The translations under genes were made by a program, and so were the position numbers. Positions 1 to 64,000 of a stretch of DNA of 64,000 bases are shown piece after piece. This stretch comes from Synechococcus lacustris (GTDB lineage: Bacteria; Cyanobacteriota; Cyanobacteriia; PCC-6307; Cyanobiaceae). Location: the NCBI GenBank assembly GCA_903943975.1, contig CAJAQB010000006.1, forward strand, positions 1 through 64,000, read 5' to 3'. How positions within the stretch are numbered: position 1 is the first letter of the stretch; each line of letters begins with the position of its first letter. Below the pieces are notes generated by a model that was not told the DNA's origin, did no database searches, and saw only the letters and a program-made list of their open reading frames with translations.

Positions 1-1
1 C

Positions 2-88
2 TACATCAAGGCCAACCACGGTGTTTCCGGCGACCCCGGTGTGATCGCCAACAACTACATCGATTACGCCATCAACGCCCTCGTCTGA
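2..88 (+). CDS. cpcA: phycocyanin alpha subunit (C-terminal part only)
   Basis: Only the last 28 codons lie in the window. The tail runs YIKANHG through GDPG to DYAINALV, which is the conserved C-terminus of the phycocyanin alpha chain, the bilin-carrying rod subunit of the phycobilisome. A strong intrinsic terminator follows, and the lyase genes cpcE and cpcF lie downstream, as expected for a cpc operon. The short tail fits CpcA better than other phycobiliprotein subunits, but with so few residues the assignment leans partly on context. Confidence 0.85.
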   Translation, partial: YIKANHGVSGDPGVIANNYIDYAINALV

Positions 89-115
89 TCCTTACCGATC
101 CCGCGAAAGCGCCTA

Positions 116-142
116 GGGCCCCCAACGGGGCCCTTTTTTTTT
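116..142 (+). terminator. intrinsic terminator after cpcA
   Basis: A perfect 7-bp GGGCCCC/GGGGCCC stem with a 4-nt CAAC loop is followed by nine T residues. It lies 27 nt after the cpcA stop and should end or strongly attenuate the highly expressed phycocyanin transcript before cpcE. Confidence 0.9.
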
Positions 143-155
143 GGCAACCCCTTGA

Positions 156-377
156 TCAGTGGCTGGGTAAAGCCCCAAGCTGGGCAATCAACATGGGTGC
201 CACCTCGCCTTGGTCCAGCTCTAGCCAATCGCCCAGCTCCTCAACTAGGGCCTGGCGATCGGCGGCTCGTCCCTGGTCGGCCAGCCGCTTCAGCTGGGCC
301 TCTTGGTCATCCATGGTGAGCAACAACGCCAGAAACAGGCGTTGTTGCAGGTCTAACCCCGAGGAGGAGAGCGCCAT
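156..377 (-). CDS. hypothetical 73-aa protein opposite the cpc genes
   Basis: A small ORF on the strand opposite to cpcA and cpcE, with an ATG start (MALSSSGLDL) and a TGA stop just beyond the cpcA terminator. It has a hydrophobic stretch (LFLALLL) near residues 14-20 and otherwise charged, leucine-rich helices such as LVEELGDWLELDQGE. No family was recognised. It fills the gap between cpcA and cpcE almost exactly and has amino-acid composition like a real small helical protein, but no clear ribosome-binding site is visible. It could also be a chance ORF. Confidence 0.45.
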   Translation of the reverse strand: MALSSSGLDLQQRLFLALLLTMDDQEAQLKRLADQGRAADRQALVEELGDWLELDQGEVAPMLIAQLGALPSH

Positions 378-439
378 GGGATACAGCAGATTGTTATCGC
401 CACGTTAATAACGGCTCAGGAATTCGCCCACCCCCTCCC

Positions 440-1267
440 ATGGACCCATCCAGCCCCCAAGGCACGCCGATCAGCGAGGAGGAAGCCCTGAGTCGGCTCC
501 GCCAACAGGAAGACACCAGCCAGAGGTATTACGCCGCCTGGTGGCTCGGCCGCATGCGCAGCCAGCACCCGGAAGCAATTCCCCTGCTGCTCCAGGCCCT
601 TAATGGCGCCCTAGACGCCCCCAGCAACGACCCCGACCTGCTCTTCGTGGCCAGGAATGCCACCAGGGCCCTCGGAAAATTGGAGGCCAAGGGCGCCCTG
701 CCACCGCTGCTGCGGGCCCTGCAGCACCCAGACCATGGCCTGCGGGAGGCCGCCGCCCGTTCGATCGGTGAACTGGGTGATGCCTCCGCCATCCCCGCCC
801 TGGTGGCCCGGCTCCAGCTCCCCGGGGCGGCCGAAGCCGCCAGCGGCGGCCTACGCCTGGGGGAACCCTGTGAAGCCCTGCTAGAAGCCCTGGGGGAACT
901 CAGCGAAGGCCAAGCCAACCCAGAGCTGAGCGCCGTACTTGAGGGCTTCCAACACCACAGCCGTCCGGTGGTGCGCAGCGCCGCCTGCCGGGCCCTGCTA
1001 CAGCTCAGCGGCGACCCCCGCTGGGCGGAGCCGATGCTGACCTTGCTGCACGATGGCCAACTGCAGGTGCGGCGGGCCGCCCTGATGGACCTGGGGGCCA
1101 GTGGCTGGCGTCCGGCAGGCCAGGCCCTGGCCGACTGCCTGGCGGAAAACAGCCTCAAACTGATTGCCCTTAAGGGTCTGGTGGAAGCCCCCCTGGGCTG
1201 CCCTGCCCCCCAAGCCCTCGGCGCCCCCGAACGGGAACTGCTCAACCTGATGGATCAGCTGCTGTGA
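440..1267 (+). CDS. cpcE: phycocyanin alpha-subunit bilin lyase, CpcE subunit
   Basis: CpcE forms a heterodimer with CpcF that attaches a bilin chromophore to the conserved cysteine of CpcA; it acts in the cytoplasm during phycobilisome assembly. The 275-residue protein is built of HEAT/PBS-lyase repeats, with recurring units such as PLLRALQHPD, LREAAARSIGELGD and VRRAALMDLG. The N-terminal RYYAAWWLGRMR block is characteristic of CpcE. The start is the ATG about 170 nt beyond the operon hairpin tail. Its stop overlaps the cpcF start, so the two lyase subunits are translationally coupled. CpcE/F-like paralogs for other biliproteins exist, but position after cpcA supports this call. Confidence 0.9.
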   Translation: MDPSSPQGTPISEEEALSRLRQQEDTSQRYYAAWWLGRMRSQHPEAIPLLLQALNGALDAPSNDPDLLFVARNATRALGKLEAKGALPPLLRALQHPDHGLREAAARSIGELGDASAIPALVARLQLPGAAEAASGGLRLGEPCEALLEALGELSEGQANPELSAVLEGFQHHSRPVVRSAACRALLQLSGDPRWAEPMLTLLHDGQLQVRRAALMDLGASGWRPAGQALADCLAENSLKLIALKGLVEAPLGCPAPQALGAPERELLNLMDQLL

Positions 1268-1956
1268 ACCCTGAGCTTTCCCCCAATGTCAACGAACATC
1301 TCCAGGCGGTGGAGGAGGCGGCCAGCAGCGAAGCTCTGCTGCACGCCACCCGCAGCCTGGTGAGCCTCTGCGCCCAGCTGGAACCCCATTCCAACGACCA
1401 ACAGGCCGCCATCCTTTGTTTGCTGGAGCTGCTGGGCACCAACAACCCTGGGGCCGCCGTGGCCGCCGTGGATGGCCTGATCGCCTGCGGCAACGCCGCC
1501 GTGGAGCCATTACTGCACAACCTGGATGAACACAATTACGGCGCCAGGGCCTGGGCCGTGAGGGCCCTGGCCAGCATTGGCGACCCCCGGGGCCTGCCGG
1601 TGCTGGAACGGGCCGTGGCCACAGACATCGGCCCCAGCGTGCGCCGCGCCGCCGCCCGGGGCCTCGGCAACCTGCAACTGGAGCAACTGCTGGCCGCTGA
1701 GCGCCCCCGCATCGTGGAACGTTGCCTGCGGGGCCTGGCCCTGGGCTGCGCCGATGGCGAATGGGTGGTGCGCTACGCCGCCGTGGTGGGCCTGGAGGGT
1801 TTCCTGCCCCAAGCCAGCGCCGCTGGAATCCCTGGGGCCATCGCCAAGGAAGGGCGCAGCCTGCTGGAGCAGCGCGCCCTGACCAGCGAAGAAGACACCC
1901 CTGTGGTTTACCTGCGCGCCCAACAGGCCCTGGAAAATCTCAGCGGGGCCCGATGA
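1264..1956 (+). CDS. cpcF: phycocyanin alpha-subunit bilin lyase, CpcF subunit
   Basis: Second subunit of the heterodimeric CpcE/CpcF lyase. The 230 residues form HEAT-like repeats (AAVDGLIACGNAAVEPLL, ARAWAVRALASIGD, VRRAAARGLGNLQ). Translation starts at a GTG that shares bases with the cpcE TGA (GTGA overlap), and the stop in turn overlaps the ATG of the next gene. This back-to-back coupling argues for one message carrying cpcE, cpcF and the phosphatase gene. Confidence 0.88.
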   Translation: MNPELSPNVNEHLQAVEEAASSEALLHATRSLVSLCAQLEPHSNDQQAAILCLLELLGTNNPGAAVAAVDGLIACGNAAVEPLLHNLDEHNYGARAWAVRALASIGDPRGLPVLERAVATDIGPSVRRAAARGLGNLQLEQLLAAERPRIVERCLRGLALGCADGEWVVRYAAVVGLEGFLPQASAAGIPGAIAKEGRSLLEQRALTSEEDTPVVYLRAQQALENLSGAR

Positions 1957-2453
1957 GCAGCGCCACCAAACTGCGGGTGTTGTTTGTGTGCATGGGCAAC
2001 ATCTGCCGCTCCCCCGCCGCGGAGGCGGTGTTTCTGCAACTGCTGGAACAGCAGGGCATTGCTGGGCAGTTTGAGGTGGATTCCGCCGGCACCGGCGGCT
2101 GGCACAAGGGCAAACTCGCCGATCCACGCATGCGCGCCGCCGCCGCCGCCCGGGGCCTGAGCCTGGAGAGCCGGGCCCGCCAGATCGAAACCGCAGACCT
2201 GCAGCGTTTTGATCTGATCCTCACCATGGACAACGACAACCTGGTAAACGTGCGGGCCCTTGATCCCAGCGGCCGTTGGCAGCACCGCATCCAGGCGCTC
2301 ACCAGCCACTGCCAGCGCTTCAACAGCCCAGAGGTGCCAGACCCCTATTACGGCGGTGACGCAGGCTTCGAGCAGGTGCTCGATCTACTGGAAGATGCCT
2401 GTGCCGGCCTGCTCAGCTCGCTTCAGCGCCAGCAGGCCCAGCAGCAGCAGTAG
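1953..2453 (+). CDS. low-molecular-weight protein tyrosine phosphatase
   Basis: A 166-aa cytosolic phosphatase of the LMW-PTP family, which removes phosphate from tyrosine residues. The P-loop CMGNICRSP near residues 15-23 gives the nucleophile cysteine and the arginine, and VPDPYYGG near residue 129 gives the general-acid aspartate loop. The start ATG overlaps the cpcF TGA (ATGA), so translation is coupled to the phycocyanin lyase genes. The C-terminus ends in a glutamine tail and overlaps the convergent panC/cmk gene by 41 bp. The substrate is unknown; a link to phycobilisome or exopolysaccharide control is only inference from position. Confidence 0.9.
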   Translation: MSSATKLRVLFVCMGNICRSPAAEAVFLQLLEQQGIAGQFEVDSAGTGGWHKGKLADPRMRAAAAARGLSLESRARQIETADLQRFDLILTMDNDNLVNVRALDPSGRWQHRIQALTSHCQRFNSPEVPDPYYGGDAGFEQVLDLLEDACAGLLSSLQRQQAQQQQ

Positions 2454-4002
2454 CCCTGGTGGCGGCCATCGCCTCCAGCGGCACCCGTTCCTGGAACCAG
2501 CCCACGATCCGCTCCACCACCTGCTCAATGCTCAAGCCATCACTCACCAGCTCCAGGGCGTCCTCAGCCCGGCAGAGGGGTGCCACCTCGCGGCTGGAAT
2601 CGCTCTGATCCCGTTCGGCAATTTCCTGCTCCAGCTGGCTAAGCGACGGCACTGGAAGACCGCGGGCGGCCAGATCAGCGGCCCGCCGCCGGGCCCGTTC
2701 AGCCACGGTGGCCGTGAGAAATACCTTTAGTTCGGCATGGGGGAATACCGCCGTGCCGATGTCGCGGCCTTCGGCCACCAGGCCGCCGCTGCTGCCGAAG
2801 CGCTGTTGCTGAGCTGTGAGCGCCGCCCGCACCGAAGGCAGGGCCGCCACCGCAGACACGGCTGAAGTAACCGTCGCCGTGCGAATCGCGGCAGTTACGT
2901 CCTTGCCATTCAGCAGCACCCGTTGATCCCCCTGCGCCTGGGCCTCCAGCCGCAGGTCGAGTTGCCCCAGCACAGCAGCCAATTCGGGGCTCTCCTCGGC
3001 CGCCAGGCCCAGGTCCTGGAGCAGCCAGGTCACGGCGCGATACATGGCGCCGGTGTCTAGGTACACCAGGCCCAGTTGGCGGGCCACCAGGCGGGTAACG
3101 GTGCTTTTGCCAGCGCCAGCGGGACCGTCGATGGCAACGATGGGGGAACGGGACATCAAGGTGAGGTGATCAATCAATCGGGTGGTGCCACAGCGCACGG
3201 CGGCGGCCAGCAGGCCCGCCCGCTCCAGCCGGGGCAGCGGCTGCAGGCTATGGGGCTGCACCAACTCCAGGTATTCCACCTGCAGGCCCCGGGCCCGCAG
3301 GTGGGCGAGGGCCAGCTGCTGCAACCTGGGGCCATCCTGCTCCCCAGCCCGGGCGGCGGCGGCGGCCAGGGCGAGGGCCTCGGGCAGGGCCTGGGCCCGT
3401 TGGCGTTCAAGCGGCGATAGATAGCTGTTGCGGGAACTGAAGGGCAGCCCATCGGCCTCCCGCTGGGTGGGGCAGGCAACGATCTCCACCGGTAGGCCCA
3501 GGTCGGCCACCATGCGGCGCAACACCTGTAATTGCTGCCAATCCTTTTCGCCGAGGAAGAGTCGTTGGGGCTGCACCAGGGCCAGCAGCCGGGCCACCAC
3601 CGTGCAAACCCCCTGGAAATGGCCCGGTCGCCAGGGGCCACAGAGCTGGGCCCCTAGGGCCGCAGCGGGCTGCACCTGGGTTAAGCCCTCGGGCCCAGCG
3701 GGATACAGGTCTTCCAATTGCGGTGCCCAGAGGGCGTCTGCCCCCGCCGCGGCCGCCAGGGCCAAATCCTGGTCCAGCGAGCGGGGATAACGCTCGAAAT
3801 CCTCCCCCGGGCCGAACTGGAGGGGGTTCACAAACACACTCACCAGCACCCGACCGCCGAAACGCCGGGCCCCACGGAAAAGCCCACCATGGGCGGCATG
3901 GAGGCCGCCCATGGTGGGCACAAGCTGAATCGCTTCGGGGGACTGCTTAATCCAGGCCCTGAGCTCCGCCAAAGAGCGCAGCAGAGGCAGCGGGGCAGCC
4001 AT
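2413..4002 (-). CDS. panC/cmk: bifunctional pantoate-beta-alanine ligase / cytidylate kinase
   Basis: A fusion typical of cyanobacteria. Residues about 1-283 are PanC, joining pantoate and beta-alanine for coenzyme A synthesis, with the HIGH-like motif PTMGGLHAAHGG and the pocket LGEKDWQQL. From about residue 284 the protein is CMP kinase, with P-loop GPAGAGKST and the DTGAMYRA block. The ATG at 4002 (MAAPLPLLRS) is preferred over a TTG seven codons upstream. It lies 28 nt after rlpA on the same strand, so the two may be cotranscribed. Its 3' end overlaps the convergent phosphatase gene. Confidence 0.95.
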   Translation of the reverse strand: MAAPLPLLRSLAELRAWIKQSPEAIQLVPTMGGLHAAHGGLFRGARRFGGRVLVSVFVNPLQFGPGEDFERYPRSLDQDLALAAAAGADALWAPQLEDLYPAGPEGLTQVQPAAALGAQLCGPWRPGHFQGVCTVVARLLALVQPQRLFLGEKDWQQLQVLRRMVADLGLPVEIVACPTQREADGLPFSSRNSYLSPLERQRAQALPEALALAAAAARAGEQDGPRLQQLALAHLRARGLQVEYLELVQPHSLQPLPRLERAGLLAAAVRCGTTRLIDHLTLMSRSPIVAIDGPAGAGKSTVTRLVARQLGLVYLDTGAMYRAVTWLLQDLGLAAEESPELAAVLGQLDLRLEAQAQGDQRVLLNGKDVTAAIRTATVTSAVSAVAALPSVRAALTAQQQRFGSSGGLVAEGRDIGTAVFPHAELKVFLTATVAERARRRAADLAARGLPVPSLSQLEQEIAERDQSDSSREVAPLCRAEDALELVSDGLSIEQVVERIVGWFQERVPLEAMAATRATAAAGPAGAEAS

Positions 4003-4030
4003 CAGCAAATCGAACCCAAGCAAGGGGGTT

Positions 4031-4537
4031 CTACTGGAGCACCTCGAGTTTCACCTGGGCCGTGCCACTGGCCACTAGGCCTAGTTCCTGGGCGGCGCCG
4101 TGGGCCAGATCGATCAAACGGGCCCCAGAGAAAGGACCGCGGTCATTGATCCGCACCACTGCGGAACGGCCGTTCCAGAGATTGGTAACGCGCACCTTGG
4201 TGCCGAAGGGCAGGGTGCGGTGGGCGGCGGTGAGGGTGCCGGGCCGCAACACCTCGCCGCTGGCGGTGCGATTACCGAAGAAACCAGGGCCATACCAGCT
4301 GGCTTCCCCCCGTTGGGTGGCGGTGATGCGGGGGGCGGGCTTCTGGGCCGGCCGGGGGGCCTGGGGGATCGGAGCGTCTAGGGCTGGGGCTTCCAGGTCC
4401 TCCAGTTGGAGGGGTTGGGCCATGGCCGTGAGCTGCAGCAGAGCGTCAGTGGGCTCCTGGGCAAGGACGGGGCGGGCACCGGGCAAGCAAGCCAGGGCAG
4501 CGGCGCCGAGAACAAGAGCGAAATGGCGTGTACGCAT
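4031..4537 (-). CDS. rlpA: RlpA-like septal/cell-wall protein (double-psi beta-barrel)
   Basis: A 168-aa exported protein of the RlpA (rare lipoprotein A) family; studied members are lytic transglycosylases acting on denuded peptidoglycan at the septum. A signal peptide (MRTRHFALVLGAAALACLPG) opens it and the C-terminal double-psi beta-barrel carries ASWYGPGFFGNRTASGE, PFGTKVRVTNL and VVRINDRGPF. The ATG at 4537 is chosen over an upstream TTG because it begins the signal peptide directly. The cysteine in the signal region could be a lipobox but the context is weak. There is no SPOR domain, as usual for cyanobacterial short forms. Confidence 0.85.
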   Translation of the reverse strand: MRTRHFALVLGAAALACLPGARPVLAQEPTDALLQLTAMAQPLQLEDLEAPALDAPIPQAPRPAQKPAPRITATQRGEASWYGPGFFGNRTASGEVLRPGTLTAAHRTLPFGTKVRVTNLWNGRSAVVRINDRGPFSGARLIDLAHGAAQELGLVASGTAQVKLEVLQ

Positions 4538-4944
4538 AACAAACGAAACCGACTGCAAATGCAGCGAGAGATGGAATGAATCCGATCCCCCCAGCGAGTA
4601 AAGAATTCGCCTTCTCCAAATGAGAAAACGCCCGCTGTGGTTCCTAACGATTTGAACAACGGGGAGAACCTAAACCGATTTTCAGAAGAGTTCCAATTGG
4701 CATTCGGCTCTAATCGTTGATCAGTAAATGAAATCAGTCGGCTAATCCCCCTGCCCAAGGGGCTTCTCCGCCGCCAAATCAAAAACTGGCCATCAGCAAA
4801 TCCGATGGGGCTCATAAGGCGCAGTGATTGGACAGTGGACGATCGGGGCACCGTCCACCCGGTTGATCGGTTGTTTCGGGGCTCGGCTGCCCCTGGGGCG
4901 GCGCTAGGTCAACATGAAAATGTTTAAGCAGCGCCGCTACCGCC
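4538..4944. promoter_or_regulatory. divergent rlpA-purM intergenic region with hairpin
   Basis: About 400 bp without a convincing gene, more AT-rich than its surroundings, separating divergent rlpA and purM, so it must hold both promoters. A perfect 7-bp inverted repeat GTGGACG/CGTCCAC sits at 4835-4841 and 4852-4858, about 90 nt before purM, and could be an operator or a leader hairpin. A 157-codon minus-strand ORF here has no protein-like character. Confidence 0.5.
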
Positions 4945-5979
4945 ATGGACTACCGCACCGCAGGGGTGGATGTGGAGGCCGGCCGGGCCTTTGTGGAGCG
5001 GATTCGCGGCAGCGTTGAAGCCACCCGCCGCCCGGAGGTGCTTGGCGGCCTCGGCGGCTTTGGTGGCCTCTGTCGGCTGCCGGCAGGCCTGCGCAAACCG
5101 CTGCTGGTGGCCGGCACCGACGGGGTGGGCACCAAGCTGGAACTGGCCCAAGACTGTGGGCGCCACCACGGGGTGGGCATCGACCTGGTGGCCATGTGCG
5201 CCAACGATGTGATCACCTGCGGCGCCGAACCGCTCTTCTTCCTCGACTACATCGCCACCGGCAAGCTCAGCCCCGAGGCAATGGCCGAGGTGGTGGTGGG
5301 CATTGCCGACGGCTGTTCCCAGAGCGGCTGCGCCCTGCTCGGTGGTGAAACCGCCGAGATGCCGGGCTTCTACCCCCCGGGCCGCTACGACCTGGCCGGC
5401 TTCTGTGTGGCCGTGGTGGAGGAAGACGAACGCATTGACGGCCGCCAGATCCAGGCCGGGGACCAACTGCTGGCCGTGGCCAGCAGTGGCGTGCACAGCA
5501 ATGGCTTCAGCCTGGTGCGCCGCATCCTTAAAGATCACCAGATCGACCTGCACGCCCCCCAGGCGGAGTTAGGGGGGGCCAGCGCCGCCGACGCCCTGCT
5601 GCGGCCCACCTTTCTCTATGCATCGCTCGTTAAAGCACTCCTCCAGGGGGGCGTAGAGCTCCATGGCATGGCCCACATCACCGGCGGTGGGCTGCCGGAG
5701 AACCTGCCCCGCTGCCTGCCGGAGGGCCTAGGGGCCCGGCTGGATCCGCTCAGTTGGGAACGGCCCGCCCTGTTCCGCTGGCTCCAGGCCCTGGGGGAAA
5801 TCCCGGAAAGAGACCTATGGCACACCTTCAACCTGGGGGTGGGCTACGTGCTGGTGCTGCCCACCACGGCGGTGGACGCCGCCCTGGCGGTGGTGGCCGC
5901 CAGCGGCTTCCAGGGCTGGCACCTGGGGGTGGTGGAAGCCCAGAGCTCCGGGGTGAACGGTCTGCCCGCTGGCGCCTGA
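4945..5979 (+). CDS. purM: phosphoribosylformylglycinamidine cyclo-ligase (AIR synthase)
   Basis: Catalyses the fifth step of purine synthesis, the ATP-dependent closure of FGAM to aminoimidazole ribonucleotide. The 344 aa match the usual PurM length. Recognisable blocks are [12 protein letters not shown] at the N-terminus, [47 protein letters not shown] and [13 protein letters not shown]. The ATG at 4945 begins the conserved DYxxAGVD motif. The gene is transcribed alone from the region shared with rlpA. Confidence 0.97.
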
Positions 5980-6045
5980 GCGGCCCCTATGGGTCGACAG
6001 GCTTGGCATGATGATTGCAAGACAAGAAAGTTCCAGTAGTAGCCC

Positions 6046-6651
6046 GTGTCGTTAAGCGAATCTCGCCTTACCCGTCGTCGTAGTTCAGCCGGTCCGATTC
6101 CCCCCAACCGCCCCCAGCGTTTTGGCGAAGGGGATGCCCCCCGAACAGGACCGCGTCCCACCTACCTGAGCCTTCCGGACCACGGCAAGGTCTATGTGGC
6201 AGACCTGCCCCAGATGTCTGATGGCCAACTGGAAACAGTGGGTAAGGAAGCCCAGGAGGTGTTCGAAAGCCTGCAAAGGCGCATCACCGAACTGGAACTG
6301 CTGTTAGGCCAGGGCCCCCGCGACGACGGGCTGATCCGCGCCTGTACCAAACGGGATGTGACCGATCGCTTCCTGCGCGCCGTGGCCCAGGAGCAAGGGC
6401 GCCGCCGCGATAACCCGCACCTGCAGGCGGCCGCCGGTGAATCCCTAACCCGCACCTTCCTGGAGGTGGCCCGCCACCGACTGCCAGGGGCCACCTTTGA
6501 TTCCCTGCTGCAGGAAGCCCTCGCCGCCTGTGAAAACAGCGGCAGCGAGCCCCTGCCCAGCCCCTTGGTGCCGCCCCTGCCCCGGGAAGTACTGGCGGAG
6601 GCCGAAAACGTGCCGCTGGTGCTGCCGGTGGTACTAACCCCCGACCTCTGA
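6046..6651 (+). CDS. conserved hypothetical protein, 201 aa
   Basis: No family recognised. The protein starts at a GTG (SLSESRLTRRRSS). Residues 1-45 are basic and proline-rich, probably disordered; residues 55-150 are helical and charged (QMSDGQLETVGKEAQEVFES, RRITELELLL); the C-terminus is proline/valine-rich. It follows purM by 66 nt on the same strand and may be read from the same message. There are no transmembrane segments or catalytic motifs. Confidence 0.7.
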   Translation: MSLSESRLTRRRSSAGPIPPNRPQRFGEGDAPRTGPRPTYLSLPDHGKVYVADLPQMSDGQLETVGKEAQEVFESLQRRITELELLLGQGPRDDGLIRACTKRDVTDRFLRAVAQEQGRRRDNPHLQAAAGESLTRTFLEVARHRLPGATFDSLLQEALAACENSGSEPLPSPLVPPLPREVLAEAENVPLVLPVVLTPDL

Positions 6652-6654
6652 GCC

Positions 6655-6843
6655 CTACTCGCCCCTGCCCCCCAGCAGCCGCGAAGCCAGCAGCGCATCC
6701 AGCACAGAAACCAGGGCCCCAGCCCCCCAGAGCAAGCGCCAGAGCTGCTGGCCACTGTGCAGCGACAACACCAGCATCAGCAAACAAAGGATCACGTCGA
6801 GCAGCAAGGCACGGCGCAGCAGGTGGCTGGGAATCGGCTCCAT
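6655..6843 (-). CDS. small membrane protein, 62 aa
   Basis: Two closely spaced hydrophobic segments (LLLDVILCLLMLVLSL and LLWGAGALVSVLDALLA) suggest a small two-helix membrane protein with a basic tail. Its ATG overlaps the TGA of the upstream aldo/keto reductase by one base (TGATG), a classic coupled arrangement, which is the main reason to believe in it. No family is recognised and it ends three bases from the convergent upstream gene. Confidence 0.6.
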   Translation of the reverse strand: MEPIPSHLLRRALLLDVILCLLMLVLSLHSGQQLWRLLWGAGALVSVLDALLASRLLGGRGE

Positions 6844-7814
6844 CAGGCGCTGCCGAAGGGGTTAGCGGGCATCCTCCCCTGCAGCTTGGCAGCCACCTGA
6901 TCCAAGCGCTGGCGTTCCTCCTCCGGCAACACCCAGCCCAGGGCCCCCGCCACGGCCGCCCCCTGCTCCGGCCTACGCAGCCCGGGGATCGGCAGGGCCC
7001 CATGGGCCCGGCACCAGTTGAGCGCCACCTCGGGGGCCGTGGCCCCCTGGCGCCCGGCAACGGCGGCAACTTCCGCCCGCAAGGGCTCGATCGCCGGCAA
7101 TAAACGCCGAAATAGCTGGCCCCGGGGCCCGGCGGGAAGCGTCCCCCCCAGCTGCCAACGGCCACTGAGCAACCCCAGGGCCAGGGGGCTGTAGGCAATC
7201 AGCTCTAGGCCCAACTCCTGGCAGATTTCCGCCACCCCCCCTGGGCCCAACGGATCCCGGCAAAGCAATGAAAACTGCACCTGAACGCTGGTGAGGGGGA
7301 CCCCCCGCTCTGCCAACAGCCGTTGCCAACGGCGTAGGCGCTTGGGGCCCATGTTTGACACCCCCAGTTCCCGTACCACCCCCGCCTGCACCAAATCGGC
7401 CAAACCCTCCAGCAGGGGCCCCTCCTGCCAGGGGGCATAGCGGGCGGTGCTCCAGTGCAGTTGCACCCGATCCAAACGGCCGCCCAAGCGAGCTCGGGAA
7501 GCGGCGAAGGGTCGGTCGAAGCCGCGGCGGCCCAGGCGCCAGGGGAAAGGGGCCAACTTGGTGGCAATCAAAAGCTGCGCCTGCAGGGCCGCGGGCAGGC
7601 TGGCAACGGCCTGGCCCAGCAGCAGCTCACTGCGACCGGCCAGGGGGCCGGTGCCATAGGAATCGGCGCTATCGAAAAAACGCACCCCCGCCGCCACCGC
7701 CGCCTGGAAAGCGGCCAGGATCGGGCCATCATCCTCGGCTGGGTTGTAGTTCCAGAGGAAGCGATTACCCCAGGCCCAGGTGCCGGCCCCAATGCCCGGC
7801 AGAGAAAACGCCAT
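6843..7814 (-). CDS. aldo/keto reductase
   Basis: A 323-aa NADPH-dependent oxidoreductase of the aldo/keto reductase superfamily, cytosolic, substrate unknown. The fold is evident from FFDSADSYGTGPLAGRSELLLG (the catalytic Asp and Tyr) near residues 50-70, LLIATKLAP with the catalytic Lys, RVQLHW with the catalytic His, REIGVSN-like RELGVSNMG, and the C-terminal cofactor region LPIPGLRRPEQ. The ATG at 7814 (AFSLPGIGAGTWAWG) is chosen over upstream in-frame starts because it begins the conserved barrel strand. It is coupled to a small membrane protein downstream. Confidence 0.92.
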   Translation of the reverse strand: MAFSLPGIGAGTWAWGNRFLWNYNPAEDDGPILAAFQAAVAAGVRFFDSADSYGTGPLAGRSELLLGQAVASLPAALQAQLLIATKLAPFPWRLGRRGFDRPFAASRARLGGRLDRVQLHWSTARYAPWQEGPLLEGLADLVQAGVVRELGVSNMGPKRLRRWQRLLAERGVPLTSVQVQFSLLCRDPLGPGGVAEICQELGLELIAYSPLALGLLSGRWQLGGTLPAGPRGQLFRRLLPAIEPLRAEVAAVAGRQGATAPEVALNWCRAHGALPIPGLRRPEQGAAVAGALGWVLPEEERQRLDQVAAKLQGRMPANPFGSA

Positions 7815-7881
7815 GACCACAGCCCCAGGCCGCTCCACCATGGAGGATGTGCGGGCACAATGCGATCCCCGCTTGCCCCCC

Positions 7882-8364
7882 ATGAAGCGCCCCCTGCCAT
7901 TGCTGCTGCTGGCCAGCCTGCTGCTGCCCCTGGCAGCCTCCGGAGCCGAGACCCAGCTCGACAATGTGGGCAAGCTGGCGATTGTGACCAAAGCTTGCAG
8001 CCGCAACCTCGATGCTCAGCCCCCCCAAGGCTGTGCCCGGCTGATGCTTGATCAAATCCAGAGCAACCTGCTGGCCGTGCGCTTCATCGCCCGGGGGGAG
8101 CACCCAGACGCCAGCAACCAGCTCACCTTTGCGGGCAATAGCAAGGGGGCCCTCAACTGCCGCTTCAATCGCTGCAGTTTCAACGGCCCCGTGGAGTTGG
8201 AACTGAGCAGCCTCAGCGAAGTGATCTTTGACCGCAATGGCGTGGCAGAAGGGCTGCCCAAGGCCTGGCCCGTGGTGGGAACCTGCCGGATTGACGCCAG
8301 CTCCGTGAGCTGCAGTGCCCGCGCCATTCAGGGGGAACGCTGGGAGGCCACAGCCAGCTATTAG
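7882..8364 (+). CDS. secreted hypothetical protein, 160 aa
   Basis: The ATG at 7882 opens a clear Sec signal peptide (KRPLPLLLLASLLLPLAASG with cleavage after ASGA). The mature part has six cysteines (for example TKACSRN, GCARL, LNCRFNRCSF, GTCRID, VSCSA), suggesting a disulfide-bonded periplasmic or thylakoid-lumen protein. No family recognised. It is divergent from the aldo/keto reductase with 67 bp between them. In-frame starts upstream would put non-signal sequence in front and overlap the neighbour. Confidence 0.7.
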   Translation: MKRPLPLLLLASLLLPLAASGAETQLDNVGKLAIVTKACSRNLDAQPPQGCARLMLDQIQSNLLAVRFIARGEHPDASNQLTFAGNSKGALNCRFNRCSFNGPVELELSSLSEVIFDRNGVAEGLPKAWPVVGTCRIDASSVSCSARAIQGERWEATASY

Positions 8365-8435
8365 CGCCCAGTTGCTGAAGCGAGCAAGCCAAGGCGTTGG
8401 TGCTGCGGTTAGGCTGCAGGCAATAGGAATGAGCA

Positions 8436-8666
8436 ATGGCATCCGACAGTCTTCACTACTTCTCGGCAGAGGTGGCAAGACGACCTGACCTACAGGAAAC
8501 AGTGGCCACCCTGGAGAGCGCCGATGCAGTGGTGGCCCTAGGCAAAACCCTTGGCTACGCCTTCTCCAAGACCGAACTTAAGATCTCCCTAGGGGAACTG
8601 AAATCCTCCTACTGGAGCTGGCTAAGCCGGGACGAAGCCTGGAAACAGAAGTTTTTCAGTAATTAG
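8436..8666 (+). CDS. Nif11-like domain small protein
   Basis: A 76-aa protein whose first 50 residues fit the Nif11/nitrile-hydratase-leader pattern: a helix with FSAEVARRPDLQETVATL, an alternating SADAVVALGKTLGYAFSKTEL and a short acidic segment. In marine picocyanobacteria this domain serves as the leader of prochlorosin-type lanthipeptide precursors, but many copies are stand-alone. Here there is no double-glycine site and no cysteine in the tail (SYWSWLSRDEAWKQKFFSN), so it is not an evident peptide precursor. Function unknown. No modifying enzyme lies nearby. Confidence 0.75.
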   Translation: MASDSLHYFSAEVARRPDLQETVATLESADAVVALGKTLGYAFSKTELKISLGELKSSYWSWLSRDEAWKQKFFSN

Positions 8667-8774
8667 CAAACACTGGCCGGCCAAAGCCCTTAACGACGGA
8701 CTCCGAACCAGAGTCAAGCAAGGGCGGCAAGCAACATTTCATAACGCGAACTTCTGGTGGCTGGCAATTATTTT

Positions 8775-8816
8775 TCTCAATGAACAAGTCTCAATGAACA
8801 AGTCTCAATGAACATG
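8775..8816. repeat. three tandem copies of a 14-bp unit
   Basis: The unit tctcaatgaacaag is repeated exactly at 8775-8788 and 8789-8802 and once more at 8803-8816 with one change (a to t at position 13). It sits in a 259-bp gene-free, AT-rich stretch between two small ORFs. Confidence 0.9.
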
Positions 8817-8925
8817 CATTGCAGGTTTTGACCGTTTGCCGCTTTGATGCGGCAGATCAGCTGTTTTTTGATCCATTTTCAAGTCAAACCGGCGATATTT
8901 AGCGGAAGTTTCGCTCCCTTCCAGC

Positions 8926-9162
8926 ATGAACGTCGGAGAAGTATTTCTTGGCTCCCTGCGCACAGGCCTGATCACCGCCAGCGAGGTGACCTGGGTGGCT
9001 GATCACCAGAATCAATTCAGTCGCACCGAAGAGGCCACCGCCATACGCCTAGGCAGACTCATGGATCAAGGCGTAATTCAACTTACCGATAGCCGGCACA
9101 ACCTCCGATCCCTCCGCACAAAATTATCAACCCAATGGAGCGATCTATTCGGCCGTCGTTAA
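8926..9162 (+). CDS. hypothetical protein, 78 aa
   Basis: Starts ATG (NVGEVFLGSLRTGLIT) with a GGAAG-like stretch some 20 nt upstream. It is a mostly helical, soluble, mixed-charge protein with a helix-turn-helix-sized body (EVTWVADHQNQFSRTEEATA, IRLGRLMDQGVIQL) and a basic tail (LFGRR). No family is recognised. It lies alone in an AT-richer region and might be lineage-specific. Confidence 0.55.
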   Translation: MNVGEVFLGSLRTGLITASEVTWVADHQNQFSRTEEATAIRLGRLMDQGVIQLTDSRHNLRSLRTKLSTQWSDLFGRR

Positions 9163-9346
9163 GCCACGGGGCAAGCCATGGCCATGAATTTCAGACATCT
9201 TAAAAGGAAATAGGCAAGCAAGGGTATCAAGATCTACTAATAAATTGCGTGAGCATAGATGCGAAAATTGATGCAGATTGACGCAGACCGATGTAGATGG
9301 AGGCCAAATCCAGGAATTAAAAATCAGGGATATGCTCCGGCCGCCA

Positions 9347-9619
9347 TCAACGCTGGCAGCCCTGGCTGCGCAACAGCGCCAGCCGTTGAAGCTCCCCTGA
9401 GTGGGCAGGGCTTTCCACCTTGCTGAGCAGCTCTACCACCTGGTGCAGATCATTGGCGCTCAGTTCGCCGTTGTTTCGCCATTTGAATGCCTTGGCTGGC
9501 ACTTCCCTAAACTCGGCCAACGCTTGAGTAGCACAAGCAAATATTTTGCCTGCTTTATCAGCTGACTGCAGCCGTTTTCCCCCGAAGACTTCCTTAAGGC
9601 TGCCCCGGCCTTCAATAAT
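9347..9619 (-). pseudogene. start-less ORF (about 90 aa) abutting tRNA-Cys
   Basis: An open frame of protein-like composition (KIFACATQALAEFREVPAKA, DLHQVVELLSKVE, ELQRLALLRSQG) has no ATG, GTG or TTG between the tRNA-Cys 3' end and the coding part; the only near-start is an ATT at 9619. Going further upstream the frame reads into the tRNA itself. Either the gene uses the rare ATT start, or it is a 5'-truncated remnant left by an event at the tRNA. No family recognised. Confidence 0.4.
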
Positions 9620-9628
9620 AAAGAAAAA

Positions 9629-9699
9629 AGGCGGCACCCAGATTCGAACTGGGGATAAAGGATTTGCAGTCCTCTGCCTTACCACTTGGCCATGCCGCC
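9629..9699 (-). tRNA. trnC: tRNA-Cys (anticodon GCA)
   Basis: A 71-nt cloverleaf. The acceptor stem GGCGGCA pairs with TGCCGCC, the discriminator is T (U73, typical for cysteine tRNA), the anticodon loop reads CTGCAAA with GCA, and the T-arm contains GTTCGAATC. No CCA is encoded. A run of T follows on the minus strand. Confidence 0.95.
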
Positions 9700-9744
9700 G
9701 GCCCGGGAGCCAAACTCCCTGGATTCGATCGTACCAGTGGCGCC

Positions 9745-10968
9745 ATGACCGCTCGCCTCCTGGTGCTGAGTAATGGCCACGGGGAAGATCTGATCGCCGC
9801 GCGGATTCTCGAGCCGCTGCAGCGGTTGCAGCCCCAACTGCAGCTGAGCCTGCTGCCCCTGGTGGGCCAGGGGGGCGCCTTCAACAGCCTCCACCACCAG
9901 GCAGCAATCCAACGGCTGGGCCCCCTGCAGGCCCTGCCCAGCGGTGGTTTCAGCAACCAGAGCCTCCGGGGTTTGCTGCAGGACCTTGGGGCCGGCCTAG
10001 CGGGCTTGAGCCTGGGCCAATGGCACAGCCTCCACCGCTGGCGCCGGGGCGGCGGGGCGGTGCTGGCCGTGGGTGACCTGCTGCCCCTGCTGCTGGCCGC
10101 CGCCAGTGGCCTGCCCTACGGCTTCATCGGCACCCCGAAAAGCGACTACACCTGGCGCAGTGGCCCTGGCCGCGATCCCCTGCCCGATGCCTACCACCGC
10201 CTCAAGGGCAGTGAATGGGACCCCTGGGAGTGGGCCTTGATGGGCAGGCGCCAGTGTCGGCTGGTGATCTGCCGCGACGGGCTCACGGCCAGGGGGCTGC
10301 GCCGCCATGGGGTGGCGGCCCTCGCCCCCGGCAACCCAATGATGGATGGCTTCAACCTGGAGCCAGTGCCGGCCAGTCTGGCCGCTGGCGAACGGATTCT
10401 GCTGTTACCCGGTTCCCGCTGCCCGGAGGCCCTCGGCAATCTGCAAAGACTGCTGGGGGCCCTGCCGCCGGCGAAGGATCGAATCCTGCTGCTGGCCTGC
10501 GGCTCCAGGCCCAGCCCCGAGCAACTGGCCCCACTGCTGGCAAAGGCCGGCTACGGCCCCGCCCCAATGCCCGCCGCCAGCGGTGCCGCCAGCGCCTGGC
10601 GGGGCCCCGCTGGCCTGTTGCTGGTGGGTCCTGGCCTGTTTGGCCGCTGGGGCCCCTGGGCCCAGCTCGGCCTGGCCTGTGCCGGCACCGCCACCGAACA
10701 ATTGGTGGGTTTGGGCATCCCGGCCCTCTCCCTGCCGGGACCGGGCCCCCAATTCAAGGCGGGATTTGCCCGGCGCCAAAGCCGTCTATTGGGCGGGGCC
10801 GTGCAGGTGTGTAATTCCCCTAGCGAGCTGGCCAAAAAGCTGGAGCTGCTGCTGGCCCAACCCAGCCTTAGGGCCGAGCTGGGCGCCATTGGCAAGGCCC
10901 GCATGGGGCCCGCCGGGGGCAGTGAACGGATTGCCGCCCTGATCCAAAAACGACTGTTACTGCCCTAG
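9745..10968 (+). CDS. lipid-A-disaccharide synthase-related protein
   Basis: A 407-aa protein similar in layout to LpxB-type glycosyltransferases and to the cyanobacterial family described as lipid-A-disaccharide-synthase-related. It opens with LLVLSNGHGEDLIAARIL (the nucleotide-sugar fold start), has PYGFIGTPKSDYTW and DGLTARGLRRHGV in the middle, LLLPGSRCPEAL as the donor-binding loop, and GTATEQLVGLGIPALSLPG near the C-terminus. The ATG at 9745 is chosen because it begins the first strand; the longer frame would enter the tRNA. Substrate and role are unknown. Confidence 0.8.
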   Translation: MTARLLVLSNGHGEDLIAARILEPLQRLQPQLQLSLLPLVGQGGAFNSLHHQAAIQRLGPLQALPSGGFSNQSLRGLLQDLGAGLAGLSLGQWHSLHRWRRGGGAVLAVGDLLPLLLAAASGLPYGFIGTPKSDYTWRSGPGRDPLPDAYHRLKGSEWDPWEWALMGRRQCRLVICRDGLTARGLRRHGVAALAPGNPMMDGFNLEPVPASLAAGERILLLPGSRCPEALGNLQRLLGALPPAKDRILLLACGSRPSPEQLAPLLAKAGYGPAPMPAASGAASAWRGPAGLLLVGPGLFGRWGPWAQLGLACAGTATEQLVGLGIPALSLPGPGPQFKAGFARRQSRLLGGAVQVCNSPSELAKKLELLLAQPSLRAELGAIGKARMGPAGGSERIAALIQKRLLLP

Positions 10969-10978
10969 CGGGGCTGGC

Positions 10979-11632
10979 TCAGCTGCGGTGCTCAAAGATC
11001 GAACCAAAATGCTGGCGGTCGAGCTCCGAGAACACGGGAATACAACGGAAACAACGCTGGGCCAACTCCAGCCGCTCCTCCCGCTCAAGCATCAGTTGCA
11101 GCCGATCCCGGGCGGGCAGCAGATAGCGCACATCGTTGGCCGCATAGGCCAGCTGCTGATCACTGAGTTCCTCCACCCGACCCCAATCACTGCTCTGGGC
11201 CTGCTTGTCGAGTTCGATGCCCACCAATTCCTGCACCACATCCTTGAGACCGTGGCGGGGGCTGTAGGTGCGCCCCAGGCGGCTGGCCACCTTGGTGCAG
11301 AAGATCGGATTCACCTGGATGCCAAGGCCCTCGGCTAGGGCCGCCACATCAAAACGGGCGAAGTGGAACACCTTTTCAATCGCCTCCGCCTCCATCAACT
11401 CCCGCAGGCGCGGGGCCTCGGTTTGGCCGCGGGCAATGCGGATGCAACAGACCCGATCCTGGTCATCACAGATCTGCACCAGGCAGAGGCGGTCGCGGCC
11501 ATGCACCAATCCCATCGCCTCGGTGTCCACCGCCAAGGCGGCGGAACTGCCATAGCGGGCCAGCCAATCGTGGTCAAGATCGCCGTCAAATACAGCGAAT
11601 TCAGCGGGGGCGGGGCGGCTTTCAGGGGCCAT
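10979..11632 (-). CDS. rnd: ribonuclease D-like 3'-5' exonuclease
   Basis: A 217-aa DEDDy-type exonuclease that trims RNA 3' ends. The motifs are AVDTEAMG (residues ~34-41), HFARFDVAAL with the second aspartate, and the YAANDVRYLLP block holding the tyrosine and last aspartate. It contains the exonuclease domain only; the C-terminal HRDC domains of E. coli RNase D are absent, as is common in cyanobacteria. It converges with the preceding gene with a 10-nt gap. Confidence 0.88.
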   Translation of the reverse strand: MAPESRPAPAEFAVFDGDLDHDWLARYGSSAALAVDTEAMGLVHGRDRLCLVQICDDQDRVCCIRIARGQTEAPRLRELMEAEAIEKVFHFARFDVAALAEGLGIQVNPIFCTKVASRLGRTYSPRHGLKDVVQELVGIELDKQAQSSDWGRVEELSDQQLAYAANDVRYLLPARDRLQLMLEREERLELAQRCFRCIPVFSELDRQHFGSIFEHRS

Positions 11633-11710
11633 GGGATCCGGTCAGTCGCCCCCATGCTGACCGATTAACAGACTTTCTCACTTGGAAATCAGAACGAGAC
11701 TGAGCTAGTG

Positions 11711-11725
11711 ATTGGTAAGACCAAT
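11711..11725. promoter_or_regulatory. inverted repeat before the PadR-like gene
   Basis: ATTGGT-aag-ACCAAT is a perfect 6-bp palindrome ending 10 nt before the ATG at 11736. It lies in the intergenic region between the divergent RNase D and PadR-like genes and may be an operator, possibly for autoregulation. This is inference from position and symmetry only. Confidence 0.35.
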
Positions 11726-11735
11726 GTGTCCCCCC

Positions 11736-12332
11736 ATGCCCCACCGGCGCCTCCTGGCCAAGCACGGCCTCAACGACATCAAGCGATTTTTTGATCAGCC
11801 CCCGCTCCAGCACCTCGGCCTGGAACTAGCGGTGTGCTGGATCCTCGATTGCTTAATGCAGGCAGATTCCTATCCCACCGCCCTGATGGGCCTGCTGGCG
11901 GAACAGCACCCGCGCCTGCGCCTCTCCGAAACTGTGCTGCAGCAAGCACTGGCCTTCCTGGAACAGCAGGGGGCCCTCGACAGCTATACCCAGCGCTGCC
12001 CCAGCCGCGGCCGACCGCGGCGGATGCTGCATCTGCACGAGAACTACCGCAGCGAAGCCCACGCCCTGCTGCCCGCCTGGCAACAATGGCTCCAGGCAGC
12101 CGATGGGATTCCCAGCCATGCCAGTGCTCAGCTCCACCCTGATGCTCACCCTGCTGATGGGGGTGGGGTTGCTGTTCTTTCTGCGGGCAGCCAGCAAAGA
12201 TCGCACCACGGTGGTGGAGGTCTGCAGCTCCCGCCCCCCCCTGGAGGTGCTGGATGGCCTCAGCAATTGGCTGCTGCAGCGGGGCTGGCGGGCGGTGGCC
12301 GGGGATCCCGAACGCCAATTACTGCGCTTTGA
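11736..12332 (+). CDS. PadR-like winged-helix regulator, 3' end overlapping the next gene
   Basis: The first ~120 residues look like a winged-helix DNA-binding protein: LELAVCWILDCL, SYPTALMGLLAEQHPRLRLS, then ETVLQQALAFLEQQGALDSY and a basic wing PSRGRPRRML. After about residue 125 the sequence turns low-complexity (HHGGGGLQLPPPPGG), lies inside the next gene in another frame, and is unlikely to be native. The natural end is probably near 12120; a one-base shift would bring in a stop at 12142. Start choice between ATG at 11724 and 11736 is open; 11736 leaves the palindrome in the leader. Confidence 0.65.
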   Translation: MPHRRLLAKHGLNDIKRFFDQPPLQHLGLELAVCWILDCLMQADSYPTALMGLLAEQHPRLRLSETVLQQALAFLEQQGALDSYTQRCPSRGRPRRMLHLHENYRSEAHALLPAWQQWLQAADGIPSHASAQLHPDAHPADGGGVAVLSAGSQQRSHHGGGGLQLPPPPGGAGWPQQLAAAAGLAGGGRGSRTPITAL

Positions 12333-12669
12333 AGGCCAGGTGCAGGCCAGCCTGCCCTTGGCACTACTGCTCAGTGGCCTGGGGGCCGTAGGCGCCGCCG
12401 CCCTGGGCCTGGTGCTGCGCCAACTGCTGCCCAGCCTGCAGTTCTGGCCGCTGCTGCTGGTGCTGCTGGGCCCCCTCGCCGGCCTGCTCTACCGCCAGCG
12501 GGCCAGGCGCCAGGAGGCCTTGGAGCTGCGCCTCATGCCCCCCCAAGGGTTTGTGCCCACCACCCTGCGGTTGCGGGCCCACCGGGATGAATTGATTGCG
12601 ATCGAGCAAGAACTAGGTCGCCCCTTAAACCTGCAAAGCGACGGCGCCTTGCTGAGTTCGCCGATCTAA
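12118..12669 (+). CDS. cytochrome b6 cofactor-assembly protein, CCB2/CCB4-like
   Basis: About 183 aa with an N-terminal membrane segment (TLMLTLLMGVGLLFFL), a soluble domain (VVEVCSSRPPLEVLDGLSNW) and a second membrane hairpin (LALLLSGLGAVGAAALGLVL and LLLVLLGPLAGLLY), ending in a soluble region. This matches the cyanobacterial/plastid family (formerly DUF2930) needed for covalent attachment of heme ci to cytochrome b6. The start is ATG 12118; an in-frame ATG lies 15 nt upstream. The assignment rests on topology and recalled family pattern, not a search. Confidence 0.65.
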   Translation: MPVLSSTLMLTLLMGVGLLFFLRAASKDRTTVVEVCSSRPPLEVLDGLSNWLLQRGWRAVAGDPERQLLRFEGQVQASLPLALLLSGLGAVGAAALGLVLRQLLPSLQFWPLLLVLLGPLAGLLYRQRARRQEALELRLMPPQGFVPTTLRLRAHRDELIAIEQELGRPLNLQSDGALLSSPI

Positions 12670-12698
12670 CGGCAGCATGGGGGCCCTTAACCACTGCC

Positions 12699-13526
12699 AT
12701 GGGTCGCACCGCTCTGCCGCTGCGTTTACTGCTGCTGGCTTCATTAGTGCTAACCAGTGGGGCCAGCCAAAGCCCTGCCAGGGCCAGTGGCCTGCTGGAC
12801 CTGCTCAACAGCATTGCCCCCCCCGCGGCACCGGCAAATCAAAGCGGCTTACCGCCGCTGCCAGCCCAGCCCGGCCGCAGCAAAAACTGGGTGGGAACCC
12901 GCATCCATCCGCCTGGCTTGCCGCTGCTGGTGATGGCCGGCCATGCCGACTCCCAGCGCATCCGCGGCTCCGGCACCCCTGGGGCTGCCGTGGGGCTGGG
13001 CGGGGCCGCGCCGATGGAAGCTGGCATCACCGACGAGCTCTACTGGAACCTGCAGACAGCCCAGCGGGTGGTGGAGCTGGGGCGCCAACGGGGCCTCAAT
13101 ATTCAGTACTACGACCCGGGTCTCCGCACGATCCTCGACCAAAACGACCCCCGCAGCAATTGGAGCGTTGGCGCCAACCATGCGGCCCAGGGGGGCTACG
13201 CCGTGGAAATCCACTACGACGCCTACTCCCCCCACGGGATTGGCCCGGGAATCATCCCCAGCGTCCTCAACGGCTTTTCCAGCCTCGACGAAGCCTTGGC
13301 CAATGAATTCGGTGGCTACCCCTACGACCACCGCGGCATGCTCGGCGCCCCCCGCCGGGGGATCTCAATGCTGGAGATCGGGCAGCTGGAAGGCCGCCTG
13401 GAAAACGGCCTGCGGGACCCCAGCCGCCGCGATCAAACCCTCAACGCCATCGCCGAGCGGGTGGTGAATGCCCTGCAGAAGGGCCTAGCCCATGGCCCCG
13501 TGGGGGGCACAGCGCTGCGCCAGTGA
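12699..13526 (+). CDS. exported amidase_3-like cell-wall hydrolase (putative)
   Basis: A 275-aa protein with a signal peptide ([20 protein letters not shown]). The mature part resembles zinc N-acetylmuramoyl-L-alanine amidases of the AmiC fold: [13 protein letters not shown] with a first histidine, an acidic residue in [22 protein letters not shown] with a second histidine, and [10 protein letters not shown] with a glutamate near the C-terminus, in the expected order and spacing. The usual HGG is HAD, so the family assignment is not certain. Its last 42 bp overlap the convergent hemF. Confidence 0.6.
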
Positions 13527-14513
13527 GTCATCGCTGAGCCAAGCCTGGGGTTTGGTGAACAGGTCGGTGAGCAGTGCTTCGCGGCTGCCGGGCTCGGGGC
13601 TATAGCCGTATTCCCAGCGCACCAGCGGCGGCAACGACATCAGGATCGACTCCGTACGGCCGTTGGTTTGCAGGCCAAAGATCGTGCCCCGATCAAACAC
13701 CAGGTTGAACTCCACATAACGGCCGCGGCGATAGAGCTGGAACTGGCGCTCCCGCTCCCCATAGGCCAGCGGTTGCCGCCTTTCCACGATGGGCGCGTAG
13801 CTGGGCAGAAAGGCGTTGCCGCAGGCCGCCGCCAAGTTGTGGAGGTCCTCCCAGCTGCGCTGCGGCGTGGCGGCCGCCGCCAGCTGGGCCGCCGGCCCCT
13901 GGGGGTCCTGACCCCGGTAGAGCTGGCCACCGGGCTCCTGGTAGTCATAGAAAATCCCGCCCACCCCGCGGGTTTCATTGCGGTGTTTAAGGAAAAAGTA
14001 TTCGTCGCACCAGGGCTTAAACACCGGGTAATAGGCGGGATCAACGCTGTCGCAGGCCCCCTTAAGGGTGCGATGGAAGTGCTGGGCATCCTCCAGAAAC
14101 GGGTAGTAGGGGGTGAGATCAGCGCCGCCACCAAACCACCACACAGGGCCGGCTTCGAAATAGCGGTAGTTGAGGTGCACCGTGGGCACGTAGGGATTAC
14201 GCGGGTGCAGCACCATCGAGGTGCCGGTGGCAAACCAGCGCTGGCCTTCCGCCTCAGGCCGCTGACTAAGAATTGAAGGCGGCAGGTTATCCCCCTCCAC
14301 CTCAGAGAAATTCACCCCCCCCTGCTCAAAAACCCGGCCCTGCTTCATCACCCGGGAGCGGCCACCGCCCCCCTCGGGCCGCAGCCAACTTTCCTCCTCG
14401 AAACTGCCCTCCCCATCAAGGGCGGCCAAGCCGGCGCAGATGCTGTCTTGCAGCCCCATCAGCAGCGCCTTCATGCGGCTGCGGGAATCGGCGGGGGGGG
14501 TCACAGTGGCCAC
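13485..14513 (-). CDS. hemF: oxygen-dependent coproporphyrinogen III oxidase
   Basis: Catalyses the aerobic oxidative decarboxylation of coproporphyrinogen III to protoporphyrinogen IX for chlorophyll, heme and bilin synthesis. Strong blocks are [52 protein letters not shown] and [18 protein letters not shown]. The GTG at 14513 ([13 protein letters not shown]) has AAGG four nt upstream; an earlier GTG at 14540 would add nine residues. It overlaps the convergent amidase-like gene at its 3' end. Confidence 0.95.
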
Positions 14514-14650
14514 GGCCCTTAAGAAAAGGAGTGGCCTCACCTTTTCAGCTCGCCGGGTCCATCGACAAGGGGCTGTAAGCGGCTGTAAGGGGAGCGGCCC
14601 TCGCGCCCGGGGCGTGCTGCCTAGGATCCGGCCCCAGTGGAAGGGCAGTG

Positions 14651-15715
14651 ATGGCCACGGTGGAAGAGGCCCTCAAGGCGCTCGAACCCCTCAGGGATGC
14701 CGGCAGCGGCAAGGGGTTGCTCGAACTGGAGTGGATCCAGCAACTGCGGCTTGAAGCCAACCGCGCCGTGTTTCGGCTGGCCCTGCCGGGCTTTGCCAAC
14801 GGCCAAAGGGAACGGATCGCCAATGAAGCCCGCAGCGCCCTGCTGGCCCTAAATGGCATCGAAGACGTGCAGATCGAACTGGCCCCAGCCGCTGCGCCGA
14901 TTGGCGCCGCCGGCCATGGCCAACCGGCACCGCTGCAGGCGATTCCAGGGGTGCGCAAAGTAATTGCCGTGAGCAGTGGCAAGGGGGGCGTAGGCAAAAG
15001 CACCGTGGCGGTGAACCTGGCCTGCGCCCTGGCCCAGCAGGGGCTGCGGGTGGCCCTGCTCGATGCCGACATCTATGGCCCCAATGCGCCAACGATGCTC
15101 GGGGTGGCAGACCGCAGCCCAGAGGTGAGTGGCAGCGGCGACAGTCAACAGCTGATCCCGATCGAAAGCTGTGGCCTGGCGATGGTCTCGATGGGTTTAC
15201 TGATCGGGCCTGATCAACCGGTGATCTGGAGGGGGCCAATGCTCAACGGCATCATCCGCCAGTTCCTCTATCAAGTGGAGTGGGGTGACCGCGATGTGCT
15301 GGTGGTGGATCTGCCCCCCGGCACCGGCGATGCCCAGCTCAGCCTCGCCCAGGCGGTGCCCATGGCCGGCGTGGTGATCGTGACCACCCCCCAGCAGGTG
15401 GCCCTGCAGGATGCCCGCCGCGGCCTCGCCATGTTCGAGCAGCTGGGGGTGCCCGTCTTGGGGGTGGTGGAAAACATGAGCTGGTTCAGCCCCCCCGACC
15501 AACCAGAACGGCGCTACCCGATCTTTGGCAGCGGCGGCGGCCAGACCCTGGCGACCGCCGCCGGGGTGCCGTTGCTAGGGCAAATCCCGATCGAACTGCC
15601 GGTGCAGGAGGGGGGAGACAGTGGCCGCCCTGTCACCCTGGCCCACCCCGAAAGCGCCGCGGCGGCAGCCTTGCAATTGATCGCCCGGCGTTTGCTGGAG
15701 CTCACCAGCCCCTGA
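14651..15715 (+). CDS. mrp: Mrp/ApbC family iron-sulfur cluster carrier ATPase
   Basis: A 354-aa P-loop ATPase of the MinD/Mrp class that carries Fe-S clusters. The N-terminal ~90 residues form a MIP18-like (DUF59) domain; the deviant Walker [18 protein letters not shown] lies near residue 115, with [28 protein letters not shown] and [16 protein letters not shown] following. No CxxC pair is visible near the C-terminus, where some Mrp proteins have one. A GTG directly before the chosen ATG would add one residue. rodA follows after 4 nt. Confidence 0.9.
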
Positions 15716-15719
15716 ACCC

Positions 15720-16997
15720 ATGACCTTCCAGGGGAACCGCCAGCGCCTCTTTGCCCCCCAGGGGCGCGGCAACCGTCGCCCCCTGCTCCCCGGCGATCCG
15801 GTGCTGTGGGGGATCCCGATTGCCATCACCCTGCTGGCCGGGGTGCTGATCGCCAGCACCCAGCGCGACTCGCCCCTGGCGGACTGGGAAAACCACTGGA
15901 TCACCGGCGCCATTGGCCTGGCCCTAGCGGCTGTATTGGCCCGCATCGACCTGGAGAAACTGGAAAACCTGCTGCTACCCGTTTATCTGCTCACCCTGGG
16001 CAGCCTGCTGGCGGTGAAGGTAGTGGGCACCAGCGCCCTGGGGGCCCAGCGCTGGATCTCGATTGGCGGCTTGCATGTGCAGCCTTCGGAATTCGCCAAA
16101 TTGGCGGCGATCCTGCTGCTGGCCGGGATCCTGGCCCGCCATCCAGTGGAACGCCCCAGCGACCTGCTGCGCCCCCTGGGGGTGATTCTTGTGCCCTGGG
16201 CCATGGTCTTCATCCAGCCAGACCTGGGCACCTCCCTGGTTTATGGCGCCATCGTGCTGGTGATGCTGTTTTGGGCGGGCCTGCCCCTGCCCTGGCTGGT
16301 GCTGCTGCTCTCGCCCCTGCCCACGGCGATCCTGGCCGGCACAGTCAAACTGGCGCTGGTCCCCTGGTTTCTGCTGTTGGCCTACCTGGCCTGGCGCTCC
16401 CTGCCCTGGAAACGCCTGGGCCTGGCGGTGAGCCTCGCCGTGAACAGCGGCTTCGCCTTAATCACGCCGCTGCTCTGGGAGCACGGTCTCAAGGACTATC
16501 AAAAGGATCGGCTGGTGCTTTTCCTGGATCCCTCCAAGGATCCGCTCGGGGGCGGCTATCACCTAATCCAGAGCCGCATCGGCATCGGTTCAGGCCAGCT
16601 GTTTGGCACCGGCTTGCTCCATGGTCACCTCACCAAATTGCAGTTCATCCCCGAGCAACACACTGATTTCATCTTTAGTGCCCTGGGCGAAGAGGGGGGC
16701 TTCCTCGGCTGCCTGATCTTGCTAATCGCCTACGCGGTGCTGGCCTGGAAGCTGCTGCAGATCGCCGGGCGGGCCCGCACGGATTTTGAATCTTTGGTGG
16801 TGGTGGGCATCCTGGCGATGCTGATGTTCCAGGTGGTGATCAATATCTGCATGACGATCGGTCTCGGCCCAGTTACCGGCATTCCCCTGCCCTGGATGAG
16901 CTACGGCCGCTTCGCCATGCTGGTGAACTTCATCAGCATTGGTCTTGTGGCCTCAGTGCAGCGGCGCTCCGGCACTCGCCAGCTCTTAGCCCGTTGA
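15720..16997 (+). CDS. rodA: rod shape-determining peptidoglycan polymerase RodA
   Basis: A 425-aa SEDS-family membrane glycosyltransferase that polymerises glycan strands from lipid II during elongation. About ten hydrophobic helices are visible, with SEDS signatures VVGTSALGAQRWISIGG, QPSEFAKLA, FIQPDLGTSLVY, FIPEQHTDFIFSALGEEGGF and TGIPLPWMSYG. The charged N-terminus (NRQRLFAPQGRGNRR) is cytoplasmic. The stop overlaps the TTG of the kinase gene downstream. FtsW is a close relative, but the sequence and non-division context favour RodA. Confidence 0.93.
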   Translation: MTFQGNRQRLFAPQGRGNRRPLLPGDPVLWGIPIAITLLAGVLIASTQRDSPLADWENHWITGAIGLALAAVLARIDLEKLENLLLPVYLLTLGSLLAVKVVGTSALGAQRWISIGGLHVQPSEFAKLAAILLLAGILARHPVERPSDLLRPLGVILVPWAMVFIQPDLGTSLVYGAIVLVMLFWAGLPLPWLVLLLSPLPTAILAGTVKLALVPWFLLLAYLAWRSLPWKRLGLAVSLAVNSGFALITPLLWEHGLKDYQKDRLVLFLDPSKDPLGGGYHLIQSRIGIGSGQLFGTGLLHGHLTKLQFIPEQHTDFIFSALGEEGGFLGCLILLIAYAVLAWKLLQIAGRARTDFESLVVVGILAMLMFQVVINICMTIGLGPVTGIPLPWMSYGRFAMLVNFISIGLVASVQRRSGTRQLLAR

Positions 16998-18367
16998 CTG
17001 CCCCCCCCAGCCTCAACGAGCTGCGCCAACGGCTCGTCCAGGGGGTTCCCCCCGGCCAAGCCGATGAGGAGGGCGCCCGGCGCCAATGGTGGGGCGCCCT
17101 GGCGGTGCTGCAGGAGCAACTGCTGGAGCAGGGTTGCGCCGCTGGGCTCTGGCTGGCCGCCCCCCTGCCCGCCCTGCACGAACCAGAACTGTTGCAACGC
17201 TTCCAGGGCTGGATCTGGACGCCGGCCCCCTGGGGCCAACGGCCGCCGGAACTGCCGGGCCACGGGGTAGAGAACGCCCCCCCAGGCCCCCAGCTCTGGT
17301 GCCTACCGCTCGAGGCCAAGGACGGCACCGATCCGCTGTTGATCCTGCTCAGCGGTCAGCTCCAGGTGGCGATGGCCCTGCACGGCGATCGCCAGCGGCG
17401 TCAGCTGCTGGTGCGCTTTGAGCCGGAACTACTGGCGGAATTGTTGCAACTGCTGGGCCACCGCCTCCAACACGACAACCCCTTGGCGGCCCGGGCCCTG
17501 CAACAGCAACTGCAAGCCCTCGGCCCCCTGGCCAACCACCCCCAGGCCGCCGAACGCTTCTGGCCGCGCCTAGCGGAACGGCTGGCGGGGGCAGCCCCCA
17601 GCCTCACCCTGCTCAGCGCCACCACCAGTGCCCATAACCCCGCCGGGGATCAACTGGATCTGCTGGAAGCCCTGGCCCATGAGGTGCGCACCCCCCTGGC
17701 CACGATCCGCACCCTGATCCGTTCGCTACAGCGGCGCCAGGAACTGCCGCCGCTGGTGCAGAAACGCTTGGGCCAGATCGATGCCGAATGCAGTGAACAA
17801 ATCGACCGCTTTGGCCTGATTTTCCATGCGGCCGAATTGCAACGGCGCCCCGCCGGCGATCGGCTGCTGGCCCGCACCGACCTGGCGGCCCTGCTGCCCC
17901 AGCTGAGCCCCACCTGGGAAAGGCAACTGGAACGGCGCCAGCTGCAGCTGGAACTCCTGGTGGCCCAGGGCCTGCCCGCGGTGATGAGCGACCCCGCCCT
18001 ACTGGAAAAAATGCTGGGGGGCTTGATGGACCGCTTCAGCCGCAACCTGCGCCAGGGAACCCTGGTACAGGTGGAACTGCAGGCCGCCGGGGATCGGCTG
18101 AAGCTGCGCTTCAGTAGCAGTGGCCCCAGCCAAGGCCAGCAAACCCCGGGGCCAGGGGCAGCGGTGGGACCAGTGCTCAGCTGGGATCCGGCCACCGGCA
18201 GCCTGCAACTGAGCCCCCAGGCCACCCAGCAGCTGTTCGCCAGCCTGGGGGGGCGCTACACGGAACGGCAGGGCAGCAGCCTCACCCTCTACCTACCGGT
18301 GGCCCCCATTGTTGAAGGCTGTGAAGAGAGCGGCGGCTCTTCAGCTTCTCCCCAACCTCAGTGCTAA
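16994..18367 (+). CDS. degenerate sensor histidine kinase-like protein
   Basis: A 457-aa soluble protein with an N-terminal ~215-residue region of unknown fold and a HisKA dimerisation helix, [20 protein letters not shown], with the phospho-acceptor histidine near residue 229. The ATPase half lacks an N-box asparagine ([17 protein letters not shown]) and has no DxGx[14 protein letters not shown] stands where it should be. Thus autophosphorylation is doubtful. The TTG start overlaps the rodA stop (TTGA). The gene ends 30 nt before psaD, so the psaD promoter must lie within it. Confidence 0.8.
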
Positions 18368-18396
18368 CTTCCGGTCAAATCACTTCCTTGGCTTTC

Positions 18397-18831
18397 ATGT
18401 CGACGGCAGGAACCCTCACCGGCCAGCTCCCTGGCTACATCGGTAGCACCGGTGGCTTGCTTAACTCCGCTGAAACCGAGGAAAAGTACGCCATCACCTG
18501 GAGCAGCCCCAACTCCCAGGCTTTTGAGCTGCCCACCGGCGGTGCAGCGATCATGAACGCTGGCGAAAACATCCTTCATTTCGCCCGCAAGGAACAGGCC
18601 TTGGCCCTCGGCACCCAGCTGCGCACCAAGTTCAAGCCCCGCATCGATGATTACAAGATCTATCGCATCTACCCCGGTGGTGACACCGAACTGCTGCACC
18701 CCAAGGATGGCGTGTTCCCCGAGAAGGTGAACGAAGGTCGTTCCTTGGTGGGCCACAACCCCCGCCGCATCGGCCAAAACCCCAACCCTGCCACGATCAA
18801 GTTCAGCGGTCGCAACAGCTTCGACGCCTGA
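18397..18831 (+). CDS. psaD: photosystem I subunit II (ferredoxin-docking)
   Basis: PsaD is the stromal subunit that helps dock ferredoxin on photosystem I. The 144 aa follow the family: [75 protein letters not shown] and [11 protein letters not shown]. The ATG at 18397 ([10 protein letters not shown]) is chosen; the longer frame begins with non-homologous sequence from the kinase gene. A terminator follows, fitting a strongly expressed single-gene unit. Confidence 0.97.
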
Positions 18832-18856
18832 TCGTTTCAAACCACGTTCTATAAAG

Positions 18857-18881
18857 GCGGGGCTGCGGTCCCGCTTTTTTT
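18857..18881 (+). terminator. intrinsic terminator after psaD
   Basis: GCGGG/CCCGC stem (18857-18861 and 18870-18874) with an 8-nt loop and seven T residues. It ends 28 nt before the trpE ATG. Confidence 0.85.
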
Positions 18882-18909
18882 GTCTGTCGATTTGTCTGCC
18901 GACGCCCCG

Positions 18910-20432
<1,523 letters not shown>

Positions 20433-20436
<4 letters not shown>

Positions 20437-21584
20437 GGGCTGAGTTGCTCAAGGGCTTTGAAGTCGAGATGTTTACCGGTCGCCCCAACGGCACCGTGGT
20501 GGGCTGCTCAACGGCGGCGGCGGCCGCCCTGCCGGGGGTGGTGACCGAACCCGACCAGCGCAACCTCGAATACATCACCCCCCCCGAAGCTGATTACGGC
20601 CGCCAGCTCTGCCATCTGCTCAAACCCCGCCAGCAGTTGCGCCAGTGGCTCCACCAGCGGGGCCTCACCCTGCTGCCCGGCAGCACCCTGAGCCTGGGGG
20701 ACAGCCGTAGTTTCCAACGCTCAGACCCGCAAAACCCTTACCACAGCTTCATTGAGCAGAGCTATGGCACCCGGGTGGTCACCGCCAGTGTGCACATCAA
20801 CCTCGGGCTGAACTCGCCGGAAGAGATCTTTGCCGCCTGCCGCTTATTGCGCTGTGAGGCGGCGCTGCTGCTAGCCCTCAGCGCCAGCTCCCCCTTCCTT
20901 GATGGCCAGGTAAGCGGCGCCCATTCCCAACGCTGGCTGCAGTTTCCGCTCACCCCGGCGCTGGTGCCCCTGTTCCGGGACCACGGCCATTACATCGCCT
21001 GGATGGAAGAGCAATTGGCGGCCGGCAGCATGCGCAATGTGCGCCATCTCTGGAGTTCGGTGCGACCCAATGGCAATGACCGACCCCATGACCTGAACCG
21101 AGTGGAACTGCGCATCTGCGACCTAGTAACAGATCCGATCCAGCTACTGGCGATCACCGCCTATGCCGAACTGCGCCTGCTGCAACTGCTCGACCATGGG
21201 GGCCACGACCCCCTCACGGCCAGCTCGCTGTCGCTGGAACGGCTGGAGGCCCTGGCCGATGCCAACGACCGCGCTGCCGCCCAGGCCAGCCTCGAGGCCC
21301 CATTGCACCACTGGGCAAATGGTGAACAGCTATCTGCCCGCCACTGGCTGGAAGCTCAACTGCAACAGCTCAGTAATTGGGCCGGCCCCGGGGAACTCCA
21401 CGACCGACTGCAACCGCTCGGCCAGCTGCTGGCCGAGGGCAACCAAGCAATGATTTGGCTGGCCCGCCACCGGGCCGGCGAGAGCATTGGTGAGCTGCTT
21501 AGCAGTGGCGCCGCCGCCATGGAAGCCCAGGAACTTGATTTGGTATCCAAGCTCTGCGCCGACAGCGCAGGTTCTTTGGGATGA
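20433..21584 (+). CDS. gshA: glutamate-cysteine ligase, cyanobacterial type
   Basis: A 383-aa enzyme joining glutamate and cysteine in glutathione synthesis. It belongs to the cyanobacterial GshA family; visible conserved parts are [10 protein letters not shown] at the N-terminus, [35 protein letters not shown] and [11 protein letters not shown]. The ATG overlaps the trpE stop and its own stop overlaps the ppc start, so three consecutive genes of unrelated pathways are translationally coupled. Confidence 0.9.
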
Positions 21585-24553
21585 TCATGGGCCCCGCCGC
21601 TCCAGGTCCCCGCATGCAGCCAACGCTGCCCGGCACCGATGCCCTGATCGGTCGCAGAACCCTGCGGCAATTAAACGAGCGGCTGGAGCTGGTGGAGGAC
21701 CTCTGGCGCACGGTGTTGCGCAGTGAATGCCCCCCCGACCAGGCGGAACGGCTGCTGAAATTGAAACAGCTCTGCCGGGAGGAGGAAACCTCCCAGGAGA
21801 TCGTGCGGCTGATCGTGGAGATGGATCTGGCCGAGGCGATCGCCGCCGCCCGGGCTTTTTCCCTTTATTTCCAGCTGGTAAACATCCTCGAGCAGCACAT
21901 CGAGGAAGACAGCTACCTGGCGAGCATGGCCGACGGGGGCCAGGGGGGAAACGAAGCAGCGGAAGGCCCCTTCACACCCCAGCTGGCCAACCACGACGAA
22001 CCAGCCACCTTCCAGCGGTTGTTCCGGCGCCTGCGGGCCCTAAACGTGCCGCCGGGCCTGCTGGAACCGCTGCTGCGGGAACTGGATGTGCGGCTGGTGT
22101 TCACCGCCCACCCCACCGAAATCGTGCGCCACACCGTGCGCCACAAGCAACGGCGGGTGGCCAACCTGATCCAAAAACTGGAAGGGGGCGACCGCGGTTT
22201 CGGACCGATTGAAGATCGCCAGGTGTTGCGTCAACAGCTGGAGGAGGAGATCCGGCTCTGGTGGCGCACCGATGAGTTGCACCAGTTCAAACCATCGGTG
22301 CTCGATGAGGTGGATTACGCCCTGCACTACTTCCAGCAGGTGCTCTTCCAGGCGATGCCGCTGCTGCACGAACGCATCCGCAAGGCCCTAGCCCAGACCT
22401 ACCCGGATGTGACCCCGCCGGAGGATGGCTTCTGCACCTTCGGCTCCTGGGTGGGGGCCGACCGCGATGGCAACCCCTCGGTAACCCCAGACATCACCTG
22501 GCGCACCGCCTGTTATCAGCGGCGGCTGATGCTGGAGAGCTACATCAGTTCCGTGGGCCTGCTGCGCGATCAGCTCAGCATCTCGATGCAATGGAGCCAG
22601 GTGAGTCCGGCGCTGCTGGAGTCCCTGGAGATGGACCGGCTGCGCTTCCCGGAGATCTACGAACGGCTGGCGGCCCGCTACCGGCTTGAGCCTTACCGGC
22701 TCAAGCTTTGCTACACCCTCGAACGGCTGCAGCTCAGCCTGAAGCGCAATGGCCTGCTGGCCGATGCCGGCTGGGAGGCCCCCCTCGATGGCGCCGAATT
22801 GGAGGTGAGCCTTGGCGCCCTCGGCGGCCAGCAGGAACTCCACTACCGCTGCCACCAGGATTTCCGCAGTGACCTGGAACTAATCCGCAACAGCCTGCAG
22901 GTCACTGGCCTCAGCTGTGAACCACTGGAACGGCTGCTCAGCCAGGTGCAGATCTTTGGCTTCTCCCTGGCCTCCCTAGACATCCGCCAGGAGAGCACCC
23001 GCCACAGCGAAGCGCTCACGGAACTAAGCCAATACCTGCAGCTGCCCCTCCCCTACGACCAGATGGATGAGGGCCAACGGGTGGCCTGGTTGCTCCAGGA
23101 ACTGCAAACCCGCCGACCCCTGATTCCCACGGGCCCCCACTGGAGTGCCGCCACCGCCGAAAGTTTTGCGGTATTCCGCATGTTGGAAAGGCTGCAGCAG
23201 GAATTCGGCAACCGCATCTGCCGCACCTATGTGATCTCGATGTGTCACACCCAGTCCGACCTGCTGGAGGTGTTGCTGCTCGCTAAGGAGGCGGGCCTGG
23301 TGGATCCGGTGGAGGGCAGCACCCGCCTGCAGGTGATTCCCCTGTTTGAAACGGTGGAAGATCTCAAATGCGCCCCCCAGGTGATGGGTGGCCTGTTTGA
23401 GGCCCCCTTCTACCGGCGGCTGCTCGAAAACGAGGAGGTGCCCCTCCAGGAAGTGATGCTGGGCTACTCAGACAGCAACAAGGATTCCGGTTTCCTCTCC
23501 AGCAATTGGGAGATCCACCGGGCCCAAATGGCCCTCCAAGCCCTGTGCAGCAGCCATGGCCTCGGCCTGCGCATCTTCCACGGCCGCGGCGGTTCCGTGA
23601 GTCGCGGTGGCGGGCCGGCCTACCAGGCGATCCTGGCCCAACCGAGCGGCACCCTCAGCGGTCGCATCAAGATCACTGAACAGGGGGAGGTGCTTGCCTC
23701 CAAATACGCCCTGCCGGAACTGGCCCTTTACAACCTGGAAACGGTCACCACCGCCGTGCTCCAAAACAGCCTGCTGGCCTCCGACCTGGATGAAACCAAG
23801 AGCTGGAATCAATTGATGGAACGGCTGGCGGGCCGCTCCCGGGTGCACTACCGCGCCCTGGTGCACGACAACCCCGACCTGGTGGATTTCTTCGAGCAGG
23901 TCACACCGATCGAAGAAATCAGCAAGCTGCAAATCAGCTCCAGGCCGGCCCGGCGCCGGCGGGGAAGCCGTGATCTCTCGGCCCTGCGGGCGATTCCCTG
24001 GGTGTTTGGCTGGACCCAGAGCCGTTTCCTGCTGCCCAGCTGGTTTGGGGTAGGGGCAGCCATTAAGGACGAGTTGGATGAGGAGCCCGAGCGGCTGCAA
24101 ATGCTGCGCACCCTTTACCAGCGCTGGCCCTTCTTCCGGATGCTGATCTCCAAGGTGGAGATGACCCTGGCCAAGGTGGACCTGGCCCTGGCCCACCACT
24201 ACGTGCAGGCCCTGGGCAGCCCCGAATCCCGCGAGGCCTTCGAGGGCATCTTTGCGGTGATTGCCGCCGAGTACCAGCTCACCCGGGAGTTGGTGCTGCA
24301 GATCACCGGCCACAAACGCCTGCTCGATGGCGACCCCGGCCTGCAGATTTCCGTGGAGCTGCGCAACCGCACCATCGTGCCGCTCGGCTTCCTGCAGGTG
24401 GCCCTGCTACGGCGGCTGCGCAACCAAACCCGCCAGCCCCCCATGAATGAAACCCAGGGGGAAGACAATCGCACCTACAGCCGCAGTGAATTGCTGCGCG
24501 GTGCCCTGCTCACGATCAATGGCATCGCCGCCGGTCTGCGAAACACCGGATGA
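21581..24553 (+). CDS. ppc: phosphoenolpyruvate carboxylase
   Basis: Carboxylates PEP to oxaloacetate, the anaplerotic entry feeding the TCA cycle and aspartate family. Full length at 990 aa. Catalytic blocks are [14 protein letters not shown] (residues ~165-180), [55 protein letters not shown] and the C-terminal GLRNTG. There is no N-terminal phosphorylation motif of the plant type. The start ATG overlaps the gshA stop; a second ATG two codons later is possible. Confidence 0.97.
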
Positions 24554-25005
24554 TGCCCTACTTCCGCAGCCAGCCGCCGCCGCCGCGGCTGCCCCAGGGC
24601 TATGGCCTCAGCTGCGAAGACCTGCCGGTAAATGCTGAAGCGGTGAATGCCCTGCTGCAGCGCTGTGGCGCCCCGGCCCGGCCCGATGGGCGGATTGCCC
24701 TGGCCCTGGAACGCAGCGCCTGGACCATGCGACTAGAGCGGGAAAATCAACTGGTGGGCTTCCTACGGATCACCAGCGACCAGGCCCTAAATGCCAACCT
24801 CTGGGACCTGGCCGTGTTGCCAGAGGAACCCCAGCGGGAAAAGCTCCTAGCCGTGCTGGTGCACGCCGCCCTTTGCCGCCTGCGCAAGGAGCTGCCGGGC
24901 TGCAGCATTTCCCTGGCGGCGGTGCCGGAGGCCCTGCCGGTGCTGGAAACCTATGGCTTTATTACCGACCCCAATGGCATTCGCGCCATGGGGTTGAACC
25001 TCTAG
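24550..25005 (+). CDS. GNAT-family N-acetyltransferase (putative)
   Basis: A 151-aa protein with the GNAT layout: an N-terminal strand-helix region, [25 protein letters not shown] (beta-4 and catalytic site), a helix after [12 protein letters not shown], and LPVLETYGF matching the C-terminal YxxxGF motif. The acetyl-CoA loop is weak, and the substrate is unknown. It is coupled to ppc by an ATGA overlap and is the last gene of the trpE-gshA-ppc run. Confidence 0.75.
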
Positions 25006-25050
25006 GCAGATCAGCAAATTGATCCAACCAAGGGCTCGGGTTTGAGGGAA

Positions 25051-25124
25051 CGAGCATGGAGGGACTCGAACCCCCGACTTTCAGAACCGGAATCTGACGC
25101 TCTATCCAACTGAGCTACATGCCC
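25051..25124 (-). tRNA. trnR: tRNA-Arg (anticodon CCG)
   Basis: A 74-nt cloverleaf. Acceptor stem GGGCATG pairs with CATGCTC (one G-T), the D-arm has AGCTCAGTTGGATAGAGC, the anticodon loop is TTCCGGT with CCG, and the T-arm carries GTTCGAGTC. No CCA is encoded. Confidence 0.95.
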
Positions 25125-25128
25125 TCAG

Positions 25129-26271
25129 TTGCGTAGCTTAGCTGGGCAGCGGGCCAGCCCCATCCTTCTCCATCGCCTGGAGCTCAACGCCTTCCGCAAC
25201 TACAGCCACCTGCAGCTGGAGTTGGTCGCCCCACGGCTGCTGGTGCTTGGCAACAACGGCGAGGGCAAATCAAACCTGCTCGAGGCCGTGGAACTGCTGG
25301 GCAGCCTGCGCTCCCACCGCTGCAGCAACGACAAAGACATCATCCAGCGGGGCGCGTCCCGCAGCCGGCTGCGGGCCCTGGTGGGCGCCGATCGGGGCGA
25401 CGAACTAACCCTGGAACTGCGCCAGCAGGGGGGCCGCTGGGCCCAGCGCAATGGCAAAACCCTGGAGCGCCAGGCCGACCTGATCGGGCCCCTGCGCTGT
25501 GTGGGCTTCAGCGCCCTCGACCTGGAGCTGGTGCGCGGCGAACCCTCCCTGCGGCGCCATTGGCTCGACCGGGTGGTGCAACAGCTGGAGCCCGTTTACG
25601 GCGAACTGCTCAGCCGCCACGGCCGCCTGCTGCGCCAACGCTCCCAGCTGTTGCGCCGGCCGGGACCCGGCCTGGAGGAACTGCTGGATGCCTTTGACCT
25701 GCAGCTGGCCCTGGTGGGCACCCGGCTGCATCGCCGCCGCCACAGGGCCCTGCGCCGGCTGGAACCCCTGGCCGCCCCCTGGCAACAACGGCTCAGCGGC
25801 GGCCGCGAACACCTGGAACTGCGCTATCTGGCCGGCAGTGTGCTGGCGGAACCAGAAGACGAACAGGGCTGGCAGGAGAGCCTGCTGCTGCAGCTGAAGG
25901 AACAACGGCAGCAGGAACGGCAGCTGGGCCACTGCGGCGTTGGCCCCCAGCGCGACGATGTCGCCCTGCTGCTGGGGGGGGAACCGGCCAGGCGCCTGGG
26001 CTCTGCGGGCCAACAACGCTGCCTGGTGCTGGCCCTGAAATTGGCGGAACTGGAGCTGGTGCGCCAGGTGAGCGGCATTGCCCCGCTGCTGCTGCTCGAC
26101 GACGTGCTCGCCGAACTGGATCCCCAGCGCCAGCAACTGCTGCTGGAGGCCATTGGCGAAGGACACCAGTGCCTGGTGAGCGCCACCCACCTGCAGAGCT
26201 GCGTGAGCGACTGGCGCCACCGGGCCCAGCTGGTGCAGATCAGAGCTGGCGCGATTGAGCCGGGGGATTAA
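25129..26271 (+). CDS. recF: DNA replication/repair protein RecF
   Basis: A 380-aa SMC-like ATPase that loads RecA at gaps through RecO/RecR. ABC-type motifs: Walker [17 protein letters not shown] near residue 40, signature [18 protein letters not shown] near residue 290, and Walker [13 protein letters not shown]. No ATG exists in the upstream part; the best start is a TTG at 25129, only five bases from the tRNA-Arg end on the other strand. Its 3' end overlaps a short minus-strand ORF by 32 bp. Confidence 0.93.
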
Positions 26272-26449
26272 CAAGCCGCTGGGGGGGCTTAGGGCCCGAG
26301 AGGCCGAGGAAAGCCAGCACGGTGCCCCCAATGGCCACGGCCACCACCAGAAGGATCAGCAACAGTTCACCCACCGTGAGACCGGAGGAGGGGGCCCGCC
26401 GCTGCCGAGCCAAGGCCTGCAGGCATTGAGAAGACAACAAAACCAACAA
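26240..26449 (-). CDS. small membrane protein with pilin-like N-terminus, 69 aa
   Basis: After a basic leader (QRRAPSSG) there is [19 protein letters not shown], which has the shape of a type IV prepilin cleavage site: glycine, hydrophobic residue, threonine, and glutamate at position +5 of a hydrophobic helix. The mature part would be only about 45 aa with a proline-rich tail ([18 protein letters not shown]). It could equally be an unrelated single-pass membrane peptide. It starts 45 bp from the divergent speD gene. Confidence 0.5.
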
Positions 26450-26494
26450 GTGCCACTGGTGGGGCTAAGGTTAGGAGCTGTTTTGCCCGATTCA

Positions 26495-26950
26495 ATGGCC
26501 GAAGCCCTCTGTCTGCACCCTGATCCAGGACGTCCTGAAATTGCTTCCCAGGAGACCATCTCCACGGACATGGTGGGCAAACACTGCATTCTCGAGCTCT
26601 ACGACTGTGATTCCAGTCGACTCGACGACGAAGCATTTCTCAGGGACGCCATCACCGCAGCAGCCAAGCGAGCTGGCGCCACCCTTCTCAATCTCATCAC
26701 CCACCGCTTTGAACCCCAAGGGGTTACAGGCTTAGCCCTGCTGGCTGAGTCCCACATCTCGATCCACACCTGGCCGGAATCCGGCTATGCCGCTGTGGAT
26801 GTATTCACCTGTGGGGATCACACCATGCCGGAGCGGGCCTGTGCTGTGCTGAGCGAGGAACTGGGATCTACCCGGCAAAACCTGCGAAGTTTCCGCCGCC
26901 GCACCCCTTCAACCGTGGCGGAGGCCCAGCGGGAACCAATCGGGGTCTAA
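26495..26950 (+). CDS. speD: S-adenosylmethionine decarboxylase proenzyme
   Basis: Makes decarboxylated SAM for aminopropyl transfer in polyamine synthesis. The proenzyme of 151 aa self-cleaves to create a pyruvoyl group at the serine in [14 protein letters not shown]; other conserved parts are [26 protein letters not shown] and [16 protein letters not shown]. The ATG at 26495 gives an N-terminal extension of about 26 residues before the conserved core, longer than compact bacterial SpeD. Its stop overlaps the convergent larE end by 4 bp. Confidence 0.93.
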
Positions 26951-27837
26951 GTCCTAGGGCTTTGATCGCCGCGAACCTGATCGCCGAGGGACCTGTTGAG
27001 CTTTCCACTCACCAGGCCCTCGAGGTCAAGGCTCACGGCCGTAAATCCCTGGTCCAGGAAGACCGCCACCAGCTGCTGGCGGTCTATGGCCTGGAAAAAC
27101 CCATCAAGGGCTGCAACCGGCAACTCAATCCGGGCGGTTTCCCCCTGGCTGCGCACCCGCAGCTCGGGATAACCCCGCTCCCGCAACCACTGTTCCACTC
27201 GGGCCACCCGCCCGAGCCGGGCAGCACTAATTTCTTCCCCATAGGGAAAACGCGAGGCCAGGCAGGGCTGGGCCGGCTTATCCCACCAGGGGAAGCCCAG
27301 GGCCCTGGAAAGTTCCCGCACCCCCTGTTTATTGATGCCGCAAAGCACCAGCGGCGATAGCACCCCCAGTTCCTGGGCAGCCCGGATCCCGGGCCGATGC
27401 TCCCCCAGGTCATCAAGATTTACCCCGTCCAGCACCTGGGTGGCCCCTGCCGCCAGGGGCACCAGCAAGCTGTGCAATTCCCGTTTGCAGGCATAGCAAC
27501 GGTCTGCGGGATTGTTGGCATAGGCCGGATCCGCCAGTTCTTCGGTGGCCAGCTCCCGATGGCGCAGCCCCAGCCAGCCGGCCTGCCAACGGGCTTCCGC
27601 CAATAGATGCGGTGCCAGCGCTGGGGAAACCCCAGTTACGGCTTCCGCCTGGTCCCCCAGCTGCTCGGCGGCCAGGGCCGCCACCAGGCTGCTATCGACC
27701 CCACCGGAATAGGCCACCAGCACCGTCCCATAGCTGCAGATCAAGGCCCGCAACTGGCCCAACTGCTGCAAACGCTCCGCCGTGAGCGTCTCGCCGAGGG
27801 GATGCCAGGGGCGGGGATCGGTAACCGGCAGGACCAC
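26947..27837 (-). CDS. larE: LarE-family ATP-dependent sulfur transferase
   Basis: A 296-aa PP-loop protein. In lactate racemase cofactor synthesis LarE donates its own cysteine sulfur to the nickel-pincer precursor. The PP-loop [20 protein letters not shown] is near residue 40; [10 protein letters not shown] and [17 protein letters not shown] carry conserved cysteines, the latter being the sulfur-donor position in LarE. The start is a GTG ([10 protein letters not shown]). No larA, larB or larC is in the window, so the biological substrate is open. Confidence 0.82.
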
Positions 27838-27910
27838 ACAAAACCATGCTTGTAGATAACGCTATCCAGCCTCGATACAATCCGGCAACCACGCTTGGAT
27901 ACCAATCCCC

Positions 27911-29053
27911 ATGACCACCTCCAGCGGTCGTGGCATCGGCATCCGCACCGCCGCCGGCAGCGATGAACGCAGCCACGGCCAACTGCATGTTTACGACGGC
28001 GATGGCAAGGGCAAAAGCCAGGCGGCCCTAGGGGTGGTGCTGCGCACCATTGGCCTGGGCATCTGCGAAAAGAAACGCACCCGGGTGTTACTGATTCGGT
28101 TTCTCAAGGGTCCTGGCCGCGCCTACGCCGAAGACGCCGCCATCGAAGCCCTGCAGCAGGGGTTCCCCCACCTGATTGATCAGGTGCGCACCGGCCGGGC
28201 TGATTTCTTTACCGCCGAAGAGGTAACCCGTTTTGATCGCCAGGAGGCCCAACGGGGTTGGGACATCGCCCGGGGGGCCCTCGCCAGTGCCCTCTATTCA
28301 GTGGTGGTGCTCGATGAGTTGAATCCCGTACTCGACCTGGGCCTGCTCGATGAAGCCGAGGTGGTGCGCACCCTGGCCGCTAAACCGCCGGGATTGGAGG
28401 TGATTGCCACCGGTCGGGGGGCGCCCAGGGCCCTGGTGAACCTGGCGGATCTGCATTCAGAAATGCGCGCCCACCAACACGCCAGCGCCGCTGACATCGG
28501 TGTTGAAGGCATCGAGATCTACACGGGGGAAGGCAAGGGCAAATCCACCAGCGCCCTGGGCAAAGCCCTGCAGGCGATCGGCAAGGGCATCAGCCAAGAC
28601 AAGAGCCACCGGGTCTTGATCCTGCAGTGGCTAAAGGGGGGGAGCGGCTACACGGAAGACAGCGCCATCGCCGCCCTGCGCGAGAGCTATCCCCACCTGG
28701 TGGATCACCTGCGTTCCGGTCGCGACGCGATCGTTTGGCGGGGTCAGCAACAACCGATCGACTATGTGGAAGCGGAACGGGCCTGGGAAATCGCCCGGGC
28801 GGCCATCGACAGCGGCCTCTACAAAACCGTGATCCTCGATGAGCTCAATCCCACCGTGGACCTCGAACTGCTGCCGGTGGAACCAATCGTGCAAACCCTG
28901 CTGCGCAAACCCCGCGAAACGGAAGTGATCATCACCGGCCGCTGCAAAAATCCCCCCGCCTATTTCGACCTGGCCAGCGTCCACTCCGAAATGGTCTGCC
29001 ACAAGCACTACGCCGAACGGGGTGTGGACCTCAAGCGCGGCGTGGATTACTGA
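27911..29053 (+). CDS. tandem-domain cob(I)alamin adenosyltransferase-like protein
   Basis: 380 aa made of two copies of the CobO/BtuR fold. Domain 1 has P-loop DGDGKGKSQAALG (residues ~29-41) and VVVLDELNPVLDLGLL; domain 2 has TGEGKGKSTSALG (residues ~205-217) and VILDELNPTVDLELL. Each copy also has a FLKG/WLKGG motif, a PHLID/PHLVD motif and a LHSEM/VHSEM motif. The normal enzyme (about 180 aa) transfers adenosyl from ATP to corrinoid cobalt. Both domains keep the P-loop lysine, but the usual GKTT is GKSQ in domain 1 and GKST in domain 2. Confidence 0.85.
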   Translation: MTTSSGRGIGIRTAAGSDERSHGQLHVYDGDGKGKSQAALGVVLRTIGLGICEKKRTRVLLIRFLKGPGRAYAEDAAIEALQQGFPHLIDQVRTGRADFFTAEEVTRFDRQEAQRGWDIARGALASALYSVVVLDELNPVLDLGLLDEAEVVRTLAAKPPGLEVIATGRGAPRALVNLADLHSEMRAHQHASAADIGVEGIEIYTGEGKGKSTSALGKALQAIGKGISQDKSHRVLILQWLKGGSGYTEDSAIAALRESYPHLVDHLRSGRDAIVWRGQQQPIDYVEAERAWEIARAAIDSGLYKTVILDELNPTVDLELLPVEPIVQTLLRKPRETEVIITGRCKNPPAYFDLASVHSEMVCHKHYAERGVDLKRGVDY

Positions 29054-29058
29054 GCGTT

Positions 29059-29076
29059 CTGGACTACTGAGTCCAG
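29059..29076. terminator. hairpin between convergent genes
   Basis: A perfect 7-bp inverted repeat CTGGACT/AGTCCAG with a 4-nt ACTG loop lies in the 32-bp gap between the adenosyltransferase gene and the convergent L,D-transpeptidase gene. It has no T-tract on either side, so it may be a weak bidirectional terminator or 3'-end stabiliser. Confidence 0.5.
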
Positions 29077-29085
29077 AGGCGAGAC

Positions 29086-29625
29086 TCAATCCACGGTGAT
29101 GCGCACGGGGGTGCCGAGCTTCACCAGATCAAACACCTTCACGGCATCGGCATTGAACATGCGAATGCAGCCCTTGCTCACCGCTTCCCGGCGCTGCACC
29201 CATTCGGGCCAAGCGGTGCCATGGATGCCGTAGGCATTGTCATCGGAACCCTTGAAGGACATCCAACGGTTGCCCACCGGATTGCAGGGGCCCGGGGGTA
29301 GCAGGGCGTTCTTGCTGTGGCTGAAGTAGGTGGGGTCTTTGATCTTCTCGAGAATGCTGTAGAAGCCGGTGGGGGTGGGGGATTCCGGGGCACCGATCGC
29401 CACAGGGAACTTGCCAAGCACCTTGGCGGCATCAGGCTGGGCCTTGAGCACCACGCCGGAGGAAGCAATCTCAGCGGGGAACTTAGCTGGATCGAGATCC
29501 AACACATAGAGATATCGATCCTTGAGGTTCACCAGAATCTGGCGTTCGGCCAGGGCTGGCACTGCGGCCGACAACAGCAGCAGGGCGGCAGCCAGGGGTA
29601 AACGCAAACAACGGATACTGACCAC
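29086..29625 (-). CDS. L,D-transpeptidase (YkuD domain), exported
   Basis: A 179-aa envelope enzyme that forms 3-3 peptide cross-links or attaches proteins to peptidoglycan. A signal peptide (LRLPLAAALLLLSAAVPALA) is followed by the YkuD domain with YGIHGTAWPEWV and SKGCIRMFNADA, providing the catalytic histidine, the serine/glycine and the cysteine. The GTG at 29625 (VSIRCLRLPL) is chosen to start the signal peptide; longer starts give a non-signal N-terminus. The Shine-Dalgarno is weak. Confidence 0.88.
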   Translation of the reverse strand: MVSIRCLRLPLAAALLLLSAAVPALAERQILVNLKDRYLYVLDLDPAKFPAEIASSGVVLKAQPDAAKVLGKFPVAIGAPESPTPTGFYSILEKIKDPTYFSHSKNALLPPGPCNPVGNRWMSFKGSDDNAYGIHGTAWPEWVQRREAVSKGCIRMFNADAVKVFDLVKLGTPVRITVD

Positions 29626-29737
29626 AGGTCCGAGGAAATAAATGTTTAGCCATCCTGCCTGCCTGGGGCCCCAAGCCCGGGAAGCCTGTATGACAGTTGA
29701 AACCCTTCCCCAACAATTAGCCAGAAGCAAAGCGAGC

Positions 29738-29773
29738 GCCGCTAAGCACTAGGCCGCCGCTAAGCAGCAGGCC
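29738..29773. repeat. two adjacent 18-bp direct repeats
   Basis: GCCGCTAAGCACTAGGCC (29738-29755) is followed directly by GCCGCTAAGCAGCAGGCC (29756-29773), 16 of 18 bases identical. It lies 4 bp past the stop of the ABC exporter gene and upstream of the transpeptidase gene on the same strand. Confidence 0.85.
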
Positions 29774-29777
29774 AGCT

Positions 29778-31940
29778 CTACACATTGGCACTGGCGGAAT
29801 GGCTGAAGAAGCGCCGGTAATCGGGGTCCTTCTCCAACAGATCAAGGAAGCGATCCCGATCCAGCCGTAACAGCAGGCCGTCGCCCCGGGCCCGCACGGT
29901 CACCGAGCGAGGACGGTCCTCCAGCAGGCCGGAATCACCGAAGAAATCCCCCTCCTCCAGCACCCCCTGCTTAACCGGCAAGCCCCCCCAGAGGTCCGCC
30001 TGCAGCATCTCCAGGGTGCCGGCCACGATCACATAGAAGCTGTCGGGGGCATCCCCCTCCCGAAACACCTCCTCCCCCGGCCGCACCCGATCACTTACAA
30101 ACTCTGCGGCCAGCCAGCTCAACACCGCCGGCTCCACATCGTGGAACAGGGGGATGGTGGCCAAGCGCTCCGGGGTGATCCGCACCCGCTGGCCGGCGCT
30201 GATATCAAAACCACTCATCTGCCGATGCCAGAAGGAGGCATAGAGCCCCCCCGCCGCCAACAGCTCGCTGGGGCTGCCCAGTTCCAGCACCCGGCCGTCG
30301 GCGATCACGGCCACCTGATCCATGCTGGCGGCGGCCCGCAGCCGATGCAGCACAGAAACCACGGTGCGGCCCTGGCCGAGGCGACTGAGGGTGGCGTTGA
30401 TCGCCGCTTCCGTAGCCGGATCGAGGGCGCTGGTTGCCTCATCCAGCAGCAGCAGCTGGGGATCCCGCAACATCGCCCGGGCCAGGGCAATGCGCTGGCG
30501 TTGCCCCCCCGAGAGGCGGCCGCCGCCGCTGCCCACCTGGGTTTGCAGGCCCTCGGCCAAACCGGCCAGCAGGCCATCTAGCTCAGCGGCGCTGGCCGCC
30601 GCCGCCACCTCGGCATCGGTGGCGTCTAGGCGGCCCAGGCGGATATTTTCGGCGATGCTGAGATCGAATAACACCGATTCCTGGGGCACCAGGGCCACCT
30701 GCTTCAGCCATTGGTCCCGGTCGTAGCCCGCCAGGGGCTTGCCATCCAGCAGCAGTTCCCCCTGTTGGGGCGCCAGCTGCCGCAATAACAAGCGCAGCAC
30801 CGTGCTCTTGCCGCCGCCACTGGGGCCCACCAGGGCCAGGGACTGACCGGCGGCGATGCGCAGGTTCAGCTCCGAGAGGCCGCCGCCTTCGGCATAGCGG
30901 TACTGCACCTGGCGCAACTCCAGGGCCTCCGCCAGCACAGGTGGGGCCGGCAGGGCTGGCGCTGCGGGCCGACGCTGCGGGCCCCTGGCCGAGGGAAGCT
31001 GGCGTTCCAGCAAATCGAGGGCGGTGCTAGCCGCCTGCAGCGGCAACATCAACGGCCCCAGTTGCCACATGCCGCTCACCAGGGCCGTGGCGATCCCCAG
31101 GCCAGATACCAACTTGCCCACGCTCAGTTGCCCCTGCAACACCAGCCAGGTGCCGAGCGCAAACACACTCACCAGGGTGAGCAGGGCCGAAGCGGTGAGG
31201 GCGGCGTTCTGCAGACCAGAGACCAAACCCACCCGGCGGCCGCAGCGCATCAACTCCAAATTGCGACGGCCGAATTCCGCCCGGCTGGCCCCGCGCAGGC
31301 CAAACAGATCCAACAGCTCGCGGCTGCGCAGCCGTTCAGCGGCAAAGGCCAGCAGGCTGCCGGCAATGGCCACCCGCGCCTCCTCGCGACGGGCCATTGC
31401 CGGGGTGAAGGCCACCTGGCTCACCAGCAGCAGCGGCGTTAACACCACCGCCACCAGGGCGAGGCGCCAGTCGGTGTAAACCATCAACAGCACCCCCAGC
31501 AGCAACTGGGCGATGGTCCAGATGTAGAGGGGCAGTTGCACCACCACCGCCGATTCCAGGGTGGGGATCTGCTGGGCCAGCAGGGCCTGTTCTTCCCCCT
31601 CCTCTTCGCCACTGGCTGGGTTTTGCCGTTCCAGCAGAGAACGAAACAAGCGTTGGCGAAACTCGGTGCCCAGCTCCCCGCCTAACTGGGCAAACAACCG
31701 CACCTGCAGGCCGTTGCAAACCACCGCCAACAGCAGCCAGAGGCAGGGGAGCACCAGCAGCGGCAGGGCGCGAGCGGGCTGCCCCGGGGTGATCGCCTGG
31801 TCGATCACCACCTGCAGCAGCACCGGGATACCGATCATCAAGATCGGATCGGGCAAAACACACAGCAGCGCTAGCCCTGCCAGGAGCCGCTGACGGCCGA
31901 AATAGGGCCAGAGGCGCAGGGGCAGGGCCAGGGTGGCCAT
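29778..31940 (-). CDS. ABC exporter fused to a C-terminal cyclic-nucleotide-binding domain
   Basis: 720 aa in three parts. Residues ~1-320 form a type I ABC exporter membrane domain with about six helices. Residues ~335-570 are the nucleotide-binding domain: Walker A VGPSGGGKST (371-380), Q-loop VPQES, signature RLSGGQRQR, Walker B LLLLDEATSALD, H-loop VLHRLR. Residues ~590-715 are a cNMP-binding/Crp-like domain with GDFFGDSGLLEDRPRSVTVRA as its phosphate-binding cassette. Substrate unknown. It follows moeB by three bases on the same strand and could be cotranscribed. Confidence 0.9.
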   Translation of the reverse strand: MATLALPLRLWPYFGRQRLLAGLALLCVLPDPILMIGIPVLLQVVIDQAITPGQPARALPLLVLPCLWLLLAVVCNGLQVRLFAQLGGELGTEFRQRLFRSLLERQNPASGEEEGEEQALLAQQIPTLESAVVVQLPLYIWTIAQLLLGVLLMVYTDWRLALVAVVLTPLLLVSQVAFTPAMARREEARVAIAGSLLAFAAERLRSRELLDLFGLRGASRAEFGRRNLELMRCGRRVGLVSGLQNAALTASALLTLVSVFALGTWLVLQGQLSVGKLVSGLGIATALVSGMWQLGPLMLPLQAASTALDLLERQLPSARGPQRRPAAPALPAPPVLAEALELRQVQYRYAEGGGLSELNLRIAAGQSLALVGPSGGGKSTVLRLLLRQLAPQQGELLLDGKPLAGYDRDQWLKQVALVPQESVLFDLSIAENIRLGRLDATDAEVAAAASAAELDGLLAGLAEGLQTQVGSGGGRLSGGQRQRIALARAMLRDPQLLLLDEATSALDPATEAAINATLSRLGQGRTVVSVLHRLRAAASMDQVAVIADGRVLELGSPSELLAAGGLYASFWHRQMSGFDISAGQRVRITPERLATIPLFHDVEPAVLSWLAAEFVSDRVRPGEEVFREGDAPDSFYVIVAGTLEMLQADLWGGLPVKQGVLEEGDFFGDSGLLEDRPRSVTVRARGDGLLLRLDRDRFLDLLEKDPDYRRFFSHSASANV

Positions 31941-31943
31941 GGG

Positions 31944-33113
31944 CTAGTAGCGCTGAACGGAGGGATCGATCTCCTTGCTCCAGGCATCGATGCCCCCGGC
32001 CACGTTGATGCCCTCGATGCCCTCGCGCTTCAGGGCGATCAGGGCCTTGGCGGAACGCCCGCCAAGCTTGCAATGCACATAGAGGCGTTTGCCCGCAGCC
32101 AGCTGGCGCAGCCGCTCGATCGCCGTGCCGTTTTCGATCTGATCAAGGGGCAGCAACACGGCCCCCTTAATCACGGCGATATCCGCTTCGGGCGGATTGC
32201 GCACGTCTAGCAGCAGCAGATCACTGGCGCCGCTATCGAGCAGGGCCTTGAGTTCAAGCACCGAAATACTTTCCACGGCTCCGGCCTCCTCCTGGCCCGG
32301 GGCGCTACCACCAACCCCACAGAACTGCTGATAATCGATCAATCGCTCAATCACCGGCCGCTCGGGACTGGGCCGTAATTTCAACTCCCGGAAGCTCATC
32401 TTCAGGGCATCAAACAACAACAGGCGGCCACTCAAGCTGGTGCCGATGCCGGTGATCAGCTTGATCGTTTCGGTGGCTTGGATCAGGCCGATGATGCCGG
32501 GAAGCACCCCCACCACACCGCCTTCGGCGCAGGAGGGCACCAGACCCGGCGGCGGCGGTTCGGGATAGAGATCGCGATAGTTCGGACCATCCAAATAGTT
32601 GAACACCGTGGCCTGACCTTCAAAACGGAAGATCGAGCCATACACATTGGGCTTGCCCAGCAGCACGCAGGCGTCGTTCACCAGGTAGCGGGTGGGGAAG
32701 TTATCGGTGCCATCGCAAACGATGTCGTAGGGCTCGATGATCGCCAGGGCGTTTTCACTGGTGAGCGCCGTTTCGTAGAGATCCACCTGGCAGTGGGGGT
32801 TGATCTCATGGATGCGGTGCTTGGCCGATTCAATCTTCGGTTTGCCCACCCAGCTGGTGCCATGGATCACCTGGCGCTGCAGGTTGCTGTGGTCCACCAC
32901 ATCGAAATCAACGATGCCGATCCGACCCACTCCGGAGGCGGCCAAATAAAGGAGCAGCGGGGAACCCAGGCCACCGGTACCCACGCAGAGCACCGAGGCG
33001 GCCTTGAGCCGTTTTTGCCCCTGCATGCCCACCTCGGGCAGGATCAGGTGGCGGGAAAAGCGGGCAATTTCGTCGGGGCTGAGCTGAACGCCGCTGGTAT
33101 CGGGGGGGAGCAT
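31944..33113 (-). CDS. moeB: E1-like adenylyltransferase with C-terminal rhodanese domain (MoeB/ThiF type)
   Basis: 389 aa. The N-terminal ~265 residues are an E1-like enzyme that adenylates the C-terminal glycine of a ubiquitin-like sulfur carrier (MoaD or ThiS): LCVGTGGLGSPLLLYLA, DFDVVDHSNLQRQV, DGTDNFPTRYLVND, PSCAEGGVVGVLPG with the catalytic cysteine. The rest is a rhodanese domain with LLDVRNPPE and the active-site loop VHCKLGGRS. The ATG at 33113 (LPPDTSGVQLSPDE) begins the conserved region. The JAMM gene lies 38 nt upstream on the same strand. Confidence 0.9.
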   Translation of the reverse strand: MLPPDTSGVQLSPDEIARFSRHLILPEVGMQGQKRLKAASVLCVGTGGLGSPLLLYLAASGVGRIGIVDFDVVDHSNLQRQVIHGTSWVGKPKIESAKHRIHEINPHCQVDLYETALTSENALAIIEPYDIVCDGTDNFPTRYLVNDACVLLGKPNVYGSIFRFEGQATVFNYLDGPNYRDLYPEPPPPGLVPSCAEGGVVGVLPGIIGLIQATETIKLITGIGTSLSGRLLLFDALKMSFRELKLRPSPERPVIERLIDYQQFCGVGGSAPGQEEAGAVESISVLELKALLDSGASDLLLLDVRNPPEADIAVIKGAVLLPLDQIENGTAIERLRQLAAGKRLYVHCKLGGRSAKALIALKREGIEGINVAGGIDAWSKEIDPSVQRY

Positions 33114-33151
33114 GTACGGCCGAGAGGTGCGGAAGGCACCGCAGATTTTTT

Positions 33152-33544
33152 CTATCCTCCCAAATCCAGGGCCCGGGGCCTTAATCCCCCTGGCGTGGGC
33201 TCCAGCCACCAGGCCCGCCATTGCTCTGCTTCCAAAGCCCAGATCAACATCAGCTGCCCCTCCCAGGCCCATTCACAGTCGGTGGCCGATGGCTGCGGCT
33301 CCCCCTGGGGATGGCTGTGGGCGGCCCCGAGCAGCAACCAGCCTTTGGCGCGAGCCCATTTCTGGGCCGCCACCAGTTCAGCCGGATCCACGGCAAAGCG
33401 ATTCAGGCGTTCCTGGCGGGGCTGCCAGCGGTTCAAGCAAGGCCACACCCAATGCAGCTCCCAGCCCTGTCCCTGGCGGGATCCCAGCAGCAGGGCGCAG
33501 CCCTCCTCCGGCAATGCCAGCCGCAGGTCCTGCTCCAGAACCAT
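33152..33544 (-). CDS. JAMM/Mov34 (MPN+) metalloprotease-like protein
   Basis: About 130 aa with the zinc-metalloprotease JAMM pattern: a glutamate in PEEGCALLLG, then HSHPQGEPQPSATD giving H-x-H-P, serine and aspartate. In bacteria such proteins trim or desulfurise ubiquitin-like sulfur carriers. It is the gene directly before the E1-rhodanese gene on the same strand, a recurring functional pairing. The ATG at 33544 (VLEQDLRLAL) is used; a longer open frame upstream has no homologous look and overlaps the divergent gene. Confidence 0.8.
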   Translation of the reverse strand: MVLEQDLRLALPEEGCALLLGSRQGQGWELHWVWPCLNRWQPRQERLNRFAVDPAELVAAQKWARAKGWLLLGAAHSHPQGEPQPSATDCEWAWEGQLMLIWALEAEQWRAWWLEPTPGGLRPRALDLGG

Positions 33545-33631
33545 CAGCCAATGCGGATCGAGCGTCAGCAGAGCTGGTAAAAAGCTGAAGGACTCGATAC
33601 GTTGGGCCCAAATCTTTCCTTCCCAGGGTCC

Positions 33632-34036
33632 ATGACCGAGACGACCGAAGTCAAAACGGAAGTCCATGAGGTGGGCAGCGAAGCGACCGAGTCCCCAGCG
33701 AACCCCTTGGGGGACCTCAAGGATGCCGCCTCCGATTTCAAGGAGCGCTACAGCGAAGTGATCGGCAAGGTGAACAGCTCCCTGGAAGGGGTGGACTGGA
33801 ACCAGGTGGGACGCATCGGCAAGTCGGCGGGCATCTTGGTGGCCGTGATCGTGGCCCAGGTGCTGATCAAGGGGGTGCTCGACACCATCAATCTCTTGCC
33901 AGTGGTGCCCGGCCTGCTGGAACTGCTGGGCGTGGTGGTGGTGGGCAACTGGAGCTGGAACAACCTCAGCACCAGCAGCAAACGCGATCAATTGATCCAG
34001 CAGGTGAACAAGCTCCGCCAGGAATACCTGGGCTGA
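33632..34036 (+). CDS. curT: CURT1/CAAD-domain thylakoid membrane protein
   Basis: A 134-aa membrane protein: an acidic N-terminus (TETTEVKTEVHEVGSEATES), an amphipathic helix, then two transmembrane helices (GILVAVIVAQVLIKGVLDTI and PGLLELLGVVVVGNWSW) and a C-terminal amphipathic helix (KRDQLIQQVNKLRQEY). This is the CAAD domain found in plant CURT1 and in cyanobacterial CurT, which bends thylakoid membranes at their edges. The ATG at 33632 is preferred to a TTG 30 nt upstream. It converges without a gap with the fructosamine kinase-like gene. Confidence 0.88.
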   Translation: MTETTEVKTEVHEVGSEATESPANPLGDLKDAASDFKERYSEVIGKVNSSLEGVDWNQVGRIGKSAGILVAVIVAQVLIKGVLDTINLLPVVPGLLELLGVVVVGNWSWNNLSTSSKRDQLIQQVNKLRQEYLG

Positions 34037-34834
34037 TTAGTCGAGGGCCAGCAGCGCCTCTATCAGCGCAGTGCACTGCTGGCGATAGCCACCAGCAAAC
34101 AGGTTGGCGTGGTTGAGCAAGTGAAAGAGGTTGTAAATATCCCGCCGCTGCCGGTGCCCTACCGATAGCGGCCATTCGCTGTTGTAGGCATCAAAAAATG
34201 TTGGGGGAAAGCCCCCAAACAGCTGGGCCATGGCCAGGTCCACCTCCCGGTCGCTAAACGACACCGCCGGATCAAACAGGCTGCCGCGACCATCGGCCAG
34301 CACCCCGGCATTGCCAGCCCAGAGGTCGCCATGCACCAGCACCGGCTCGGCCCCATGGCCATTCAGCCAGGTAGGTAGCCGCTGGAGCAGGGCCCCACTG
34401 CCAGACCAATGCAGGCCCCGTTGGGCCGCCAGGGCGAATTGGGGGGCGAGGCGCCGTTCCGCAAAGAACTGACCCCAGTTCTCACTCCAGCCGCCCAGCT
34501 GGGGGCCAGCGCCGATGAAGCGGTCCCCCCGCCAGCCAAAGGCCTCGCCGCTGCCACGGCGGTGCATCTGGGCCAAGCCGCCCCCCAGGGCCGCCCAGCC
34601 GGCACTGCCGCCCCCGCTTAGATCAAGCCACTCGAGCAGCAATTCCGCCTGGGTACCGCCTGCCACCAGGCCACAGCCATGCACCCTCGGCAGCACCAAC
34701 TCCCCAGCCACCAGCGCCAAGGCCGCCAGCCCCTCGGCCTCCGCCTCCAAGCGCGGCAGCTGGGTAGCGGGTAGAAGCTTGCGAAACAAGCGCCCCTGGG
34801 GGGCTTGGCCTTCGGGTGCTTGGCCTTGGCCCAT
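34037..34834 (-). CDS. fructosamine kinase-family protein, N-terminally short
   Basis: A member of the fructosamine-3-kinase fold, which phosphorylates ketoamine adducts on proteins. The C-terminal part is clear: VLVHGDLWAGNAGVLADG (catalytic loop), FDPAVSFSDREVDLAMAQLFGGFP (metal-binding and activation region), and a C-terminal helix. The N-lobe has GRLFRKLLPATQLPRLEAEAEGL with the likely ATP lysine. The only usable start is ATG 34834, about 30 residues short of the family length, so the glycine-rich first strands are missing or unrecognisable. It is divergent from crtD, with 52 bp between. Confidence 0.7.
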   Translation of the reverse strand: MGQGQAPEGQAPQGRLFRKLLPATQLPRLEAEAEGLAALALVAGELVLPRVHGCGLVAGGTQAELLLEWLDLSGGGSAGWAALGGGLAQMHRRGSGEAFGWRGDRFIGAGPQLGGWSENWGQFFAERRLAPQFALAAQRGLHWSGSGALLQRLPTWLNGHGAEPVLVHGDLWAGNAGVLADGRGSLFDPAVSFSDREVDLAMAQLFGGFPPTFFDAYNSEWPLSVGHRQRRDIYNLFHLLNHANLFAGGYRQQCTALIEALLALD

Positions 34835-34886
34835 CCGCGTCTTGCCCCTGCAATTGCCAGCATGGCCAGCCTGGGCAAGCCACTGG

Positions 34887-36389
34887 GTGCAAACAACATT
34901 GGAATCCAGTTCCGAAAGCTGGGATGTGGCGGTGCTGGGGGCAGGCATCGCCGGCCTAACCGCCGCAGCGCTGCTGGCCCAGGCGGGCCAACGGGTGCTG
35001 CTGCTGGAGGCGCACCACCAGAGCGGTGGCTGTGCCGGCACCTTTCGGCGTGGTCCTTACACCTTTGATGTGGGTGCCACCCAGGTGGCGGGCTGGGAGG
35101 CCGGCGGCATTCACCGGCGCTTGTTTGAGAAGTTGCAGGTACCCCTGCCAGCCGCCGTCCCCCTGGACCCCGGCTGCGTGGTGGACCTCAATGACGGCCA
35201 GGCGCCAATCCAGCTCTGGCGCGATCCCGGCCGCTGGCGGCAGGAAAGGCAAAAACAATTTCCGGGCAGTGAACGCTTCTGGCGGCTCTGCGCTGCTTTG
35301 CACCAAGCCAACTGGGCCTTTGCCGCCCGCCAGCCGGTGCTGCCCCCCCGCAGCCCCTGGGACCTGGGCCAACTGTTGGCGGCCCTCGGACCCAGCACCC
35401 TGGCCAGTGGCCTTTTCAGTGGCGCCAGCATCAGCGACCTGCTCTGGCTCTGTGGCTGCCATGGGGACCAACGGCTGCGGCAGTTTTTAGATCTGCAGCT
35501 GCGCCTCTACTCCCAGGAACCAGCCCAACGCACCGCCGCCCTCTATGGGGCCACGGTGCTGGCCATGGCCCAGGAACCGCTGGGGCTCTGGCACCTGCAG
35601 GGGTCCATGCAAGCCCTAAGCACTGCCCTGGAAACCGCCCTGGCCCATTGGGGCGGGCGCTTGCTGCTGCGCCATCGGGTTGAAAGCTTGCGGCTGGCCC
35701 CAAACGGTTGGCGGCTAAGCGGCAGCGGCCCAGGCCAGCGGCGTTTTGAACTGGGGGCCCGCCAAGTGGTTTGCAGCCTGGCGCCCCAGGCCCTGCCGCA
35801 GTTGTTGGCGGAGCAAATGCCCCCGGCCTATGGCCAACGGATCGCCAGCTTTGGTGACCCCTCCGGGGCCCTGGTGCTCTATGGGGCGGTGGCCCGCCAG
35901 AGCCTGCCCCCTGGCTGTGCCAGCCACCTGCAATTGGCCTGGGAGCAGCCGGGCTCCCTATTTGTGTCCATAAGCCAGGAGGGCGATGGCCGAGCCCCCG
36001 AGGGGCAGGCCACCGTGATCGCCAGTGTCTTCAGCCCGGCCCGGCCCTGGTTTGAGCTGGGGGAAGAGGCCTACGCCGCCCGCAAACGGGAAGTGCAGGC
36101 GGGGATCGAAGCCGGCCTGCAGCAGTTACTGGGGATCACTGCGGACGCTTGGCTCCAGCGGGAACTGGCCACCCCCAGGGCATTTGCCCATTGGACCGGC
36201 CGCCCCTTTGGTTTTGTGGGGGGCCTAGGCCAGCACCCCAGCCGCTTTGGCCCCTTTGGCCTGGCCAGCCGCAGCCCCCTGGCCGGCCTATGGCTCTGCG
36301 GCGACGCGATCTATCCGGGGGAGGGCACGGCGGGGGTGAGCCTCTCTGCGGAGATGGTATGCCGTCAATTGCTGCAATCCCTGGGCTAA
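34887..36389 (+). CDS. crtD: carotenoid C-3',4' desaturase-like FAD oxidoreductase
   Basis: A 500-aa flavoprotein of the CrtI/CrtISO superfamily. The dinucleotide-binding fold is WDVAVLGAGIAGLTAAALLA, then LLLEAHHQSGGCAGTFRR, FDVGATQVAG, and at the C-terminus GFVGGLGQHPSRFGPFGLAS and WLCGDAIYPGEGTAGVSLSAE. The pattern GGCAGTFRR...GATQVAG points to cyanobacterial CrtD (myxol or related xanthophyll synthesis) rather than CrtH or phytoene desaturase. The GTG at 34887 is chosen; a TTG at 34899 is possible. A longer upstream frame lies over the opposite gene. Confidence 0.75.
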   Translation: MQTTLESSSESWDVAVLGAGIAGLTAAALLAQAGQRVLLLEAHHQSGGCAGTFRRGPYTFDVGATQVAGWEAGGIHRRLFEKLQVPLPAAVPLDPGCVVDLNDGQAPIQLWRDPGRWRQERQKQFPGSERFWRLCAALHQANWAFAARQPVLPPRSPWDLGQLLAALGPSTLASGLFSGASISDLLWLCGCHGDQRLRQFLDLQLRLYSQEPAQRTAALYGATVLAMAQEPLGLWHLQGSMQALSTALETALAHWGGRLLLRHRVESLRLAPNGWRLSGSGPGQRRFELGARQVVCSLAPQALPQLLAEQMPPAYGQRIASFGDPSGALVLYGAVARQSLPPGCASHLQLAWEQPGSLFVSISQEGDGRAPEGQATVIASVFSPARPWFELGEEAYAARKREVQAGIEAGLQQLLGITADAWLQRELATPRAFAHWTGRPFGFVGGLGQHPSRFGPFGLASRSPLAGLWLCGDAIYPGEGTAGVSLSAEMVCRQLLQSLG

Positions 36390-36404
36390 ATCAAGGAAAT
36401 TCCG

Positions 36405-37319
36405 TCAGAGAAATTCCGGTCGTTCTTGGGCACAGGCGCTGAGCGAGGCCTGCAAACCAGCCCAATCGCTGGCCTCCACCAGGCGCCGCAACCCCTGCAG
36501 CTGGCCTTCGTATTGGTTAAGGGCCGCCAACAGTTCCTCTCGGTTGCAACGGGCCATCAGCGTGCCCAGCTCCGGATTACCGCCCCCCACCCGGGTGGTG
36601 TCGGCAAAGCCACTGGAGGCCAACTGGCGCAGCAGCGCCGGCAGCTGGCTGTTTTCAGAGCTGTCCCCAGTAGGCCCCCCCACAGGCCCCCCAGCAGTGG
36701 CGGCGGCCTGCAGCAGGGCGGCCCCCAGCAGCACCGGCAGGTGGGAAATCATCGCCACGGCCCGGTCATGGTCTGCCGCTGCGCAACAGCACCAGCGGGC
36801 CCCCACGGCCCCCGCCAGGGCCTCCACCAGGGCAAGGGCGCCGGGGTCGGTGCGGGCGCTGGGGGTGGCCACCCAGGGGCGGCCCTCAAACAAGTGGCGT
36901 TCACCGGCCTCCACCCCGGCCTGGGCGGTGCCCGCCATCGGATGGCCGGCCACAAATCGCCCCGCCAGCAGCGGCTCCCACCGGGCCAGCAGCGGCGCCT
37001 TCACCGAACCCACATCCGTAACCACCGCCGCCGGGGGTAGGGCCGCCACCAGGGCTGGATCCGGATCCAACAAACGATCCAGCGGCAGGGCCAGCACCAC
37101 CAGGCCGCAGCCCCCAAGCACCTGGGGATCGGTGCTAACCGCATCGGCCAGGCCCCGCTCCTGGGCCCGCTCCGCCGTGGCGGCTCGATGCACCAGCGCC
37201 TGGACCCGCAGGCCCTGGGCCCGCAGGTCTAGGCCGAGGGAGCCTCCGATCAAGCCAAGGCCCACCACTCCGATCGGTGCGCCCCCTAGGAGCTGCTGAA
37301 GCTTGATTGCTGCTGTCAT
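36405..37319 (-). CDS. tyrA: prephenate/arogenate dehydrogenase
   Basis: A 304-aa NAD(P)-dependent dehydrogenase of tyrosine synthesis; cyanobacterial members usually prefer arogenate and NADP. The Rossmann start VGLGLIGGSLGLDLRA is near residue 18, VVTDVGSVKAPLL and FVAGHPMAGTAQAGVEAG follow with the catalytic histidine, then AMISHLPVLLGAAL. The ATG at 37319 (TAAIKLQQLLGG) is chosen. It converges with crtD across 15 bp. Confidence 0.92.
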   Translation of the reverse strand: MTAAIKLQQLLGGAPIGVVGLGLIGGSLGLDLRAQGLRVQALVHRAATAERAQERGLADAVSTDPQVLGGCGLVVLALPLDRLLDPDPALVAALPPAAVVTDVGSVKAPLLARWEPLLAGRFVAGHPMAGTAQAGVEAGERHLFEGRPWVATPSARTDPGALALVEALAGAVGARWCCCAAADHDRAVAMISHLPVLLGAALLQAAATAGGPVGGPTGDSSENSQLPALLRQLASSGFADTTRVGGGNPELGTLMARCNREELLAALNQYEGQLQGLRRLVEASDWAGLQASLSACAQERPEFL

Positions 37320-37392
37320 CTTCGGCACGGCGCCAGGGGCCCAGCTTCCTACGATCGCCGAATCCATCTGGGCTGGCTGCTCAAAGTTCGGG

Positions 37393-38832
37393 ATGCTCGA
37401 AGCCCAGGCCCACCAAAGGCTCAAGCAACTCCTGACTGTGAGTGATGGATCCCGCTGGCCCCATCACCTCACCCTCACCCGCTTGGTGGCCCGCAGCCTG
37501 CGGCGGGGGGACCACAGCCTGTTTCCGATCAGTGCCGACTGCGACAGCAGCTGGCTGCTGGGTTTACTGCTGCCGGTGATGCTCACCGAACGGCCCGTGG
37601 CCCTGGTGGCCAGCCAGGAATTGCAGCGGCGGCTGCTGAAGCGGGAGCTGCCACGGCTGGCCTCCGTGGGCCTAACGCGACCCCTGTGGCAGGGCAGCGA
37701 CCCGCCAGGGGAAGCGGGGCTCTGGCTGCTGGATCCAGGCCAACTGGTGCAGGTTTGGCGCCAGGGGCAGCTGGGGGAGCACCAACTGGTGTGCGCCGAA
37801 GCGGAACAACTGGAATCGCTGCTGCGTCAGGCCCAGGCAATCGTGATCACCCCCCAGCACTGGGATCAGTTGGCGCGGGCGCGACCCCCGCTGGCCCCAG
37901 CACTGCTGACCCTGCACGAGCGCCTCAGCCGCCGGCTGCTGAATAGGCCCCTGGGCCGCAGCCCCCGACTGGCGATTGCCCCGGAGGACGAAGCCCCCCT
38001 GCGGCTGCTGCTTCAGGACCAGGGCCCCTTACCCCAACCCTGGCAACGCTGGCTGGAAAGTGGCGGCAGTGGCTGGAGCAGCTGGGCGGTGACCGATCCA
38101 CAGCTATTGCAGTGGAGCTGGGAACGGCAACCGCTGCGGCCCCTGCAAAGCCTTGATGGGCTGCTGAGCCAACGGGGGGCCGTGCTGGTGGGGGCCTGGA
38201 TGCCCGAGGGGCAACGGCTCCACGACCTGGGCCTGCGCCAACCGGTGCTGGTGCCGCTCCATGACCCCCAGTGCCAGGAACCGCTACCCCTCTATGTGCC
38301 CAGCCTGCAGCCCCTGCCCAACAGCCCCCGCTATGGGCAACACCTGCTGCAGGAATGCCGACGGCTGATTTTGGGACAGGCGGGGCTATCGGTGCTGCTG
38401 GTGGATGACGATCCCTTGCGCCAATGGCTCACCAGTGCCCTGGCGGCGGAATTCGGCCGCCGGGTCGACCACGAACAAACCGCCCCCGAAAGCAATGGCG
38501 TGATCTGCTGTCGCTGGAGCTGGTGGCTGGAGCACCAGGCACAGTTACCCCTGCCCTGCCAGCTACTGCTCGGCCCCCTGCCGATTGCCAGCCTCGAGGA
38601 TCCACTCACGGCGGCGCGGGTGGAAGCCCTGCGCCGCAGCGGCCGGGATTGGTTCCGGGAACTGCTGTTACCCGAAGCCCTGGAACGGCTCCAGCAGGCC
38701 GTGGCCGGACTGCGGGGCCAGGGCAGCCGCGTGGCGGTGCTGGATGGGCGGCTGCGGGGCCGCAGCTGGGGCCAACGGGTGCTGGAAGCCCTGGAACCCT
38801 GGGAACCCCTAGATCGTTTGTTGCCTGATTAG
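37393..38832 (+). CDS. DinG-like helicase homolog lacking ATPase motifs
   Basis: A 479-aa protein with the overall DinG/XPD-type superfamily 2 layout but no catalytic motifs. FPISADCDSSWLLGLLLPVM (residues ~44-63) stands where the Walker A EAGTGTGKS should be, followed by VALVASQELQRRLLKRELP like the DinG strand after it. No DEAH is present (LLTLHERLSRRLL in the expected place). The C-terminus LLPEALERLQQAVAGLRGQG and VAVLDGRLRGRSWGQRVLEA mirrors DinG motif VI and its LDRRL end, but the QGxGRLIR arginines are gone. Probably non-catalytic. Divergent from tyrA. Confidence 0.72.
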   Translation: MLEAQAHQRLKQLLTVSDGSRWPHHLTLTRLVARSLRRGDHSLFPISADCDSSWLLGLLLPVMLTERPVALVASQELQRRLLKRELPRLASVGLTRPLWQGSDPPGEAGLWLLDPGQLVQVWRQGQLGEHQLVCAEAEQLESLLRQAQAIVITPQHWDQLARARPPLAPALLTLHERLSRRLLNRPLGRSPRLAIAPEDEAPLRLLLQDQGPLPQPWQRWLESGGSGWSSWAVTDPQLLQWSWERQPLRPLQSLDGLLSQRGAVLVGAWMPEGQRLHDLGLRQPVLVPLHDPQCQEPLPLYVPSLQPLPNSPRYGQHLLQECRRLILGQAGLSVLLVDDDPLRQWLTSALAAEFGRRVDHEQTAPESNGVICCRWSWWLEHQAQLPLPCQLLLGPLPIASLEDPLTAARVEALRRSGRDWFRELLLPEALERLQQAVAGLRGQGSRVAVLDGRLRGRSWGQRVLEALEPWEPLDRLLPD

Positions 38833-38883
38833 CCCCCAGAAGCAACGGCCACTGCAACACTGCTGATCTGCCGATTGCTCTCC

Positions 38884-39126
38884 ATGGGTGAAGCCCGTCG
38901 CCGTTCCGCCCAGGGGCTGCCCCCGCGCGAGCCGAAATCAACCACCCCCAAGGACACCTCCCCCCGGCTGGTGGAGTGGCTTCCCTTCAGCCAAAACCAG
39001 GCGCGCCAGTTCGTGAGCGTCAGCACCCGAGGCGCCTGGATAGGCATCGGCGCCCTGGTGCTGTTCTGGGTAACGGTGCGTTTCATCGGCCCCGCCGCTG
39101 GCTGGTGGACCCTGGCGGACGGCTAA
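38884..39126 (+). CDS. DUF2839-family small membrane protein
   Basis: 80 aa beginning MGEARRRSAQGLPPRE, the signature of the cyanobacterial DUF2839 family, followed by a basic linker and one or two hydrophobic helices (GAWIGIGALVLFWVTVRFIG). Function unknown. The ATG at 38884 is chosen over one three codons upstream because the family starts with MGEA. It lies 51 bp after the DinG-like gene on the same strand. Confidence 0.8.
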   Translation: MGEARRRSAQGLPPREPKSTTPKDTSPRLVEWLPFSQNQARQFVSVSTRGAWIGIGALVLFWVTVRFIGPAAGWWTLADG

Positions 39127-39233
39127 ATAGCCACCTGAACCGTGCCGATTCACTGACCCAGGCCGCGCCCTAGGTATTTCAACCTGCGAAATCTAAAAAA
39201 AATCCTTAGAATGGCGCGAATTGCCGCCGCCGC

Positions 39234-39659
39234 GTGTTTTTACGACTAGGTGCCCAATACCAGGATCTGGTCAAGGACCTGGTGCTAAGTCTCCAGGCCC
39301 TGGCGGAGAGCCTGCAGAAGGAGGGGGTCCATGCCTCTTGCTACAGCTGCGGCGACGGCAGCTGCAGCGACGGCAGCCAAGGGGCCTCCTTCGTGGCAGA
39401 CCTACTCGATGGCCACGCCGTGCGTTTTTTGGTGTCTGACTACGGCATCAACTGGGTGGAGATGCGCCACGGGGTTGAACTGGTGAAGCTTGAAGGCTCG
39501 GAAGCGATCCAGGAACTGGACCGCCTCGGCAAGCACCTGCGCGCCATCCAAAAGCAACGGCGGAGCGAGGGGAGCCCCCAGCCCCCCAAAAACAGCAACC
39601 GTCAGGGCCGCCCCCCTGGGCACCGGGACGAAATCAACTCGCCTCCGCCAACGGCGTAA
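39234..39659 (+). CDS. DUF1815-family protein
   Basis: A 141-aa protein of the cyanobacteria-specific DUF1815 family: [54 protein letters not shown] and [19 protein letters not shown]. The cysteine cluster CYSCGDGSC near residues 36-44 could bind metal but is not known to. The C-terminal ~35 residues ([20 protein letters not shown]) are a low-complexity tail beyond the usual domain. It starts at a GTG and its last 26 bp overlap the convergent recA. Confidence 0.82.
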
Positions 39660-40794
39660 CCGCCTCATCCAGGGCCACCGCCGTCTCCCGTTCAGGCCCC
39701 TCCTTGCGCTTGGCCGCAGCCACGGCCAGGGGCTTCATTGAATTGGCGGTGACATCGGCCCCTTCGGCGAGCTTCTGACGGGTCTTGACCTCGATCACCT
39801 CCTTGGCCTCGGGGTTCTGCTCGAGCCAGGTGATCGTGTTGTCACGGCCTTGGCCGACGTTGTCACCGTCGTAGCTGTACCAGGCCCCCTTACGCACCAC
39901 TACGCCGGTTTCTTCCGCCATATCAAGCAGACAACCCAGGGTGCTGATGCCGCGGCCAAACAGGATGTCGAACTCGGCGATGCGGAAGGGCGGCGCCACC
40001 TTGTTTTTAGCCACCTTCACCTTGGCGCGGATGCCGTATTCCTCGGTGCCGCGCTTCAGGGTTTGAATCCGACGGATATCCAGGCGCACGGAGGCATAGA
40101 ACTTCAGGGCATTGCCGCCGGTGGTGGTTTCCGGATTGCCGTAGGTAACGCCGATCTTCTGGCGCAGCTGGTTCAGGAAGATCACCGTGCAACCTGACTT
40201 GCCGATATTGCCGGTGATTTTGCGCATCGCCTGGCTCATCAGCCGCGCCTGGCTGCCCACGGCCAAATCACCCATCTCCCCTTCAATTTCCGCCCGGGGG
40301 GTCAGGGCCGCCACGGAGTCCACCACAACGATGTCCACCGCCGCGGAACGCACCAGCTGATCAACGATTTCAAGGGCCATCTCGCCGGTGTCCGGCTGGG
40401 AGACCAACAGGTTCGAGATGTCCACCCCTAGGGCGGCGGCATAGAGGGGATCCAGGGCGTGCTCAGCATCCACAAAGGCTGCCACTCCCCCCCGTTTCTG
40501 CACCTCAGCGATGGCATGCAGGGTGAGGGTGGTTTTGCCGGAGCTCTCCGGCCCATAGACCTCCACCACCCGGCCCTTGGGGTAACCGCCCCCGAGGGCG
40601 AGGTCGAGGGTGAGCGCCCCGGTGGAGATGGTTTCCACCCGCATCCGGGAGGCATCCCCCAGGCGCATGATCGAACCCTTGCCAAAGTTGCGCTCGATCT
40701 GGTTGAGCACCAGACCGAGGGCTTTCTCCCGCTCAGCAGCGGCGGAAGCGGCGGCGGCGGCGGCCGCTTGCACGGATTTGGAATCGGCAGTCAT
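39634..40794 (-). CDS. recA: recombinase A
   Basis: The strand-exchange and SOS co-protease ATPase, 386 aa. Walker [34 protein letters not shown], Walker [25 protein letters not shown], the L2 loop [27 protein letters not shown] are all visible. The N-terminus carries an alanine-rich insert ([17 protein letters not shown]) before the first conserved helix. ATG at 40794 is chosen. Its C-terminus is longer than in E. coli and ends [11 protein letters not shown], overlapping the convergent DUF1815 gene. Confidence 0.98.
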
Positions 40795-40921
40795 GTCTGC
40801 TAAACAGCGAAGGAACGGGTCGCGTAACGCTGCCCCGGACAAGTCCGGCCATCGTGCGACCACTGGTGATGAAGTGCCACCCCCAGCGCCCGGTGTAACG
40901 GCCGGCGGGGATCACTCCGAT

Positions 40922-40938
40922 AGTTCAAATGTATTGTA
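40922..40938 (-). promoter_or_regulatory. candidate recA promoter with LexA-like box
   Basis: On the minus strand TACAAT (40933-40938) fits a -10 element, and the adjoining AATACATTTGAACT (40922-40935) resembles the cyanobacterial LexA box AGTACNNNTGTNCT at many but not all positions. It lies about 130 nt upstream of the recA start. No good -35 is visible. Call is tentative. Confidence 0.35.
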
Positions 40939-40943
40939 ACGCC

Positions 40944-41699
40944 TCAGGGCCAGTTGGCCAAGGGGGTGGCCAGTAGCTCAGGTGTGAGCAAGTTGAGGCC
41001 GGCGGGCAGTTGCTCGCTGTCCTCCGGCAACAGGTAGCCCCAGCTGGCCAGCAGACAGTGCACCGCCTCCAGCCCCGGCGTCGCCCGCACCGCCTCAAGG
41101 GTGAGCCGCCGGTCCTCCAGAAACAGCCAGCGCTGCCCCGCCCCCAACTCCCTTAGCTCCGCCAGCAAGCGCAGCAGCACCGCAGGTTTAGGCCCCTCCT
41201 CGCGGCCATGGATCGCCTGGGGGGTCAGGCCATGGGCGCTGAGTAATTCCGCCGTAAAGGCGGCGCTTTTGGTGGTAAGCACCCGCCAGGGTTCCCCCTC
41301 CAGCTGGCACTGGCGCAGGCGCCTCAACATCCAGGGATAGAGCTGGTGACGATCCAGCCAGCCCTGGCGGTCCTCCACAAGGGCCTGGTGCCGCACCTGG
41401 TCCAACAGCTGGATCAACCCCTGGGCCTGCCAGCCCAACCCCGCCAGGGCAGCCGCCAGGGCCTTGGGGTAGTCGGCCATGAAGGCCCCAGGGGCAGGGC
41501 CCTGCCCACCAATTGAGGCCGCCAGCACCGGCATCTCCCAACCAGACAAAACCCGGGGCCGCAGCAAACGAAAAGCCCCAGGCACCAGCTCCGGCAGGGC
41601 CCCCAAGGAGGAGTCGAGCTGCAGGGCGCATTGGCGGGCAGCCCACCAGTACTCGGCCATGCCATCCACGACAACGCCGTCGAAATCCGTGACCAGCAC
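40944..41699 (-). CDS. HAD-superfamily hydrolase
   Basis: A 251-aa phosphatase-like protein with motif I LVTDFDGVVVDGMAEYW, motif II RVLTTKSAAF, a lysine in EEGPKPAVLLRL and motif III-like WLFLEDRRLTLEAV. The cap is helical. Substrate unknown. It starts at a GTG, 16 bp after tRNA-Gln on the same strand, so it may be transcribed from the tRNA promoter. It ends in the recA promoter region. Confidence 0.8.
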   Translation of the reverse strand: MLVTDFDGVVVDGMAEYWWAARQCALQLDSSLGALPELVPGAFRLLRPRVLSGWEMPVLAASIGGQGPAPGAFMADYPKALAAALAGLGWQAQGLIQLLDQVRHQALVEDRQGWLDRHQLYPWMLRRLRQCQLEGEPWRVLTTKSAAFTAELLSAHGLTPQAIHGREEGPKPAVLLRLLAELRELGAGQRWLFLEDRRLTLEAVRATPGLEAVHCLLASWGYLLPEDSEQLPAGLNLLTPELLATPLANWP

Positions 41700-41715
41700 A
41701 GGGGAAATTAAAAAA

Positions 41716-41787
41716 CTGGGTCGCTAGGATTCGAACCTAGGAATGGCTGGACCAAAACCAGCTGCCTTACCGCTTGGCGACGACCCA
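41716..41787 (-). tRNA. trnQ: tRNA-Gln (anticodon TTG)
   Basis: A 72-nt cloverleaf. Acceptor stem TGGGTCG pairs with CGACCCA, discriminator G, anticodon arm GCTGG-TTTTGGT-CCAGC with anticodon TTG, T-arm with GTTCGAATC. No encoded CCA. Confidence 0.95.
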
Positions 41788-41871
41788 TCGGGATGGGAAG
41801 CAACGCCCGAAGGCGTCCCGAGCACTTATCTAGCCATAGCGACGGGGCTCCAGTCAAACTCCTGGCCAGAA

Positions 41872-43266
41872 TCAACTCCTGCTGTGATGGCGCAACAGCC
41901 GCTCTAGGGCCCTCTGCACCTGGGTCAAGCTGTCGGCCTTGATCACATGGATGGGCACCCCCTGCTCCCGCGCCTGGCGGCGCAGCTCCGGTTGGCGACC
42001 CAACTGATGGCGCCCAGCTAAAACCGCATCGGCCTGGTCCAAAGCTTCGGCCAATTGCACAGCCCCCTGCTGGCCCCGGGCCGCCTGCAGCAGCAACCGG
42101 TGGGCGATGCCGCAGCAGTAGATGCGCAAGGGACCACCCCCTGGGGAACGCTGGGCCCGCGCCCCTAGGGGTAACGGGGGTAAGGGCACCGGCACGAGCT
42201 GGGGCCTAGGGCGCAGCGGCCGCGATAGAGACGGCGCCTCCACCCGCAGGATGCCGTCGGCCCCCACCTCGCGGATTTCCGGCTGGGCCTGCTCCCCCCG
42301 CAACAGTCGGTCGACGGTGGCCGCCACATCGCCATGCACCAACCAACGGCTGCGGCTGTGCATCTCCACCGCCAGGGGGAAGGTGGGCGCCGCCGCCCGT
42401 TCCAGCACCGCCTTCTGGCTACCCCGGCGCCGGGCCTCCTCATCGCCGAGGGTCACCGACTGGATGCCGCCCACCAGGTCGCTGAGGGTGGGATTGCGCA
42501 GCAGGTTGGCGAGGGCATTGCCGTGGGCGGTGGCCACCAGCTGCACCCCCCGTTCGGCGATGGTGCGGGCCGCCCGGGCCTCCTGCTCCGTGCCGATTTC
42601 ATCGATAACGATGACCTCAGGCATGTGGTTTTCCACGGCCTCGATCATCACCTGGTGCTGGAGATCGGGCCGGGCCACCTGCAGGCGCCGGGCCCGGCCG
42701 ATGGCCGGATGGGGAATGTCGCCATCACCGGCGATTTCATTGCTGGTGTCGATCACCACCACCCGCCGGCCCAGGTCATCGGCCAACACCCGGGCGATCT
42801 CGCGCAGGGCCGTGGTCTTGCCCACCCCAGGGCGCCCCAGCAGCAGCAACGATTCACCGGAATCCAGCAGGTCGCGCACCATCGCCACGGTGCCAAACAC
42901 AGCCCGGCCCACCCGACAGGTGAGGCCGATCACCTCCCCCGACCGGTTTCGCAGGGCACTGATGCGATGCAGCGTGCGTTCGATCCCGGCCCGGTTGTCG
43001 CCGCCGAAGCAACCGAGCTGCTCGATCACCCCCCGCAGGTCTGCCCGATCAATTGGCTGGCTGCCGAGGTCCATGGCCCGATCGGGATAGCGGGCCTCCG
43101 GCAGCCGACCGAGATCGAGCACCACCTCCAGCAGCCCCTGGCGCTGGGCCGGGGCGGCCAGGGCCTGTTGCACCACCGCCGGAAGCACCGCCAGCAGGCG
43201 GTCTAGGTCGTCTGTGATCCGTTGTTCACTGATCGTGATCGGGGCGGGCTCGGAATTTGCCAGCAC
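41872..43266 (-). CDS. ycf45: Ycf45-like AAA ATPase (SpoIIIAA-type)
   Basis: 464 aa. The ATPase core resembles sporulation protein SpoIIIAA and the plastid-encoded Ycf45: RVGRAVFGTVAMVRDLL, Walker A LLLLGRPGVGKTTALREIA (~residue 140), VVVIDTSNEIAGDGDIPHP, Walker B EVIVIDEIGTEQEARAART, LVATAHGNALANLL. The C-terminal ~130 residues form a separate region (LRIYCCGIAHRLLLQAARGQ, VPIHVIKADSLTQVQRALER) like the R3H-containing tail of the family. Role in cyanobacteria is uncertain. It follows ldpA by 33 bp on the same strand. Confidence 0.85.
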   Translation of the reverse strand: MLANSEPAPITISEQRITDDLDRLLAVLPAVVQQALAAPAQRQGLLEVVLDLGRLPEARYPDRAMDLGSQPIDRADLRGVIEQLGCFGGDNRAGIERTLHRISALRNRSGEVIGLTCRVGRAVFGTVAMVRDLLDSGESLLLLGRPGVGKTTALREIARVLADDLGRRVVVIDTSNEIAGDGDIPHPAIGRARRLQVARPDLQHQVMIEAVENHMPEVIVIDEIGTEQEARAARTIAERGVQLVATAHGNALANLLRNPTLSDLVGGIQSVTLGDEEARRRGSQKAVLERAAAPTFPLAVEMHSRSRWLVHGDVAATVDRLLRGEQAQPEIREVGADGILRVEAPSLSRPLRPRPQLVPVPLPPLPLGARAQRSPGGGPLRIYCCGIAHRLLLQAARGQQGAVQLAEALDQADAVLAGRHQLGRQPELRRQAREQGVPIHVIKADSLTQVQRALERLLRHHSRS

Positions 43267-43299
43267 TGGGGGCCCCGGGTTTCTGGGTTCAAGTAATTG

Positions 43300-44358
43300 T
43301 TAGCCAGCCAGGGCCCAGAGCTGCCGCAGGTCCGCCAGGGCCAGGGGCCAGAGGTCTGGGCAGGCCAACAGCCCTTGGCCCCGCTGCTCCGCCGCCACCA
43401 GGTAGGGCTGCAGCAGGGAGCGGGCACTGCCGCCATAGGCCAGCCCGGCAATGCCCCCTGCCACCGGGGCTGCGGCCAAGCCCGCCGCCGCCACCCGCCT
43501 GCGGCTGTCGCCATTGGTGCCCCCCGCCAACTGCACCAGGCCCGGGGGCAGCTCCGGCCGCCACTGGCGCAGCAGGGCCACGGCGGCCTGGGCGCTGCCC
43601 GCCCCCAGATCGCCACTCATCGGGCGACCATCCAGCTGCCAAAGCAGCGGCCAGCCGCTGTTGCGCAACAGGCCATGCAGCTGCCAGAGATAGGCCGGCA
43701 AGCTCGGCAAAGGGCCCCCAGCCGCTCCAGCCCCTTCGCCACAGCTCACCGAGAGCAGTTGCAGCGGTAAATCGAGGGCCTGGAGCTGCCCCAGGCGCCG
43801 GGCAAAGGCCGCCCCCCGCCCCCGGCTGGTGTGCAGCTCGAGCGCATCGGGGCCCAGGCTGCGCAGCAGGGGCGCCAGCTGCTCCGCCGCCAGCACTTGC
43901 TGCTGCTCCTCGATTAGCCCCAGGGGGCAGGCCCCCAGGCAACGGCCGCAGCCATAGCAGCGCTCGGCATGGACCCCGCCACTGGCAGCAATCGCCCGGG
44001 CCGGACAGACCCGGGCGCAGGGGCGCGGACAAGCTGCTGGGCAGCGATCCGGATCAAAAAACGCCTTGCGGAAGTGGGGATCCTCCCCATCACTGAGGCT
44101 GAGCATCAACCAGGGGGCGCGGGGCAAACCCTGGGCCAGGGCCCAGTTGATGCCCCTGCGCACCGCTGCCACCACCGCCGCATCGGCGGCCACATCAAGG
44201 CAATGGGCCCCCGCCAAGCTGGCGAGGGCCGCCAGATCCTCGAGGGCCACTAGATCGTGGTTACTGGCCCCGCCAATCCATTTGATCCACTGCCCGCTGG
44301 CCAGGGCCTCGGCCGGGTCCAGCCAGGGCCCTGGCTCAACCAGCGGGTACGGCGGCAA
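43300..44358 (-). CDS. ldpA: LdpA, Fe-S light-dependent period protein
   Basis: A redox-sensing circadian input protein in Synechococcus elongatus. The 352 aa carry [20 protein letters not shown] and [18 protein letters not shown] near the N-terminus, then two 4Fe-4S cysteine sets, [18 protein letters not shown] and [15 protein letters not shown], and a C-terminal TIM-like region. A TTG at 44358 is the best start, giving the family-like beginning [21 protein letters not shown] and a 23-bp overlap with ndhN; longer in-frame starts would lie deep in ndhN. Confidence 0.88.
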
Positions 44359-44797
44359 GGGGGGTCCAGCGAAGGCTGCGGGCACCGCCCATTTCCAGCA
44401 CGATGTGGAGGCGGGGTACACGCTTACAAATCGCCAGCAGGCTGAGCCGTTCGGCATCAGACAACACCTGCCCCTCCAGCAACCAGATCAGCACCGGGCT
44501 GGTGCCAGCCAGGGCAGGCCCCAGCAAGGGCATCACCAGCTGCACCTCCCCCAGCGCCGCCTCGCGACCCACCCGCTGGTGGCCGAGGTGGGGGGGACGG
44601 ATGCCGTGGAGGCCCAGCAGGAACGCCTCGGGATCGCCCAAACCGCGCACCGAACTGAGTTCGGTGTGATAACCAGCTGCCCGCAGGCGCCGCAGCAAAC
44701 GGGTTTCCGTTCCGCCCTCGAGGGGGGCGTAGAGGGCCAGGGCCCGCTCCCGCTCGAGATCCCGGCGAAAGTTACGGCCGGTGAGCAGCAGGGGCAT
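44336..44797 (-). CDS. ndhN: NAD(P)H-quinone oxidoreductase subunit N
   Basis: NdhN is a peripheral subunit of the photosynthetic NDH-1 complex, specific to cyanobacteria and plants. The 153 aa match: [58 protein letters not shown], and [19 protein letters not shown]. The ATG at 44797 starts the conserved region. It is first in a minus-strand group with ldpA and ycf45, divergent from the ribosomal protein cluster. Confidence 0.92.
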
Positions 44798-45146
44798 GGG
44801 GGTGCACCAGATCGATGCCCGCAGTCTGGCAGCAGTGGTCTAGGGGGTAGTCGGGAGTGATGAGGTATGTTATTTGCTTGTGCATTTGATGCTGTGCCCG
44901 ACCGCTAGCCGGGCCTCCAGCGGAATTGCCGGGAGCCATCACAGGTGATGGCGTCCTTTTTGGCCAGTGCAGCCCTCTTGGAAAGGAGGAATCTGCCGGG
45001 AAACTAACGCCGGTCCATGCCCCCCGGGGCAGCGGTGCAAAGTCCCAGCCAAGCCTGCCTCAAGCTTTTGAGACAGATCCATCGCCCAAGGGGAAACGGT
45101 GCGCCGTTTGCCGTTGGGTCTTCCAGCTGGCGTGCTTCCCCTACCC
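44798..45146 (+). promoter_or_regulatory. promoter and leader region of the L3 ribosomal cluster
   Basis: About 350 bp without a gene, dividing ndhN and rplC. It holds at least three inverted repeats: GCCATCA/TGATGGC (44935-44952), CTCAA/TTGAG (45059-45072) and AAACGG/CCGTTT (45094-45109). A gaaaggagg-like stretch lies near 44980 but no good short ORF was seen behind it. No confident -35/-10 pair was identified. The leader is long for a cyanobacterial operon and may carry translational feedback by a ribosomal protein. Confidence 0.6.
44935..44961 (+). terminator. attenuator-like hairpin in the rplC leader
   Basis: GCCATCA-CAGG-TGATGGC is a perfect 7-bp stem with a tetraloop, followed by gtcc and six to seven T residues. 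It lies about 190 nt upstream of rplC on the coding strand, after the probable promoter region, so it could act as an attenuator rather than an end-of-operon terminator. Confidence 0.5.
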
Positions 45147-45794
45147 ATGTCTATCGGCATTCTCGGGAAGAAATTGGGCATGTCCCAATTCTTCGACGAA
45201 GAAGGCAGATCCATCCCGGTCACTGTGATCGAAGCTGGTCCCTGCCGCATCACCCAACTAAAAACCCCCACCAACGACGGCTACAGCGCCGTTCAGGTGG
45301 GTTTTGGTGACGTACGCGCCAAGCTCGTCAACCGTCCGGCCCAGGGTCACCTGGGCAAATCGGGCGAAGAGCTGCTGCGTCACCTCAAGGAGTACCGCGT
45401 CGATTCCACCGAAGGTCTTGAGCTTGGTTCCGCCCTCACGGTGGAAACCTTTGAGCCTGGCCAAAAAGTGGACGTCAGCGGCGACACCATGGGCCGTGGT
45501 TTCTCTGGTTACCAGAAGCGTCACGGCTTTAGCCGTGGCCCGATGACCCACGGTTCCAAGAACCACCGTGAGCCCGGTTCCACCGGCGCCGGCACCACCC
45601 CTGGTCGGGTGTACCCCGGCAAACGGATGGCCGGTCGCTACGGCGGCAGCCTCACCACGGTGAAAGGTCTGGTGGTGCTGAAGGTGGATGCCGAGCGCAA
45701 TCTGCTGGTGGTGAAGGGATCAGTGCCCGGTAAACCCGGTGCTCTGCTCAGCATCCGTCCCGCCCAGCGGGTCGGTGCGAAGGCCACGAAGTGA
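45147..45794 (+). CDS. rplC: 50S ribosomal protein L3
   Basis: First gene of the cluster, 215 aa, one of the proteins that starts 50S assembly near the peptidyl-transferase centre. Typical parts are [50 protein letters not shown] and [10 protein letters not shown]. The ATG at 45147 is chosen; no rpsJ (S10) precedes it, as is usual for cyanobacteria. Confidence 0.98.
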
Positions 45795-45805
45795 GGGACG
45801 AAACG

Positions 45806-46441
45806 ATGGTCAACTGTGTTGTTCACGACTGGCAAGGGAAAGAGGCCGGTAAGGCCTCCCTCGAGCTGAAGGTCGCCAAGGAAAGTTCCGCCGCCCATAT
45901 CGTGCATCGGGCTGTGGTGCGGCAACTGGCCAATGCCCGTCAGGGCACCGCCAGCACCCTCACCCGGGCCGAAGTGCGTGGCGGCGGCCGCAAGCCCTAC
46001 AAGCAAAAGGGCACCGGTCGCGCCCGCCAGGGTTCGATCCGCACGCCTCTGCGCCCCGGCGGTGGCGTGGTCTTCGGTCCCAAGCCCCGCTCCTATGAGC
46101 TGGGAATGAACCGTAAGGAGCGCCGTTTAGCCCTGCGCACGGCCCTGATGAGCCGCAGCGAAGATCTGGTGGTGGTGAAGTCCTTCACCGATCAGCTCGC
46201 AAAGCCCAAAACCCGTGAGGTGGTGGCTGCCCTTGGTCGCTGGGGTATTCCCGAAGGCACCAAGGTGCTGATGGTGCTGGCTGATGTCTCCGAGGCTGTG
46301 AAGCTTTCGGTGCGCAACCTCCCCAACCTGAAGCTGATCCCCGCCGACCAGCTCAATGTCTTCGATCTCCTTAATGCCAAGAAATTGGTGCTGAGTGAAG
46401 ACGCCCTCGTCAAGATCCAGGAGGTCTACGGCAATGGCTGA
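45806..46441 (+). CDS. rplD: 50S ribosomal protein L4
   Basis: 211 aa. [20 protein letters not shown], the extended loop that lines the exit tunnel, and [17 protein letters not shown] identify it. ATG 45806 has GAGGG eight bases upstream and is preferred to a GTG at 45791 that overlaps rplC. In E. coli L4 is the autoregulator of this operon; here that is unknown. Confidence 0.98.
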
Positions 46442-46736
46442 GCGTTTCACCGATCGCCTGGCGGATGTGATCCGTCGGCCCCTGATCACCGAGAAGGCCA
46501 CCCGCGCCCTCGAGCTGAATCAGTACACCTTTGAGGTGGACCCGAGGGCTGCAAAACCCGACATCAAAGCTGCCGTTGAGCATTTGTTCAACGTGAAAGT
46601 GGTCGGGATCAGCACCATGAACCCGCCGCGGCGCACCCGCCGAGTCGGTCGCTTCTCCGGTCGCCGCGCCCAGGTCAAAAAGGCCGTGGTGCGTCTGGCG
46701 GAAGGCAGCAGCATCCAGCTTTTCCCTGAGTCCTAA
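46434..46736 (+). CDS. rplW: 50S ribosomal protein L23
   Basis: 100 aa; binds 23S rRNA near the tunnel exit and helps dock trigger factor and [39 protein letters not shown] and a basic loop [16 protein letters not shown] are typical. The ATG overlaps the rplD end by 8 bp, indicating coupling. Confidence 0.97.
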
Positions 46737-46748
46737 GGAGCGTTAGCC

Positions 46749-47612
46749 ATGGGAATCCGTACCTTCCGCCCTTACACCCCCGGCACCCGCGCCCGGGTGG
46801 TGAGTGATTTCAGTGAAATCACCCGTCGCAAGCCTGAAAAGAGCCTTGTGGTGGCCAAACACCGCCGCAAGGGTCGCAACAACCGCGGCGTTATCACCTG
46901 CCGTCACCGCGGTGGTGGTCACAAACGCCTTTACCGGATTGTTGACTTCCGCCGTGACAAGCACGGCGTAGTTGGTCGCGTCGCCGCGATCCAATACGAC
47001 CCCCATCGCAACGCCCGTTTGGCGTTGCTCTATTACACAGACGGCGAAAAGCGCTACATCCTGCACCCCGCTGGGGTTCAGGTGGGTCAGGAGGTGATCT
47101 CCGGTCCCGAAGCGCCGATCGAAGTGGGTAATGCCCTGCCTCTGTCTGCCATCCCCCTCGGTTCAAGCGTCCACAACGTGGAGCTCTATGCCGGTCGGGG
47201 CGGTCAGATGGTGCGCACCGCCGGCGCCAGCGCCCAGGTGATGGCTAAGGAGGGGGATTACGTCGCCCTCAAACTGCCTTCCACCGAAGTGCGCCTGGTG
47301 CGCCGCGAGTGCTTCGCCACCCTTGGCGAAGTGGGTAACGCCGAGGTGCGCAACACCAGCCTCGGCAAGGCCGGCCGCAAACGTTGGCTCGGTCGCCGTC
47401 CTGAGGTGCGGGGCAGTGTGATGAACCCCTGCGACCACCCCCACGGTGGTGGTGAGGGCAAGGCTCCGATTGGCCGTTCTGGGCCTGTCACCCCCTGGGG
47501 CAAACCCGCCCTGGGCCTCAAGACCCGGAAGCGGAACAAGCCAAGCAACAGATTCGTCCTCCGGAAGCGTCGCCGCACATCCAAGCGGAGCCGTGGCGGA
47601 CGGGATTCCTGA
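46749..47612 (+). CDS. rplB: 50S ribosomal protein L2
   Basis: 287 aa, needed for subunit joining and peptidyl transfer. Conserved regions: [55 protein letters not shown], and [20 protein letters not shown] with the critical histidine. The ATG has AAGGAG eight bases upstream. Confidence 0.98.
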
Positions 47613-47647
47613 TGACTCACCTCTGCATGCTGTTCGCTTAAACCGCC

Positions 47648-47923
47648 ATGGGACGTTCACTCAAAAAAGGACCATTCGTTGCCGACAGTCTTCTCCGCAA
47701 AGTGGAGAAGAACAACGCTGCCGGCGAAAAGCCCGTCATCAAGACCTGGTCCAGGGCTTCCACGATCTTGCCGATGATGATCGGCCACACGATCGCGGTC
47801 CACAACGGCAAAGCCCACGTGCCGGTCTATGTGACCGAGCAAATGGTCGGCCACAAGCTCGGGGAATTTGCCCCGACGCGCTCCTTCCGGGGCCACATCA
47901 AGGACAAGAAAGGAGCGCGCTGA
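47648..47923 (+). CDS. rpsS: 30S ribosomal protein S19
   Basis: 91 aa, in the head of the small subunit, with [38 protein letters not shown] and [15 protein letters not shown] 35-bp gap separates it from rplB, and rplV begins one base after its stop. Confidence 0.98.
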
Positions 47924-47924
47924 G

Positions 47925-48290
47925 ATGGCAACCACAACCAGCAACACCACCACCAAGGCCTTGGCCCATGCCCGCTACGTGCGCGGCTCAGTGTCCAAGG
48001 TGCGCCGTGTACTCGATCAAATTCGGGGTCGGAGCTACCGCGACGCCCTGATCATGCTCGAGTTCATGCCTTACCGCTCCACCGGACCAATCACGAAGGT
48101 GCTCCGGTCTGCTGTGGCCAATGCCGAACACAACCTCGGCATGGACCCCAGCAACCTGGTCATTTCCGTGGCCAGTGCCGACATGGGACCTTCTATGAAG
48201 CGTTTCCGCCCCCGCGCCCAAGGGCGGGCCTTCGCGATCAAAAAGCCCACCTGCCACATCTCCATAGGTGTGGCTCCCCAAGACGCCTGA
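47925..48290 (+). CDS. rplV: 50S ribosomal protein L22
   Basis: 121 aa, with a loop that extends into the exit tunnel. [35 protein letters not shown] and [20 protein letters not shown] identify it. The ATG at 47925 sits right behind the rpsS stop with AGGAG upstream. A longer in-frame start lies inside rpsS. Confidence 0.98.
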
Positions 48291-48307
48291 CCCCCAGGAG
48301 AAGACCG

Positions 48308-49036
48308 ATGGGACACAAAATTCACCCGACCGGCCTGCGCCTGGGGATCACCCAGGAACATCGCTCGCGCTGGTACGCCCCCGCCAAGACCTACCCGCTC
48401 CTCCTCCAAGAGGACGAGAAGATTCGGCTGTTCATCAACAAGAAGTACGCCGCAGCTGGCATCAGCAGCGTGCACATCGCCCGCAAAGCTGACCAGCTCG
48501 AGGTGGAACTCAAGACCGCACGCCCCGGCGTGCTGGTTGGCCGCCAAGGCAGCGGCATTGAGGAACTTCGCACCGGCATCCAAAAAACCATCGGAGATAG
48601 CACCCGTCAGGTGCGCATCAATGTGGTGGAAGTGGAGCGGGTCGACGCCGATGCCTTCCTGCTGGCCGAATACATCGCCCAGCAACTGGAAAAGCGCGTG
48701 GCCTTCCGCCGCGTGATCCGCATGGCCGTCCAACGGGCCCAGCGGGCCGGGGTCCTGGGTCTCAAGATCCAGGTGGGCGGCCGTCTTAACGGTGCAGAAA
48801 TTGCCCGGACGGAATGGACCCGTGAGGGTCGGGTTCCCCTGCACACCCTGCGGGCCGACATTGATTACGCCACCAAAGTGGCCAGCACCACCTATGGGGT
48901 GTTGGGCATCAAGGTTTGGATTTTCAAAGGTGAGGTCCTGCCGGGCCAGAAGGAGCAAGTGCCCGTGGGTGCCGCTCCCCGTCGCCGGACCAGCCGGCGG
49001 CCCCAAGAGTTCGAAGATCGCTCTAACGAGGAGTGA
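48308..49036 (+). CDS. rpsC: 30S ribosomal protein S3
   Basis: 242 aa with a KH domain; sits at the mRNA entry channel. [39 protein letters not shown] and [15 protein letters not shown] are typical. The C-terminal ~25 residues are arginine-rich ([12 protein letters not shown]). AGGAG precedes the ATG. Confidence 0.98.
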
Positions 49037-49050
49037 GGGAGGCCTGAACC

Positions 49051-49512
49051 ATGCTTAGTCCACGTCGCGTCAAATTCCGCAAACAACAGCGAGGCCGCAT
49101 GCGCGGCACCGCTACCCGGGGAAACACGATTTCCTTTGGCACCTATGGCCTTGTGGCCCTCGAATGTGGCTGGATCACCTCCCGCCAAATTGAGGCCTGC
49201 CGCCGGGCCATGAGCCGCCAGACCAAACGGGGCGGCCAAATCTGGATCCGGATCTTCCCCGACAAGCCCGTCACCATGCGGGCCGCCGAAACCCGTATGG
49301 GTTCCGGTAAGGGCAACCCCGAGTTCTGGGTGGCAGTGATCAAGCCCGGTCGCATTCTCTTTGAGATCGGCGGCCCGGAAATCACTGAGGAACAGGCTAA
49401 GGAGGCCATGCGCCTTGCCCAATACAAGTTGCCGTTGAAGACCAAATTCATCGTCAAAGAAGAGGAGGCCCCTGTCGAGGCCACCGCACAACCCGCAGCA
49501 GTGGAGTCCTAA
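49051..49512 (+). CDS. rplP: 50S ribosomal protein L16
   Basis: 153 aa; helps position A-site t[57 protein letters not shown] and [20 protein letters not shown]. The C-terminus has an acidic, alanine-rich tail ([18 protein letters not shown]) beyond the usual end. Confidence 0.98.
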
Positions 49513-49514
49513 CC

Positions 49515-49730
49515 ATGGCCTTTTCTGAAGTCGCCGAGGTGCGCAAGCTCACCGACAGCGAACTCACCGAGCAGATCAACGGCACCCGCCGGGAGCTGTT
49601 TGATCTGCGTTTCCAGCGGGCCACCAGCCGCCTGGAAACCCCGCACCGCTTCCGTCACGCCCGCGTAAAGCTGGCCCAGCTGCTGACGGTGCAAAAGGAG
49701 CGCTCCAGCTCCGCCACGGCCACCATCTGA
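49515..49730 (+). CDS. rpmC: 50S ribosomal protein L29
   Basis: 71 aa, two-helix protein at the tunnel exit: [49 protein letters not shown]. The ATG is two bases after the rplP stop. Confidence 0.95.
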
Positions 49731-49744
49731 CCCCCACGATCACC

Positions 49745-49999
49745 ATGGCAGTCAAAGAAAGGGTCGGCACCGTCGTCAGCGACAAGATGGACAAAACGGT
49801 GGTGGTGGCGGTCGAAAACCGCTTCCCCCATCCCATCTACAAAAAGACGGTTAGCCGCACCACCCGCTACAAGGCCCACGATGAGGACAACAGTTGCCAA
49901 CTTGGCGACCGGGTCCGCATCACCGAAACCCGCCCCCTCAGTCGCACCAAGCGCTGGCAGGTGGCGGAGATCATGACCACCCCCAAAGGGGCCAGCTGA
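49745..49999 (+). CDS. rpsQ: 30S ribosomal protein S17
   Basis: 84-aa primary 16S rRNA-binding protein of the OB fold. [40 protein letters not shown] and [18 protein letters not shown] are typical. Spacing to both neighbours is about 13 bp. Confidence 0.97.
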
Positions 50000-50011
50000 G
50001 GACTTCCCACC

Positions 50012-50377
50012 ATGATTCAGCAGGAAACCTACCTAAACGTTGCCGACAACAGCGGCGCCAAGCGCATCCAGTGCATCCGTGTACTGGGTACAAACCGTCG
50101 CTACGCCCACGTGGGCGATGTGATTGTGGCCGCCGTTAAAGACGCCATGCCAAACATGGGCGTCAAGAAGTCGGATGTGGTCAAGGCCGTGGTGGTTCGC
50201 ACCCGCCATACCCTCCGTCGCGACACCGGCAACTCGATCCGCTTTGACGACAACGCAGCGGTGATCATCAACAACGACAACAACCCCAAAGGCACCCGGG
50301 TCTTCGGCCCCGTCGCCCGGGAATTGCGTGAGCGCAATTTCACCAAAATCGTTTCCCTTGCTCCGGAGGTGATCTGA
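50012..50377 (+). CDS. rplN: 50S ribosomal protein L14
   Basis: 121 aa, at the subunit interface. [56 protein letters not shown], and [20 protein letters not shown]. rplX starts one base after its stop. Confidence 0.98.
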
Positions 50378-50378
50378 A

Positions 50379-50720
50379 ATGGCTACCTCCACCCCCATCC
50401 GGATCAAGATGAGGATCCGCAAAGGTGACACCGTTCAGGTGATCGCTGGAAAGGACAAGGGAAAAACCGGTGAAGTGATTCGCACCCTCCCCTGGGAGAA
50501 CCGCGTGATTGTGCAAGGGATCAACCTGCGCACCAAACACGTGAAGCCCACCCAGGAAGGGGAAACCGGTCGGATCGTCACAGAGGAAACCTCTCTGCAC
50601 GCCTCCAACGTGATGCTGTACTCCAACAGCAAGCAGGTGGCCAGCCGAGTGGAACTTGTCACCGACAAGGACGGCAACAAAAAACGCCGCCTCAAAAAGA
50701 CCGGTGAGCTCCTCGACTAG
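50379..50720 (+). CDS. rplX: 50S ribosomal protein L24
   Basis: 113-aa KOW-domain assembly-initiator protein: [37 protein letters not shown], and [19 protein letters not shown] near the end. An 84-bp gap with a hairpin separates it from rplE. Confidence 0.97.
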
Positions 50721-50768
50721 TTCGCCTAGACCTGGTTCCCCGCTCTTTTCATAACCACTCACCTATTC

Positions 50769-50790
50769 GCTTCTGACCCAGACCAGAAGC
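50769..50790 (+). promoter_or_regulatory. hairpin just upstream of rplE
   Basis: GCTTCTG (50769-50775) and CAGAAGC (50784-50790) form a perfect 7-bp stem with an 8-nt loop ending 14 nt before the rplE start. It replaces a ribosome-binding site that is otherwise poor (acccccCAGCC), and could control rplE translation. It has no T-tract. Confidence 0.45.
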
Positions 50791-50804
50791 ACCACCCCCC
50801 AGCC

Positions 50805-51344
50805 ATGTCACTCAAACAGCGCTACCGGGAAGCGATCCAGCCAAAGCTGCTCAAGGATCTCAACTTCTCCAACATGCACCAGGTTCCCAAGGTGACGAAA
50901 GTCACCGTGAACCGGGGACTCGGAGAAGCGGCCCAAAACGCAAAGTCTTTGGAAGCTTCCCTCACGGAAATCGCCAACATCACGGGCCAAAAGCCTGTGG
51001 TAACCAGGGCGAAGAAAGCTATCGCCAGCTTCAAAATTCGCGCCGGTATGCCGATCGGCATCGCCGTTACCCTTCGGGGTGACCGGATGTATGCCTTCCT
51101 GGAGCGCCTGATCAACCTCGCCCTGCCGCGCATCCGCGACTTCCGCGGGGTGAGTGACAAAAGCTTCGACGGCCGGGGCAACTACACCCTTGGGGTGCGG
51201 GAACAGATCATCTTTCCCGAAATCTCTTTCGACAAGATCGACGCCATCCGGGGCATGGACATCACCATCGTGACCTCCGCCCGTAACGACGAAGAAGGCC
51301 GCGCCCTTCTCCGCGAGATGGGGATGCCGTTCCGCAGCAACTGA
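50805..51344 (+). CDS. rplE: 50S ribosomal protein L5
   Basis: 179 aa; binds 5S rRNA and contacts the P-site tRNA. Conserved: [80 protein letters not shown], and [20 protein letters not shown]. No rpsN (S14) gene follows it, unlike in E. coli. Confidence 0.98.
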
Positions 51345-51367
51345 TCGCTCACGTTCCGGACACCGCT

Positions 51368-51769
51368 ATGGCCAACCACGACCCGATTTCAGACATGCTC
51401 ACCCGCATTCGCAATGCGTGTGAAAAACGTCACCAGACCACCCGCATCCCAGCTTCCCGGATGTGCCGCAGCATCGCCAGGGTGCTGCAGCGGGAAGGCT
51501 TTATCTCGGAAATTGCCGAGGAAGGCGAGGGGGTGCGCACGGAGCTGGTGCTGTCGCTCAAGTACAGCGGCAAGCAACGCCAGCCCACAATTCGCTCCGT
51601 GCAACGGGTGAGCAAACCCGGCCTGCGCATCTACAGCAACCGACGGGAACTCCCGAAGGTGCTCGGCGGCCTGGGGGTGGCGATCATCTCCACCTCTAAG
51701 GGTGTGATGAGCGACCGCGACGCCCGTAAGGAAGGCGTCGGCGGTGAAGTGCTCTGCTACGTCTACTGA
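51368..51769 (+). CDS. rpsH: 30S ribosomal protein S8
   Basis: 133-aa 16S-binding protein: [75 protein letters not shown] and the C-terminal GEVLCYVY. Confidence 0.98.
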
Positions 51770-51784
51770 TCGGAGCTCAAAACC

Positions 51785-52324
51785 ATGTCACGTATAGGCA
51801 AAAATCCGATCCCACTACCCACCAAGGTGTCAGTGGAGATCAATGGCCTCGCCGTCAAGGTGAAGGGCCCCAAGGGCGAGCTCAGCCGTGTGCTGCCCGA
51901 AGGGGTGGTGCTGGCCCAGCAAGACAACATCATTACTGTTGATCCCGCCGACGGCAGCCGCCGTTCCCGGGAACGGCACGGCCTCTGCCGCACCCTCGTG
52001 GCCAACATGGTCGAGGGGGTGTCCACGGGCTTCACCCGCAAGCTTGAGATCATTGGCGTGGGTTACCGCGCCTCGGTCAAGGGCAGCACCCTTGTGGTCA
52101 ATGCGGGCTACAGCCACCCGGTGGAGATGGTGCCCCCCGCCGGCATCACCTTCGCCGTGGAAAACAACACCCAGGTCACGGTCTCCGGTTCCGATAAGGA
52201 GCTGGTGGGCAACGAAGCCGCCAAAGTGCGGGCCATTCGTCCCCCCGAGCCCTACAAGGGCAAGGGCATCAAGTACGAGGGTGAGCGGATCCTCCGCAAG
52301 GCCGGAAAGACCGGCAAGAAATAA
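51785..52324 (+). CDS. rplF: 50S ribosomal protein L6
   Basis: 179 aa, near the factor-binding site. [76 protein letters not shown] and [20 protein letters not shown] are typical. Confidence 0.98.
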
Positions 52325-52354
52325 GGCCGTTCTTCAGCACACTGCTTTCCAGCC

Positions 52355-52720
52355 ATGTCTTCCACTTCCCGCAAACTTCAGACCCAGCGCCGTCACCGGC
52401 GCCTGCGGCGCCATCTCGCCGGCACCCCCGACCGTCCCCGGCTCGCGGTGTACCGCTCCAACGAGCACATCTACGCTCAAGTTATCGACGACGCGGCCCA
52501 GCACACGCTGGCGGCGGCTTCGAGCCTCGACAAGGATCTGCGCACCGGCCTTACCAACGGTGCCAATTGCGACGCCTCCGTCGCCGTTGGCCAGTTGGTG
52601 GCCAAGCGCGCCCTTGCCAAGGGCATCCAGCAGGTGGTCTTCGACCGCGGGGGAAACCTGTACCACGGCCGCATAAAGGCCCTGGCAGATGCCGCCCGGG
52701 AAGCGGGCCTTCAGTTCTGA
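52355..52720 (+). CDS. rplR: 50S ribosomal protein L18
   Basis: 121-aa 5S rRNA-binding protein with a basic N-terminus ([20 protein letters not shown]), [20 protein letters not shown], and [20 protein letters not shown] at the C-terminus. Confidence 0.97.
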
Positions 52721-52732
52721 TCCTGCGAAACC

Positions 52733-53386
52733 ATGACCGAATCCAACGACCAGATCCAGGCCCAGGACATTCCCGGGGCAGCCGACGTTCCTGCAGCAGC
52801 TGAGGGCCAAGGCGAACGCCGTGGCGCCGGCCGCGGTGGCGAACGGGGGGGCGAGCGACGGGGCCGCGGCGGTGGCCGTGGTGATCGCCGCAACCAAGAG
52901 CGCGACTCCGAATGGCAGGAGCGCGTGGTGCAGATCCGCCGGGTCTCCAAGACCGTCAAAGGCGGCAAGAAGATGAGCTTCCGGGCCATCGTTGTCGTCG
53001 GCAATGAAAAGGGCCAGGTGGGCGTTGGTGTCGGCAAGGCCGGCGACGTCATCGGTGCTGTGAAAAAAGGCGTGGCCGACGGCAAGAAGCATCTGGTGAA
53101 GGTGCCTCTAACTCGCCACAACTCGATTCCCACCATGAGCACCGGCCGCGATGGGGCCGCCAGCGTGCTGATGCGTCCCGCCGCCCCTGGTACCGGGGTG
53201 ATCGCGGGCGGTTCGATCCGCACCGTGCTCGAACTGGCCGGGATCAAGAACGTGCTGGCCAAGCGCCTGGGCAGCAAAACTCCGCTGAATAACGCCCGGG
53301 CTGCCATGGTGGCCCTGCGGGAACTCCGCACCCACCAGGACACCGCCAAGGAGCGCGGCATCCCCCTAGAGCAGATCTATTCCTGA
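52733..53386 (+). CDS. rpsE: 30S ribosomal protein S5
   Basis: 217 aa; decoding-fidelity protein. The core has [80 protein letters not shown]. About 60 extra N-terminal residues include a Gly/Arg-rich tract ([20 protein letters not shown]) as in many cyanobacteria. No L30 (rpmD) gene follows. Confidence 0.97.
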
Positions 53387-53396
53387 GTCCGTAGCC

Positions 53397-53849
53397 ATGT
53401 CCCTGAGTCTCCAAACCCTCCAGCCCCAAAAAGGCGCCCGTCGCCGCAAGCTCCGTAAGGGCCGCGGCATCGCCGCCGGCCAGGGCGCCAGCTGTGGTTT
53501 CGGCATGCGCGGCCAGAAATCCCGCTCCGGTCGTCCCACCCGCCCCGGCTTTGAGGGGGGCCAAATGCCCCTCTACCGCCGTATTCCCAAGCTGAAGCAC
53601 TTCACGCTGGTGAACCCCAAAGAGTTCACTGTGCTGAACGTATCCAAGCTGTCCGAACTCAAGGCCGGCAGCCTGGTCACCCGGGAATCCCTGGTGGAAG
53701 CAGGTCTGCTCACCAGCCCCAAGCATCCGCTTAAGGTGCTGGGTAACGGCGATCTGAAGGTCAAGCTCACCGTTCGCGCCGCTGCCTTCACCGCTTCCGC
53801 CCGCGAAAAGATCGAAGCCGCCGGTGGCAGCTGCGAACTGATCGACTGA
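53397..53849 (+). CDS. rplO: 50S ribosomal protein L15
   Basis: 150 aa. [56 protein letters not shown] are typical for the N-terminal tail that threads into 23S rRNA. It precedes secY by 28 bp. Confidence 0.97.
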
Positions 53850-53877
53850 TCTCCACCGCCCCTCCCGTCCACGCCCC

Positions 53878-55197
53878 ATGGTTGTAAGTCGGGGTCGCAC
53901 CCCAAGCGCCGGCGAAGTCCTCACTCAATTCATCCAGGCCAAGGGGCTCAGGGACCGTGTACTCACGACCCTGGGCCTTTTGTTGCTGGTGAGGCTTGGC
54001 ATCTATATCCCCATGCCCGGCATCGACCGGGTGGCCTTTCAGCAATTCATCCAGCAGGGGGGCCAACTAATTGGTTTCCTCGACATCTTCACCGGGGGGG
54101 GCATCTCCTCCCTGGGGGTGTTTGCCCTTGGCATCCTGCCCTTCATCAACGCTTCGATCATCCTGCAACTGCTCACCGCAGCCCTGCCCAGCCTGGAGGA
54201 TCTCCAGAAGAATGAAGGGGAGGCAGGCCGCCGCAAAATCGCCCAAATCACCCGCTATGTGGCCCTGGGCTGGGGGATTCTGCAGAGCACCGTTTTTGCC
54301 CTGATCCTGCGGCCCTACAGCGTTGAATCGATCCCAGACAGCGTCTTTGTGATCCAAACGGCCCTGGCCCTGGTCACCGGCTCAATGGTGGTGATGTGGA
54401 TCTCCGAAGTGATCACCGAACGGGGCATCGGCCAAGGGGCCTCCCTGGTGATCTTCCTCAACATCGTTGCCACCCTGCCCAGGGCCCTGGGCTCCACCGT
54501 GGAACTGGCCCAAAGCGGCGACCGCGGCACCATCGCCGGCATCGTGGTGCTGGTGCTGGTGTTCCTGATCACAATCCTTGGGATTGTCTGTGTGCAGGAG
54601 GGCAACCGCCGCATTCCGATCGTTTCAGCCAAACGCCAGGTGGGCAGCGGCGCCATGCTGCCGGAACGCCAGAGCTACCTGCCCCTCAAGCTCAATGCCG
54701 GTGGGGTGATGCCGATCATTTTTGCCTCGGCAGTGATCTTCCTGCCGCTCACGATCGCCAATCTCACCAAAAATGAATGGCTGATCAAGGTGGCTGGTTA
54801 TCTCAATCCGAATAGCAGCACCCCCTGGGTCTATGCCCTGGTGTTCTTCGGCTTGATCGCCGGCTTCTCCTTCTTCTATGCCTCGTTGACGGTGAACCCC
54901 CAGGACATCGCCAGCAACCTCAAGAAGGGCGGCGTCGCTATTCCAGGGGTGCGTCCTGGCACCGCCACCGCCAAATACATCGGTGGGGTCCAGAACAGAC
55001 TCACGCTGCTGGGGGGCCTCTTCCTTGGGGCAGTGGCAATTATTCCCGCGGCGGTGGAGGGGGCCACCAATGTCAAAACCTTCCAGGGCCTCGGGGCCAC
55101 CTCCCTGTTGATCCTGGTGGGGGTGGCCATCGACACGGCCAAGCAAGTACAGACCTACGTGATTTCCCAGCGCTACGAAGGGATGGTGCGCCAATGA
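53878..55197 (+). CDS. secY: preprotein translocase subunit SecY
   Basis: The channel-forming subunit of the Sec translocon in plasma and thylakoid membranes. 439 aa with about ten transmembrane helices; RLGIYIPMPGIDRVAFQQFI, GISSLGVFALGILPFINASI (plug region), GIGQGASLVIFLNIVATLPR and YLPLKLNAGGVMPIIFASAV are characteristic. The stop overlaps the adk ATG (ATGA). Confidence 0.97.
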   Translation: MVVSRGRTPSAGEVLTQFIQAKGLRDRVLTTLGLLLLVRLGIYIPMPGIDRVAFQQFIQQGGQLIGFLDIFTGGGISSLGVFALGILPFINASIILQLLTAALPSLEDLQKNEGEAGRRKIAQITRYVALGWGILQSTVFALILRPYSVESIPDSVFVIQTALALVTGSMVVMWISEVITERGIGQGASLVIFLNIVATLPRALGSTVELAQSGDRGTIAGIVVLVLVFLITILGIVCVQEGNRRIPIVSAKRQVGSGAMLPERQSYLPLKLNAGGVMPIIFASAVIFLPLTIANLTKNEWLIKVAGYLNPNSSTPWVYALVFFGLIAGFSFFYASLTVNPQDIASNLKKGGVAIPGVRPGTATAKYIGGVQNRLTLLGGLFLGAVAIIPAAVEGATNVKTFQGLGATSLLILVGVAIDTAKQVQTYVISQRYEGMVRQ

Positions 55198-55742
55198 CCC
55201 ATCGACTGCTTTTCCTCGGTCCCCCGGGGGCCGGCAAGGGCACCCAGGCCCAAAAACTGGCAGAGAGCCAACAGCTGCTGCATCTCTCCACCGGCGATCT
55301 GCTGCGGGCGGAGGTGCAGGCCGGCAGCGCCCTTGGCCAGGAGGCCGAAGCGGTGATGGCCCGCGGCGAATTGGTAAGCGATAACCTGGTACTGGCGATC
55401 GTGCGGGGGCGGCTGGTCGCCCATGGCGGCGGCTGGCTACTGGATGGCTTCCCCCGCAACTTGGCCCAGGCCGAAGCCCTGGATCAACTGCTGGCCGAGC
55501 TAAACCAGCCCCTGCAAAAGGTGTTGCTGCTGGAACTGGCCGACGACGAGCTGGTGGAACGGCTGCTGGCCAGGGGCCGGGCCGACGACAACGAAGCGGT
55601 GATCCGCCATCGCCTTGAGGTTTATCGGCAGCAAACAGCTCCGCTGATCAGCTATTACGAGGCCCGCGGCCAGCTGAAGCGCCTGCCCAGCTACGGCAGC
55701 GTCGAGGCGGTCGCTGCCCAGGTCCAGCTGGCGCTTGCCTAG
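55194..55742 (+). CDS. adk: adenylate kinase (short form)
   Basis: Interconverts AMP, ADP and ATP. 182 aa, the short form without a long LID insertion. P-loop [20 protein letters not shown] at the N-terminus, [35 protein letters not shown], and [20 protein letters not shown] as the LID region. It overlaps secY by four bases, as in many bacterial spc operons. Two adk copies are common in cyanobacteria, so this may not be the only one. Confidence 0.95.
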
Positions 55743-55786
55743 GGCGGCATGATAAGCTGTTTGTTTGTAAAAAGGAGAGCCCACCA

Positions 55787-55900
55787 ATGAAGGTGCGTGC
55801 CTCAGTGAAGCGCATGTGTGACAAGTGCCGGGTGATCCGTCGCCACGGCCGGGTCATGGTGATCTGCACCAACCCCAAGCACAAGCAGCGCCAAGGCTGA
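55787..55900 (+). CDS. rpmJ: 50S ribosomal protein L36
   Basis: A 37-aa gene, easy to miss by length. [20 protein letters not shown] begins it and KHKQRQG ends it, with the zinc-ribbon residues Cys11, Cys14, Cys27 and His32 all present, so it is the zinc-binding (C+) form. AAGGAG lies ten bases before the ATG. Confidence 0.96.
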
Positions 55901-55923
55901 TCCCCCCAAGGATCTAAGCCTTT

Positions 55924-55946
55924 TGGCCCCAGGCCCCCAGGGGCCA
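55924..55946 (+). terminator. GC-rich hairpin between rpmJ and rpsM
   Basis: TGGCCCC/GGGGCCA, a perfect 7-bp stem with a 9-nt C-rich loop, in the 107-bp gap after rpmJ. No T-tract follows, so it is more likely a processing or attenuation element than a terminator. Confidence 0.4.
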
Positions 55947-56007
55947 CCCCTGAACAACGGCCGGTCCCCCCAGGGCCCGCGCCCTCACCCCATACGAAAT
56001 TTCCCCA

Positions 56008-56373
56008 GTGGCTCGGATTTCCGGCGTCGATATCCCCCGTGACAAGCGGGTGGAGATCTCCCTCACTTACATCTACGGCGTCGGTCTCTCCCGCGCTCAG
56101 AAGATTCTCGCGCAAACCGGCGTGAATCCCGATATCCGGGTGAAGGATCTCAGCGACAGCGATATCCAGAAGCTGCGCGGCGCCGCTGACAGCTACACCC
56201 TTGAAGGGGACCTGCGTCGCCAGGAAGGGATGGCGATGAAGCGCCTCCAAGACATCGGCTGCATCCGGGGCCGTCGGCACCGCATGGGTCTGCCGGTGCG
56301 GGGTCAGCGCACTCGCACCAATGCCCGCACCCGTCGCGGCGCCCGCAAGACCGTTGCCGGCAAGAAGAAATAA
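56008..56373 (+). CDS. rpsM: 30S ribosomal protein S13
   Basis: 121 aa, in the head contacting P-site t[39 protein letters not shown], and [20 protein letters not shown] are typical. The start is a GTG; no ATG fits better. Confidence 0.98.
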
Positions 56374-56433
56374 ACCCCTTCTGATCCCCCTTCCCCACCC
56401 CCCGTCCTTCCCCACCCGTAAGGGTTTCCCGCC

Positions 56434-56826
56434 ATGGCGAAGCCAGCCAAAAAAACCGGCCCCAAGAAGCAGAAGCGCAACGTTCCCAACGGCGTGGCCC
56501 ACATCCAGAGCACCTTCAACAACACGATCGTGTCGATTACCGACACGGCCGGTGAGGTGATCTCTTGGTCCTCGGCCGGGGCCAGTGGTTTCAAGGGCGC
56601 CCGCAAGGGCACCCCCTTCGCTGCCCAAACGGCGGCGGAAGCCGCCGGCCGCCGCGCCCTGGAACAGGGGATGCGTCAGATCGAAGTGCTGGTGCGGGGC
56701 CCTGGCTCCGGTCGGGAAACTGCGATCCGCGCCCTTCAGGTGGCTGGTCTTGAGATCACCCTGATCCGCGACGTCACCCCCCTGCCCCACAACGGCTGCC
56801 GCCGTGCCAAGCGCCGTCGCGTCTGA
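56434..56826 (+). CDS. rpsK: 30S ribosomal protein S11
   Basis: 130 aa, platform protein near the mRNA exit. [60 protein letters not shown] and [18 protein letters not shown] are hallmarks. Confidence 0.98.
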
Positions 56827-56883
56827 GTTCGCTACGTCTTTTCCTGCCCTTCGGGGTCCTTCGCTCTTTCCGATCTACCGACC

Positions 56884-57822
56884 GTGCTGCAGTTTCAAAT
56901 AGACCGCGTCGATTATCAGATCGGCGAAGACCGTTCCCAGACCGGGGTATTCGTGATTGGTCCGCTTGATCGCGGCCAAGCCACCACCCTGGGCAATGCC
57001 CTGCGGCGGGTGCTGATGAGCGGCCTTGAGGGCACAGCGGTCACCGCCGTGCGCATCTCCGGGGTGAACCACGAATACGCCACCGTTCCTGGCGTTCGCG
57101 AGGATGTGCTCGACATCCTGCTCAACTGCAAGGAACTGATTCTTAACAGCCGCAGCCGCGACACCGAGATCGGCCGCTTAGTGGTGAATGGTCCCGCCGA
57201 GGTGAAGGCCTCAGACCTGCAGTTCTCCTCCCAGGTGTCTGTGGTGGATAGCCAACGGCCGATCGCCACCGTGGCCGACGGCCACTCGCTCGAACTTGAA
57301 GTGCATGTGGAGCGGGGCGTGGGCTACCGCCCCGTCGAACGGGGTAGCGAAGATCTCGCCGCCCTCGACATGCTGCAGATCGATGCGGTGTTCATGCCCG
57401 TGCGTCGCGTCAATTACACGGTGGATGAAACCGCTGTGGGGGAAGGGGGCTCCGCCCGGGAACGGCTGCGCCTGGAGATCCATACCAATGGATCGATGAC
57501 CCCCGATGACGCCATGGCCCAGGCGGCCAACCAGCTCATCACCCTGTTCCAACCCCTAGCCACCCTTTCGATGGTGGAGGAGCCCGGCCTCGAACCAGAA
57601 CCCTCCGCCGAGAGCCAAATCCCCCTGGAAGAACTGAATCTTTCAGTTCGTGCCTATAACTGCCTCAAGCGGGCCCAGGTCAATTCCGTTTCCGACCTGA
57701 TGGGCTTCAGCTATGAAGACCTGCTAGAGATCAAGAACTTCGGCTCTAAGTCGGCCGATGAAGTGATTGAAGCGCTTGAGCGGATCGGCATCTCCCTGCC
57801 CCAAAGCAGAACCACTGCTTGA
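56884..57822 (+). CDS. rpoA: RNA polymerase subunit alpha
   Basis: 312 aa. The N-terminal assembly domain has [40 protein letters not shown] and [13 protein letters not shown]; the C-terminal domain, which binds UP elements and activators, has [20 protein letters not shown] and [20 protein letters not shown]. The start is a GTG ([10 protein letters not shown]). Confidence 0.98.
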
Positions 57823-57888
57823 TCAGCTCTAACGCTTGATCGGCCCAAACGACTGATCGGCCCTTAACAACAGATTCTTCTTAGACCC

Positions 57889-58239
57889 ATGCGCCACCAG
57901 TGCCGAGTCCCCATGTTGGGACGCCCCGCCGACCAACGCAAGGCGTTGCTCCGTGGTCTGACCACTCAGCTGATTCGCGAAGGCCGGGTTACCACCACCA
58001 AGGCCCGGGCCAAGGCCCTGCGCAATGAAGCGGAGCGGATGATCACCCTCGCCAAGGAGGGCACCCTGGCCGCCCGTCGCCGCGCCATGGGCTACATCTA
58101 CGACAAGCAGCTGGTGCATGCCCTGTTTGACAAGGCAGTTGATCGCTACAGCGACCGCAACGGCGGTTACACCCGGATCATCCGCACCGTGCCCCGCCGC
58201 GGTGACAGTGCCGAGATGGCAATCATCGAGCTGGTTTGA
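57889..58239 (+). CDS. rplQ: 50S ribosomal protein L17
   Basis: 116 aa. [40 protein letters not shown], and [20 protein letters not shown]. Its stop overlaps the truA TTG start. Confidence 0.98.
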
Positions 58240-59102
58240 GTCCAGTTTCAGCTCCCCAACGCATTGCCCTCTGTCTGCAATACGACGGAGGGCATTTTTG
58301 TGGCTGGCAGCGCCAACGGGGCCAAGTAAGCGTTCAGGAGACCCTTGACCAGGCGATCGGGGCCCTTGATCCGCTCCCCAAACACCTAGCCCAAGAGTTG
58401 GGGCGATCCCGCAGCTTTGCGGCGGGGCGCACCGATGCTGGCGTCCATGCCGCCGCCCAGGTGCTGCATTTCGATGCCTATGGGCCGATACCGGCGGAAC
58501 GCTGGGCCGCAGCCCTGAACGGCCGGCTGCCGGCCAGCATCCGGGTGCGGGCCTCCGTTGCCGCCCCAGCGGGTTGGCACGCCTGCTTTTCCGCCAACTA
58601 CCGGCGCTACCGCTACACCATCTACAACGGTCGCCGCCCCAACCTCTTCCTCAGCCCCTACAGCTGGCATCGCTACAGCTGCCGCCTCGGGGAGGAGCCC
58701 ATGGCCCTGGCCCTGGAAGGGCTGCTGGGGCTCCATGATTTTTCCGCCTTCCAGCGGGCCGGCAGCAGCCGCCCCCACGGCCGCACCACCGTGCAGGAGG
58801 TGGGCCTCTGGCGGGAGGGGGACCTGATCAGCCTGGAGATCCAGGCCAGCGGCTTCCTCTACGGCATGGTGCGGCTGCTGGTGGGCCAACTGGTGGCCAT
58901 CGGCGAGGGCCGGCTCAGCCCCGCGGATTTTGAGCGCCGTTGGCGGCAACAACGGCGAGATGAGGTGAAGGAATCCGCCCCTCCCCAGGGGCTCTGCCTG
59001 CTGCGGGTGGGCTACCCAGAAAGCCTGTTCCCAGAGGGTGCGTGGTATGATTGCCAACCGCGGTATCGGCTGGAGATTTCCGATCCGCCGCCCGAGATCT
59101 AA
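58236..59102 (+). CDS. truA: tRNA pseudouridine(38-40) synthase
   Basis: 288 aa; isomerises uridines in the tRNA anticodon arm. [20 protein letters not shown], the catalytic-aspartate motif [16 protein letters not shown] (~residues 61-76), [29 protein letters not shown], and [15 protein letters not shown] are present. A TTG at 58236 overlaps the rplQ stop (TTGA). Conserved neighbour of rplQ and rplM. Confidence 0.95.
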
Positions 59103-59201
59103 CCGGGCCCAGACCAACGGACGTTCGTTGAACTACGTTCGGTTATGGCCCAGCGATCTTGGGATCCAGCTCTGGATTCCAGCTCCAGCCCCTGTCCAAG
59201 T

Positions 59202-59220
59202 TCCCACCCCTGTGGTGGGA
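59202..59220 (+). promoter_or_regulatory. hairpin in the rplM leader
   Basis: TCCCACC-CCTGT-GGTGGGA forms a perfect 7-bp stem with a 5-nt loop, ending 32 nt before the rplM ATG. It lies in the 150-bp gap between truA and rplM, which also contains a TCCAG/CTGGA repeat near 59165. It may take part in feedback control by L13; no T-tract follows. Confidence 0.5.
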
Positions 59221-59252
59221 CACGCCCCGAGTGATTCCGGCCTGCCGGCGCG

Positions 59253-59705
59253 ATGAACAAAACAGTCGTCCCATCTATTGCAACCCTCGAACGCCACTGG
59301 TATGTGGTGGACGCGGAAAATCAGTGTCTCGGTCGCCTTGCCAGTGAAGTGGCCCAGGTGCTGAGGGGCAAGAACAAGCCCACCTTCACCCCCCACCTTG
59401 ACGCCGGTGACTTCGTCATCGTGATCAACGCCGACAAGGTGAAGGTCACAGGCAACAAGGCCCACGACAAGGTCTACCGCCGCCATTCCGGCCGCCCTGG
59501 GGGCATGAAGGTGGAAACCTTCGCCGCCCTTCAGGCCCGGATCCCTGAACGGATCATCGAAAAGGCGATCAAAGGGATGTTGCCCCACAACTCCCTTGGC
59601 CGTCAGCTGTTCCGCAAGCTCCACGTTTACAAGGGTGGGGAACATCCCCATGGCGCCCAGCAGCCCCAGCCCTTACAGCTCAACCCCGCAGCCACTGTCA
59701 AATGA
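59253..59705 (+). CDS. rplM: 50S ribosomal protein L13
   Basis: 150 aa. [60 protein letters not shown] and [20 protein letters not shown]. The TGA overlaps the rpsI ATG. Confidence 0.98.
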
Positions 59706-60112
59706 CCATCAGCAGCAGCAAGCGCGTTGTGTACTGGGGCACCGGCCGTCGTAAAACGGCTGTCGCCCGGGTGCGGGTAGTGCCCGGCAGTGGTGCGATC
59801 ACGATCAACGGTCGTCCTGGCGATAACTACCTCAACTACAACCCCAGCTACCTGAGCGCCGTCAAGGCGCCCCTGGAAACCCTGGGGCTGGGCAAGGAGT
59901 ACGACCTCCTGGTCAATGTGCGCGGCGGTGGCCTCACCGGCCAGGCCGATGCCATCAAGCAAGGGGCGGCCCGCGCCCTCTGCGACCTTTCCCCAGATAA
60001 CCGCAAACCGCTCAAGAGCGAAGGTCACCTCAGCCGTGACCCCCGCGCCAAGGAGCGTCGCAAGTACGGCCTGAAGAAGGCACGCAAAGCTCCCCAGTTC
60101 TCCAAGCGCTGA
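59702..60112 (+). CDS. rpsI: 30S ribosomal protein S9
   Basis: 136 aa. [20 protein letters not shown] at the N-terminus, [20 protein letters not shown], and the tail [20 protein letters not shown] ending in SKR, which reaches the P-site tRNA. Coupled to rplM by ATGA. Confidence 0.98.
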
Positions 60113-60120
60113 TCCCTCCC

Positions 60121-60369
60121 ATGGCCAAGCCCGAAATCCATCCCACCTGGTATCCCGATGCCAAGGTGATCTGCAACGGAGAAGTGGTGATGACCACCGG
60201 CTCCACCCAGCCCGAACTGCACGTGGACGTGTGGAGCGGCAACCACCCCTTCTATACCGGCACCCAGAAGATTCTGGATACCGAGGGTCGGGTGGACCGT
60301 TTCATGCGCAAGTACGGCATGGCCGGTGCCAGCACCGATGCGGCCACCGCCACCACCGTAAAAGGCTGA
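60121..60369 (+). CDS. rpmE: 50S ribosomal protein L31
   Basis: 82 aa. KPEIHPTWYPDAKVICNGEV, STQPELHVDVWSGNHPFYTG and GRVDRFMRKYGM. Only one cysteine remains of the four zinc ligands, so it is the zinc-free (C-) form. It is the last ribosomal gene before a strong terminator. Confidence 0.95.
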   Translation: MAKPEIHPTWYPDAKVICNGEVVMTTGSTQPELHVDVWSGNHPFYTGTQKILDTEGRVDRFMRKYGMAGASTDAATATTVKG

Positions 60370-60394
60370 TCCTTTTTGTCTGCATCGTTCCAGG

Positions 60395-60426
60395 CCGGAT
60401 GCTCCCCTGGGGGCATCCGGTTTTTT
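60395..60426 (+). terminator. intrinsic terminator after rpmE
   Basis: CCGGATGC pairs with GCATCCGG around an inner CCCC/GGGG, followed by six T residues. This is the first strong terminator after the start of the ribosomal cluster, 15 kb upstream, and probably marks its end. Confidence 0.92.
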
Positions 60427-60462
60427 GCTGGGGCCCCATTCCCCTGGCCTCCCCTCTGATCC

Positions 60463-61554
60463 GTGGATAGCTCCTTCGTTACCGAACGGCTTGAGGCCAC
60501 CTGCCGCACCTTTGAGGCCCTCGACCGTCAACTGGCGGACCCCAGCGTGGCGGCCGATCCGGATCAGCTGCTAACCCTGGCCCGGGAGCGCTCCCGGCTC
60601 GAACCGTTGGTGCTGGATTACCGCCAGCTGCAAAACCTCAACCACCAAACCCTGCAGGCCCGCGAACTGCTCAGGGAACACCGCCATGACAAAGAGCTGG
60701 AGGAGCTGGCCCAGGAGGAACTGGCCAGCCTCGAAAGCCAACGGCTGGTGCTGGAAGAACGGCTGCGCCTGGCCCTGCTGCCCCGCGACCCCCGCGATGA
60801 ACGCAGTGTGATGCTGGAAATCCGGGCCGGCGCCGGCGGTGACGAGGCCTCGCTCTGGGCCGGTGACCTGGCCCGCATGTATGAGCGCTATGCCCAAACC
60901 ATGGGCTGGCAGGTGCAGCCGGTGAGTGCCTCGGAGGCGGAACTGGGGGGTTTCAAGGAACTAATCCTGGCCATCCGCGGCGACAGTGTTTTCAGCCAGC
61001 TCAAATACGAGGCGGGGGTGCACCGGGTGCAACGGGTGCCCGCCACCGAATCCCAGGGGCGGGTGCATACCTCCACCGCCACGGTGGCGGTGATGCCAGA
61101 GGCCGACCCGGTGGATGTGCAGATTGATCCCAAGGACCTAGACATCAGCACGGCCCGCTCCGGCGGCGCCGGCGGCCAGAACGTCAACAAGGTGGAAACC
61201 GCCGTGGATTTGATGCACAAACCCACCGGCATACGCGTGTTCTGCACCCAGGAACGCTCCCAGATGCAAAACCGCGAACGGGCCATGGAAATCCTGCGGG
61301 CCAAGCTGCTGGCCCTGCAGCAGGCCGAGGCCGATGCCGCCGAAAGCTCCGCCCGCAGGGCCCAGGTGGGCAGTGGCGATCGCAGCGAAAAAATCCGCAC
61401 CTACAACTACAAAGACAACCGCACCACCGACCATCGCCTAGGTCGCAACTTCCCCCTGGAAACGGTGCTTGATGGCCAACTCAAGGATCTGATCGATGCC
61501 TGCGTCCATGCAGACCAGCAGCAACAGCTCGAACAGCTGGCCCAAACGAGCTAA
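60463..61554 (+). CDS. prfA: peptide chain release factor 1
   Basis: 363 aa; recognises UAA and UAG. The PAT stop-codon tripeptide is in [20 protein letters not shown] and the catalytic GGQ in [20 protein letters not shown]. The start is a GTG ([16 protein letters not shown]) 37 nt after the terminator. Neighbour of rpmE in most cyanobacteria. Confidence 0.97.
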
Positions 61555-61564
61555 GAAAATCCGC

Positions 61565-62062
61565 TCAGGCGCCAATCACGTATTTGCGCCATTCCGCATA
61601 GCGGCCGTTGCGAATCTGACGGGTGGCCTCGAAATAAAGGGTGCTGGCTGGGCGCCGCGGCACCGAAGCCATCGGCATTTCCGCCTCCTTGGGGGTGCGG
61701 TTGCCCTTGCGCACATTGCAGCGGATGCAGGCGGTGATCACGTTTTCCCAGGTGTCCTGGCCGCCCCGGCTGCGGGGGATCACGTGGTCAATGGACAGTT
61801 GTTCCCCCTTGTAAGCGCAGTACTGGCAGGTGTGGCGGTCCCGCTGGAAGACATTGCGACGGGTGAGCGGCAGTTCCTTAAAGGGCACCCGCACAAACTG
61901 ACGCAGCCGAATCACCGTGGGCAGGAAGAAATCCGCACGCAAAGCGTGGTCCTCATGTTCAAGGCCTTCGGCCTTACCCTTGAGGACCATCACAGCAGCC
62001 CGTCGCCAACTGGTGATATTCAGCGGCTCATAGGACGCATTCAGGACAAGAACGTGACCCAT
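61565..62062 (-). CDS. HNH endonuclease-domain protein
   Basis: 165 aa. HVLVLNASYEPLNITSWRRA at the N-terminus, then a zinc-supported HNH motif TCQYCAYKGEQLSIDHVIPR, SRGGQDTWENVITACIRCNV with the two CxxC pairs and the catalytic His. This family is a widespread single gene in cyanobacteria, with unknown biological role; it is not linked here to phage or restriction genes. The ATG at 62062 begins the conserved region. It is divergent from alr by 49 bp and converges with prfA. Confidence 0.9.
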   Translation of the reverse strand: MGHVLVLNASYEPLNITSWRRAAVMVLKGKAEGLEHEDHALRADFFLPTVIRLRQFVRVPFKELPLTRRNVFQRDRHTCQYCAYKGEQLSIDHVIPRSRGGQDTWENVITACIRCNVRKGNRTPKEAEMPMASVPRRPASTLYFEATRQIRNGRYAEWRKYVIGA

Positions 62063-62111
62063 GCCAGCCCAGCTGGATGACGGCATGCTAACGAAATCCC
62101 AGGCACCGTGA

Positions 62112-63290
62112 ATGTCGTACCAGATGCATGGGCGCGCCCCTGGGGAGGAACTGCTGGTGGGGCCCCAACAACGGGCCTGGGTGGAGATCAACCGCGAGGC
62201 GATCAGCCACAACACCGCCTGCCTCAAACGGTCCCTGGCGCCAGCCTGTGCCCTGATGGCCGTGGTCAAAGCCGATGGCTATGGCCATGGGGCCGTAACC
62301 GTGGCAGAGGCCGCCCTGGCCGGCGGTGCCAGCAGCTTTGGGGTGGCCACCCTGGCCGAGGGGATTGAACTGCGCCAAGCCGGGCTCACGGCCCCGATCC
62401 TGGTGCTGGGCAACCTGCAACAGCCCGAAGAATTTCGCTGCTGTTTGCACTGGCGCCTGATGCCCACCCTCAGCGGCCTGGGCCAGGGCTTGATCTGCAG
62501 CCAGGTGGGGGCCGCCGGCGGCAGGCCCCTGGAGGCCCACCTCAAGCTCGACACCGGCATGGCCCGCCTAGGGGTGGCCTGGGAGCAAGGCCCCCAGCTG
62601 CTGGAAGCCCTCAGCGCCCTGGAGGGCCTGCAGGTGCAGGGGGTTTATTCCCATTTAGCCGATGCCGATCAGCTAGAGGGGTCCCTAACCCGCCAGCAGC
62701 AGCAACGCTTCGAGGGGGTGCTGCAGCGGCTCCAAGACCTAGATCTGCAGCCCGGCCTGCGGCACCTGGCCAATTCAGCCGGCACCCTTAGTGATCGCTC
62801 CCTCCACTACGACCTGGTGCGGGTGGGGCTAGCCCTCTATGGCCACGCCCCTGCCCCCCACCTGGCCCAAAGCCTGCCGCTGCGGCCCGCCATGGCGGTG
62901 CGGGCCCGGGTCACCCTGCTGCGGGATGTGCCCGCCGGGGTGGGGGTGAGCTATGGCCACCGCCATGTGACCAGCCGCCCCAGCCGCCTGGCGGTGCTGG
63001 GGATTGGCTACGCCGATGGGGTATCCCGCCAGCTATCGGGCCGCCTGGAGGTGCTAGCCCAGGGCCAACGCCTGCCCCAGGTGGGCAGCATCACCATGGA
63101 TCAATTGGTGGTGGATGCCACGGCCCTGCCCGAGCTGGAGGTGGGCAGTGTGGTGACCCTGCTGGGGGAAAGCGAAGGGGACCAGATCGGCCCCGAAGCC
63201 TGGGGCGAGATTTGCGGCAGCATCCCCTGGGAGGTGCTGTGCGGCTTTAAGCACCGCCTGCCCAGGCTGCCAAGCCGGAGGGGGCACTGA
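62112..63290 (+). CDS. alr: alanine racemase
   Basis: 392-aa PLP enzyme making D-alanine for peptidoglycan. AVVKADGYGHGA holds the PLP lysine, VEAHLKLDTG-like LEAHLKLDTGMARLG, VYSHLADAD, LVRVGLALYGHAP, and GVSYGHRHVT with the catalytic tyrosine. ATG at 62112 is used; a later in-frame ATG is four codons downstream. It starts divergently from the HNH gene. Confidence 0.95.
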   Translation: MSYQMHGRAPGEELLVGPQQRAWVEINREAISHNTACLKRSLAPACALMAVVKADGYGHGAVTVAEAALAGGASSFGVATLAEGIELRQAGLTAPILVLGNLQQPEEFRCCLHWRLMPTLSGLGQGLICSQVGAAGGRPLEAHLKLDTGMARLGVAWEQGPQLLEALSALEGLQVQGVYSHLADADQLEGSLTRQQQQRFEGVLQRLQDLDLQPGLRHLANSAGTLSDRSLHYDLVRVGLALYGHAPAPHLAQSLPLRPAMAVRARVTLLRDVPAGVGVSYGHRHVTSRPSRLAVLGIGYADGVSRQLSGRLEVLAQGQRLPQVGSITMDQLVVDATALPELEVGSVVTLLGESEGDQIGPEAWGEICGSIPWEVLCGFKHRLPRLPSRRGH

Positions 63291-63308
63291 TAAGCTTTCC
63301 AGGCTGCT

Positions 63309-63397
63309 GGAGAGGTGGCTGAGCGGTTGAAAGCGGCTCCCTGCTAAGGAGTTACAGGAGGCAACTTCTGTCGAGGGTTCGAATCCCTCCCTCTCCG
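63309..63397 (+). tRNA. trnS: tRNA-Ser (anticodon GCT)
   Basis: An 89-nt class II tRNA with a long variable arm. Acceptor GGAGAGG pairs with CCTCTCC, discriminator G, anticodon loop CTGCTAA with GCT, T-arm with GTTCGAATC. No CCA encoded. It lies 18 bp after alr. Confidence 0.95.
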
Positions 63398-63404
63398 TTC
63401 TTAA

Positions 63405-63440
63405 GCAGTTCCTGGATGGGGTTTCCCGTCCTAGAACTGC
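63405..63440. terminator. long hairpin after tRNA-Ser
   Basis: GCAGTTC (63405-63411) pairs with GAACTGC (63434-63440), and the interior GGA-GGG/CCC-TCC extends the stem with small bulges around a GTTT loop. It starts eight bases after the tRNA. Lacking a T-tract, it could be a processing or terminator structure. Confidence 0.55.
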
Positions 63441-63890
63441 CCAAAACCCTTCAAAACGTAGACCACAACTGGGAAATGGGTCCCAGGGATTCGTTTTGCG
63501 TAGATAAAAACAGCATCAGGCGCCAAGAGCTCACGCCCCCGCCACAGGTGCCCCCCTGGCAGATCAGACCCTGGTGAATCGGGCAGGTCGTGGGGACAGG
63601 AGCAAACCCACGGCACCGTTGCAAAACTTCATGGAGTGTTCAGGGTCATCGAGCTGGTCCTGGGGTATCAGGGGAGTGGCACTACTTGCCCACTGATTTC
63701 CACGGCTAGCAAACCACTGAGTCTTGCTCCTGCCGATGCCAGTACCAACCAAATATTGGGCCCCTCGAAAAATTAGACTTTAACAGAATAAAAGTGCACA
63801 ATAAAAGACACAGGGCTTCACCAAAATGCATGATTTTCACGTGCAAATCAGCCTGTTTGGGCTACTACCAGCAGGGCCGTAAGACTTTAA
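63441..63890. other. gene-free stretch downstream of tRNA-Ser
   Basis: 450 bp in which no convincing gene was seen. Two minus-strand ORFs of about 60 codons have no protein-like pattern. The right half (63760-63860) is markedly AT-rich. A tRNA-Ser followed by a loose stretch is typical of a genomic-island edge, but no integrase or direct-repeat att site could be identified within the window. Confidence 0.6.
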
Positions 63891-64000
63891 TCAAGCAGGA
63901 ATGCTCTGCTGTTGTTCCTTGTGGATAAACCGGAGGAAGTTGAAAGCGAGGTTGCGCAGTCGCCACGAGGCCGTTATCCGATTGATCCCAATCAACCTAG
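63891..64000 (-). CDS. possible C-terminal end of a larger protein (cut by window)
   Basis: Reading inward from the window edge, one minus-strand frame gives INRITASWRLRNLAFNFLR and ends FIHKEQQQSIPA with a TGA at 63891. The arrangement RNLAFNFLR is similar to the end of some IS4/ISAs1-type transposases (RNLA..LLR), and the AT-rich flank fits, but only about 35 residues are visible. It could also be chance. Confidence 0.3.
   Translation of the reverse strand, partial: RLIGINRITASWRLRNLAFNFLRFIHKEQQQSIPA

Follow-up and report, generated by a model that had tools for sequence, protein, structure and literature searches.

The window analysed is a 64,000-nucleotide stretch from Synechococcus lacustris. 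On its plus strand, an uninterrupted frame from 37393 to 38832 encodes 479 residues followed by a stop codon, in agreement with the original prediction of an intact frame. The protein belongs to sDinG, the short-type DinG that a review by Cheng (2025) names from Nostocales, Chroococcidiopsidales and Pleurocapsales (PMC11981726), and is placed there by its domain content and its missing ATP-binding residues. The gene and its neighbours are arranged as follows.

36405–37319, minus strand: tyrA (prephenate/arogenate dehydrogenase), divergent; Pfam PDH_N/PDH_C; the start at 37319 is estimated, and the longest frame extends to 37424
37393–38832, plus strand: sDinG-type pseudohelicase gene, 479 aa; open frame, DinG fold, orthologues
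38887–39126, plus strand: small DUF2839 protein, encoded immediately after sDinG; Pfam 8e-27
39234–39659, plus strand: DUF1815 protein, second gene downstream; Pfam 1.2e-43; adjacency often kept

No sigma-70-like promoter was found for the sDinG gene. Six one-mismatch matches to a LexA box occur in the window, which is about the chance expectation, and none lies at the sDinG gene. DinG as a gene receives no mention in the cyanobacterial DNA-damage and repair literature examined.

The NCBIfam YoaA and DinG profiles match the C-terminus of the protein (aa 396–469) with E values of 2.7e-11 to 7e-9, and Pfam Helicase_C_2 matches the same residues below threshold (E 2e-3). An AlphaFold2 model, built on 32 picocyanobacterial orthologues (alignment A1), has a mean pLDDT of 85.5 and a pTM of 0.82. 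The top-ranked solved structure in a Foldseek search with this model is E. coli DinG (6fws, E 1.1e-20). In VIA-align, the DinG proteins of S. aureus and E. coli and CasDinG are aligned over about 440–471 residues at Z 21–25, followed by XPD at Z 15–21 and DEAD-box proteins at Z of about 15. Because the NCBIfam profiles, the Pfam model and the predicted structure all match, the kinship of the 479-residue protein with the DinG family is beyond chance. A two-lobed RecA-like protein without kinship to DinG would fit the single-sequence search of solved structures, which returned no helicase. However, the class-wide profile does reach DinG, the DinG profiles match at 2.7e-11, and DinG, CasDinG and XPD outrank other SF2 helicases (Z 21–25 versus about 15), which leaves this reading a negligible probability. 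Annotation pipelines that read the C-terminus may label sDinG as a DinG helicase; its residues say otherwise.

The protein is predicted to adopt the DinG/XPD fold along its whole length. The original prediction of a DinG/XPD layout from end to end thus stands for the fold, with its clear structural match to DinG, but does not hold for the domain content. The model contains only MD1, MD2 and Arch. The iron-sulfur (FeS) domain is replaced by a gap of about 115 residues relative to canonical DinG, located after the third strand and ahead of motif II. Neither an FeS nor a pseudo-FeS domain is left, and the cluster cysteine columns are 0% occupied among 61 orthologues. The Arch is much shortened and compact, with Arch columns missing; canonical DinG frames measure about 640–790 aa, compared with 479 aa here. 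The segments of the protein referred to below are the following.

37456–37503, plus strand: helix α2 of MD1 (aa 22–37); W22, H24, R30 and R34 nearly invariant class-wide
37531–37554, plus strand: former Walker A, now SADCDSSW (aa 47–54); variable loop class-wide, lysine in 0 of 61 aligned
37795–37806, plus strand: former DEAH box, now AEAE (aa 135–138), from the alignment of orthologues
38578–38604, plus strand: MD2 proline motif LPIASLEDP (aa 396–404), retained; P397 100%, P404 98% (61 sequences)
38647–38658, plus strand: DWFR (aa 419–422), retained; W and F 100% (61 sequences)
38692–38715, plus strand: former motif VI, now QQAVAGLR (aa 434–441); single arginine R441 retained, one place off register
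38740–38751, plus strand: LDxR (aa 450–453), retained; D451 and R453 100% in sDinG and canonical DinG

The ATP site is dismantled. The Walker A lysine, a DEAH-type Walker B, the QxxGRxxR motif VI and the four-cysteine FeS domain are all absent from the 479-residue protein. SADCDSSW occupies the place of Walker A, AEAE that of the DEAH box, and QQAVAGLR stands where QG.GRLIR is expected, so that the three motif losses reported in the original prediction are all confirmed. When 61 sDinG sequences were aligned with 12 canonical ones, retention in sDinG was 0% for the Walker A lysine, 10% for the DEAH histidine, 5% for the SAT threonine, 2% for the motif VI arginine and 0% for the FeS cysteines, and motif III was also lost. 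Motif VI is present in none of the 121 orthologues examined, and the P-loop region varies in both sequence and length. The DEAH box is eroded to DGADDLE in many orthologues and reads DGAH or DQAH in early-branching lineages. The loss of motifs is common to the orthologues examined, and no sister genome examined carries a motif-intact orthologue. Many orthologues contain GRS or GKS strings, which were considered as Walker A and rejected; they are located in LGRSALIQ preceding strand 1, outside the P-loop.

The protein is very probably a dead enzyme. It would neither bind nor hydrolyse ATP in the manner of a helicase, and would not translocate. Residual nucleotide hydrolysis through unorthodox motifs might be argued from the DEAD/DEAH-like strings that survive in two orthologues (L075 and L078) and from R441 adjoining the old motif VI position. 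This is improbable in view of the variable P-loop, the lysine missing throughout the alignment and the loss of motifs I, III and VI. In addition, according to the available part of the review, ATP could not be modelled into Nostoc sDinG (PMC11981726).

Of 399 genomes of the order, 371 have an orthologue; among the 269 good genomes the count is 259. In a sample of the phylum, the gene is present in 137 of the 139 genomes that represent the oxygenic class. Both exceptions are members of family f26. Profile A2, built from 53 orthologues, finds no sDinG in four f26 genomes (G579, G647, G681 and G700), and the family appears to have lost the gene entirely. Outside the class, the profile of 53 orthologues gives canonical DinG-type matches only, or none; in the non-photosynthetic relatives within the phylum, the DinG present is of the canonical kind alone. 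The gene is mostly single copy, and its frame is open and full-length across the class, the smallest genomes included.

In a tree of 73 proteins, a branch with support 100/100 sets all sDinG sequences apart, and this single group takes in orthologues from every large family of the class. The tree requires one origin, no later than the base of the class and before the Gloeobacter-like lineages diverged. If the root is placed on the canonical side, the earliest-branching sDinG proteins are those of families f47 and f54. In these two families and in one f50 genome, sDinG coexists with canonical DinG frames of 651–728 aa. The canonical DinG of Gloeobacter-like genomes (L129–L133) has a serine at the expected first FeS cysteine (HYVSKRR, HYLSKRR). 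No second, active DinG was found by the Helicase_C_2 or DEAD_2 profile in the source genome, which is 95% complete; DEAD_2 also fails to detect some of the control genomes in which Helicase_C_2 gives a match. The most parsimonious scenario would be a single duplication with inactivation of one copy no later than the base of the class, after which most lineages lost the active copy.

The selection on sDinG is purifying, with a strength about that on TyrA. The closest sDinG pairs have a dN/dS of 0.05–0.18. Since the raw all-pairs median of 0.32 is affected by saturation, TyrA and RecA were used as a yardstick over the same pairs; across these 105 pairs, dN/dS is 0.39 for sDinG, 0.36 for TyrA and 0.05 for RecA. 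By region, constraint is strongest in the MD2 stretch at aa 390–430 and weakest in the Arch-like stretch. The values for sDinG are well below 1.

The sDinG of HL-like Prochlorococcus (L109, L110 and L111) shares 22–24% identity with the query on a branch of 2.45 changes per site; its frame is intact and its dN/dS about 0.2. Such fast evolution is what a decaying pseudogene or relic might display. That explanation is very improbable given the full-length frames across the class, even in the smallest genomes, and a dN/dS well below 1. The original view of a maintained pseudoenzyme rather than debris is borne out by the class-wide full-length frames, the common motif loss, the single origin and the purifying selection.

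What this very probably dead helicase keeps of the ssDNA groove lies in MD2. Eight positions are 100% conserved among the 61 orthologues: W378, P397, W420, F421, P427, D451, R453 and G460. The LDGRL-type end noted in the original prediction is indeed kept, as LDGRLRGR at aa 450–457. In E. coli DinG, the P motif shapes the path of the ssDNA, and F638 and a second phenylalanine, F615, stack on deoxyribose (PMC6300356). F421 aligns with F638 in an alignment to 6fwr, and the counterpart of F615 is mostly isoleucine in sDinG. On the MD1 side, the R..Q of the DinG Q-motif is lost from helix α2 in the orthologue alignment, and the two DNA-contacting arginines of the FeS domain are gone with the deleted domain. 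R30 and R34 of helix α2 were rejected as novelties of sDinG; half of the canonical proteins share them. Judged from the aligned residues, sDinG has retained that part of the ssDNA site which lies on MD2, and has lost the MD1/FeS half together with the ATP site. The review likewise describes loss of the MD1 DNA residues and a placement of ssDNA on MD2 only in Nostoc sDinG, as far as its available text goes (PMC11981726).

Because the DNA-contact positions of MD2 are retained, a DNA-binding scaffold is plausible, and sDinG is probably a static, non-catalytic scaffold that touches DNA. MD2, with its proline motif, DNA-stacking phenylalanine and conserved arginines, would bind ssDNA or a fork junction. 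The diverged MD1 and the compact Arch, with the W/H/R face on helix α2, would hold a partner protein. By analogy, sDinG may work like XPD in transcription initiation, as a scaffold rather than a motor. Against a DNA scaffold, folding alone might account for the conservation of the proline motif and DWF, and with the MD1/FeS contacts gone and F615 mostly replaced by isoleucine, the affinity for DNA may be weak or nil. Family f26, four genomes of which live without sDinG, also counts against it.

In every picocyanobacterium sampled, and also in many families elsewhere in the class, DUF2839 lies immediately 3′ of sDinG in the same orientation. The adjacency is missing in Gloeobacter-like genomes and in several to many other families. 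It is a lead on a common function, short of proof. The gene order sDinG-DUF2839-DUF1815, with the latter two at 38887–39659 in the window, recurs in many cyanobacterial families. No function for DUF2839 or DUF1815 is described in literature abstracts.

The dead helicase could also be a purely protein–protein scaffold without a DNA role, perhaps acting with its neighbour DUF2839. This is a possible but somewhat doubtful alternative: it draws on the adjacency in all sampled picocyanobacteria and many other families and on the loss of the MD1 and FeS DNA contacts. Against it, few positions of the protein are as well conserved as those that contact DNA in MD2, and many other families lack DUF2839 next to sDinG.

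That almost every oxygenic cyanobacterium, down to the most reduced Prochlorococcus, has kept the dead version suggests a useful, non-enzymatic job that does not depend on ATP. A broader reading, speculative and rather unlikely to hold as a whole, would make the DNA-touching scaffold a core, non-catalytic part of a DNA transaction unique to oxygenic phototrophs. With its single origin at the base of the class, sDinG might have displaced active DinG in almost all lineages, and a static clamp might replace the DinG motor at R-loops or stalled forks in most cyanobacteria. Because sDinG is mostly single copy, a function found in one cyanobacterium could be the first for the whole group.

The sDinG proteins of the review resemble the protein described here in having two motor domains and a compact Arch, no FeS domain and no conserved ATP residues, and in being cyanobacterial. 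Another trait given there is an extra helix α3a, situated between strand 1 and α3 and filling the ATP site; in the present model, strand 41–46 is followed by one helix, 54–64. The available part of the review covers three orders and states that the function of sDinG is so far unstudied (PMC11981726), whereas the orthologues identified here span nearly the whole class, including picocyanobacteria and Gloeobacter-like genomes. What is new relative to that part of the review is the spread over nearly the whole class, the origin in one event, and the presence of canonical DinG alongside sDinG in early branches.

E. coli DinG (6FWR, 6FWS) and YoaA share with sDinG the fold, the MD2 proline motif, the DNA-stacking phenylalanine and the LDxR-type end. 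Unlike sDinG, they are active FeS helicases with a Walker A, DEGH/DEAH, SAT, a GRxxR motif VI and the four cysteines of the cluster, all of them missing from the protein described here. CasDinG of type IV-A CRISPR is similar in fold (Z about 24) and also lacks the cluster-binding cysteines. However, it is described in the available text of its report as an active 5′–3′ translocase that has a vestigial FeS domain and partners CRISPR effectors (PMC10450177). XPD serves in transcription initiation as a scaffold for TFIIH and not as a motor (PMC11479942), and so provides a family member with the kind of role proposed for sDinG. In repair, by contrast with sDinG, XPD remains enzymatically active.
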